NCBI GenBank assembly: GCA_019359415.1
Contig: JAHHHH010000075.1
Location: 1 to 38,377, forward strand
DNA from: Iphinoe sp. HA4291-MV1
GTDB taxonomy: Bacteria; Cyanobacteriota; Cyanobacteriia; Cyanobacteriales; Nostocaceae
Direction: 5' to 3'
DNA length: 38,377 nucleotides
A model generated the notes under the pieces. It did no database searches. It worked only from the letters and a program-made list of their open reading frames with translations, and was not told the origin of the DNA. Positions 1-38,377 of this stretch are shown piece by piece. Every line of letters starts with the position of its first letter. The first letter of the stretch is position 1. Position numbers and translations under genes: made by a program.

Positions 1-125
1 GCAGGAGAACTCATCTACAACCCTATTGCTCAAAACGCAGATGATACGGGCATTCTGGCGGATTGTATACAATCCGCCAGAATGCCCCAATGGTAAGCCT
101 TCTAGAAATCTTTTCGGTCTACTGA
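1..125. mobile_element. Right part of a MITE-like element spanning the circular junction
   Basis: Positions 111-125 (TTTTCGGTCTACTGA) are the exact reverse complement of 38257-38271 (TCAGTAGACCGAAAA). If the sequence is circular, these are terminal inverted repeats of an element of about 214 bp that crosses the junction. Bases 48-87 form a perfect 40-bp palindrome with no spacer, centred on GTATAC. No transposase is encoded, which fits a non-autonomous element or a mobile hairpin. CAA lies just outside both ends and may be a short target duplication. Confidence 0.6.
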
Positions 126-382
126 CAATACGTAACCTGGGTCAATTCTGCATAATCTAAATATCTTGAGTATTGCTGCAAAGCAATGTTAATGCACTCG
201 TCAACACTGCCAACACATACCTCTATTGGGTCGCCGCCATCACCCCAGAGATTAGCTACACCAATCCAAGTCAACAATCTCCAACGCATGATATAGGATT
301 CCCATTTGATTTTTGAACAAGCTCTAAACCGTAAGTCTCGTCTACTCAACGATTGAGCCTCAGTATACTGAACAAGAATCAA
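119..382 (-). CDS. Hypothetical 87-residue protein downstream of dnaB
   Basis: I do not recognise this protein. The frame opens with TTG at 382, with AGGA seven bases upstream and a stop 12 bases before the start. It lies 80 bases after the dnaB stop on the same strand, so it could be the last gene of the replication transcript. The middle and end (GVANLWGDGGDPIEVCVGSV, then ALQQYSRYLDYAEL) read like real protein. The stop codon TAG falls inside the terminal repeat of the junction element, so the original C-terminus may have been replaced by the insertion. An internal ATG 93 bases in is an alternative start. It could be a chance ORF. Confidence 0.4.
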   Translation of the reverse strand: MILVQYTEAQSLSRRDLRFRACSKIKWESYIMRWRLLTWIGVANLWGDGGDPIEVCVGSVDECINIALQQYSRYLDYAELTQVTYCQ

Positions 383-462
383 ACCGGATTCCTATATCCT
401 CCAGTAAGTGTTTTTCTAATTTCGCGTTAAAGGAAGATTTCCTTGACGCGGTTTTTGTGCTG

Positions 463-1863
463 TTAAAGCGCTCGCAGTCTTGGCGGGTTGGGCGGATTGT
501 TGTGACCGCTTGCAAAGTTTTTAAACTGGGTAAACTGTGCATCAAACAGCATTCTTACAGTTCCAACAGCGCCGCCTCTGTGTTTAACAATGCTCACTTC
601 TGCAATTCCTCTATCGGGGCTGTTTTGGTCATAAAGCTCATCTCTGTACAGCATAATAACGATATCGCTGTCTTCCTCAATGCGTCCGGAATCACGCAAA
701 TCTGAAGCCATAGGACGCTTGTTTTGACGACCTTCTACAGCGCGGTTGAGTTGCGAAAGCAGCACAACTGGGACGCTGCACTCACGCGCTAGTTGTTTGA
801 GCGCTCGCGTCGCTTTACCGATGGCGAACGCTAGATTAGCGCTGTTCATGTCGATTCCCTCCATCAGCCCAAGATAATCAATACCAACCATGCCTAGCTG
901 ACCATGTTTTGCAATGAGGCGCTTAACTTTGGCGCGGACGGCTGAGACTGTCAAACATGGGTCATCGTCAATAAAAATGGGTAGTTCAGATAGTCTGCCA
1001 ATGCTTCTAGAAATCGGTTCCCATTGATGATTACCGATTCTGCCAGTTTGTAAGTAGCTGCTTTCGATGTTTGCATCCTGAGATAGAAAGCGATCGCCCC
1101 ATTCCTCTTTATCCATCTCCAGAGAGAAAATCACAGAGGGGAAGTTGTACAAAGTAGCCATGTTAACAGCTACGTTCCCCAAGAATGAGGATTTACCGCA
1201 GCCAGGACGAGCCGCTACAGTAATGAGCTTACCCCGCTTGAAACCGCCGTTAAGCATCACGTCAAGGTCATAGAATCCAGTGGGATAACCACACTTGCCA
1301 TCTTCCAACCGTGCTTGATGACGTTCCTCAATGCGCTGGAATGCATTAACCATGATATCAGCGAGCGCTGTCGGCTCTGTCTCACCGAATACATTACCAC
1401 AAACCTCCAGCAATTTCGATTCTGAGCGCTCTAATACTTGCTGCAAATCGGTTTCTGTCTCGTAGCCAAGATGTACAATTTCGTTACCTGCTTTGATTAG
1501 CTGTCGTCTACGATACTTGTCAGCTACTAAATCAGCTAAGGCATCGATGTTAACTGCTGACACTGTGCGGTCAAGCAGCGATGTTAGTTTATTTCTACCC
1601 CCAATGCGAGCAAGTAAATTATAATCAGCCAGCCAGTTGATAACTGAGAGCAAGTCAGTAGGTTTGTCTTTCTGAGCGAGCGCTCTGCAAGCTTGATAAA
1701 TATCTCTATGAGCGCTGATACAAAACATTTCTGGCTGTAGCTTGTCAGCAATGCGGTCATACGCCTCTGGGTCAAGCAAAATACCGCCTAGTATCGCTTC
1801 CTCAGCTTCTATGTTCTGCGGTGGCAAGCGGTCAATATTGGATGAGAAATCATGGTCAGTCAT
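463..1863 (-). CDS. dnaB: Plasmid-encoded DnaB-type replicative helicase
   Basis: This 466-residue hexameric replicative helicase unwinds DNA 5' to 3' ahead of the fork. The N-terminal domain starts with the typical PPQNIEAEEAILGGIL. The RecA-like C-terminal half has Walker A (ARPGCGKSS), Walker B (VGIDYLGLM) and the DNA-loop/arginine-finger region (SDLRDSGRIEEDSDIVIMLY). Length matches chromosomal DnaB and there is no intein. It lies 116 bases downstream of the initiator on the same strand, separated by a strong hairpin. A plasmid with its own DnaB probably recruits it through the neighbouring initiator and may not depend on host helicase loading; that is inference. The start is the ATG at 1863. 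Confidence 0.95.
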   Translation of the reverse strand: MTDHDFSSNIDRLPPQNIEAEEAILGGILLDPEAYDRIADKLQPEMFCISAHRDIYQACRALAQKDKPTDLLSVINWLADYNLLARIGGRNKLTSLLDRTVSAVNIDALADLVADKYRRRQLIKAGNEIVHLGYETETDLQQVLERSESKLLEVCGNVFGETEPTALADIMVNAFQRIEERHQARLEDGKCGYPTGFYDLDVMLNGGFKRGKLITVAARPGCGKSSFLGNVAVNMATLYNFPSVIFSLEMDKEEWGDRFLSQDANIESSYLQTGRIGNHQWEPISRSIGRLSELPIFIDDDPCLTVSAVRAKVKRLIAKHGQLGMVGIDYLGLMEGIDMNSANLAFAIGKATRALKQLARECSVPVVLLSQLNRAVEGRQNKRPMASDLRDSGRIEEDSDIVIMLYRDELYDQNSPDRGIAEVSIVKHRGGAVGTVRMLFDAQFTQFKNFASGHNNPPNPPRLRAL

Positions 1864-1950
1864 CGTTTTAATTTCTTGTTCTAATGGCGTTTAGTCTTTC
1901 CTCAATTGCCTTTAAGCGCTCATCAAATGCGCTCGCAGTAAACGAAACTT

Positions 1951-1988
1951 CTACCGTAATTGCCGCCAGAGTGCTGCAATTACGGTAG
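1951..1988 (-). terminator. Hairpin at the rep stop codon, between rep and dnaB
   Basis: CTACCGTAATTGC (1951-1963) is perfectly complementary to GCAATTACGGTAG (1976-1988), giving a 13-bp stem with a 12-base loop. On the minus strand the stem contains the rep stop codon. There is no U-tract, so it is more likely an attenuator, an mRNA-processing site or a translational coupling element than a full terminator. Confidence 0.55.
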
Positions 1989-3107
1989 CCAGTCAGAGTG
2001 ATTTTCTTTCACCCATTGCAGCCATGCGCCGTTAATGCACTCAAATTGGTCTAAATGCACCCTAAAACCGTCTTGGGCTTTCTCGACTGCTGATTGGTAC
2101 TGACGTACTAGTAAGGCGTGTTGCTCATCAATATAACGGTCAAAGACGGATTGAGACTTGTTGCGCTCTTGCTTCCAAGCTTTGTAAACACTATCAGCGC
2201 TCTCTGGGTTCTTATTAGCCCAGTTTTGACCGGAACGGATATCGCGGGCGCGGCTGCGTTGACTACTTGGCTTATCAGCATTCATGTCCGCACCTTGCCA
2301 AGCAAAAAACTCGTCTTGCAGTTCCGGGTCAGGACATTGCCATTTTTGAGAATTGTTCTCACGCGGCGCGGCATCTTGACCCTCATGAGTAGATTTACTC
2401 GTAGTTGCAGAGACTTTCTCTTTGTTAACAGCGTAGCGACTATCTTGAACTGCTTTGTCCTGGTCAGTGGCTTTGCTCCCCTCTTCCTCTTCTTTCTCCG
2501 TCACTCCAGTAATGGATTGAGTTAATTTAATTGGTATATCTAATAGAGAGCTTGAAACTCGCTCTGTGGGCGGATTGTAGGGGGGGGGTACGTCACTATT
2601 AGTGACTACCCCATCACTAATAGTGACTACCCCATCACTATTAGTGACTATCGGTCCCTTTGTATAAAATGGCTCGTCACTATTAGTGACCACGGAAAAG
2701 CCTTGAAGGATGAGCGTCCCTACTTTGACGGCATCTACGCGATAGAATTTAACGCTGTTGCCTTGATTTCTTTTGGGCTGGCAAGAAAGAACGTAGCCGA
2801 GCTTTTCTAGGGCTAACAGTCTTTTTTGGATGCTTTTTGGCGTACCCAGAGCGGGATATCTTTCCGCCCACGCGCTGTAAGTGGCGCTAGTCCACCAATT
2901 ATCATCGTGTAAATACCCGCGCTTGTTATCCTTCGCGTTCGCAATACACCAGTTTTCAATAATTTGAATTAGTAAAGCTTCATGAATACCCGTTTCGTTC
3001 GCCACGCACCAATAAAGCTTTGTAAATGAAGGTTCGTAGCCGTGGGTTGCTTTATATGCCGCTAATGCCTGATTTGCGGTCGCTTGTTCTACATTTCGAG
3101 AGTTCAC
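1980..3107 (-). CDS. Plasmid replication initiator, winged-helix type
   Basis: Probable origin-binding replication protein (375 residues from GTG at 3107, with AAGGA nine bases upstream; a TTG at 3158 would add 17 residues). The N-terminal region contains WWTSATYSAWAERYPALG and KSIQKRLLALEKLGYV, typical of the winged helix-turn-helix in plasmid and phage initiators. A low-complexity linker follows, with repeated VTNSD units encoded by the palindromic 13-mers at 2593-2689. The C-terminal part is helical and charged (FFAWQGADMNADKPSSQRSR, then VYKAWKQERNKSQSV) and could contact DnaB. The order initiator then helicase, and iterons inside the initiator gene, resemble the lambda O/ori arrangement. 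Helix-turn-helix and context support Rep; the exact family is not recognised. Confidence 0.75.
   Translation of the reverse strand: MNSRNVEQATANQALAAYKATHGYEPSFTKLYWCVANETGIHEALLIQIIENWCIANAKDNKRGYLHDDNWWTSATYSAWAERYPALGTPKSIQKRLLALEKLGYVLSCQPKRNQGNSVKFYRVDAVKVGTLILQGFSVVTNSDEPFYTKGPIVTNSDGVVTISDGVVTNSDVPPPYNPPTERVSSSLLDIPIKLTQSITGVTEKEEEEGSKATDQDKAVQDSRYAVNKEKVSATTSKSTHEGQDAAPRENNSQKWQCPDPELQDEFFAWQGADMNADKPSSQRSRARDIRSGQNWANKNPESADSVYKAWKQERNKSQSVFDRYIDEQHALLVRQYQSAVEKAQDGFRVHLDQFECINGAWLQWVKENHSDWLP
2593..2689. repeat. Iteron array inside the rep gene, candidate origin
   Basis: Four copies of TCACTATTAGTGA or its reverse complement TCACTAATAGTGA lie at 2593-2605, 2614-2626, 2635-2647 and 2677-2689. 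The first three start exactly 21 bases apart and the fourth is 42 bases on, leaving one empty position on the grid. Each copy is an odd palindrome. Two helical turns per repeat place all copies on one DNA face, as for initiator-binding iterons. A run of nine G (2580-2588) adjoins the array. Confidence 0.7.
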
Positions 3108-3151
3108 TGTGAAGTTTCCTTGTATTTTTTTGTGGTGTTTAAGGGAAACTC

Positions 3152-3310
3152 CTTGCAACGCGACCGCAGTTCTGGTTACTATAAAAGAGCATGCGAAATG
3201 CGTTCGCGGTTCCGAAAAGTCTTGCAGGACGTTTTCGTTCGGAGTTACCGCTTTATGTTGACAATCAATGAAGAACCCGCTAAGATTCCCGTCCCAGCGG
3301 GTTTTTCGCT
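3152..3310 (+). ncRNA. Candidate antisense or leader RNA upstream of rep, ending at a terminator
   Basis: This gene-free stretch faces rep. A possible promoter has TTGCAA at 3153-3158 and TACTAT 18 bases later, pointing away from rep. The stretch contains local inverted repeats (GCGAA...TTCGC near 3194-3208; CCGAAAAGTC...GAC.TTTTCG near 3212-3240) and ends at a terminator on this strand. A short structured RNA transcribed here could overlap the rep 5' leader if rep's promoter lies upstream of 3158. The promoter match is modest and the RNA is an inference. Confidence 0.3.
3274..3306 (+). terminator. Rho-independent terminator
   Basis: AACCCGCT (3274-3281) pairs with AGCGGGTT (3296-3303), followed by a run of T to 3306 on the plus strand. 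No convincing plus-strand gene precedes it, which is the main reason to suspect a short RNA upstream. It could instead be an end hairpin of a lost IS200/IS605-type element. Confidence 0.6.
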
Positions 3311-3590
3311 TTTGAACCTGCGGTGCAAAAACATCATTTGACTGTCTTTTGTCCTCTGGCTCCTTTGCTCTCCTGTTTCAGTCTCCACATCCACAGGTTT
3401 GCTAGATAACCACCCCCGTAGGCGGGGCAACTGTAAGATTTCTCTGTATACATGGTAAAGCTTCATTGTGTGCAATCGCAAGTCCTTGCTGTGAGTGCGT
3501 TCGAGAAAGATTTCTCTAGCAAATTAATCAGTAGGTGGGGTATTACCGTTGCCACCTTGCCTGAGTAAATATTCCCAAATGCGCCGGATT

Positions 3591-3842
3591 TCAGCTTGAA
3601 ACACGAGCGCGCTCGGCATCATTTTGAGCAGGGCGTAAGCCTTGCTGGTGCAATCGTGAAATCTCGGCAAGTTGTGTAACTGTACGCTCTAACCGCGCAC
3701 TCCTCTGACTATTGGCGCGTACTTCTCGCCTCATGCCATTTTGAATTGTGCGAATCAGGTCTAATTCATCGCCCAATTGCTCTAAGTGCTCGTCTATATC
3801 GTCTAGCCGCGCTATAATGGTCGGTTGGTCTGCGTTAGTCAT
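3591..3842 (-). CDS. Small coiled-coil protein, last gene of a four-gene block
   Basis: An 83-residue protein starting with ATG at 3842, overlapping the upstream stop as ATGA, which indicates translational coupling. The sequence is a continuous amphipathic helix (ARLDDIDEHLEQLGDELDLI, later SARLERTVTQLAEISRLHQQ) consistent with a coiled coil. No enzyme motif or membrane segment is seen. Similar short coiled-coil proteins are frequent on cyanobacterial plasmids but I cannot name the family. From its position it may act with the RHH-headed block. Confidence 0.75.
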   Translation of the reverse strand: MTNADQPTIIARLDDIDEHLEQLGDELDLIRTIQNGMRREVRANSQRSARLERTVTQLAEISRLHQQGLRPAQNDAERARVSS

Positions 3843-4081
3843 CAAGCTACATCCTTTACTGTGAAGCCCTTGCTACACCACTGAACTAACAGCCATCTGT
3901 CAGATTCAAAGTCCAATGCTGGCTTTAGTCGCTGGGCAAAAAAATCTTCCCAAGCCTCTACGCCGTGTTGTGTAACGAATTGTTTTTCAACTTCCTTGAA
4001 CCGTTCCCAGTTGCGATCGCTTATGGCGTGAAGCATTGGAATTAATTCGCTAACTGGTATCTGGGTAGTTGTTTCACTCAT
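3842..4081 (-). CDS. Hypothetical 79-residue protein
   Basis: Start chosen at ATG 4081, which overlaps the preceding gene's stop by eight bases; a TTG at 4096 would add five residues. The protein is soluble, helical and acidic, with several aromatic residues (NWERFKEVEKQF, AWEDFFAQRL, DRWLLVQW). No known motif is recognised. It is coupled on both sides (ATGA overlap with the next gene), so it belongs to the same transcript as its neighbours. Confidence 0.7.
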   Translation of the reverse strand: MSETTTQIPVSELIPMLHAISDRNWERFKEVEKQFVTQHGVEAWEDFFAQRLKPALDFESDRWLLVQWCSKGFTVKDVA

Positions 4082-4286
4082 CTGGGTAGCCCTCAAAAAT
4101 ACAAATTATTGGTAAAGGTTCTATCTTGGTGTCAACAACTTTAACTAATTTTATTCCCCTTTTTCTACCTATTCTTTTGCAATGTTGCTCTGATGCGGCT
4201 GGCAGCCAATATCTAGACTCAGCTAGTGGGTCAAATTTCCCCTCAACGCGCTCTATACCGTCGTTTGGCTGATTTCCTTCGGTCAA
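4074..4286 (-). CDS. Hypothetical 70-residue protein with TTG start
   Basis: The start is TTG at 4286, with AAGGAGG five bases upstream, overlapping the TGA of the RHH gene as TTGA. The strong ribosome site decides this start. The sequence (EGKFDPLAESRYWLPAASEQ, then RKRGIKLVKVVDTKIEPLPI) has no family I recognise and no membrane segment. It is the second gene of the minus-strand block. Confidence 0.65.
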   Translation of the reverse strand: MTEGNQPNDGIERVEGKFDPLAESRYWLPAASEQHCKRIGRKRGIKLVKVVDTKIEPLPIICIFEGYPDE

Positions 4287-4462
4287 ATTACCTCCTTATT
4301 TTGTTGTGAGCGCTCGCGGCGTGTGTTTGCTGCCTCAGCCAGCATGACTTTTATCTGCTGATTGACTGAGCGCTTTTCCTCTTTGGCGAGCGCTTCGATT
4401 GTTGCGTAAAGCTCTATCTCGTCATCTTCACTGAAATAAACATTTACTCTTTTTTTCTCCAT
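4283..4462 (-). CDS. Ribbon-helix-helix-like small DNA-binding protein
   Basis: A 59-residue protein beginning MEKKRVNVYFSEDDEIELY. A short N-terminal beta-like strand (RVNVYF) followed by two helices (EIELYATIEALAKEEKRS, then SVNQQIKVMLAEAA) is the CopG/Arc ribbon-helix-helix plan. Its start lies 17 bases from an inverted repeat (4479-4499) and 75 bases from a second one overlapping a divergent promoter, so it is probably an autoregulator of this block and of the plus-strand transcript. It ends in AAGGAGG, which serves as ribosome site for the next gene. Confidence 0.7.
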   Translation of the reverse strand: MEKKRVNVYFSEDDEIELYATIEALAKEEKRSVNQQIKVMLAEAANTRRERSQQNKEVI

Positions 4463-4476
4463 GTGTGAATTTTAGC

Positions 4477-4555
4477 TTTTGTGTGCCACTATCACACAAT
4501 TTATCACGTCACCCCCTTGACATGCTCGTGCTTTATTGTGCTATATTGGCACATG
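4477..4555. promoter_or_regulatory. Divergent operator and promoter region
   Basis: TTGTGTG-N7-CACACAA (4479-4499) and TGTGC-N7-GCACA (4537-4553) are two related inverted repeats. TTGACA at 4517-4522 followed after 19 bases by TATATT at 4542-4547 is a plausible plus-strand promoter whose -10 sits inside the second inverted repeat. This fits repression by a small RHH protein. The stretch 4556-4865 downstream has no convincing gene. Confidence 0.5.
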
Positions 4556-4865
4556 TAAAGACACAGAACGACAAGAAGAAACGTAAAACGCCTCGCGTAA
4601 ATTCCTTTAGGGTTGTGGACTCTACGTTATGCCTTCGCTCTAACAAAGTTTTGATTTATCCGCGCATATCTGTAATGACCGCGCTATCTCTGCGTTGGTG
4701 ACAGATTTGTGCGTTTATCTGAACCTTGAAAACTTAACAGTCTCGTTCCCGTCTGTGGATGGTCGAGCAATGAGACAGAAAGCCCCTCGGTTTTCAGCAG
4801 CTTAGATTTTCCAGCACCGGGAGGTACGGCTATGCAGCTGCTATTAACTGAGTGAGGTTTGAGAT

Positions 4866-5033
4866 ATGGCTAAACAAGTACGTGCAGTGATTGATGCTAG
4901 TTTGGTTCCTTTGGCTGACCAAATTTTAGCCGAGACAGGTATCAATAGTCATAGTCAATTGATAGGGCTTCTAATCAAAAACTATGGCAAGCAGCTAGCC
5001 AAGGCGATTAAAGGAGAAAACCAAAACGCTTAA
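4866..5033 (+). CDS. Small RHH-like protein upstream of the TGTCGCG cluster
   Basis: A 55-residue protein starting MAKQVRAVIDASLVPLADQI. GAGTGAGG lies upstream of the ATG. The first strand (QVRAVID) and two helices (SLVPLADQILAETG, then SQLIGLLIKNYGKQLAKAI) suggest a ribbon-helix-helix or similar dimeric DNA-binding fold. It lies between a candidate promoter (4517) and the TGTCGCG repeats, so it may bind the repeats and regulate the actin operon. Function is inferred from fold and place only. Confidence 0.6.
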   Translation: MAKQVRAVIDASLVPLADQILAETGINSHSQLIGLLIKNYGKQLAKAIKGENQNA

Positions 5034-5121
5034 ATTTCTCGACACCAACACACTCAATATTACTGGTATTTATAAGTACAGCCACGAAATATTACATCGG
5101 TCAAATCATGCTTCTTTGCTC

Positions 5122-5352
5122 TGTCGCGGCGCATAAACACCCCAAAAACAGCCCTTTTATCACGCGACAAAATAACTGTCACGAGCGCGTTGAAATTGTC
5201 GCGTCCCTTGTCGCAAGCGTGTCGCGGCTTCATCTAAAAACTGTCGCGGGGTGTCGCGGGGGTAATTTTGAGTGTCGCGGACTGTCGCGAGCATCGACCG
5301 ATTTTCGCAAGCCTTGTTGCAAGCTTGTCGCGAGCATCGACCAATTGTCGCG
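5122..5352. repeat. TGTCGCG motif cluster, candidate centromere (parC)
   Basis: Nine exact TGTCGCG copies start at 5122, 5197, 5220, 5242, 5252, 5273, 5283, 5326 and 5346, with one inverted CGCGACA at 5163 and near copies TGTCACG (5177) and TGTCGCA (5209). Two copies extend to a 17-bp direct repeat TGTCGCGAGCATCGACC (5283-5299, 5326-5342). The array lies directly before the ParM-like gene, where type II partition centromeres usually sit. Bases 5034-5488 contain no gene. Confidence 0.7.
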
Positions 5353-5488
5353 GCGTCAAAAAACACCATTTCGAGAGCAAGGTAGACTATCGCTGTACCT
5401 TGCAACTATTACAACACTGTACGGAAATGAAATCTCTGTGACAGTATCGTAAATAAAAATAGTGTTTTAATTTACAAAAAAGTAAACA

Positions 5489-6718
5489 ATGTCCAGAAAG
5501 AACGTGAATACAAGTGAACAAACCGACCAAATAACCGATACTCCTATTGAGGAGATGAATGCGGACACCCACGAAGTTAAGCCGCCCAAACCCAAGAAAG
5601 AGCGGATAATAGTTCCCAAGAAAGAAGTGAATTTAGTCATTGATGCGGGACGTTCTCGGATTAAGTTCCAGTCATTCGTTGATGGTCAATCTGCCACACC
5701 TGTTATCGCCCTGGATTCCTTGGTATGTCAAGTTGACTCCTTACCATTCGGTGAGCTTGGAGCATTCGCTATGAGCCGTGGCAAGGACGACAACAATAAG
5801 GACATTGTTGAATCCTGGGTAATTGGTAACTCTGCTAGGTTCCAGCAAAAACAGTATGTGGCGATGAGTGAAGGAGAAAATCACAAGGTTGATTACTTCC
5901 CCGTTCTGGTACTAGGCGCGGTTGCGTCGCTCCCAAACCTTTACGATTTATCCACTGGTGCGAACGAGAAAACCCGCACCTTAACACTTAGACTTTCTAC
6001 TCTATCTCTAGCTTCACCGTTCGCGCTGAAATCAGCCATTGAACGGTGTAAGTGGATAGCAGTTGATGGAGTGAAGTACAAGCTGTCATTCGGGAAATCT
6101 GGTTTCCTTGGATTCCCTGAAGGATACGGGGCTGCATTGCACACCCAAAGTAAGCTGGATAGCTTGAATGCCAAAACCTTCTACACGTTTGATATTGGCT
6201 TTGGAACCTCAACTTTGACCGAGTACAGCAACCTAGGCAAGCTGCCAAAGCGCGGGATGTGCAGCCCGAACGGGGGAGGTGGCATTGCAACCCTAATCAG
6301 GGAATTCTCAGAACAAATTAGTAACAGCGATTCATCTCGCATCATTCGCCCTTCACAGCTAAGAGAAATCTTGGAGACATCGACCATTGAGGACGGCAAA
6401 GTGGGAGCCGTCGCACCTGATGGACGCTTTGTTGGTGACGCTCTTGAGGTTGCTATCAAAGCCTGGATTAAGGATTCACCACTAACCTATGCACTTGAAA
6501 AGTTGGGGACAAGCGGACGTAGACATCCTGTAACGCTGTGTGGTGGTGGTTTTGCAATCCCGCCAGTACGGGAATTAGTTTGCACTGAACTGCTCAGAGC
6601 AGGAATACCAGAGAACAACTTACTTATCCCAGAAGAACCGGGAACGGTTGCCTTATCTGAAATGAGAAGACTTTATACAGGAGATAGCAATAGTGACAAC
6701 GAACAACAAACGGCTTAA
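5489..6718 (+). CDS. ParM-like actin-family ATPase, plasmid segregation
   Basis: A 409-residue actin-like protein. Phosphate-1 motif IDAGRSRIK (about residue 51), phosphate-2 motif DIGFGTST (about 235) and the glycine-rich adenosine motif LCGGGFAIPPV (about 350) mark the ParM/Alp fold. The first 45 residues are polar and low complexity, with a lysine-rich stretch (PPKPKKERIIVPKKE), longer than usual for ParM. The protein would form ATP-dependent filaments that push plasmid copies apart, attached through a DNA-binding adaptor to the TGTCGCG array. An RHH-like gene overlaps its 3' end by 26 bases and is the likely adaptor. ParM-like ATPase is well supported; a segregation role is inferred from context. 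Confidence 0.85.
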   Translation: MSRKNVNTSEQTDQITDTPIEEMNADTHEVKPPKPKKERIIVPKKEVNLVIDAGRSRIKFQSFVDGQSATPVIALDSLVCQVDSLPFGELGAFAMSRGKDDNNKDIVESWVIGNSARFQQKQYVAMSEGENHKVDYFPVLVLGAVASLPNLYDLSTGANEKTRTLTLRLSTLSLASPFALKSAIERCKWIAVDGVKYKLSFGKSGFLGFPEGYGAALHTQSKLDSLNAKTFYTFDIGFGTSTLTEYSNLGKLPKRGMCSPNGGGGIATLIREFSEQISNSDSSRIIRPSQLREILETSTIEDGKVGAVAPDGRFVGDALEVAIKAWIKDSPLTYALEKLGTSGRRHPVTLCGGGFAIPPVRELVCTELLRAGIPENNLLIPEEPGTVALSEMRRLYTGDSNSDNEQQTA

Positions 6719-6860
6719 TTACAACGTTCCTGTTGAGCTTGTACCGTCAATCAGGATGTTGGCAGACATGGACGGCGTAACACCTGCTTACTGGCTACGC
6801 AAGAATCTAGAACAAGTCGTCAAGGAAAGATTTCTCGAACGTAAGGAGAACGCAGTATGA
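6693..6860 (+). CDS. RHH-like adaptor (ParR-like) overlapping the ParM gene
   Basis: A 55-residue protein from GTG at 6693, overlapping the ParM-like gene by 26 bases and the following gene by ATGA. The sequence YNVPVELVPSIRMLADMDGV followed by TPAYWLRKNLEQVVKERFLE fits strand-helix-helix of a small dimeric DNA-binding protein. Overlap with the actin gene and the repeat array upstream make it the best candidate for the ParR-type link between filament and centromere. It is shorter than most ParR proteins, so it may be only the DNA-binding part. Confidence 0.65.
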   Translation: MTTNNKRLNYNVPVELVPSIRMLADMDGVTPAYWLRKNLEQVVKERFLERKENAV

Positions 6861-7060
6861 AGATTAGAGTTACCCAAAAGCAGCAGTTAGCAACAGCATT
6901 GGTTGTAACCGCGCTCGCAGGCTTGGGAGTTGGCTTTCTAGCTACTCGCTATCTCGGCAGAAACACATCTATTGCTATCGGCGGGAGCGTGTTTGTGGTT
7001 GGCGTGGGCTTGCAGGTTGCACAATCTACGACAGCTAAACCAAAACGGAGGACACCTTAA
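6857..7060 (+). CDS. Small membrane protein, two transmembrane segments
   Basis: A 67-residue protein with AAGGAG eight bases before the ATG and an ATGA overlap with the previous gene. Two hydrophobic segments are visible: residues about 10-30 (ATALVVTALAGLGVGFLATR) and 36-54 (TSIAIGGSVFVVGVGLQVA), between basic ends. It ends KPKRRTP. No named family. Its place in the actin/FtsK-like operon suggests a membrane component of the same module. Confidence 0.7.
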   Translation: MKIRVTQKQQLATALVVTALAGLGVGFLATRYLGRNTSIAIGGSVFVVGVGLQVAQSTTAKPKRRTP

Positions 7061-7392
7061 TGTTTGTCGATTCTCGCAGGTTAGAAGCGCTAAACGAGTT
7101 GCCAGACAGAGAACAGCCTATGTTAAACGAGCTTGAACTTATCGGATGTGTGACGTTGCTCACTCAGTCCAAGACTTACAGTATTGACGGTGTGTTGTAT
7201 CGCTATCTCTACAGCAGTAGCAGCATTAAGTACACGCAGTATCTTTTTCGACCTCTGCCAGCGCAAAGAAAAACGGCTGACCTGCAACTCAATAAGAGCA
7301 AGGTGTTACGCAAGGTCTACGAAGTTCCGAGCTTGTATGGACAGCATCGGGCAACGATGACAAGTACAGCAATTCAGCAAAGTTTATTTTAG
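7060..7392 (+). CDS. Hypothetical 110-residue protein of the actin-FtsK operon
   Basis: The start is coupled to the preceding stop as TAATG, with GGAGG upstream. The protein is soluble, with tyrosine-rich strands (YSIDGVLYRYLYSSSSIKY) that suggest a small beta fold. I do not recognise a family. A GC-rich hairpin directly follows the stop. Confidence 0.7.
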   Translation: MFVDSRRLEALNELPDREQPMLNELELIGCVTLLTQSKTYSIDGVLYRYLYSSSSIKYTQYLFRPLPAQRKTADLQLNKSKVLRKVYEVPSLYGQHRATMTSTAIQQSLF

Positions 7393-7443
7393 GGGCGAGC
7401 GCTCGTAAGGTCTGACAAACACACGAGCGCCCCAATCCCCAAT
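7392..7443 (+). terminator. Intercistronic GC-rich hairpin
   Basis: GCGCTCG (7399-7405) pairs with CGAGCGC (7434-7440), extended by GGGG/CCC with a bulge. No U-tract follows, so it probably stabilises mRNA ends or attenuates transcription within the operon. Confidence 0.45.
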
Positions 7444-7482
7444 GCATCTACCGGACACAGTAAACACAAAGGAGATTTTAAC

Positions 7483-7782
7483 GTGAAACCAATAGGATAT
7501 TTTACTACAGCAATGCCTGACGACGGCTCATATATTGATGAGCTACAGCAGCAATACGGCTCAACGTTCGCAACGATGCCCAGGACGCTCAAAGCAGCGC
7601 TGTTAGTGAAACTGGCTGAGAATTTACTCTCTACTGAAATCAAAATGGCTGGCTATGCGGTCGCAGAACATGAAATGAACGCTTTACAGCCGATTGCAGA
7701 CAACATCTATCGGCGCGTCACCATTGGCGAACAACTGGGGCTTGCTGAGGCGATTGTTAATCAACTGAAGTGCAGAGGCTAA
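7483..7782 (+). CDS. Hypothetical 99-residue helical protein
   Basis: The start is GTG at 7483, with a clear AAAGGAG nine bases upstream. The protein is mainly helical (LKAALLVKLAENLLSTEIKM, MNALQPIADNIYRRVTIGEQ) with no membrane segment or known motif. It sits four bases before the next gene, so both are likely co-translated. Confidence 0.75.
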   Translation: MKPIGYFTTAMPDDGSYIDELQQQYGSTFATMPRTLKAALLVKLAENLLSTEIKMAGYAVAEHEMNALQPIADNIYRRVTIGEQLGLAEAIVNQLKCRG

Positions 7783-7786
7783 TACT

Positions 7787-8581
7787 ATGGATTTTCAAGA
7801 TGATTCAGTCCCAGAGTTTAAGAGTAGTGACCATAAGATAGACCCCAAATTTTACGAGATTGACACCGACAATCCTGGTCTTGACCCAATTACAAAGAGT
7901 TTTGAGACGACACCCGCTAACTGGGTGAGTCAGACATTCTTCGGCGCTCCAGGTAAAGAGGCGCTGATTGACCTTGATAGAGACGCAATTAAGCAAGGCG
8001 GCGATGCTGCAGGGCGCGCTAGCCGTCAAGCAAAGTTTCTCAAGGGCTATCAGAAAGTCAACGAGAAAATGGTTGATGACAAGGTGTCTGCTGCTAAGTC
8101 CATCCTTGCGATTATGCAAAAGCGCTATGACGGTGGTCAGTCTCTGATGGAAGTTGCTAAAGACCTGCACTTAGCTGGTGTCCAGTTTAAATCCTCTCAT
8201 CAACTGATTCAAGCTGAAACACAATATGCTACACAGACAATCACTGCTGAGACTCAAAGCAAACTGATTCTGGCGAGAGTGCAATTCCTCAAAGACTTAG
8301 CCCAGATTGCGAGCGCTCACAAAGAAAAGTTGCAGGACAAGTTAAAGGCTGAAGATGAGAGCCAGCACAGTTTGCGAGCGCAAGTCTTTCGACAAATGGA
8401 CGCTGAATACATGAGATATCTATCAGCTTTGGGTAAGTATGGTACACCCGTACAGAATGCTTTGTCTGCACCTGCTCAACCCGTGTATGACACGGTGAAG
8501 CCCAAAGGTGGTGCTGTGGGTCAATTCAACAACTTAATGAGGAACATGGCTGGCGTGTTCCGTCGCACATTAGGTATTTAA
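7787..8581 (+). CDS. Hypothetical coiled-coil protein
   Basis: A 264-residue soluble protein. The first 70 residues are acidic and look extended; residues about 75-215 are long helices (MVDDKVSAAKSILAIMQKRY, LILARVQFLKDLAQIASAHK, KLQDKLKAEDESQHSLRAQV) likely to form coiled coils. The last 50 residues are basic and glycine/proline-containing. No known domain. As part of the operon with an actin-like protein and a membrane ATPase it may be a structural or adaptor component. Confidence 0.75.
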   Translation: MDFQDDSVPEFKSSDHKIDPKFYEIDTDNPGLDPITKSFETTPANWVSQTFFGAPGKEALIDLDRDAIKQGGDAAGRASRQAKFLKGYQKVNEKMVDDKVSAAKSILAIMQKRYDGGQSLMEVAKDLHLAGVQFKSSHQLIQAETQYATQTITAETQSKLILARVQFLKDLAQIASAHKEKLQDKLKAEDESQHSLRAQVFRQMDAEYMRYLSALGKYGTPVQNALSAPAQPVYDTVKPKGGAVGQFNNLMRNMAGVFRRTLGI

Positions 8582-8586
8582 TTTCA

Positions 8587-8622
8587 TCGGTGCAGTCGAG
8601 TTTAAAAGCCTTGCTGCACCGA
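8587..8622 (+). terminator. Intercistronic hairpin
   Basis: TCGGTGCAG (8587-8595) pairs perfectly with CTGCACCGA (8614-8622) across an 18-base loop in the 63-base gap between two operon genes. There is no U-run, so attenuation or mRNA protection is more likely than termination. Confidence 0.45.
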
Positions 8623-8644
8623 TTATTCATCATTCAAACGAACA

Positions 8645-9271
8645 ATGAATAATAAAGATTTTGACGCATTTTTAGCGATATCGGGTATGGAACCCACCCA
8701 GCCTGATACACCGCCATCAAAACCGCAGTCAAACAAGAGTGACAACATCTTTGGCGCTCCAGCTTACAGAGGTGAAAACACACAGGACTTAACTGAGGAC
8801 GAACGACGGGCAGAGACGACTGATCGCAGCGATATTGATGACCTTACTAGTAAGCAAAACTTTTCAAGCGCGGTCGCTTCTGTGGGTGCAGGACTCACAG
8901 TGACCATTGGTGTTAGTTCTGTAGCTGGTGCTAGCGGTGCTGGCTTGGGTGCAGGTATTGGGCTGGTTGGTTGTCTAGTGTTCGGAACAGAGGCACTAAG
9001 CGGCAAGAAATCAGGCATAGTCCGACTTGGGGCAATGACAATCGGCACAGGCTTTGCAGGCTATCAACTGTGGAATAGCTACGCCCAAGAAAGTGCAGTG
9101 TCAGAAATCAACCATGCTGTTGAACTCTACGTAGTGAAGCGCAAGCAAGAGGGTATCACCTTTGACCAATTAGCAACATGGGCAATGTATGGAGTGCTAG
9201 CTCTAGCGGTGATGCATTTTCTCCTTCAGCCCAAAAAACCAAAAGTAGAGAAAAAATCAGATTTATTTTGA
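8645..9271 (+). CDS. Membrane protein, three hydrophobic segments
   Basis: A 208-residue protein. The N-terminal 75 residues are polar and probably disordered. A long glycine/alanine-rich hydrophobic region (about 80-125, with AGASGAGLGAGIGLVGCLVF) could span the membrane once or twice, a second lies at about 132-147, and a third at 178-194 (WAMYGVLALAVMHFLL). The C-terminus is lysine-rich. Its stop lies two bases before the FtsK-like gene start, indicating tight coupling and probably a membrane complex with that ATPase. Confidence 0.75.
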   Translation: MNNKDFDAFLAISGMEPTQPDTPPSKPQSNKSDNIFGAPAYRGENTQDLTEDERRAETTDRSDIDDLTSKQNFSSAVASVGAGLTVTIGVSSVAGASGAGLGAGIGLVGCLVFGTEALSGKKSGIVRLGAMTIGTGFAGYQLWNSYAQESAVSEINHAVELYVVKRKQEGITFDQLATWAMYGVLALAVMHFLLQPKKPKVEKKSDLF

Positions 9272-9273
9272 CA

Positions 9274-11283
9274 ATGCAAGACAATTTTGACTCGAACGAA
9301 GAAAGAGAAAGGCTTGAGCGGCTTTTGAGCCATCCTGAAAGTGCTGAGGTGGTAGCAGATGCAATGGCTAAAGCACTAGTGCAAGGGCAACAAGCCAAAC
9401 CTGAAGATGAGTCAGTGCAGGAAGTACAGCAACAATTACCAGAATCAAATGATTTGGTGATTAACATTAATCGGCACTTCATGATATCTGGCGGGTTGCT
9501 GGTAGGGGTTCTGATGTTGGCTGCTGCTGTAGCAACTCCGCTGCGCGATACTTATGATGTCTGCTTTAATCCCAATCCTGTACCCAACACATCAAAGTGT
9601 TTGGGGGTGAAGACTTACACAATTGACCAAGACAGGGTAGAGAAGTTGGTTAATCATCCTGGTTTAGTTGTTGCATTCAAGAGTAAAGGGAATCCGGTTC
9701 TGGCTGTGGGATTGGCTTTGTTTGGTACAGCGTTTGCTACTGGTTCTGGTTTTGTTGCAAAGCAGACACTCAAGGAGAAATCAGAGGCACTGCCAGTAAG
9801 CAGAACAAACCGCCGCACAGCATGGACAGCGCAGAAGTTAGAAGCCGACAAAGTTATTAAGCAACGTCATCAGGACTTACAACATGGATTTGATGTCAGC
9901 GATAACACCAATCAACACGCGCTAGCAGCCAGTGATACTCTTAATGAATTTGAACAGCTGCAACTGCTGATAGCCAAGCTGGATGACAACCAGAGGGAAT
10001 TGTTCTTTCAGCACCTGGCGCTCAAAGAACAAAAAGAGATGTTGCAGCAGCAAGCCCAACTGCAAGCACAGCAAGCCCAAAGCCCGTTTGCAGCTCTGTT
10101 GGGTGGATTGCCTCAGCAACAGCTTGTAGGCGGCACAAATGCGAGCGCACTGTCAGATGAGATTGAGAAAGCCAAAGAAGCTGGGCAGTCAATCATCAAG
10201 ACAGCAGCAGCATCTATCAAATCTAAAGTACTGGTGGCTCCATCGCGAGCAGGTAAGACGACTGTATTATATCTGTATTACGAGGCAATGTTTAACCGCT
10301 ACCCAAATGCTGAGGTGTTTGTAGTAGAAGACAAGCGGGAGATGGTACACCCCAGAATCCCTGCTCTATCTTATGCATTCTGCGACGGGGAAAACTTCAA
10401 GGATGCGGGGCTGGAAATGTTGGGGAGGGTCTACGACATCTACACCGAACGTGCAAGGATGGCTGAATCAGAACGAGATGCTATTGCAGCCAAACACCCC
10501 ATCAGACTAGCTTTGATTGATTGGTTAGCTACTTGGACGGCAGTTAAGAAAGATAAAGCGATAGCTGATGAAGTCAACAGCAAGTTAATCGGAATTATCA
10601 CAAAAGGCGCTGGCTGTGGCGTGTGTGTTGATATCGATACCCACTCATCCAATGTTGAGGCGCTGGGCGTTGACGAATCTACTCGTGAATCACTCGATTT
10701 CATATCAATTGCGTACTGCAAACAGGATGATAGGGGTGATTTAGACCGCATTGCTGACAGCTTAGGATTGTTGCCCAAAGTGATAGGAAAATCGTTGATT
10801 GTGCCTGACAGAGATGAGCGCAAACGATTACAAAGCGAGTTTACAAAACTGCGCGATGGACTACTAAACAATCAGTTCAACTCGTCAATTATTTTTACAA
10901 CTACAGGGGGTAATCGCATTGGCATCACACCACAATTTGAGCGCAAAACATTAGGAGATTTAATGATTGATGCAGATGAAGAGGTAGAGGAAGAGTTAAC
11001 AGAAGCTGATGAAGAAAACAACATTGACTACTATTTAATTGATGCTGCTAAGATTATCAAGCTTTATCTTGAGTCGAGAGAAGATAAACAAGCAAGTTTC
11101 AAGGCGATTCGTGACCAGCGAGCGCTTAGAAAGCTGTGGAGAGAACCCGGAAAACTAGCCAAGCTTGCTATTGACTTCTTAATTTCTAAAGAAATTGTAG
11201 TCCTAGTTGATGAAGTAGACCCAGTGCTAGGGACAAAGGCAGATGCACCGCAAGACAAAAAGATTTATCGCTTGAGGAAATAG
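9274..11283 (+). CDS. Membrane-anchored FtsK/VirD4-like DNA-translocase-type ATPase
   Basis: A 669-residue protein when started at ATG 9274 (MQDNFDSNEERERLERLLSH), two bases after the upstream stop; a longer frame from 9178 would overlap the upstream membrane protein by 94 bases and is less likely. Two transmembrane segments lie near residues 71-90 and 141-161. A coiled coil rich in glutamine follows (about 225-270). The ATPase core has Walker A APSRAGKTT (about 322-330) and a Walker B-like strand LALIDWLATW. A charged acidic linker and a winged-helix-like end follow. The plan resembles FtsK/HerA or conjugative coupling proteins that pump DNA. With the relaxase at 33 kb it could be the coupling protein; with the actin operon it could serve segregation. 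Confidence 0.7.
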   Translation: MQDNFDSNEERERLERLLSHPESAEVVADAMAKALVQGQQAKPEDESVQEVQQQLPESNDLVININRHFMISGGLLVGVLMLAAAVATPLRDTYDVCFNPNPVPNTSKCLGVKTYTIDQDRVEKLVNHPGLVVAFKSKGNPVLAVGLALFGTAFATGSGFVAKQTLKEKSEALPVSRTNRRTAWTAQKLEADKVIKQRHQDLQHGFDVSDNTNQHALAASDTLNEFEQLQLLIAKLDDNQRELFFQHLALKEQKEMLQQQAQLQAQQAQSPFAALLGGLPQQQLVGGTNASALSDEIEKAKEAGQSIIKTAAASIKSKVLVAPSRAGKTTVLYLYYEAMFNRYPNAEVFVVEDKREMVHPRIPALSYAFCDGENFKDAGLEMLGRVYDIYTERARMAESERDAIAAKHPIRLALIDWLATWTAVKKDKAIADEVNSKLIGIITKGAGCGVCVDIDTHSSNVEALGVDESTRESLDFISIAYCKQDDRGDLDRIADSLGLLPKVIGKSLIVPDRDERKRLQSEFTKLRDGLLNNQFNSSIIFTTTGGNRIGITPQFERKTLGDLMIDADEEVEEELTEADEENNIDYYLIDAAKIIKLYLESREDKQASFKAIRDQRALRKLWREPGKLAKLAIDFLISKEIVVLVDEVDPVLGTKADAPQDKKIYRLRK

Positions 11284-11291
11284 AAATTAGA

Positions 11292-11468
11292 TTGAAGTCA
11301 GGGGAAGAATGCATTTGTGCTACTCTTTATGTTGAAGATGACCGGATAGAACACTTTGAAATAGTGATTAAGCCCATACCTTATGATATTCTTCAAAAAT
11401 TCAAGGAGAATGTTTCAGAAGTGGCTCAGGAACAGATATTGAAAAGGCTCGAATCTGAAATAAGATAA
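11292..11468 (+). CDS. Small 58-residue protein after the FtsK-like gene
   Basis: A short frame starting at TTG 11292, eight bases after the upstream stop; no ATG or GTG is available. The sequence looks like real protein (ECICATLYVEDDRIEHFEIV, then DILQKFKENVSEVAQEQILK): a beta hairpin and a helix. GAGGA lies 13 bases upstream of the TTG. I do not recognise it. The non-standard start keeps confidence low. Confidence 0.4.
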   Translation: MKSGEECICATLYVEDDRIEHFEIVIKPIPYDILQKFKENVSEVAQEQILKRLESEIR

Positions 11469-11535
11469 ATACCTTTACTTCAAAAAACTTTCCCTTAGTA
11501 CCATTCACTTAGACGAATGATACCAATATTTTTTA

Positions 11536-11566
11536 TTCCGTTTTTTAAGTCACTTAAAAAACGGAA
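11536..11566. terminator. Perfect palindromic hairpin after the long operon
   Basis: TTCCGTTTTTTAAGT and ACTTAAAAAACGGAA form a 15-bp stem around a single C (effective loop of about five bases). It lies between the end of the actin-FtsK operon and the pentapeptide gene and may end transcription, although the usual U-run is not present after the stem. Confidence 0.5.
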
Positions 11567-11736
11567 AGCTTACCCCCCTGGAATTAGATACCTAAACAAC
11601 TAACCGCTCTGATTCACAAGAGTGAATTGAACTTAGCGAACGAATGATTGCTTTTTACCTTTAATTGGCGAAAATCCGGAAAATACAGGATAGAATTTGT
11701 ATCAAACTGTGGTTATGGTCTTCTCCTATCGCAGCT

Positions 11737-13989
11737 ATGCCCCAAGACTACTCACATCGAAATCTCCGAGGGCGCTCGTTCAAAGGTCAAAACCTTGAGG
11801 GTGCAAATTTTAGCTATGCAGATATCCGAAGTGCAGATTTTAGCGGTGCAAACTTGAGAGGGGCAAACTTTAGCCATGCCAAAGCTGGATTGCAAAAGCG
11901 GTGGGCGACGTTTTTGGTGCTTGTTTCGTGGTTGCTATCTGGAATTTCTGGTTTTTTGTTGTCTATTGTTGGTGCGCTCATAACTTATGCACTTGCTTAC
12001 TATTCACAAAATCAGATAACAGTCTGGATTACTTTAATTGTATTAATTGCATTAGTCGTTATTCTTAGAGTTGTCCTCCGTCGAGGATTAAGCATCATTG
12101 CTACTATTACTGGAGTTGGCTTTTTTACTGCCGCTATAATCGTCGCTTTTATTAGTAGCTTTGCTTTCATCACCTTTGTTTTCGCTGCCGGAACCATTGC
12201 CAACGAAAGAATCCTCCTCTCCTTTATCTTTGCCTTTGTGACTGCCATAGCTGTTACTTTAGCTGGAGTTGTTACCGTCTGTGGAGTTCTAACTGGAAGC
12301 ATTGCTGGAGTCATAGCTGAAATTGTAGCTGGGACTGGAACTCATGTTTCTACTGCCGTCATCATTTTCGCTTCTACTTGCGCTTCCAGCTTCGCTGTCA
12401 GCTTCGCTGTTATTGGAGCCATTAATTTTATAGGCAACACAGGGGTAGACTCCGATTTTCCTATGATCTTTGGCGAAGTCTTTATTTTGATTGGAGCCTT
12501 CGCTGTTGCTCTAATTAGTACTTATATCGCTCGCCAAGCAATAAAAGGAAAAGAAAAATATGCACTTATAAATAACGCCGCTATTCGTTTCACCACTTTC
12601 AAAGGTACAAGCTTCCGTAACACAGATTTAACCGATGCTAATTTTACACAAGCCACTCTTAAAAGTACAGATTTTAGAAAAGCTAATCTGACTCGTACAT
12701 GTTTCCACAACACCAAAAAACTTGACCAGGTTCGCCCTGGTGCAACTTATCTTCAAAAAACACAAGTGCGTCAAGTGTTAGTGAAAGGTGAGGGGCAAGA
12801 AAAAAACTTTGACCGTGAGAACTTACGAGGGGTCAATTTTCAAGGAGCTAATTTAGTAGATGCTAACTTTAGAGGTGCTGATTTAAGTGAAGCTAATTTA
12901 CAAGATGCAGATTTATCCAGAGCTAAGTTAGTGCAGACTCAGCTAGACGGAACAGATTTTACAGGCGCGACTCTCACTGGAGCATATATTGAAGATTGGG
13001 GTATTACCAGCGACACGAAATTTGATGGGGTGAGGTGCTCTTACGTTTATATGCGGCTCCCTACCAAAGAGAACCCCGACCCCCTGCATAAACCAGATAA
13101 CAGACAAGAAGTTTTTGCGGATGGGGAGTTTGGTGATTTTATCAAACCGATTGTTGACACCCTTGACCTTTATCATAACCAAGGTGTTGACCCTCGTGCG
13201 AGCGCAATTTCATTCAAGCAGTTAGCAGAGAATCATCCAGATGCAGAACTCCGAATTGTAGGGATGGAGGTACGAGGGGAAGATAAGTTTCTACTCCGTG
13301 CCAAAACAACACCAGAAGCTGATAAGTCTCAACTGAGTGCAGAATATTTTGAAATTTATAATGAGTTAAAAGCATTAGCAGAGAAAGAACTACAAAAACT
13401 GATAGCAGAAAAAGATAGCAGAATTTCTAGTTTAGAGAATATGGTAGTGACAGCGCTACAACACCCCAGCTTTTATTCAAGCACCCAGATAGATAAGGTA
13501 GATAATATGCATCCGAATCAAGGTGGAATTAGCCAAAACGTTAGTGATAGTCAAATTGATGGTGGACTGCAAGCAGTACAAGGTAATCAGAATCAGCAGA
13601 ATATGAAAAATAAAACTTCTAACTTCAACTTACAAAATGCCCAATTTGCAGGTGGTCTTGTAGATGCTGATACAGTTCATGCCCATCAAATAGGCGGTAA
13701 TATCAATAACTATACCCCACCACAACAAAAGCAGAATCTTGCAGAGGCGGCAGCAGAAATTCAGCAACTCCTACAGCAGCTAGAGCAAACAAACCCCACT
13801 ACAACCACCTCTGAAAAAATGACGGTTGTCGCAAAGGCTATTAATGAGATTGAGAAGAACCCAACACTGAAAGCGCGAGTGATAGGGGCGCTTAAGTCTG
13901 GGGGTAAAGAAGCATTAAAAGAAGCGGTTGACCATCCTTTAGTTAATATCTTAATGGCATCTATAGAAGGTTGGCAGGAAGCTGAGTAA
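11737..13989 (+). CDS. Membrane pentapeptide-repeat protein with shared C-terminal tail
   Basis: A 750-residue protein from ATG 11737 (MPQDYSHRNLRGRSF); an upstream TTG would add 24 unlikely residues. Pentapeptide repeats (GANFSYADI, SADFSGANLRGANFSHA) occupy residues about 10-48. About eight hydrophobic segments run from about 55 to 285. A second pentapeptide block follows (about 300-420). Then come a mixed region (440-560), a coiled coil (YNELKALAEKELQKLIAEKD, about 560-600), and a tail of about 115 residues nearly identical to that of the Roc-COR protein at 18853. Pentapeptide repeats form right-handed beta-helices that mediate protein or DNA-mimic contacts. The membrane insertion plus tail suggest a membrane sensor or scaffold; function is not known. 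Confidence 0.8.
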   Translation: MPQDYSHRNLRGRSFKGQNLEGANFSYADIRSADFSGANLRGANFSHAKAGLQKRWATFLVLVSWLLSGISGFLLSIVGALITYALAYYSQNQITVWITLIVLIALVVILRVVLRRGLSIIATITGVGFFTAAIIVAFISSFAFITFVFAAGTIANERILLSFIFAFVTAIAVTLAGVVTVCGVLTGSIAGVIAEIVAGTGTHVSTAVIIFASTCASSFAVSFAVIGAINFIGNTGVDSDFPMIFGEVFILIGAFAVALISTYIARQAIKGKEKYALINNAAIRFTTFKGTSFRNTDLTDANFTQATLKSTDFRKANLTRTCFHNTKKLDQVRPGATYLQKTQVRQVLVKGEGQEKNFDRENLRGVNFQGANLVDANFRGADLSEANLQDADLSRAKLVQTQLDGTDFTGATLTGAYIEDWGITSDTKFDGVRCSYVYMRLPTKENPDPLHKPDNRQEVFADGEFGDFIKPIVDTLDLYHNQGVDPRASAISFKQLAENHPDAELRIVGMEVRGEDKFLLRAKTTPEADKSQLSAEYFEIYNELKALAEKELQKLIAEKDSRISSLENMVVTALQHPSFYSSTQIDKVDNMHPNQGGISQNVSDSQIDGGLQAVQGNQNQQNMKNKTSNFNLQNAQFAGGLVDADTVHAHQIGGNINNYTPPQQKQNLAEAAAEIQQLLQQLEQTNPTTTTSEKMTVVAKAINEIEKNPTLKARVIGALKSGGKEALKEAVDHPLVNILMASIEGWQEAE

Positions 13990-14028
13990 TGATTCCAGGT
14001 TTTTCTTATGGCGAAAACTAAAGTGACT

Positions 14029-14170
14029 TTCAGTAGACCGAAAAATTTTTGAAATTTGACGAGAGAATAAGGGTTTCAGCCCACGTCCCGGAGCTTGTGA
14101 TCATGGTAAAAAGCGATCGCTAAGGAAGTTCATCCAGAACAGAGGGACTTGAAAGGCTGATCACAAGCTG
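14029..14170. repeat. MITE-like fragment related to the junction element
   Basis: TTCAGTAGACCGAAAAATTT (from 14029) matches the terminal repeat at 38257, and similarity continues weakly for about 55 bases (GAATAAGGGTTT here, GAATGAGGGTTT there). A 12-bp inverted repeat, AGCTTGTGATCA (14092-14103) and TGATCACAAGCT (14158-14169), lies inside. The opposite terminal repeat was not found, so the element looks truncated. Confidence 0.5.
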
Positions 14171-14231
14171 ATTTCGTTCTATGGCATTTCTTAGTTCAAA
14201 TTAAAGGCTAGTAGGCGTTTTCGTAGCAGGT

Positions 14232-14465
14232 GGACAGAAAACAACGCTGTGCGTATAATTCTTGAGTCAAAAAGCTTGTAAATAAGATAAATAAGTTGTT
14301 TCAGTTATTTAATTAGTAGGCTTTAGAGTTAAGTCTTTTTGCTGCTTTTGGTTATACGCTAAGTTTTTTCCCTGATAATCAGCATCAAAAGCAGTAATTA
14401 TACGTTCAGTTGCCTCCTAACTAAACGAATAGGGCTCATTATACGTCCAGCGTTGTTTTATGTCC
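14232..14465. mobile_element. Second MITE-like element with 28-bp imperfect terminal inverted repeats
   Basis: The left end at 14232 (GGACAGAAAACAACGCTGTG, then CGTATAAT) and the inverted right end at 14438-14465 agree in about 25 of 28 positions. The 234-bp element encodes no protein. A third single copy lies at 38043-38070 at the end of the helicase gene. Internal CTGCTTTT...AAAAGCAG repeats suggest a folded core. Confidence 0.55.
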
Positions 14466-14506
14466 GCTCACTACAAAAACCCCGTATTGACAAAGTTGAC
14501 TTTATT

Positions 14507-15535
14507 TTAACCTGTCACAGATACTTTTCCCCTTAATTGTTCTGCTGCTTCACTAGCATTCATCTCTTCAGTCAAGTCAAAAGCTGAAATCGTATGTCCG
14601 TCATTTTCGATTAGTAAATTTCTGGCTAGCTCAGTAAGAATATTTTTTGCTACTCCTTTACTTACTAACAGTCTTCCAAAACAAGTCTCTTGAAAGTCAA
14701 GGTAAAAACCTTTTTCAGGATCGCTGAAAAAACGCTGCAACTCTACCATGCCTTCTAAAGGTCCTGCGGACAGATGGATACCATTAGTTCTTTGGTTTAT
14801 GTCAAACAACCTAAGTTCTTCGCGTCGCTCAAAAAGAGTTCTCCGAATTGAGCCTGCTTGGGCGCTTACTGGGTTGGTTACTCCTACTAGCTGTTGACGA
14901 AGGTCTGACCATCCGGTTTCTGAACGCCCTTCCATAACAAGAATTGAGTGGCCTTCAGTCGTGAAAAATTCAAGCTGAAAAGGATGAAAAGGGTTTAACA
15001 CAAGAAACAGCTTACCATCTATCTGTAAGCGTAAACAATAAGTTCCACCTGCTATTTTTTTGATACCAATATTATCCGCAATAATTGATAGTGCAAAAGG
15101 GGAGACTGCTGGAAACCGCTCTAAAAATTGATGCCCACCTAGTATTTCTACTTGCAAGCTTAACTCGCTTTTGTAAATTTCGCTCAATACCTTCTTGGCT
15201 TTTTCTGAAATAGCGTCATATCCTCGTCTTGATATATCATTTATAATGCCGTAATGTAAAGCGATAACTTGATATTTATGCAAGTATTCAGCAGTTAACA
15301 CTCGAACTGCTCCCACCTCTACCTTCCAGCGCTGGAAAGTATCAAAAACAAGCTGTAAAACTCCTTGAATATCCACTCCTGATAGAATATTAGTTGCTTC
15401 AGGTTTCAAGAAAACTACGAATTGATTTTTGGTGAAATCTTTTGGCAAATCATATTTATTAATCCAAACTGACGTTGGTATTTTCTTTTCCCAAGAAGAC
15501 ATCTCCTTTAGAATTTGACAAATTTCTTTTATCAT
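14507..15535 (-). CDS. NDK-like protein with a large insertion
   Basis: A 342-residue protein that reads as a nucleoside diphosphate kinase split by about 100 extra residues. FVVFLKPEAT (K44, like the NDK active-site lysine) and ALHYG belong to the first half. After the insertion come ILVMEGR, GVTNPVSAQAGSIRRTLF (TNP 220-222, R231) and NGIHLSAGPLEGMVELQRFF, where H254 matches the phospho-histidine and the following pattern matches the SDS..E loop. NDK transfers the gamma phosphate of NTPs to NDPs through phosphohistidine. The key residues are kept, so it may be active, perhaps on an unusual nucleotide. It is the last gene of a three-gene minus-strand operon, 31 bases after the PfkB gene. Normal NDK is about 150 residues; the extra N-terminus, insertion and C-terminus are unexplained. 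Confidence 0.7.
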   Translation of the reverse strand: MIKEICQILKEMSSWEKKIPTSVWINKYDLPKDFTKNQFVVFLKPEATNILSGVDIQGVLQLVFDTFQRWKVEVGAVRVLTAEYLHKYQVIALHYGIINDISRRGYDAISEKAKKVLSEIYKSELSLQVEILGGHQFLERFPAVSPFALSIIADNIGIKKIAGGTYCLRLQIDGKLFLVLNPFHPFQLEFFTTEGHSILVMEGRSETGWSDLRQQLVGVTNPVSAQAGSIRRTLFERREELRLFDINQRTNGIHLSAGPLEGMVELQRFFSDPEKGFYLDFQETCFGRLLVSKGVAKNILTELARNLLIENDGHTISAFDLTEEMNASEAAEQLRGKVSVTG

Positions 15536-15566
15536 TCAAGAAATCTCCATCTGTTCGATTTGATTA

Positions 15567-16475
15567 CTAAAACATGGGTTTTAGTTTGTAAACATCTCTT
15601 AGCGCTTTAATTGCTAACTGGTCACCGTAGCCTCGCTTATCTTTCAAGTTTTTATGTTCCGTCTCCCACCAGATAGGTTCAGAACTGCGCGAATAATCCC
15701 ACATTGCTTGGTAATCCATTCCAGAAGGACCAAAACGGAGCATAAATTTGACGTAACCTTCCCTATTTAATAATCCTGCCGTTTCTTCTACTAAAGCTCG
15801 TGTTATTTCCTCCTGACGATGACCAAGTTTAAGAAAACGGCGCATTGTTGCTACTTCTGAGATTAGAATATCTATATTGCCAGTTATCTCTCGAAAATCA
15901 TTAAAATTGTAAATTGTATAAATTTGATGAGGAACAACATCAAAAATAATCTTTATTTGTGAGTTTTGGCGAGCGAAATACAAGGCTTTTTTAGTTGCTT
16001 CTGTTCTAGGGGCATCAGGATTCATTATGCAGTATCCTGATACATATAGTATTCGAGAATTTTGAATGACATCAGCATACATCTCTACATCAGATACAGA
16101 TAGATACTGGTTTGCATTGGGCCAATTGTTTACTAAAAAACGGATATCGTTTTTGTCTCGGATAATAAATGCCTTTCCAGTACTTAAGGTAGTATCCTTA
16201 AATAAGCCTGATTCAATTCCTTGCTTGTTTAACCAATTTAAAATGAATTGAGCAGCAGAATCATCTCCAATTTTTCCTAACAAAAAAGGTTTATAACCCA
16301 TTTCCTTTGCAAATCTAGCAAAGATTAGTCCACTTCCTCCTGGGAATTCATCAATTGGGGTCCATTCTATTTTTCCATTACTTACCAATTCAGAGAAAGC
16401 ATAAGAGAGTAACGGAATACTATACCAATCAAGATTTATATCTCCTAAAACAACCATGTCATAAGCATTTTTCAT
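15567..16475 (-). CDS. PfkB-family sugar/nucleoside kinase
   Basis: A 302-residue ribokinase-fold kinase. The N-terminal signature FPGGSGLIFARFAKEMGYKP with GKIGDD is typical, as is VLYVSGY-type SRILYVSGYC in the middle. At the catalytic end the usual GAGD anion-hole motif reads GYGD (KDKRGYGDQLAIKALRDV), keeping the aspartate base. PfkB enzymes phosphorylate sugars or nucleosides with ATP; the substrate cannot be told from sequence. It follows the Maf-PfkB-Maf gene by 13 bases and precedes the NDK-like gene, and resembles the PfkB part of the fusion, so it probably acts in the same pathway or complex. Confidence 0.85.
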   Translation of the reverse strand: MKNAYDMVVLGDINLDWYSIPLLSYAFSELVSNGKIEWTPIDEFPGGSGLIFARFAKEMGYKPFLLGKIGDDSAAQFILNWLNKQGIESGLFKDTTLSTGKAFIIRDKNDIRFLVNNWPNANQYLSVSDVEMYADVIQNSRILYVSGYCIMNPDAPRTEATKKALYFARQNSQIKIIFDVVPHQIYTIYNFNDFREITGNIDILISEVATMRRFLKLGHRQEEITRALVEETAGLLNREGYVKFMLRFGPSGMDYQAMWDYSRSSEPIWWETEHKNLKDKRGYGDQLAIKALRDVYKLKPMF

Positions 16476-16488
16476 ATTTCAAATCCAC

Positions 16489-18720
16489 TTAATAAAACTC
16501 CCAATTAGATACTTTGTTTAAATTCCAAATTGAAATCTTAAACTCGGATTCTAAAATAGTAGATAAATACTCAAGTGGTAAGCCAACTACATTAGTATAA
16601 CTTCCTTCAATTTGTTTAATAAAACATGCTGCTTTGCCTTGTATACCATAAGCACCTGCTTTGCCAATTGGCTCACAAGACTGTATATAATGCTCAATTT
16701 CATCATCAGTTAATGTCTTAAACTCTACCTTAGTAGATACAATATCATTAAATTTAATCTCTCCAGTGCGTGCATCCATTAAGGCAAGACCCGTAATAGC
16801 TTGATGTTCTCGACCTGATAATTTTTTGAGGATTTTTCGCGCTTCATCATTATCTTTTGGCTTACTTTGGACTTCACCGTCTAATACAATCTCTGTATCT
16901 GCACCGATTATGACTCTTATATTTGGACTATATTGCTTATCGTTCTGAAACACCTGCTGGGCTTTTTCTTTTGCTAGACGTCTAACCCGCTCTTCTGGCG
17001 TTTCTCCTTCTTTTATCTCTTCAGGATGATTACTGCTTAATATCTCGATTTGATTTTTCGTAATAATCTGTCGCAATAATTCCAATCGTCTAGGTGAAGC
17101 AGAAGCCAATAAGATACGAGGAGACATTAACTGATATAGAATACAAGCAGTTCTTTTATCTGCATACCCCAATCTTTGTTCAGATGATACTTGGAAGTAA
17201 TCTAATTCATTAGGACCTAAAATTCCAGATGGGGAGACAATAATTTCATGTGAATAGCTCGAAGTTCGGAGTAAAAGCGTAGGAATTTCTTTAAGTTTTG
17301 GTATAATATCTCGAATAAGAAAATCCCAATCATCCTGCTTATGCTCATTTTCACCAAGCCAAGCCAGAATTGTAGAAATTTCTGCTGATAAGATATCTAC
17401 TTTCCCCTTTGTTAAATCTAGAAATCTTTTATAATCAATTCTCTTATTCATATCTACATGCACATCTAATACAAGTAGCTGACCATTTTCTTTCGCTAAC
17501 TCCATCACTTTACATGCAGCCTCTTGTCTATTTTGGTCAGTTAAACAATAACCAGACACGAAAACAACATCAGCCTTCCTGATATCGTTACTAGCTTTTT
17601 CCACATCATCTACAGAAAGTGCTTGACAAGAATCTGTAATCGTTATTGACGTGTCCTTTTCTCTTGTATCCCGTAGTATAAGAGAAACACTTGTGGAACG
17701 TTCATAATTAGCTGGGAGAATCGTATTAATACACTGCCTATTCAAATCTTCTTCGATAGATTTGCCTAAAGGATCACCACCAATAACTCCAAGAACTGAA
17801 CACTTTTTGAATCCTTCTTCCTTTGCCTTTAAGGCAAAAATTACTGCTGTCCCTCCTGGACTGCATTTTATCTCTCCTCGAACATGTTGACCTGGAGGTT
17901 TCAAGGTTGAAAAAAACTGCTCAGGTAACCTACTATACGAAATATCGTAGTTAATATCACCTACTGATACAACACTGAGTTCTGGAGTCCCTTCAGTAAC
18001 AGGAAGATTTTCCGAATAATTCTTCTCTGCTATTCGCCAAGTTACACGTCCCTCAAACAAAGGGTCTTGAAGCAGTTCAACAAATTCATAAATTGGCAGT
18101 CCAACTACATTACTGTAGCTACCTTTGATTTTCTCAAATAAAATTACTCCTCGTTCTTGAATACCGAATCCACCGGCTTTATCGAGCGGTTCACCCGTCT
18201 GGGTATAGCGTTCGATATCATTATCACTATATTGCTTCATTTTTGCTTCAGTTGCTACGCAATAAGTCTTTTTATTCTTTGGATTATCACCTTGAGCAAG
18301 AACAAGACCAGTTAAAACCGAAAAATCTTCTCCCTTTAGTTGAGAAAGCATTTTTCTCACTTTTTCATTAGCTCTATTTCTGATTTCTTTATCTATACCT
18401 TGCGGGTTAATTAGTAGAGGTCTATCCAATACACGTTGTTTAAAGTAAACAATTGTATCAATGCCTATTAAAACAGTTTTTTTTCGTCCTAAAATATCGA
18501 GATTTTGATAAAATTCATCGTCGTCTAAAGCTTTTTGAATCTTCAGTTGTGCCGCTTCAATAACTAATTTTTTGACTTCATCTATTTTCAATCTTTTGTT
18601 AAATAGATTGAACTTAAAATTTCCCTTAATATCAAACAGTTTAAAGTCAATACCTTCACAAAAACCTATCTGCTGTAAAAGTGCTTTACGCCGTGGTGAA
18701 GCAGAAGTGAAAAGAAGCAT
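16489..18720 (-). CDS. Maf-PfkB-Maf triple-domain fusion enzyme
   Basis: A 743-residue protein. Residues 1-215 are a Maf domain (SASPRR at 6-11, catalytic-type D88 in GIDT, ending GSYSNVVGLP). Residues about 248-530 are PfkB-like (SPGGTAVIFALKAKEEGF at about 287, VVFVSGYC at 385, GYAD at 518-521 in place of GAGD). Residues 534-743 are a second, more canonical Maf domain (ASASPRRLELL at 539, GADT at 606, GSYTNVVGLPLEYL at 706). Maf proteins are nucleoside triphosphate pyrophosphatases that hydrolyse canonical or modified nucleotides to NMP and PPi; PfkB proteins phosphorylate sugars or nucleosides. Two Maf domains around a kinase in one chain is not an arrangement I know. It is the first gene of the operon, divergent from the Roc-COR gene. 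Confidence 0.85.
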   Translation of the reverse strand: MLLFTSASPRRKALLQQIGFCEGIDFKLFDIKGNFKFNLFNKRLKIDEVKKLVIEAAQLKIQKALDDDEFYQNLDILGRKKTVLIGIDTIVYFKQRVLDRPLLINPQGIDKEIRNRANEKVRKMLSQLKGEDFSVLTGLVLAQGDNPKNKKTYCVATEAKMKQYSDNDIERYTQTGEPLDKAGGFGIQERGVILFEKIKGSYSNVVGLPIYEFVELLQDPLFEGRVTWRIAEKNYSENLPVTEGTPELSVVSVGDINYDISYSRLPEQFFSTLKPPGQHVRGEIKCSPGGTAVIFALKAKEEGFKKCSVLGVIGGDPLGKSIEEDLNRQCINTILPANYERSTSVSLILRDTREKDTSITITDSCQALSVDDVEKASNDIRKADVVFVSGYCLTDQNRQEAACKVMELAKENGQLLVLDVHVDMNKRIDYKRFLDLTKGKVDILSAEISTILAWLGENEHKQDDWDFLIRDIIPKLKEIPTLLLRTSSYSHEIIVSPSGILGPNELDYFQVSSEQRLGYADKRTACILYQLMSPRILLASASPRRLELLRQIITKNQIEILSSNHPEEIKEGETPEERVRRLAKEKAQQVFQNDKQYSPNIRVIIGADTEIVLDGEVQSKPKDNDEARKILKKLSGREHQAITGLALMDARTGEIKFNDIVSTKVEFKTLTDDEIEHYIQSCEPIGKAGAYGIQGKAACFIKQIEGSYTNVVGLPLEYLSTILESEFKISIWNLNKVSNWEFY

Positions 18721-18767
18721 GGCATCCCTTGTAGAAGGCTATTTCAGAAAAGCTAACTAGTTGCTAA

Positions 18768-18783
18768 TATACTTAAGTATACT
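18768..18783. promoter_or_regulatory. Palindromic divergent promoter/operator
   Basis: TATACTTAAGTATA (18768-18781) is a perfect palindrome in the 132-base gap between the divergent Maf-PfkB-Maf and Roc-COR genes. Overlapping TATACT hexamers occur on both strands (plus 18778-18783, minus 18781-18776), so the -10 elements of the two promoters may overlap at one regulatory site. Confidence 0.4.
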
Positions 18784-18852
18784 AAAAAATTAAGTAGAAC
18801 ACCTTTAATTTCAAGTCAATGCGCTTCATCCCTAAAGTTACGAGTTTTGCCC

Positions 18853-21543
18853 ATGACCAACAAAGCATTGCTTCAAGTTATTCAAAATGCCTACACAGAG
18901 GGAGCAGCTACGCTTGACCTCAGCTTTAAACAAATAAAAACGCTACCCTCAGAAATTGGACAGCTTACCCACCTCACACAGCTTGACCTAAACAACAACC
19001 AACTGACGATACTACCGCCAGAGATTGGACAGCTTACCCACCTCACACAGCTAAACCTGAGTTCCAACCAACTGACGATACTACCGCCAGAGATTGTAAA
19101 GCTTACCCACCTCGCACAGTTTGACCTAAACGACAATCAACTGACGGTACTACCACCAGGGATAGGGCAACTTACACACCTTACCCATCTTGACCTGAGC
19201 TTTAATCATCTGACAGCACTTTCCTCAGAGATTGGACAACTGATCCACCTCACCCACCTCGACCTAAGCGACAATCAACTGACGATACTACCACCAGAAA
19301 TTGAACAGCTTACCTGCCTAATCCAACTTGACCTACGCTCTAATCGTTTGACAGTGCTACCCTCAGAAATTAGTCAACTTACCCACCTCACACAGCTTGA
19401 CCTTAGTGATAATCAATTGACGATGTTGCTTAAGGAAATTAAACAACTGACCCACCTCGCTCTGCTTGACCTTAGTAACAATCAACTGGAGGCACTACCC
19501 CCAGAAATTGTTCAGTTACGAAACTTAATATACCTATACCTTAATGGAAATTCATTATCATGGATTCCATCAGAAATTCAAGAAGGTGGAGACGCCAGGA
19601 GAATTCTAAACTTTTATAAGCAACTACTTGAGCAGGAAACCGATTATCTATACGAAGCTAAGCTACTCATTGTTGGCGAAAGTGGAGCGGGAAAGACCAC
19701 ACTAGCAAAAAAAATTAAAGACCTACATTATCAACTACAAAAGGATGAAGAATCAACTGAAGGCATTGATGTGACTCAGTGGGATTTTCCACTGGATAAC
19801 GGACGCCAGTTTCGTGTCAATATCTGGGACTTTGGCGGTCAAGAAATTTACCATGCCACTCACCAATTTTTTCTTACCAAACGCTCACTGTACGCCTTGG
19901 TAGCCGATACTCGCAAGGAAGATACGGATTTTTACTACTGGCTAAATGTGGTTGAACTGCTGAGTGATGGCAGCCCACTACTCATTGTTAAAAATGAAAA
20001 GCAAGACCGCCATAGGGAAATTAATGAACGTCAGTTATGGGGACAATTTAAAAATATCAAGGAGAGCTTGGGAACTAACCTAGCCACGAACCGAGGGTTA
20101 GATAGAATCTTGGACAGAATTCAGTTTTACATCAGAGACTTGTCCCATATTGGGACTCGACTGCCAAAAACTTGGGTTCAGATAAGACAAGCCTTGGAAC
20201 AAGACCCCCGCAACCATATCCCTGTAGAAGAATATTTTAACATCTGCCAGCAGAATGGGTTTACTGAACAGGAAGACAAGCTCCAACTCAGTGGCTACCT
20301 GCATGACTTGGGAGTGTGTCTTCACTTCCAAAATGACCCGCTCCTGAAGAAGACTGTCATCCTCAAACCCAAGTGGGGCACCTATGCTGTCTATAAAGTG
20401 CTGGACAACGAACAAGTAATTCGCAACCTGGGCAGATTCACTTGGTCTGACCTAGCAGACATCTGGAGAGATGACGAATACGCCAACATGCAAAATGAAC
20501 TCTTGCGCTTGATGATTAACTTCAAGCTCTGCTACGAAATTCTAGGAAACTCAGGGACGACGTATATTGCTCCACAACTATTGACCGCCAACCAACCTCA
20601 ATATGACTGGGATAAGGCTAACAACCTCACCCTGCGCTACACCTACGAATTTATGCCCAAGGGTATCCTTACCCAGTTTATTGTCGTCATGCATCAGTTA
20701 ATCGACCAACAACAATACGTTTGGAGAAGCGGTGTTATTCTGAGCAAAGACCAGACTAAAGCGGAGATAATCGAAAACTATGGCAAGCGGGAGATAAAAA
20801 TTAGGGTTGCGGGCCGTGACAAAAAAGAGTTGATGACCATTGTTACCTACGAAATGGATAGAATCCATAATACGTATCCAAGATTAAAATTTAATAAGCT
20901 CATTCCCTGCAATTGCTTTGTGTGTCGAAATCAGCAAGAGCCATACTTTTACAGGTTTGAAAGTTTGAAGAGACGAATTGCTGATAAACAATACCAAGTT
21001 GAATGTGATGTTAGCTATGAAAGAGTTGATGTTTTAAGCTTAATTGACGATGTCATAGATAGGAACAGGAAGCATCTTTTCAGAGAAGAAAAAGGTTTTT
21101 CCCATCATCCATCTCAACGAAATTTAGGGACAGCCAATATATCTATTTACATGGCTCAAACGCAAGCTCAAAATAAAAACCAAACGCTTCACAATGCTCA
21201 ATTCGCTGGGGGGCTTGTAGACGCTGAGACTGTGACTGCTCATCAAATTGGTGGTACCATCACCAACTACACACCTGAACAAAAACAAAACCTTGCTGAA
21301 GCTGCCGCAGAGATTCAGCAACTCCTACAGCAACTAGAGCAAACTTACCCCACTAATACACCGCTACAGAAGCAGGTGGTAGTAACTGAAGCTCTCAGGC
21401 AGATTGAGAGTAACCCAACCCTGAAGACGCGTGTGATTGGGGCACTGAAAGCAGGTGGCACTGAAGCATTGAAAGAGCGACTTGATCATCGCTTAGTTAA
21501 TATCTTGCTGGCAACACTAGAAGGGTGGCAGGAAGTAGAGTAA
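18853..21543 (+). CDS. LRR-Roc-COR (ROCO) GTPase-type protein with shared C-terminal tail
   Basis: An 896-residue protein from ATG 18853 (a TTG two codons earlier is less likely). About nine leucine-rich repeats of 23 residues (LTHLTQLDLNNNQLTILPPE type) span residues about 20-240. The Roc GTPase follows with P-loop GESGAGKTT (about 275-283), switch motif IWDFGGQEIYHATHQFF and a degenerate base motif (VKNEKQD where NKxD is usual). The COR dimerisation region follows (about 430-770). The last 115 residues (from about NAQFAGGLVDAETVTAHQIG) nearly match those of the pentapeptide protein at 11737. ROCO proteins are GTP-switched dimers; LRRs often sense ligands. Divergence from the Maf/PfkB/NDK operon and a shared tail suggest a sensor in the same system, which is inference. 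Confidence 0.9.
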   Translation: MTNKALLQVIQNAYTEGAATLDLSFKQIKTLPSEIGQLTHLTQLDLNNNQLTILPPEIGQLTHLTQLNLSSNQLTILPPEIVKLTHLAQFDLNDNQLTVLPPGIGQLTHLTHLDLSFNHLTALSSEIGQLIHLTHLDLSDNQLTILPPEIEQLTCLIQLDLRSNRLTVLPSEISQLTHLTQLDLSDNQLTMLLKEIKQLTHLALLDLSNNQLEALPPEIVQLRNLIYLYLNGNSLSWIPSEIQEGGDARRILNFYKQLLEQETDYLYEAKLLIVGESGAGKTTLAKKIKDLHYQLQKDEESTEGIDVTQWDFPLDNGRQFRVNIWDFGGQEIYHATHQFFLTKRSLYALVADTRKEDTDFYYWLNVVELLSDGSPLLIVKNEKQDRHREINERQLWGQFKNIKESLGTNLATNRGLDRILDRIQFYIRDLSHIGTRLPKTWVQIRQALEQDPRNHIPVEEYFNICQQNGFTEQEDKLQLSGYLHDLGVCLHFQNDPLLKKTVILKPKWGTYAVYKVLDNEQVIRNLGRFTWSDLADIWRDDEYANMQNELLRLMINFKLCYEILGNSGTTYIAPQLLTANQPQYDWDKANNLTLRYTYEFMPKGILTQFIVVMHQLIDQQQYVWRSGVILSKDQTKAEIIENYGKREIKIRVAGRDKKELMTIVTYEMDRIHNTYPRLKFNKLIPCNCFVCRNQQEPYFYRFESLKRRIADKQYQVECDVSYERVDVLSLIDDVIDRNRKHLFREEKGFSHHPSQRNLGTANISIYMAQTQAQNKNQTLHNAQFAGGLVDAETVTAHQIGGTITNYTPEQKQNLAEAAAEIQQLLQQLEQTYPTNTPLQKQVVVTEALRQIESNPTLKTRVIGALKAGGTEALKERLDHRLVNILLATLEGWQEVE

Positions 21544-21647
21544 CTCACTTTGTTGTTAATGCATCCGATAATAAAGCAATCTAATTGTTAATAATTTCAG
21601 GTTATTGCAACTGAATATTTTTTTGCAATTCTAGCTAATTCCAGCGG

Positions 21648-22217
21648 TTACACATCCCAAGTAAAATCCTTGAACCTGTTGGCATTAAGCTTGGTGTAAA
21701 GCTCGGTGTAATTGATATTTCGATGACCTAAATAATCTTGAATCCTGCGTGTGTTATAACCCTTATTAGCAAGAAAATAACCGCAAGCATGACGGAACAT
21801 ATGGGGATGTACCTTAATTTCCAAGTCTGTAAGCTCTAGAGTGCGATTTAAAACCTTTCTGACTGCATCTGGTGAGATGTGTTTTCCTCGTTCAGAAGGG
21901 AATAAAAATTTTGTTCCTGGGTAAATCTGCTTTAATTGCTCCAGGGCTGCCACTTCATCAGGCTGTAAGGGGTGTTCCCCGGAATCACTACCCTTAAGCC
22001 GCTTTATATAGATACTTCCAGATTTGAGAGATATAGCATCCCATCGCAGGGTGACAGCTTCACTTACCCTTAGCCCGTGCCGATACATCAACAGTAATAT
22101 AGTGTAGTCCCGATGTTGGTGTCTGCCTCTGGCTGATGCTGCCTGTAGTAACTCGGTTAACTCATCAGGTCTAAGATACTCACGGCTACGATATTCTTCA
22201 TTCGTTTTTCTCGGCAT
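21648..22217 (-). CDS. Short tyrosine recombinase, Fim-like
   Basis: A 189-residue protein containing essentially only the catalytic domain, close in length to FimB/FimE. Catalytic residues are visible: R50 in HGLRVSE, a lysine in KRLKGS (72-75), HMFRH (H139, R142), H165 in LGHRN and Y174 nine residues later. It cuts and rejoins DNA through a 3'-phosphotyrosine. Lacking the N-terminal core-binding domain, it probably recognises short sites. It may resolve plasmid dimers, invert a segment, or have brought in the adjacent cargo. TGTC...GACA repeats in the following intergenic region (22253-22365) are possible sites. Start ATG 22217. Confidence 0.85.
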   Translation of the reverse strand: MPRKTNEEYRSREYLRPDELTELLQAASARGRHQHRDYTILLLMYRHGLRVSEAVTLRWDAISLKSGSIYIKRLKGSDSGEHPLQPDEVAALEQLKQIYPGTKFLFPSERGKHISPDAVRKVLNRTLELTDLEIKVHPHMFRHACGYFLANKGYNTRRIQDYLGHRNINYTELYTKLNANRFKDFTWDV

Positions 22218-22252
22218 AACTGCTTATTTTATCAGGGAAAAGGGGTAAACTG

Positions 22253-22365
22253 TCTACAATTGAATACGTAATATCGACAGTTGAAGTTTTCAGTGGCTGC
22301 ATCAAGGTGTGCAAGGTCATGGACAACTTTTTCGGCTTTGGCGCAAAAAACTGTCACATCGACAA
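22253..22365. promoter_or_regulatory. TGTC...GACA inverted motifs upstream of the recombinase
   Basis: The gene-free stretch 22218-22543 holds ACTGTC...GACAGT (around 22249-22282) and TGTCACATCGACA (around 22352-22364). These could be recombinase or repressor sites. The evidence is only short symmetry and position. Confidence 0.25.
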
Positions 22366-22543
22366 TTTTACACTTTAGTCGTATACTTGAGGCTCAATTT
22401 CTCGGTGTTGATTCCAGATAGTCTGTACCTTTGTCTATACCCTGTCTACCCCCGTGAGCAATTTTCGAGTTAGTAGATTTTTGAGAAAGTGACTTTAGTT
22501 TTTTTTAGATCCCTCTTGGAATCAACAGGTAAATTCTCTAACA

Positions 22544-22828
22544 TTATTTCTTGTTTTCTGGCTTACCAGCTTTCTTGTTTTCTGGTAAACCAAATTTCTG
22601 GCTTAGCGCTTCTACAATAACGGATGTCACAGTGATTCCTTGCCCTTTTGCCCTTGCCATCCAGTAACGTCTTTGGGAGATGGGGACTTTTACACACAAG
22701 TTGACAAGTTGTTCTGCCTCCTGTTCCTGTTCTGGTAAACCATAAGTTTGGTTTTCTGTATTTCTGGCTTTCTGGTTTTCTGGTTCTGGCTCTCTGGCTT
22801 TTTTGATTAAATCCCCATACTTGCTCAT
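22544..22828 (-). CDS. RHH-type partner of ParA (ParG/CopG-like)
   Basis: A 94-residue protein overlapping parA as ATGA. The N-terminal half is charged and disordered (REPEPENQKARNTENQTYGL). The C-terminal half has a strand-helix-helix pattern (LVNLCVKVPISQRRYWMARA, then GITVTSVIVEALSQKFGL), the ribbon-helix-helix plan of ParG-type centromere-binding proteins. The disordered N-terminus is typical of ParG, where it stimulates the ATPase. The end is a repeated GLPENKKAGKPENKK. DNA motifs TGGTAAACC inside the gene resemble the site before parA. Confidence 0.8.
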   Translation of the reverse strand: MSKYGDLIKKAREPEPENQKARNTENQTYGLPEQEQEAEQLVNLCVKVPISQRRYWMARAKGQGITVTSVIVEALSQKFGLPENKKAGKPENKK

Positions 22829-23433
22829 TTCAAAATCTCCATAACTTCTTTACCCAACGCTGTGTAATCTCTCCACGCAACCCGCAACCGAGAATCTTTC
22901 ACATCCCGAATGGGAATACCCTCCATCGCTGCTTTTTCAAATCCTGATGTCCGTCGAATCATTGACTTGAACACCGGAACACCACCTTTTATCAATTCCT
23001 CCTGCAATGTCGCCCCTTCCTTACTGGGATGTGGAGCAACAATCGTGAGCAAGCATCGGAACTTGGCATCACCCAAGTCTTTGACCATCTCTAGCATTGG
23101 CTCAAGGCTCACGATATCTGGTTTTGTTGGTAGTATCAGCAAGTCACAGCCCTTGGACAGTTCTTTGAGGTCATCGGAATCAGGACGGGCTGGGGTGTCG
23201 ATAACCACGAACTGAGCATCAGCGACTACCTTAAGTGCTTGGCGTTCATCCACACAGGGGAAAGGGAACGAACCACGTTTTGACCAAGCCAAGGCAGTTC
23301 TATTTTGGTCGCCGTCCACAAGCACTGTTTTACCTTTTTCACTGAAGAAGGTTGCCAGATGCACTGCTGTAGTGCTTTTTCCGACACCGCCCTTATACCC
23401 AGTGATAGTTACTATTTTCTTTTGAGTCTCCAT
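22825..23433 (-). CDS. parA: ParA-family partition ATPase (small, type Ib)
   Basis: A 202-residue ParA/MinD-type ATPase without an N-terminal DNA-binding domain, hence type Ib. The deviant Walker A is YKGGVGKST (about 14-22), with DGDQNRTALAWSKRGSFPF and the switch strand FVVIDTPARPDSDDL. It moves plasmids by ATP-dependent non-specific binding to the nucleoid, released by its RHH partner encoded just downstream. The motif-rich region before its ATG (23437-23477) may be operator and parS. The plasmid also has a ParM-like actin, so two segregation systems coexist. Confidence 0.9.
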   Translation of the reverse strand: METQKKIVTITGYKGGVGKSTTAVHLATFFSEKGKTVLVDGDQNRTALAWSKRGSFPFPCVDERQALKVVADAQFVVIDTPARPDSDDLKELSKGCDLLILPTKPDIVSLEPMLEMVKDLGDAKFRCLLTIVAPHPSKEGATLQEELIKGGVPVFKSMIRRTSGFEKAAMEGIPIRDVKDSRLRVAWRDYTALGKEVMEILK

Positions 23434-23436
23434 ATT

Positions 23437-23477
23437 TCTGGTTTACCATAAATATGGTTTACTGGTTTGATGGTTGG
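23437..23477. promoter_or_regulatory. Repeat-rich operator/parS candidate before parA
   Basis: TGGTTTACCATAAATATGGT and then TTTACTGGTTTGATGGTTGG contain three TGGTTT repeats and a near-palindrome ACCATAAATATGGT, directly next to the parA start. TGGTAAACCATAA at 22733-22745 and TGGTAAACCAAA at 22583-22594 inside the partner gene are similar. This arrangement fits binding sites for the RHH partner. Confidence 0.45.
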
Positions 23478-23612
23478 ATATAGGCTACTGATAATATTGG
23501 GGAATGTCAAGGGAAAGTAGCAGTAGCTCTTTAGCTCTTTCCCTCTAATCAGCAAAAATACCCCTTAGCAAGTACCCAACCAAAGCGACCTAGAAATCTG
23601 GGTACTCAAGGT

Positions 23613-23776
23613 ATTGAGCCGAGATGGGTGTATTTTCCGGCAAGATGATCTGAAAACCTCTATCCTGTATGGGTTTGAAAAATTGCTACATCAAAGTCAA
23701 AAAAACCGTTATTTACAACGGAAAATCAAGCCTTTTAAGGTCATCTTGTAGGTTTTTGGTCATATCTCGGCTCAAT
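23613..23776. repeat. Inverted-repeat-bounded segment of 164 bp
   Basis: ATTGAGCCGAGAT (23613-23625) is the exact inverted repeat of ATCTCGGCTCAAT (23764-23776). Shorter inverted segments lie inside (CAAGATGA/TCATCTTG, AAAACCT/AGGTTTT). It encodes no convincing protein and could be a miniature element or a long structured RNA. The rest of the 740-base gap (23434-24174) is described with the parA and precursor control sites. Confidence 0.5.
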
Positions 23777-23985
23777 GCCAATTACATCACGAGAAAAGTT
23801 CTCTCTAAAAAAAATCCTGATTCTAGCAAAATTCACACAAAAAAAAATTACACATCAAGGGTACTGTAGAGCAGTTAACAGGTTAGCTATTTTAGTCATA
23901 GGTTGAGGCGTGCGAGCAGCACTGGAACAAAAATGTACTCTTAGGCTGGAAAAGCTTATGTTGACTGCCTTTCAACTCTCGCTCA

Positions 23986-24041
23986 ACTTTACCTAGTTTG
24001 AGCAGTTTTAGGTAAAGTCACATAGTAACCTCTACGAGGTT
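23986..24041. promoter_or_regulatory. Hairpins in the leader region of the precursor-peptide gene
   Basis: ACTTTACCTA (23986-23995) pairs with TAGGTAAAGT (24009-24018), and AACCTC (24027-24032) with GAGGTT (24036-24041). They lie 130-190 bases before the precursor peptide start and could be operators or 5' leader structures. Confidence 0.4.
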
Positions 24042-24174
24042 ATAAGGGTTTGGGGCGTTTGTCAAAACACTAAACCACATTTAGGCAAAGTTAGCCAAGC
24101 GCGTATGTTTTTGGTTGGTTGCTACTTGCACCCCTAAACCAATCAATAACTCTCAAAACAAGGAGATTTTTTTT

Positions 24175-24279
24175 ATGTCTTCTAAGGAATTAATTGAAAG
24201 CTGGGAACTGTTTATTGATGAAGAAGAAGAAAACACCGATGAAATCGAATTACCACAACTTGGAATTGTTGCTTGGTAA
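24175..24279 (+). CDS. Candidate RiPP precursor peptide, 34 residues
   Basis: A very short gene with a strong ribosome site (AGGAG, nine bases before ATG). The peptide starts MSSKELIESWELFIDEEEEN and ends LPQLGIVAW. The first two thirds are acidic, like a leader recognised by a modifying enzyme; the last nine residues are hydrophobic with a C-terminal tryptophan, like a core. It is followed by genes for an AdoMet decarboxylase, a radical SAM enzyme, a P450 and an exporter, which is what makes a precursor role likely. No known precursor family is recognised and no cysteine is present, so lanthionine or sactionine linkages are excluded. A leaderless signal or small regulator is the alternative. 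Confidence 0.7.
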   Translation: MSSKELIESWELFIDEEEENTDEIELPQLGIVAW

Positions 24280-24291
24280 TTAAGTAATTGC

Positions 24292-24357
24292 AGGGTACTG
24301 GCAACTCTAGTGCCTTGTAATACTGATTTGTGAAGTTACAGCAGTAACGGTTTTTCT
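24292..24357 (+). terminator. Attenuator after the precursor gene
   Basis: AGGGTACT (24292-24299) can pair with AGTGCCTT (24309-24316) using G-U pairs. Then GTTAC-AGCA-GTAAC (24335-24348) is followed by GGTTTTTC. A partial terminator here would let the peptide be made in excess over the enzymes downstream, the usual pattern in RiPP operons. Confidence 0.4.
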
Positions 24358-24368
24358 TCAACCTTTAT

Positions 24369-24433
24369 AAACCAGGTTTTTGAATAATTTCTTGCCGATA
24401 ATACCGGGTAAATATTTTTCATAAACCTGGTTT
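24369..24433. promoter_or_regulatory. Paired AAACCWGGTTT palindromes before the AdoMet decarboxylase gene
   Basis: AAACCAGGTTT (24369-24379) and AAACCTGGTTT (24423-24433) are each palindromic around one base and are 54 bases apart. They may be operator half-pairs or, since they also pair with each other, the arms of a long RNA hairpin in the leader of the enzyme genes. Confidence 0.4.
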
Positions 24434-24511
24434 ACAAGTTTTTTTTCTTTGATTGTCTCGACAACCAAAGAAATTGAAAACTTCTTATTTAAGAATAAAA
24501 ATTAACGGTTT

Positions 24512-24892
24512 ATGGATAGTATTGGTAAACATATTCTAGCTGACTTGTATGGTGTGAATCCTAAGTTACTAGAAGATGAGCATGGTTTAATGACTCTTCT
24601 AGAAAGCAGCCTTAAGAAACATCAATTTAATATTGTTGGCAGTTTGAGTCACAAGTTTAGTGGTGGTGGAAACGGTGTGACGGGAATCTTCTTATTATCT
24701 GAATCTCATGCTTCGTTTCATACCTATCCAGAAATTTCTTTTGTTGCTTTGGATTTATTTTCTTGTGGTAGCACATGCCCAGAGACAGTACTGAATGAAT
24801 TGATTGCGAAATTAAAACCATCAAGAGTATGGAAATCTACTAACACAAGAGGTCAAGAACAACGTCATTTTATTACTACCTTTATTAAGTAG
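24512..24892 (+). CDS. S-adenosylmethionine decarboxylase (SpeD/SpeH-type)
   Basis: A 126-residue pyruvoyl-type AdoMet decarboxylase of the small prokaryotic class. The self-cleavage site and active-site block LLSESHASFHTYPE is present, with S63 as pyruvoyl precursor, H66/H70 and the catalytic cysteine in LFSCG (C85), so the protein should process itself into two chains and be active. The product is decarboxylated AdoMet, normally the aminopropyl donor for spermidine. No aminopropyltransferase is nearby; instead it lies between the precursor peptide and a radical SAM gene, 41 bases ahead of the latter. A role supplying decarboxylated AdoMet for peptide modification is inference. Confidence 0.85.
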   Translation: MDSIGKHILADLYGVNPKLLEDEHGLMTLLESSLKKHQFNIVGSLSHKFSGGGNGVTGIFLLSESHASFHTYPEISFVALDLFSCGSTCPETVLNELIAKLKPSRVWKSTNTRGQEQRHFITTFIK

Positions 24893-24932
24893 TTAATCAT
24901 ACAACTTTAAATGAAAAGCAAGGAGTAGAAGT

Positions 24933-26354
24933 ATGCAGTTGATTAATAACGACGGCTTAATTAAGTTTGACCAACAGTTACCTGTATATAACTTCTTTTA
25001 TCCTCTACAAGCACAAAACATTGAAAAAACAGATCCAAAAGATATTTTCAAAATATATGATGAAATAGATACTCAAAAATTAAAAAATCGCGCTCTCTAT
25101 TTTCATATCCCTTTTTGCGAGACTATTTGTAATTTCTGTCCCTTTATTAGAGGGCTTTATAAAGGAGATGAGATAGTCGAGAAATACGTTCAAGCTTTAT
25201 TGCGTGAAATTGAGATTAAAGCGCAATTAAAGTCTGTAGTTGAAGTACCGATTGGAGCAATTTTCTTTGGTGGCGGTACACCTTCCCTATTAAGTCCAGA
25301 GCAAATTTTAAGGATAGGAGAAGCAATCCATAAGTATTTCGATCTTAGCCAACTACAGGAATTCTCCTTTGAAGCAGAGGTCAAAAGCGTGAATCGAGAG
25401 AAAGTAGCTGCTATGAAAGAAATAGGAGTTACTCACGCTCGCTTTGGACTTCAAAGTTTTAATCAATTCTATCGTGACTTATTTGATTTAACCGCTACAT
25501 TAGACCAAGTGTATAATGCGGTGGAAATCTTTTGCGAATATCTTAGGTATACATCCTTTGATATTCTGTATGGCATGAACGGGCAGACAGAAGATGATTT
25601 CATCAGTGACTTGCAAAAAGCTATTGCTTTAGGTACACCAACAATAGATGTTTACCCAATCGACCATGTAGTTACTCAAATCAAATTACACCAAAAAAGT
25701 AAAGAAGCTGGTTTACCGCCAAAATCAGCCATGAGTCGATTCTCTATGAACGTTCTGCTTAACCAGTATATGCGCTCCAATGGTTTTTTACCTCATAACG
25801 GTCATGGCTACGTTCGCGCTCCCAAAGAAGAACTCTTAAAACAACCAGTTGTCACAGATTACTATTCATTCAAATACCATGAATATGTCTACGGACATGA
25901 CGATAGAGATATTATCGGTTTCGGCGTTGGCGCAATTTCATCTCTAAATGGTTATGTCATCACCAACACATCAAATAGAAGTAAATATATCGAATCTGTC
26001 TTGGAACAAAGCACATGGGATATGCTGGTGAGCAAACACGCTCAAAGAGCAGATGCGAGTCGAGGAGTAATTTTGCACTTACCCTATCACGGTTTGGTAG
26101 AAAAATCTCGCATTAATTGGGAACAAGTTTATCCAGAAACTTTAGAGAATTTACAACAACTCGTAGACGCTGGATTAATTGAGGAAAAACCTGACAGATA
26201 TGAAATCACTCAAATTGGGTGGTACTGGTATGTCAACGTAATGTATTACCTCATACCCCAGCAAGAGAAACGCATTTTAAATAGTTTCATTGTTCAACAA
26301 CTTCGACAGCCAGGACGAGAAGTGAAAAAAGAACAGATTGTGCTTATGGCATAG
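24933..26354 (+). CDS. HemN/HemW-like radical SAM enzyme
   Basis: A 473-residue radical SAM protein with AAGGAG before the ATG. The cluster motif is CETICNFC (C62, C66, C69; Cx3Cx2C), followed by the glycine motif FFGGGTPSLL (112-120) and FEAEVKSV, all typical of HemN/HemW-like enzymes. The C-terminal winged-helix-like region is also of this type (IEEKPDRYEITQIGWYWY). Family members include coproporphyrinogen dehydrogenase, haem chaperones and methyl- or cyclopropane-forming enzymes that bind two SAM molecules. With a precursor peptide and an AdoMet decarboxylase just upstream, it is probably a peptide- or amino-acid-modifying enzyme rather than a haem enzyme. Confidence 0.85.
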   Translation: MQLINNDGLIKFDQQLPVYNFFYPLQAQNIEKTDPKDIFKIYDEIDTQKLKNRALYFHIPFCETICNFCPFIRGLYKGDEIVEKYVQALLREIEIKAQLKSVVEVPIGAIFFGGGTPSLLSPEQILRIGEAIHKYFDLSQLQEFSFEAEVKSVNREKVAAMKEIGVTHARFGLQSFNQFYRDLFDLTATLDQVYNAVEIFCEYLRYTSFDILYGMNGQTEDDFISDLQKAIALGTPTIDVYPIDHVVTQIKLHQKSKEAGLPPKSAMSRFSMNVLLNQYMRSNGFLPHNGHGYVRAPKEELLKQPVVTDYYSFKYHEYVYGHDDRDIIGFGVGAISSLNGYVITNTSNRSKYIESVLEQSTWDMLVSKHAQRADASRGVILHLPYHGLVEKSRINWEQVYPETLENLQQLVDAGLIEEKPDRYEITQIGWYWYVNVMYYLIPQQEKRILNSFIVQQLRQPGREVKKEQIVLMA

Positions 26355-26392
26355 TATATGTAAATTTTAAAGGACATTTTTTGGATTATCTG

Positions 26393-26446
26393 AGGAGAAA
26401 GAAAAAGTTGAAACAACTAAAATATTCTTTCTCCTTTAATTTTTTA
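26393..26446 (+). terminator. Rho-independent terminator after the radical SAM gene
   Basis: AGGAGAAAGAA (26393-26403) pairs perfectly with TTCTTTCTCCT (26425-26435), followed by TTAATTTTTTAT. Transcription of precursor, decarboxylase and radical SAM genes may end here, with the P450 from its own promoter or by readthrough. Confidence 0.65.
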
Positions 26447-26487
26447 TATATTGTTACTACCACAATCACAATTTCTCAATAGTTAGT

Positions 26488-27708
26488 ATGACTAAAGATT
26501 TCAGTTTGCTAAATCTTCTGGAAGATAAATATAGAGATAATCCTTATCCACTTTACCATCAACTTCGCTCACAGCATCATATTTTTTGGGATGAACGCCT
26601 GAATGCATGGGTATTAACTCGTTATCAAGATATTGCAGAAGCTCTAAAAAATCCACAATTGTCAAATCAGCGCCTAAGTTTAGATAAATCAAGCTTTCCA
26701 GAAAAAGTTCAACATTTAGTTGAAGAGTCATTAAAAATCATTCAAAGACAGATGATTTTCAATGACTCTACTGTTCACAGCAGACTCAGAGGAGTTTGGT
26801 CATCGATTTTTTCTTCTAAAGTTCTAGAAAGCCTTGTTGTACAAATTAAATTGATAACAGAGAATTTACTAAATCAAGCTTTATCTCAATTTGGTAAAGA
26901 ATTTGATTTTATGTCAGCTGTAGCTTTTCCCTTAGTATCAAATGTAATTTACCAATTAATCGATGTAGACCCAGAAGAATTTCCTGAATTTGGTAACTGG
27001 ATTATCGACTTCATTAACTTTTTAGACGGTAAAATACAATCGAATAGAGACATATTAAGAACTCTTAAAAGTGTTAGCTATCTTAATTACACCTGTTCAA
27101 ATCTTATCGAGCGACGACTGAAGTATCCCAAAAATGATTTATTACAGAATGTTATATCTGCAATTAATAAGCATCAGGTTTCTCAAGATGAGCTAGTTGC
27201 CAATATGTTTTTACTGATAGCTGCTGGACATCAATCATCAGCTCATTTGATAGGCGTCGCATTATTATCTCTTTACCAGCTTCCCAATTATTATCAAGAA
27301 ATTCTTCACGACTCTAGACTGATTCCATCGTTTGTTACTGAGTCATTACGCTATGATAGTCCCATACAAACTATAGGTAGATTTGCTAAAAATCATCTGG
27401 AACTATGCGGACATAATATTAAAGCTGGTCAACGAATTATGATGAGTATTGGTAGTGCAAATAGAGACCCCGAGCGGTTTCAAAATCCAGATTCATTCAT
27501 CCTATATCGTCAAGATAATGTTCCACTGTCATTTGGTTATGGGGCACATCAATGTATAGGTGCTGCACTATCAAAGCTGGAAGCAAAAGTTGTAATTGAA
27601 ACTGTCTTAACTCATCTTCCACGACTGCAAATAAATGTCAATAAGCTAAGCTGGGATGTAGGAATTGCTTCTCGTGGTTTAAATAAGCTAATCCTTAATA
27701 TAGATTAA
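26488..27708 (+). CDS. Cytochrome P450 with altered I-helix motif
   Basis: A 406-residue soluble bacterial-type P450. The haem-binding loop is FGYGAHQCIG (C356), the ExxR motif is ESLR (285-288), and the region NRDPERFQNPDSF is typical. In the I helix, where relatives have AGHETT, this protein has AGHQSS (246-251): the conserved acid is glutamine and the oxygen-activating threonine is serine. This change often goes with P450s doing non-standard chemistry such as cross-linking. It lies after the radical SAM gene and before an exporter, so it may oxidise or cross-link the peptide product, possibly at tryptophan. It needs external ferredoxin-type electron donors, none encoded here. Confidence 0.9.
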   Translation: MTKDFSLLNLLEDKYRDNPYPLYHQLRSQHHIFWDERLNAWVLTRYQDIAEALKNPQLSNQRLSLDKSSFPEKVQHLVEESLKIIQRQMIFNDSTVHSRLRGVWSSIFSSKVLESLVVQIKLITENLLNQALSQFGKEFDFMSAVAFPLVSNVIYQLIDVDPEEFPEFGNWIIDFINFLDGKIQSNRDILRTLKSVSYLNYTCSNLIERRLKYPKNDLLQNVISAINKHQVSQDELVANMFLLIAAGHQSSAHLIGVALLSLYQLPNYYQEILHDSRLIPSFVTESLRYDSPIQTIGRFAKNHLELCGHNIKAGQRIMMSIGSANRDPERFQNPDSFILYRQDNVPLSFGYGAHQCIGAALSKLEAKVVIETVLTHLPRLQINVNKLSWDVGIASRGLNKLILNID

Positions 27709-27719
27709 AAATTACCAGA

Positions 27720-27930
27720 AGAAAGGCAGAGGACAGAGGGCAGAAGGTGCGATGCATAATTTCTGTTGAAAAGCAAGTCCTCTGTACTCTGCCAAACGGG
27801 TCTAAAGCCCCCAACTTATGGTATGGAGACAAATAAAAGCGAGAGCTTCCTTATTAAATCCCCCGCTTTTAAGCGTGGGGATGCCCTTCTGCCTTCTGCC
27901 TTCTGCCTTCGTACTTCTGCCTTCTTAAAC
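27720..27930. repeat. Heptamer-repeat region with possible IS200/IS605 end remnant
   Basis: The 288-base gap contains purine-rich GGCAGAGGACAGAGGGCAG near 27724 and tandem CTTCTGC units at 27886-27925, in inverted arrangement, as in cyanobacterial short tandemly repeated sequences. Between them CCCCGCTT-TT-AAGCGTGGGG (about 27862-27880) forms a hairpin like the ends of IS200/IS605 elements. No gene is seen. Confidence 0.5.
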
Positions 27931-27996
27931 GCAACTAATTTAGTACTTCTATTTAATAATCTTTAGATAGTTAGTTGATTAGCAAACTAAACTCTC

Positions 27997-29238
27997 ATGA
28001 CAAACAATTACATTAACCTATTCCGAGACAAGAAATTCTTCCTAATCTGGTTAGGACAAGTACTTTCAAAATTAGGTGATGCTTTAGACGAAATAGCGTT
28101 AATCTGGATTGCCATTAAAGTTTCCGGTGATAATTATCTAGGTATTGGTTTAGTTTTCTTCATTCGCTTTCTACCTTACTTAATTTTTGGCATTTTAGGT
28201 GGAGTCTACAGCGACCGATTGAATCGAAAACATATCATGATTGTTACTGATATTGCACGAGGTCTGGTTGTAACTTCTCTGCCTATATTAATTTTTCTCA
28301 ACCGTCTTGAGTTATGGCATTTGGCTGCTGTATCGCTCATCTTAACTATTTTACGTTCTTTTTTTCAACCGGCATTACAAGCCTTTGTACCAGATATTTT
28401 GAAAAAAGAGCAACTTATTCATGCGAATGCATTGCTTCAAGCCTCCTATGAATTTTCAGGTGTTATTGGACCTGCCATTGGAGGTTTTTTACTATCAATA
28501 ACCTCACCAGCGATAGTATTTATTATTGATGCAATGACATTCTTTATGTCTGCTTTTGCTATCTTTCTAATTTCCTATCGATACAGAAAGAATTTAGAAC
28601 CAAAAGAATCCCCGAACGGGATTCTTGTTGATTTTAAAGAAACTGTAGATTTGCTGTTGCAAAAAACTCATGTAATGTGGAGCATTCTGCTATCAGCAGC
28701 AGCGATTCTATCAATTGCTGGAATTTTAAGATTAGCGATACCAAGCTATACAAGCCATATATTAGCAGGGGACTCCAAATTACTGGGAACTATCATGAGC
28801 GTGATGGGACTGGGTACAGTAGTAGGTGCGCTAATAATTGGAAAAGTTTCGATAAAATCCTATGAAAAGTTAATGTTTTTAGGATGGGCTGTATATGGTC
28901 TTTTGCTAGGTATTATGGGATTAACTCATCAACCTCTAATAGCTATCTTTATTGCACATTTTGTAGGTGTCTTCGGTGCAGTAGTAGATGTGTTGTTAGT
29001 TTCAATAATACAAATAAATATACCCATTAAATTTATGGGTAAAACCTTCGGATTCTTTTCAACATTAGCTAATGTCGGAGATTCTATATCTGGTTTACTA
29101 ATAGGATATTTACTTACTAAATTTCCAATACCGTATATATTTCTGTTTGGCGGTGGGAGTGCTGTCTTAATCGGTTTTCTCGGAATTTATCTCGTCAGTC
29201 AATGGCAAAAGCGTTCTGAAAGAATCGCATTAAGATAA
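27997..29238 (+). CDS. Major facilitator superfamily exporter
   Basis: A 413-residue membrane protein with about 12 hydrophobic segments. The loop motif GGVYSDRLNRKHIMIVTDIA (about 68-87) is the MFS motif between helices 2 and 3, and FQPALQAFVPDILKKEQLIH is typical of drug or siderophore exporters of the EntS-like type. It probably uses the proton gradient to export a small molecule across the inner membrane. As last gene of the cluster with the peptide, radical SAM and P450, it is the likely exporter of the product and a self-resistance gene. Substrate is inferred from context only. Confidence 0.85.
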   Translation: MTNNYINLFRDKKFFLIWLGQVLSKLGDALDEIALIWIAIKVSGDNYLGIGLVFFIRFLPYLIFGILGGVYSDRLNRKHIMIVTDIARGLVVTSLPILIFLNRLELWHLAAVSLILTILRSFFQPALQAFVPDILKKEQLIHANALLQASYEFSGVIGPAIGGFLLSITSPAIVFIIDAMTFFMSAFAIFLISYRYRKNLEPKESPNGILVDFKETVDLLLQKTHVMWSILLSAAAILSIAGILRLAIPSYTSHILAGDSKLLGTIMSVMGLGTVVGALIIGKVSIKSYEKLMFLGWAVYGLLLGIMGLTHQPLIAIFIAHFVGVFGAVVDVLLVSIIQINIPIKFMGKTFGFFSTLANVGDSISGLLIGYLLTKFPIPYIFLFGGGSAVLIGFLGIYLVSQWQKRSERIALR

Positions 29239-29487
29239 GGAATTTTGGTCGTAATGGGATAACGGTAGGGAAGCTGCTGTGAGCCGTCATGTAGTTCTTG
29301 AAAGTCCTACTACGTAAGACTTTTAGCTTTTGCATGGCGGCTGGTTGCAGCGTCGCTACTTTTACGCCAATACTGGAGATTGTCAAGGGAATCAACGTTA
29401 CTCGCTCCGGGAGGGTGACATCTCAACCGCAGTCAAATTAATCGAATTATTGACGCGGCGGCGAGTGTCTTTACTTTTGATTCCGTA
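29239..29487. other. Gene-free stretch with decayed sequence
   Basis: I see no intact gene here. Together with the foreign C-terminal end of the adjacent acetyltransferase it may be debris of an inserted element; no terminal repeats could be identified. Confidence 0.3.
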
Positions 29488-30087
29488 CTAGGCGCTGAGT
29501 TGGGTCATTTCAACGGGCATGGGTTGAATCGAAACAATGGGAATAGTTTCCACCAAAGAAACCGTATAAGCGGAAAGGTGTAAAAAATCAGACACTGGAG
29601 GAGTCAACAAAATATCAAAGACTGTCTGTTTGAGGTCGCTTGATATCAAACTTGACGGGATTTTCCGACTGGGGATATTTCTTTTCTCAACAGGATAGGA
29701 AAGATATTTGTACTCCAAATTCTTATCCACCCAGTCTTTCAATGCATAAATTGCCTCTCTACCAAAACCATTACCGTGAGCTGATTTTTTTATCCAAATT
29801 CCTAACTCCGGTGTATCAGTATCAATAGCACCAACGGAGCAAATTCCTAAAAACTCGAAAGTATCCTTCTTGAGAATCACCAACACTAAGTCAGTTTTAT
29901 TTTCTCGCTGTTGAATCATATCTTTGATGACCTTCTCGGTTTCACTGATATTGTCAGCTGGTTTCGGATACATAAAGGTGGTAATTTCGCTTGTGAATTC
30001 CCGAAACACATCTTCTGTGTATTCCAGCGAAATCACTTGGAGAATGAGTCTTGTACTCTCTAAACTTACTTTTTCTAAGTTCTCCAT
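29488..30087 (-). CDS. GNAT-type N-acetyltransferase with a replaced C-terminus
   Basis: A 199-residue protein. Residues 1-145 are a RimJ/RimL-like GNAT domain: TRLILQVIS at the start, FLGICSVGAID, ELGIWIKKSAHGNGFGREAI with the acetyl-CoA pyrophosphate loop, and YPVEKRNIPSRKI. Family members normally continue with SLGG and two more strands; here the sequence changes abruptly after about residue 147 (SSLISSDLKQTVFDILLTPP and on) into a stretch unlike GNAT. An insertion or deletion has probably replaced the last strands, so activity is doubtful. It is convergent with the exporter gene and is probably not part of that cluster. Confidence 0.65.
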   Translation of the reverse strand: MENLEKVSLESTRLILQVISLEYTEDVFREFTSEITTFMYPKPADNISETEKVIKDMIQQRENKTDLVLVILKKDTFEFLGICSVGAIDTDTPELGIWIKKSAHGNGFGREAIYALKDWVDKNLEYKYLSYPVEKRNIPSRKIPSSLISSDLKQTVFDILLTPPVSDFLHLSAYTVSLVETIPIVSIQPMPVEMTQLSA

Positions 30088-30288
30088 AAGCTGCGTTTTT
30101 TGGTTTCTTACTTTGGTTAATCTATATTAATGCTTAAATCATCTGATGCGGTAAGGGAGCAACAGATGCATCTCGCACGCCCGAAAGTAGTTTAGGCAAA
30201 CAAGCGCGGAGTGTAGCGAGCGCTTAACGAGCGTGTCATTCCCCAAAAACCTTTACCCCGACTTCTACAAAAAGTCCAATGAAAACCC

Positions 30289-31128
30289 CTATTTTCTTTT
30301 CTCCGGTGGAGTGACAATCCAGATAGTGCATTTCGGATTTTTATCATCTTGGCACTTGAGAATCCGCTCAAGATTCCATTGCACCAGATTACGCCCCAAG
30401 ACATTACTGGAATCATTGTACTTGAGCAACATAACCCACAACCCACAAGCAAAACTAGCTAGTGCTGTCACAGCAATAGCCGACAGTGGCGAAAACCAGC
30501 TTGCAAACTTCAGCCCAATTGTGTTCTTCTGCAGCCTTGAAATCTCAGCAGAAGCAATATTTATTTGTTTGGTTGCAGTGTTGAGACTTTTTATTGGCTC
30601 CTCCACCTGCTCCAACAAAACTTTCTGACGCTTTTCTGACGCTTTTCTCTCCTGCTCCAGACTATTGCGAAGTGCAATCACTTCCTCCTTCAATTGTCCT
30701 GCCTGGAGAACTGCGAGCTGAGCTTGCTCTAGTGTTTCATTATTTGCCGCAGATATTGCAGAAGTCGTCGCCATACCTACTTTTTTCATCCCCTCTACAT
30801 AACCAGAGGTGACTTGCTCAAGAGTTTCCCTAATAAGGGACGCTTGCTGTTCTTGTGCTCCCGTTATCTGTGTTATTCTCTCCTCTATTGCCTGTAAGTT
30901 CCTTTCTGATTGCTCCTTCCAATCCTTCAAAAGTTTTGACAACTCAGCCGGAGCCGTCTCCAACAAAACCCGCATCTGTCCTGTGAGAGCCAGTACCAAA
31001 AACATCGGGTCATTTGGCTCCAGTTGACTCACCTCTATAATCTGATAAACTTTTGCCTTAACTTCCGGTGACTCCCCAGATAAACAGATATCTAATACCT
31101 CTAGTGCCTTCCCTTTTAGCTTACTCAT
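30289..31128 (-). CDS. Coiled-coil protein with C-terminal membrane anchor, mobilisation block
   Basis: A 279-residue protein from ATG 31128 (a TTG four codons earlier is possible). Residues about 1-70 are a helical domain (LEVLDICLSGESPEVKAKVY). Long coiled coils follow (about 70-200, e.g. RNLQAIEERITQITGAQEQQ, ALRNSLEQERKASEKRQKVL), then one transmembrane segment (about 212-235, FSPLSAIAVTALASFACGLW) and a short basic end. It is third in the order accessory DNA-binding protein, ParA-like ATPase, this protein, opposite the relaxase, an arrangement common on mobilisable cyanobacterial plasmids. It may anchor the relaxase complex to the membrane. Family name unknown. Confidence 0.7.
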   Translation of the reverse strand: MSKLKGKALEVLDICLSGESPEVKAKVYQIIEVSQLEPNDPMFLVLALTGQMRVLLETAPAELSKLLKDWKEQSERNLQAIEERITQITGAQEQQASLIRETLEQVTSGYVEGMKKVGMATTSAISAANNETLEQAQLAVLQAGQLKEEVIALRNSLEQERKASEKRQKVLLEQVEEPIKSLNTATKQINIASAEISRLQKNTIGLKFASWFSPLSAIAVTALASFACGLWVMLLKYNDSSNVLGRNLVQWNLERILKCQDDKNPKCTIWIVTPPEKRK

Positions 31129-31144
31129 GCGTATACTCAATTGT

Positions 31145-31250
31145 ATTCAAAGGTGGTAGTAATGGACAGCAGGGGAAGCAGGGGAGGAAAGAAGTCATTG
31201 TCCATTTACTCTTTCTCCAGAAGCTGCACATCTCCCCCTGCTCAAGAACT
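31145..31250. repeat. Degenerate miniature repeat related to the insertion in the relaxase gene
   Basis: GGACAGCAGGGGAAGCAGGG, then CATTGTCCATTTACTCTTTC and TCCCCCTGCTC, share composition, order and the central TGGACA/TGTCCA motif with the insertion at 34473-34625. It lies between two mobilisation genes and encodes nothing evident. Confidence 0.4.
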
Positions 31251-31289
31251 GCTTGGTCTATACCTGACAATTTGATTGCAACGCGCGTC

Positions 31290-31982
31290 TCATGCCACAC
31301 CACCACCTGAATCAAAAGCAGCATAAGCTGCTTTGAGAAAGTTCACCACCCGCTGTTTACTAATTACCCCAAACTCTTTATACTCTCGTGCTTCTGCAAA
31401 CGTCAGCCGTTTCTGGTCTATTATATTTCTTTCTTTATACGCTAGCTTCGGAAAATCTATAGACTTTATCTTATACTTTTTTATTAACTTCTGTATTGCA
31501 GAATCTTCTTCTACGTGTTCCCAATCGTCGCACAGTCCTAAATTCCTGACAAAAATATGGGGGATTTTATTACCATAGCTATTCACTGACTGAATAAACA
31601 GGTTGAGGCTGTCATATCCTCCTGTAGAAACAAACCACTTGCAAAAACTTACCCCCTGAGAATGCCCCAGTTCAATTAACTGATTTCTTGAAATCCAGTC
31701 TTTGACAGCTCTATGAGTTTGAGCAGCCAGATTCACAATCACAGGTTTGTCAATCGCCATCTCAAAAATTTTATCTGCTTTATCAGACTGCCGTTCATTT
31801 TCAGTAAAGACAGCATACTGACATATTCCCTTATAGACACCAGCAACATCAGGATTAGACCTATCCGTCTCTACAGGCACAAATGGTAAGTTCTTATCCA
31901 GACAATATTGAATCATTGTCCTTGTAAAGAGCGACTTTCCCACCCCTCCCTTTTCGCCATCTATAAAATAAATTGTTGCCAT
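31290..31982 (-). CDS. ParA/MobD-like ATPase of the mobilisation block
   Basis: A 230-residue P-loop ATPase of the MinD/ParA superfamily with deviant Walker A DGEKGGVGKSLFTRT (about 8-22) and VPVETDRSNPDV. It lacks the second ParA features seen in the partition ATPase at 22825. Homologous-looking ATPases sit next to relaxases on many cyanobacterial and proteobacterial plasmids and are called MobD-like; their role may be to localise plasmid or relaxosome. It is between a DNA-binding accessory gene and a coiled-coil membrane protein gene. Confidence 0.8.
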   Translation of the reverse strand: MATIYFIDGEKGGVGKSLFTRTMIQYCLDKNLPFVPVETDRSNPDVAGVYKGICQYAVFTENERQSDKADKIFEMAIDKPVIVNLAAQTHRAVKDWISRNQLIELGHSQGVSFCKWFVSTGGYDSLNLFIQSVNSYGNKIPHIFVRNLGLCDDWEHVEEDSAIQKLIKKYKIKSIDFPKLAYKERNIIDQKRLTFAEAREYKEFGVISKQRVVNFLKAAYAAFDSGGGVA

Positions 31983-32000
31983 AAGAGCTACCTCTAATCT

Positions 32001-32165
<165 letters not shown>

Positions 32166-32169
32166 TCCT

Positions 32170-32730
32170 CTAATACTGATTAAACTCATCTGACATATCT
32201 GTATTTGACTTAGTGGTTCTTCTTTGTTTCTGCTTAGCAGGTTTGCTAGTTTCCTGCTCTTGTTCTCTATCATCTATCTGCTTTTTCTCATCTGTCAATT
32301 CGTGATTCTCCTGAGCTGAAGAAGATTGGACTAAATCAGCTTTTGAGTTAACAGAAGAATTTAATGAAGAAGTTAATTCAGTTTCTGGCAGAGTTCCTGA
32401 TGAGTTAGGTATATTCTCTGAAGTAGAAGCCTGCTTTGCTTGTTCTGATTTCGCCACTCGTTTTTTCGAGCGTTTTTCTTTATCAATCTCGGTTAAGTAC
32501 TGCTTGAGAGTCGCCGCCGAAACCAGAATTCCTTGTTGCTCAAGCAGCGCAGATAAGTCTTGGTAGCTGTATCCCTTCTTCAAAGCCGAGTGAAGCTTAT
32601 CACGGAGAAAGTAAATACTCTCCCGTAGTGATAGTTCTTCTTTCGGCTTCTCTTCTAGCTGCTCTAGTTTTGTGAGAGTCGCTTTGAGAGTATCAATATG
32701 AATCTTTTGTCCAGGCTTTGTAGTTGCCAT
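32170..32730 (-). CDS. Mobilisation accessory DNA-binding protein (TraK/MobC-like role)
   Basis: A 186-residue protein. Residues about 30-85 (SLRESIYFLRDKLHSALKKG, YSYQDLSALLEQQGI, VSAATLKQYLTEI) resemble the helix-turn-helix segment of oriT-binding accessory proteins, where a helix bundle is followed by ALxxGYSxxxLxxxLxxxGIxVSxxTLxxYL. The C-terminal 95 residues are low-complexity and charged. It is the first gene of the minus-strand mobilisation block, starting 452 bases from and divergent to the relaxase, so it probably binds the oriT between them. Confidence 0.7.
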   Translation of the reverse strand: MATTKPGQKIHIDTLKATLTKLEQLEEKPKEELSLRESIYFLRDKLHSALKKGYSYQDLSALLEQQGILVSAATLKQYLTEIDKEKRSKKRVAKSEQAKQASTSENIPNSSGTLPETELTSSLNSSVNSKADLVQSSSAQENHELTDEKKQIDDREQEQETSKPAKQKQRRTTKSNTDMSDEFNQY

Positions 32731-33182
32731 CGTGAACGAAAATTTTACTTATCCAGTTTAGAAATAATGTTACAACGTTCCACACCGAAAAACATCTTGG
32801 GTTTTGGGGGAAATGCGAAAGAGAAAGGGATGGAACGGAGCAGTTGCTCCGAACTTCACCGCTACCCTTTACCTTTCTGATCTAATGTATTATTTTACAC
32901 GTCTATGATAGAATCAACTTACTTTGAGCAAATAGCGTTGTGCTTGGAGTATCAGTCTGCTCACACGGGTTGTTGGGTTTTGTCGAGGGTTCTTTCTCAG
33001 TAGCAGAGAGACCGTCTTTTTTACCCCCGTGGGTCGTGCTACTGGGTTGTCGAGTGAATTGTCCCGTCTCTCTACTAACTCCACAATTTTGCCCCCTACG
33101 GGGGACGCTGCGCTCAAAATTGTTCCGCTCGCTAGGGGGAGTACCCCCTCAGAACCCCCCGACTACTGGGAAAGAAAAAAGT
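32731..33182. promoter_or_regulatory. Candidate oriT region between mobilisation genes and relaxase
   Basis: This 452-base stretch has no supported gene and several inverted repeats: CGGAGCA-GT-TGCTCCG (about 32834-32849), an imperfect TACTTTGAGCA...TGCTTGGAGTA (32920-32951) with GTTGTG near its centre, and GGGGG/CCCCC hairpins at about 33101-33165. MobV nick sites usually lie next to the relaxase gene at an inverted repeat. I cannot place the nick. Confidence 0.45.
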
Positions 33183-35093
33183 ATGGCATACGCAATCTGC
33201 CGAATCCAAAAACTTAAGGCTGGGAATATCGGTGGGTCTTCTAGACATACCAACCGAGAATGCTACACGCCCAATGCTGACCCAGAGAAAGAGCATATCC
33301 GCATTATTGGGTTACCAGATGGACCATTAACCCCAAATCTGGAAACTTTGGTTCGGCAGCGAATTGGTTCGCAGATGATTCGTAAAAATGCAGTGTTGGC
33401 AGTAGAATTTCTCTTAACTGCTAGCCCGGAATATTTCCGACCCGATAACCCAGCAAGAGCGGGATACTATGACTCAAAACGACTAGAAGATTTCCAAAAG
33501 AAAGCTTGTGAATGGTTGCTCAATAGGTATGGTGATCGCATAGTCAGAGCTGAACTTCACTTGGACGAATCCACTCCCCATATTCATGCATACATGGTGC
33601 CGCTGGATGAGAAAGGCAAGCTCAATTGTAGGGGTTTATTAGGTGGTAGCCGTTATCGCCTCAGTGAACTGCAAGATAGTTTTGCATCAGCTATGGAACC
33701 TTTGGGTTTAGAGCGCGGCATTAAAGGAAGCAAAGCTCAGCACACTGACATCAAAAAATATTATACAGCTATCAATACTGCACCAGAACTAGTCGTAGAG
33801 CCGCTGACTGTGCAACAGCAGTTAGCAGACAGACAACGGGCGCTTAAAAAAAGTGCGGAAATGGAGCGGACTGCTGCTGCTCTTTCATTGGAGAATCAAA
33901 AGTTAAAACGTCAACTGACTGATGTATCAGCCTCAGCTAAAACCCAAAAAGAAGAAGCGAGCAAGTGGAAGAAAAAATATGAGGATTTAGCAAACAGAGT
34001 TCGGGACATTCCACTGGAGCAAGTTGCTTATGAATTAGGATTAGACCCAGACTCAAAAGAGAAACATAAGTGGGAGAATTCAAACCACATTATCAATATT
34101 ACTGGCAGCAAATTTTATGACTGGAAACAGTTAAAAGGTGGTGGCGGTGCAATTGACTTGGTGATGCATATTAATCAATGTGATTTCAAACAAGCAGTCG
34201 CCTGGTTGGGAGAGCGAATAGGAGAATCAGCTGCAATACAAGCTACCACCTATCACACCAGAACTATTATCCAGTCAGAACCATTAAAGCAGTTTGTGCC
34301 ACCCGAAGAAAATCAGAACAACTGGCAGCAGGTTAGAAGCTACTTAACCCTGAAGCGAAGACTGCCAAGTGCCTTGGTAGATACCCTGCATCAGCAGGGG
34401 TTAATTTATGCAGACGATAAGCAAAATCTTGTTTCTCTGAATCGCTCTCTTGATGGGGTTGAAATCACCGGGAATACGGTTCGGTTAGGGAGGTTATCTG
34501 TTGAGGCAAGCAGGGGGAGCAGGGGGAGAAGAGGGGCAGGGGGAGAAGAGTTAATGGACATTAATTCTTTTTCCTCCCCTGCTTCCCCTGCCTCCCCTGC
34601 CTCCCCTGCTTATCCAAACCGTATTGAAATCACTGGAGCATCCCTCAGAGGTACAGTAGGAGATGACAACCAATTCAAAGGATTAGCTCGTGGCTCTAAG
34701 CGTTCTCTTGGTTGGTTTTACTTTGTGCGTGGTGGACAATCTTTTGACCCGATTCAACGAGCGGTGCTTTTCGAGTCTCCCATTGATGCAATGTCATTTG
34801 CGGTGTTAGACCGTACCGACTCACGCAAGACGATTTATTTATCTACAGATGGGGCAGGTCATGTACCGCTGGATTTTTTACAAGCACTACCACAAAGGTC
34901 TGTGATTATTGCTTATGACAATGATAAAGTAGGAGAGGAGATGGCGCAAAGGGTAATAGAGCAGTTGCCCAATTCGCTACGCCTTTCACCTGATGCATTA
35001 GACTGGAATGAGCAGCTAAAGAAGAGCTTGAATTTTGAGCGGCACAATCAGCAAGAGTACTCACACAAGCGCAGCAGAGGATTGAGTCGTTAA
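33183..35093 (+). CDS. MobV-family relaxase fused to a primase-like Toprim domain
   Basis: A 636-residue protein from ATG 33183 (MAYAICRIQKLKAGNIGGSS), the classic Mob/Pre N-terminus; the frame stays open 243 bases upstream but lacks protein-like sequence. The metal motif HLDESTPHIHAYMVP (H126, D128, E129, H133, H135) marks the relaxase, which nicks oriT and pilots the strand. Residues about 215-275 are coiled coil, 275-345 resemble the N-terminal domain of primase-like proteins (FYDWKQLKGGGGAIDLVMHI), and 525-610 are a Toprim fold (LFESPIDAMSF, then IIAYDNDKVGEEMA). Residues about 431-481 come from a miniature repeat inserted in frame. The relaxase-Toprim pairing probably couples transfer with priming in the recipient. 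Confidence 0.85.
   Translation: MAYAICRIQKLKAGNIGGSSRHTNRECYTPNADPEKEHIRIIGLPDGPLTPNLETLVRQRIGSQMIRKNAVLAVEFLLTASPEYFRPDNPARAGYYDSKRLEDFQKKACEWLLNRYGDRIVRAELHLDESTPHIHAYMVPLDEKGKLNCRGLLGGSRYRLSELQDSFASAMEPLGLERGIKGSKAQHTDIKKYYTAINTAPELVVEPLTVQQQLADRQRALKKSAEMERTAAALSLENQKLKRQLTDVSASAKTQKEEASKWKKKYEDLANRVRDIPLEQVAYELGLDPDSKEKHKWENSNHIINITGSKFYDWKQLKGGGGAIDLVMHINQCDFKQAVAWLGERIGESAAIQATTYHTRTIIQSEPLKQFVPPEENQNNWQQVRSYLTLKRRLPSALVDTLHQQGLIYADDKQNLVSLNRSLDGVEITGNTVRLGRLSVEASRGSRGRRGAGGEELMDINSFSSPASPASPASPAYPNRIEITGASLRGTVGDDNQFKGLARGSKRSLGWFYFVRGGQSFDPIQRAVLFESPIDAMSFAVLDRTDSRKTIYLSTDGAGHVPLDFLQALPQRSVIIAYDNDKVGEEMAQRVIEQLPNSLRLSPDALDWNEQLKKSLNFERHNQQEYSHKRSRGLSR
34473..34625. mobile_element. 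Miniature repeat inserted in frame in the relaxase gene
   Basis: The left end AATACGGTTCGGTTAG (34473 on) and the right end CTTATCCAAACCGTATT (ending 34625) are imperfect inverted repeats. GAAATCACCGG (34461-34471) and GAAATCACTGG (34626-34636) flank them as a probable 11-bp target duplication with one change. Between are GGGGAGCAG-type and CTCCCCTGC-type repeats in inverted order. The 153 bases are exactly 51 codons and carry no stop in the reading frame. Confidence 0.65.
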
Positions 35094-35108
35094 TGCCAGT
35101 TGTTGACC

Positions 35109-35157
35109 GAGCGCTGTAGAATAATCTTGAACAACAACACATTGACTCGCAGCGCTC
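35109..35157. terminator. Inverted repeat downstream of the relaxase gene
   Basis: GAGCGCTG (35109-35116) pairs with CAGCGCTC (35150-35157) over a 33-base loop, between the relaxase stop and the convergent remnant gene. It may be a bidirectional terminator or only part of the GAGCGC-rich pattern of the backbone. Confidence 0.35.
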
Positions 35158-35216
35158 AGTCACCGCTTCGCTACAACTGGCTCTACACAGATGAGAGGGG
35201 TTTTGTTTTTCTCCCT

Positions 35217-35717
35217 TTAGAAAAGTGTAAAAGTGTCGGACTGTAGTTCTCCCAGTTCGCAGGAGTGCAACTCTTGTAAGATTCCTCTCATTTCATCTAC
35301 AGATTGTTTGTTACCTTTAAATGAGAAAGAACGGCACGCATCGCGCAGGCTAATAGATTGCTTATCGGTTCTCTTGAGATAATCAAGGAATGCTTGACCT
35401 TTTTCTGATAGGCGGCTGTTGCGTTCTACAGTGCTCGGTGAGGAATCACCAGAGTACTGAGCCGAATATTCCTCATCTTCCTTGGTGATGTCTGGAATGA
35501 TACCTAATGCCCATTCTCCTGAGTCAGTGATTGAGGATAAAATTACGGGTTGCCCCAGTTCTATAGATGCTTTCTTGACTTCTGGGTTGCCAAGCAATTG
35601 TGCTAAGGGGTCTTGTTGTAGAGATATGGCAATTAAATGTGGGAGACTTTGATTTTTATGGACGCAAGTTGAGAGTTTTAGGTCACGGGGTCTTACACGT
35701 AAAAAAATGAGCCAGGG
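35217..35717 (-). pseudogene. 5'-truncated gene remnant
   Basis: An open frame of 166 codons ends at 35217 but has no usable start: from the upstream stop at 35718-35720 the only candidate is TTG at 35597, which would cut off clearly protein-like sequence (STCVHKNQSLPHLIAISLQQ, then DPLAQLLGNPEVKKASIELG). The rest (GQAFLDYLKRTDKQSISLRD, RGILQELHSCELGELQ) looks like the C-terminal helix-turn-helix part of a larger replication or primase-associated protein of plasmid type, but I cannot name it. The N-terminus has probably been lost to a deletion. The 126-residue product from the TTG could still be made. Confidence 0.5.
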
Positions 35718-35728
35718 TTAGGGAACAA

Positions 35729-35884
35729 ATGAAGAATATTTGGATCTGGACTTTGGATGTAGCGAATACGATAGCAGATTGGTTAATTGCCAGGGGTGAT
35801 TTGAATGCCAATTTCCCAATTTTTACGGCGTTATATTTCCACAACAAAGGGCAATTATTGATGACAGATGCTATCTATCAATAG
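35729..35884 (+). CDS. Small 51-residue ORF
   Basis: The frame begins MKNIWIWTLDVANTIADWLI and ends in MTDAIYQ. AGGG lies nine bases upstream of the ATG. It is not recognised, has no neighbour in the same frame, and sits in a region of decayed sequence. It may be a fragment or a chance ORF. Confidence 0.3.
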   Translation: MKNIWIWTLDVANTIADWLIARGDLNANFPIFTALYFHNKGQLLMTDAIYQ

Positions 35885-35981
35885 ATACTTTTCTCGATTC
35901 TCATCATTACATATTTGGCAAATAATTATATAATTGACGTCAGCATCTCGTCACTAAAAAAATCAACCAATTTCTTGTTCT

Positions 35982-38069
35982 ATGACCGAAGTAGCCCTCA
36001 CCTATGAACTTAGAGATTATCAGCGCAAATGGATAAAGGATATTTGGGATTCATGGAAGAGAGGGAATAGAAGAGTACTTGCTCAGTTACCTACTGGCGC
36101 AGGTAAGACTATCTGCTTTGCTCATATCTGTGACAAATTTTTTCGTCTTCAACAACAACAGGTTTTAGTCATCGCCCACCGCATTGAATTAATTACTCAA
36201 GCTGCCGAAAAGTTAGAAACTATTGTTGGCGAATCAGTAGGTATTATCAAAGGAGGATGTCCAGCGCATCCAGAGCGCCAAATTCAAGTTGCCAGTGTTC
36301 AAACCTTAGCCAGACGAGAGCTATTAGAACTACCATTAAACATTGGACTTTTACTTTTTGACGAGGCACATCACACCAGCGCTTCATCATATAGACGGCT
36401 GATTGAACATTATCAAAATGCCCGCATCTTAGGTGTAACTGCCACTCCTCAAAGAATCGACGGTCAAGGATTTCAAGAATTATTTGACGATTTAGTGGTG
36501 GGAATACCCACAGCAGCTTTAATCAAAGAGGGATATTTAAGTAAATTTAGATTATTTGCCACCAACCAAACGATTTCTACTACTGGGGTTCAAAAGTCTC
36601 GTGGAGATTTTAGAGCCAAGGAACTAGCTGTTGCTGTCACCAGCCAAATCGGAGTTGATGAAATCTTTCAAAACTACTTAAAATATGCTAAAAATTTGCG
36701 GACAGTCATTTTCGCATGTAGCCTAGAACATAGTCGAGCGCTAGCGGCGGAATTTTGCCGTCATGGGATTAAAGCCGAACATTTAGATGGGCAAACCAAA
36801 CCAGAATCAAGAGTTCAAATCCTAGAACGGTTCCGTAGCGGGGTCATCCAAGTCATTACTAATTACGAAATCTTAACAGAGGGATATGATTGTCCCAATA
36901 TCGAGTGCATCTACTGTGTTCGTCCAACCGAAAGCTTAACTTTATGGCTTCAGATGACAGGACGGGTTTTGAGAACTCACAGTGTCAAACCAACGGCTGT
37001 CATCATTGACGTAACTGACAACTGGAAAAAGCACGGACTCCCGGACGAGCAGCGTCAATGGAGCTTAGAACCAAAAACCCTTACCCCCTCAAAATCTTTG
37101 GGTTTAATCCAATGTCCACATTGCACTCATGTTTTTCAGCCTCTTTCTCATGAAAGAGCGATTGTTGACGCAGAAATCGGTGAGGACGGTTTAGTCATTG
37201 AACATCACTCAGCGATTTGCCCTAGCTGCGGTCAATGCGTCAAGTTTACTACCAAAGAAACTACAAACCAAAACCTGAAAAGCACGATAAGAATCCGACT
37301 TCAAAATAGCCGAAATCTTGACCTCACAGAAATTGACCTGTCTGTGTCGGGTGCTAGATTAGAAATGGTGTACGACATGCTGTACTCACAGAACTTAAGA
37401 AACGCTCCTCCCGCCAAAATCTACAAAGCTATCTTCATGACCTTTATCGAAAAAATCTCAGAATTTAGCTTGGGGGATTGGCGAGAGATTGTCAAAATGG
37501 TTGAACGCTCTGAACCAGCAACGACTAAAAAAGCCTGGGAGCTATACACTGAAGCACTTGATAGGCATAAAAATCGCCTCAGAGCTCTGTCTTTTATCGA
37601 GCAGCGAAAGTCAAAGAATCAAGTCAAGATACCAGCTTTGAGAGGAACTACAGATAAATCTCTTAATCAGGTAGCCCCCAATATATCATCTGCAGGAGAG
37701 CAACAACCTAAATCATCTCCAATCAAACAAAATTTAGGTAATCCCTATTTTCAGAAAAAATATGCCCAGGAATGGGAACAATCCTTAGCTAAGTGTTCGG
37801 TGACAACTGCCGAGTTTTTGAGCCAGAATACTGGATTATTTCATGTAGAAACCACACCGAAATTTGTGAACATTTCTCTGGAGATTGAGAATATTCCTAA
37901 CCTGAAATTAAAGCTCAAAGAAGTTTATAATGCTACAGAAATTCAGTCGGCTTTCAGTCAGGGCTTTGGTAAACAGGCTAAGGTGATGCTGAGATTAGTT
38001 CCGACCCAAACTGAAAGCCAGTCTGGCGTTGAGATAGGAAACGGACAAAAAACAACGCTCGACGTATAA
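35982..38069 (+). CDS. SF2 DEAD/DEAH-box helicase, SSL2/RadD-like
   Basis: A 695-residue superfamily 2 helicase. Motifs in order: Q-like YELRDYQRKW (about 8-17), I PTGAGKT (37-43), II DEAH in LLFDEAHHTS (about 127-136), III VTATPQR (about 152), IV/V FACSLEHSRA and ILTEGYDCPNIE, VI QMTGRVLR (about 326-333). A zinc-ribbon-like part follows (CPHC about 382, CPSC about 416), then a helical C-terminal region. It is close to the COG1061 and RadD group, which acts in DNA repair and recombination intermediates. The last nine codons (from GGACAAAAAACAACGCTCGA) lie in a dispersed repeat, so the end of the protein may have been altered by an element. It stands alone, perhaps supporting plasmid replication or repair. 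Confidence 0.85.
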   Translation: MTEVALTYELRDYQRKWIKDIWDSWKRGNRRVLAQLPTGAGKTICFAHICDKFFRLQQQQVLVIAHRIELITQAAEKLETIVGESVGIIKGGCPAHPERQIQVASVQTLARRELLELPLNIGLLLFDEAHHTSASSYRRLIEHYQNARILGVTATPQRIDGQGFQELFDDLVVGIPTAALIKEGYLSKFRLFATNQTISTTGVQKSRGDFRAKELAVAVTSQIGVDEIFQNYLKYAKNLRTVIFACSLEHSRALAAEFCRHGIKAEHLDGQTKPESRVQILERFRSGVIQVITNYEILTEGYDCPNIECIYCVRPTESLTLWLQMTGRVLRTHSVKPTAVIIDVTDNWKKHGLPDEQRQWSLEPKTLTPSKSLGLIQCPHCTHVFQPLSHERAIVDAEIGEDGLVIEHHSAICPSCGQCVKFTTKETTNQNLKSTIRIRLQNSRNLDLTEIDLSVSGARLEMVYDMLYSQNLRNAPPAKIYKAIFMTFIEKISEFSLGDWREIVKMVERSEPATTKKAWELYTEALDRHKNRLRALSFIEQRKSKNQVKIPALRGTTDKSLNQVAPNISSAGEQQPKSSPIKQNLGNPYFQKKYAQEWEQSLAKCSVTTAEFLSQNTGLFHVETTPKFVNISLEIENIPNLKLKLKEVYNATEIQSAFSQGFGKQAKVMLRLVPTQTESQSGVEIGNGQKTTLDV

Positions 38070-38070
38070 T
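38043..38070. repeat. Single end of the 14232-14465 element family
   Basis: This sequence, beginning GGACAAAAAACAACGCTCGA and ending CGTATAAT, matches the terminal repeats at 14232 and 14438 in about 25 of 28 positions. It supplies the last codons and stop of the helicase gene. Confidence 0.55.
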
Positions 38071-38110
38071 TTTTGAAGCTGTATCTCGTAATCTAAAGCA
38101 GAATAAGAGA

Positions 38111-38162
38111 GTGAAGTACCCACCATCATAGTCGGTACTCCGATTGATGGTGGGTACTTCAC
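38111..38162. terminator. Long perfect hairpin downstream of the helicase
   Basis: GTGAAGTACCCACCATCA (38111-38128) is exactly complementary to TGATGGTGGGTACTTCAC (38145-38162). The 16-base loop can fold further (TCGG/CCGA). No U-run follows. It may be a terminator-like barrier, a single-strand origin, or a recombination or mobile hairpin. Confidence 0.55.
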
Positions 38163-38256
38163 GCAGCGCTACTGTCAATCAACAACAAGCTCTAATGCTA
38201 AGTAGTCGTGTTTGTAATCAAGCCAAAAGAAGTCATCAACTAATTCCAGCGCACAA

Positions 38257-38377
38257 TCAGTAGACCGAAAACTTTTGTCAGTCAACGCAAGAATGAGGGT
38301 TTGGGGCGATGTTTTGGGCACAGGGTCGAGCGATCGCTTACCTTAGCAGGAGAACTCATCTACAACCCTATTGCTCA
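38257..38377. mobile_element. Left part of the MITE-like element spanning the junction
   Basis: TCAGTAGACCGAAAA (38257-38271) is the terminal repeat whose partner is at 111-125. GAATGAGGGTTTGGGGCG follows and is shared in part with 14029-14080. A HIP1 octamer lies at 38332. The last 32 bases repeat positions 1-32. Confidence 0.6.

Follow-up and report, generated by a model that had tools for sequence, protein, structure and literature searches.

A plasmid of Iphinoe sp. HA4291-MV1 carries a small and probably undescribed set of genes arranged around a Trp-ended mini-peptide. With moderate confidence, and judging from sequence, we propose that it encodes a RiPP-type pathway in which a radical SAM enzyme (rSAM) would use decarboxylated SAM (dcSAM) as the second SAM to modify the C-terminal Trp of a 34-residue precursor. 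We infer the modification of the peptide and the use of dcSAM, as well as the site, the product, and the function.

The Gene Set

The window, i.e., the whole analysed stretch of 38,377 nucleotides, contains the following features:

24160..24165, + strand, Shine-Dalgarno (SD) sequence AAGGAG of the peptide gene, read from the sequence
24175..24279, + strand, 34-aa precursor-like peptide carrying ELF (residues 11-13) and ending in VAW; three other loci conserve it, and speD is preceded by no other SD-led ATG ORF of 9-40 aa
24280..24511, + strand, strongly structured spacer between the peptide gene and speD, with several hairpins (MFE -68.5)
24512..24892, + strand, SpeD, AdoMet decarboxylase, 126 aa; TIGR03330 and PF02675, active-site residues retained
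24933..26354, + strand, HemN/HutW-like rSAM, 473 aa, with His168 replacing NocN Arg153; PF04055, with scores for the HutW and HemN models short of the respective cut-offs
26488..27708, + strand, cytochrome P450, 406 aa; PF00067, best NCBIfam model TIGR04538 at 194.6 bits, below its cut-off of 500
27997..29238, + strand, predicted MFS exporter, 413 aa; PF05977 and PF07690

The initial annotation had described a 34-codon gene with a strong ribosome site, followed on one strand by genes for SpeD, rSAM, P450, and an MFS protein; all five were found in place on the + strand, with AAGGAG 9 bases ahead of the ATG. The P450 had been called unusual. Its heme loop, FGYGAHQCIG, looks canonical, and the description holds for the I-helix, where AGHQS has Gln at the position of the acid in the canonical motif. 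The P450 is part of the set in the window, and some relatives are devoid of it. Pfam and NCBIfam searches of the cluster proteins named neither an RRE domain nor a leader peptidase in the five, and no aminopropyltransferase; none of the remaining genes of the cluster was assigned to a scaffold-making enzyme. The GNAT gene at 29488-30087 (- strand) was excluded from the set because plasmids of Trichormus and Gloeothece match this gene and no other of the query. The papers listed by a full-text literature search included no description of such a peptide/SpeD/rSAM gene set.

Conservation of the Mini-Peptide

Within 23434-24511, the + strand has no SD-led ATG ORF of 9-40 aa other than that of the window peptide, MSSKELIESWELFIDEEEENTDEIELPQLGIVAW (24175-24279, + strand); a Trp-ended, SD-led mini-ORF appeared in 16 of 2000 dinucleotide shuffles of this region. 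Relatives also occur in unrelated bacteria, where plasmids from Glaesserella, Klebsiella, Xenorhabdus, Alicyclobacillus, and Cytobacillus carry them. Exactly one SD-led mini-ORF, always Trp-ended, precedes the enzymes in all five loci tested (4-16 of 2000 shuffles per locus). Counting the window, the peptide gene adjoins speD in four loci and the rSAM gene in five, and the order peptide-SpeD-rSAM is kept in all three loci that have all three genes (the window, L003, and L004). The check suggested in the initial annotation, a search for the peptide gene beside SpeD/HemN homologues, was therefore carried out with a positive outcome: the gene is conserved there. As is characteristic of RiPP systems, a short precursor gene lies beside modifying enzymes and is conserved with them.

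Alignment of four peptides revealed that M1, ELF, and the last W are invariant, and a comparison of Glaesserella with Klebsiella showed that ELF and VAW are retained despite silent changes. Chemistry had been anticipated on Trp10, Trp34, or aliphatic carbons; Trp34, invariant in the four aligned peptides, is the candidate site, and Trp10 is unconserved. ESWELF is likely a recognition element, in which the ELF motif may serve leader recognition, and the C-terminal ...VAW is likely the core. The loci are not uniform. In Klebsiella NZ_CP040995 the upstream part has been lost, an ornithine decarboxylase gene adjoins the Xenorhabdus cluster, and the Cytobacillus peptide is not Trp-ended, with no SpeD in the stretch seen and Arg in the rSAM column discussed below. 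Of the relatives' five mini-genes, only that of Glaesserella is overlapped in frame by a gene in the annotation, an over-long 76-aa ORF, in a plasmid gene table that is itself incomplete.

SpeD and the SAM-II Pocket of the Radical SAM Enzyme

SpeD scores 95.3 bits against TIGR03330 (cut-off 75.65), and its S65, H70, and C85 align with S63, H68, and C83 of Thermotoga maritima. The active-site residues had been reported as S63 and C85; C85 was right, and the pyruvoyl-forming serine is S65 in window numbering. The HTYPE motif with Pro73 suggests SAM as the substrate. In the phylogenetic tree, the cluster SpeDs are set apart from 31 other SpeDs and group with that of Deefgea (support 100/97). The lack of a spermidine synthase had been taken as an argument for dcSAM use. 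None is encoded within the window, but the argument fails genome-wide, as a 427-aa SpeD-SpeE fusion is encoded on another contig of the host. Spermidine synthesis as the sole role of the cluster SpeD was rejected for the same reason, the host already having SpeD-SpeE. Alicyclobacillus retains His168 in its rSAM, yet has only a weakly SpeD-like ORF of 132 aa without catalytic residues; because its hhalign match to the SpeD alignment is not significant (probability 0.2%) and its Pfam match (E 0.08) falls below the cut-off, its kinship with SpeD is a mere lead.

The CETICNFC motif noted earlier proved sound: the C62xxxC66xxC69 triad is complete, and seven aligned enzymes share it without exception. 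PF04055 is the only Pfam match of the rSAM (E <= 0.001), with no SPASM domain. Its two solved relatives are NocN and HemN. Besides the CxxxCxxC triad, it retains the two-SAM residues Tyr34, Gly100, and Asp196 of NocN, including the Tyr that stacks on the SAM-II adenine. The second SAM in NocN meets Arg153 at its methionine end and is bound at its amino group by Asp196. The four SAM-II methionine contacts of NocN, Tyr96, Arg153, Asp196, and Ser225, correspond to Phe, His, Asp, and Asp in the window enzyme, so that only Asp196 is kept. The Arg153 column holds His in all five SpeD-clade rSAMs and Arg in all 13 other HemN-type enzymes, while Asp196 is kept in 18 of 18. Among the 18 columns invariant in the 13, this column alone has a different residue common to the five. 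Weighing against the dcSAM reading, the five also have Arg170 at a position where Ser stands in 12 of the 13 others, so that the guanidinium may only be shifted by two residues. The SpeD-clade rSAMs group together in the tree (support 98/97); the five His-bearing enzymes form one clade and therefore represent one evolutionary event. A single-sequence AlphaFold model (mean pLDDT 39.6) was not used. The earlier suggestion that dcSAM may serve the rSAM thus receives indirect support from the clade-specific change in the SAM-II pocket and from the separation of the cluster SpeDs from housekeeping ones.

It is conceivable, if unlikely, that the peptide is a RiPP precursor whose rSAM is a methylase using ordinary SAM twice, with SpeD feeding polyamine or aminopropyl chemistry elsewhere or acting as an extra target that shields the host from the product. 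Arg170 of the five SpeD-clade rSAMs could hold the carboxylate. The host owns another SpeD, ornithine decarboxylase is a neighbour in Xenorhabdus, and Alicyclobacillus and Cytobacillus show no intact SpeD in the stretch seen. However, this reading leaves the changed SAM-II contact without explanation, the cluster has no aminopropyltransferase, and SpeD sits between the peptide and the rSAM in the window, L003, and L004.

Hairpins Downstream of the Mini-Gene

The spacer (24280..24511) folds with an MFE far below that of its shuffles (-68.5 vs. -40.3 +/- 4.1, z -6.89, none of 300 as low), and a hairpin follows the mini-gene in all six loci. The single Rfam match, to mir-4841 (30.4 bits, gathering score 100), was discarded as chance. 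The main rival to a precursor function is that the mini-ORF encodes a regulatory leader peptide acting by attenuation or ribosome arrest through the hairpin, like TrpL or TnaC, with the enzymes working on a small metabolite; we regard this as rather unlikely. The arrangement of a short Trp-bearing ORF and a hairpin, which would fit an attenuator too, recurs in all six loci, the Glaesserella hairpin has a T-run and resembles an intrinsic terminator, and two mini-ORFs contain tandem Trp-containing repeats (DIVW-DIVW and EWVAL-EWVAL). A Trp attenuator would have a run of Trp codons ahead of a terminator and an antiterminator; the hairpins are there in all six loci, and the Trp codons of the window peptide are two and scattered. 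Against the regulatory reading, several other hairpins in the sequences inspected are without a T-run, the set has no other substrate-making enzyme, and ELF, which lies far from the Trp codons and would be superfluous for Trp-codon attenuation, is conserved through silent changes. A heme-related or other small-molecule pathway, with the rSAM as a HutW-type enzyme on a tetrapyrrole and the mini-ORF irrelevant, is very improbable: ChuW/HutW is the best NCBIfam model, but its 184.7 bits are far under the equivalog cut-off of 400, for which reason heme degradation was rejected, HutW proteins fall outside the SpeD clade with Arg at both SAM positions, Pfam and NCBIfam named no HutX- or HutZ-like neighbour, and peptide conservation would then be chance.

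Relation to Known Systems

The proposed RiPP-type pathway shares elements with several known ones. Like the class C radical SAM methylases NosN and NocN, the rSAM has by sequence a HemN-like fold and keeps Tyr34, Gly100, and Asp196, and the target of NosN is reported to be an indole-derived group in a RiPP. The window enzyme differs in the changed Arg153 and Arg171 columns, the tiny precursor, the SpeD in the cluster, and the absence of thiopeptide genes. Crocagins also derive from a very short precursor with a C-terminal Trp, the 21-aa CgnA of Chondromyces crocatus, whose core is the three C-terminal residues; they are, however, built by CgnB, CgnC, and CgnE with a dioxygenase, and the excerpt of the source mentions no rSAM or SpeD (PMC10070186). 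By Pfam domains, rather than by alignment to Cgn proteins, the window cluster consists of SpeD, rSAM, P450, and MFS and has no CgnB/CgnC/CgnE-type enzymes. In microcin C, SAM decarboxylation supplies the aminopropyl group of this peptide natural product (PMC10491745), and the title of a separate reference indicates dcSAM use for Bacillus as well. The window pathway would likewise tie a peptide product to SAM decarboxylation, whereas in microcin C a phosphate is aminopropylated by an MccD-type transferase without rSAM, and its adenylating enzymes are absent from the window cluster. In mycofactocin, an rSAM modifies a small precursor at its C-terminal aromatic residue (PMC9062424), but that enzyme is SPASM-type and acts on a Val-Tyr end, in contrast to the HemN-type enzyme and Trp here. 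Biarylitides combine a P450, which defines that class, with a minimal precursor gene encoding five residues (18 bp); in the window system the P450 is optional and the rSAM the steadier partner.

Proposed Pathway

In the pathway we favour, the 34-residue peptide would be the precursor and SpeD would produce dcSAM. At the iron-sulfur cluster of the rSAM, ordinary SAM would be cleaved, and dcSAM would serve as the second SAM. The methylene radical of dcSAM would add to the C-terminal Trp at its indole, leaving a methyl or a dcSAM-derived, e.g., aminopropyl-containing, group. The P450 could then oxidise or cross-link the product, a host protease could remove the leader, and the compound exported by the MFS protein would be a small peptide or alkaloid derived from Trp, perhaps with a role in antagonism or signalling. 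We know of no earlier radical use of dcSAM. Only tentatively do we suggest a RiPP class whose HemN-type rSAM employs dcSAM from the cluster SpeD as a radical-bearing cosubstrate and places a dcSAM-derived group on the C-terminal Trp of a 10-34-residue precursor.

Distribution and Significance

Scans were run on a sample of cyanobacterial genomes, on plasmids, phages, and viral contigs, and on E. coli; the GTDB species were covered by a single pattern pass. A distant DNA search of E. coli genomes with the Xenorhabdus cluster gave no match. Thirty-six phage records matched, of which the best among the matches listed reached 35% and covered under half of the query; viral contigs yielded one 22% relative with A2 and none with the Cytobacillus rSAM. 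Exact peptide patterns over genome contigs led to one Lentisphaerae MAG (37%), with no SpeD among its listed ORFs. The cyanobacterial relatives G436 (39%), G529 (27%), and G418 (26%), which served as outgroups, have no SpeD among ORFs of at least 110 aa (at least 25 aa for L011).

Besides the cyanobacterium of the window, the system is found on plasmids of five named genera from two phyla; therefore, it moves, and it is presumably useful to its carriers. Precursors this small are missed by gene callers. If the rSAM uses dcSAM, a new radical chemistry would be opened, His168 with Asp210 would provide a searchable and testable residue signature, and orphan SpeD genes would become a marker of specialised metabolism.

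A cluster on a probable plasmid

Five genes, all on the plus strand, make up the cluster:

24175-24279, +, 34-codon ORF (peptide gene)
24512-24892, +, speD
24933-26354, +, HemN/HutW-like radical SAM (rSAM) gene
26488-27708, +, P450 gene
27997-29238, +, MFS gene

The window is one entire contig (C91, 38377 bases) within a 7.36-Mb genome and probably represents a circular plasmid of some 38.3 kb. Circularity is proposed because a 32-bp direct repeat occupies both contig ends (1-32 and 38346-38377), and the plasmid reading rests on this repeat together with the encoded ParA, Mob_Pre and DnaB. Plasmids of Nostoc, Calothrix and Trichormus match the window DNA, which points to a cyanobacterial host. 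The window also encodes a large ROCO protein with leucine-rich repeats, Roc GTPase and COR domains (18847-21543) and, on the minus strand (16489-18720), a single ORF combining PfkB-kinase and Maf domains, which adjoins another PfkB-like ORF.

Distribution and gene content of related loci

With the rSAM as tblastn query, 406 of 72,556 plasmid records gave a match. Of the 40 matches listed, six align over at least 93% of the query, with identities from 31% to 51%: two Klebsiella plasmids that are equally long (51%), Glaesserella parasuis pD74 (49%), Xenorhabdus pXT141 (48%), Alicyclobacillus p1 (44%) and a Cytobacillus plasmid (31%). The remaining matches listed show at most 27% identity, except a Listeria HemW (31.5% over 65%). 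The gene is rare within the phylum of its host: in overlapping genome samples, its own genome was the only one found among 386 of the phylum (E <= 1e-50) and 218 of the family (E <= 1e-45). At E <= 1e-40 the order gave matches in 4 of 388 genomes, the three others at 39%, 27% and 26% identity. The 39% relative adjoins another ORF, of 606 aa, that was labelled radical-SAM-like by eye (L017:9032-12324, genome G436), and there is no SpeD among the ORFs listed around it. The 26-27% relatives (L018:1492-9256 in G529; L019:1143-6944 in G418) have similar neighbour ORFs in identical order, perhaps another conserved pathway.

Gene content and mini-gene statistics by locus (genes; z of the hairpin after the mini-gene, with shuffles as low out of 300; dinucleotide shuffles with a Trp-ended mini-ORF out of 2000)
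Window: peptide, SpeD, rSAM, P450, MFS; -6.89 (0), spacer 24280-24511; 16
Glaesserella (L003): as window, same order, MFS split into two ORFs; -1.85 (14); 9
Klebsiella CP032835 (L014): peptide and SpeD only; -2.95 (0); 4
Xenorhabdus (L004): peptide, SpeD, rSAM, MFS, then ornithine decarboxylase, no P450 within the stretch examined; -3.80 (0), with SpeD start at about 7616, set by homology; 4
Alicyclobacillus (L005): 10-residue ORF, rSAM, weakly SpeD-like ORF, MFS; -4.95 (0); 16
Cytobacillus (L006): 15-residue ORF, rSAM, MFS; -3.22 (1); not counted
Klebsiella NZ_CP040995: rSAM, P450 truncated ahead of an ISL3 transposase gene, MFS, peptide and SpeD absent at the locus

The constant core is the mini-peptide, the rSAM and the MFS protein. 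SpeD is present in the window, Glaesserella, Klebsiella CP032835 (where the sequences flanking peptide and SpeD are presumably IS1) and Xenorhabdus. The P450 varies in presence, and between the window and Glaesserella it shares only 26% identity, against 50% for the rSAM.

The mini-peptide and its downstream hairpins

The window peptide, MSSKELIESWELFIDEEEENTDEIELPQLGIVAW, was aligned with MENAIELFVSRKNEEHYDFNNVAW, MESAIELFVTESSAENYDFNSVAW and MESAMELFEVDINDCDLQGLCMW; all four share M1, ELF and the final W as their invariant residues. Comparison of the Glaesserella gene with that of Klebsiella shows 6 silent codon differences and 8 that alter the residue; the ELF and VAW residues are kept, with silent changes in four of these six codons. 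The count of mini-genes took in ATG ORFs of 9-40 aa that follow a Shine-Dalgarno sequence and precede the enzymes on the coding strand. Each of five loci (window, L003, L014, L004, L005) held exactly one, ending in Trp in every case. The product of the five shuffle rates in the table would overstate the case, because the rule was set only once the peptides were known and because L003 is a close relative of L014. The Cytobacillus mini-peptide, MKKEWVALKNEWVAL, lacks a terminal Trp and was excluded from this count.

In all six loci folded against 300 shuffles, the stretch that separates the mini-gene from the following gene contains a hairpin; if Xenorhabdus SpeD began at its annotated start (7511), it would overlap this hairpin as well as some of the peptide gene. 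The hairpins are compatible with a precursor made in excess and also with an attenuator. The window spacer holds more than one, and 24280-24511 could be the site of a regulatory element.

SpeD as a probable source of decarboxylated SAM

The window SpeD scores above the AdoMetDC equivalog cut-off and retains the Ser, His and Cys of the T. maritima enzyme, as named in PMC10407285. The host encodes a separate SpeD-SpeE fusion as well. In a tree of the 36 SpeDs from the examined loci that match an active-site pattern, one group (100/97) unites the SpeDs of the four clusters with that of the Deefgea piscis plasmid NZ_CP054144. The 31 others, of which 30 come from genomes of the window's order and one belongs to a Burkholderia plasmid, lie outside it; the window sits on a long branch, and the bootstrap had not settled. 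The four alone form no clade, the Deefgea SpeD falling among them. Its gene set is different (L015:3492-8012), with a Haem_oxygenas_2 iron-containing redox enzyme, a DUF3419 protein, a small annotated monooxygenase and a beta-lactamase-family protein, and may be another pathway using decarboxylated SAM (dcSAM). In Alicyclobacillus p1, the 132-aa ORF between rSAM and MFS (L005:9507-9905) is weakly SpeD-like (Pfam E 0.08) and, read from the alignment, is devoid of the catalytic Ser, His and Cys.

The SAM-II pocket of the radical SAM enzyme

Solved relatives found for the rSAM are HemN (1olt) and NocN (9p2u). According to PMC13266988, Tyr96, Arg153, Asp196 and Ser225 of NocN hold the methionine moiety of the second SAM (SAM-II), Asp196 contacting its amino group, and Arg171 holds the SAM-I carboxylate; the SAM-II pose in HemN itself differs. 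From its two contacts, we infer that Arg153 meets the SAM-II carboxylate. In an 18-enzyme alignment, this column holds His in all five enzymes of the window's clade and Arg in all 13 others (HemN, HemW, HutW, NocN and more distant relatives), and it is the sole one of 18 columns invariant in the 13 where the five share a different residue. Asp196 is conserved in 18/18. Among the five are the enzymes of Klebsiella NZ_CP040995, which has lost the upstream part of the locus, and of Alicyclobacillus, with its SpeD-like ORF devoid of the catalytic residues. As they form one clade (98/97; 17-row tree, NocN left out), the change from Arg to His counts as a single event.

Judged from the alignment, His with a kept Asp196 would fit a second SAM free of its carboxylate. 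Since all five carry Arg170 where 12 of the 13 others have Ser, the guanidinium may merely have been relocated, which would count against such a cofactor. Three further changes (Tyr96 to Phe, Ser225 to Asp, Arg171 to Leu/Ile) extend beyond the clade and are uninformative on dcSAM.

A proposed RiPP pathway

By the respective tests, the rSAM is neither a HutW nor a SPASM-type RiPP enzyme, and it lacks the NocN set of SAM-II contacts. Gene content also places the cluster outside crocagin, whose precursor is likewise tiny and ends in Trp, according to PMC10070186. No description of the gene set was found among the open-licence PubMed Central titles and abstract openings listed.

The best reading of the cluster is a RiPP pathway. 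Beyond the gene content, peptide conservation and pocket signature observed here, we infer the remaining steps. The peptide would be recognised through ELF and SpeD would supply dcSAM, from which the class C-like rSAM would add a methylene radical to the terminal Trp, a mode of action like that of class C RiPP methylases. The product might then optionally be oxidised by the P450, with a host protease trimming the peptide and the MFS protein exporting the product.
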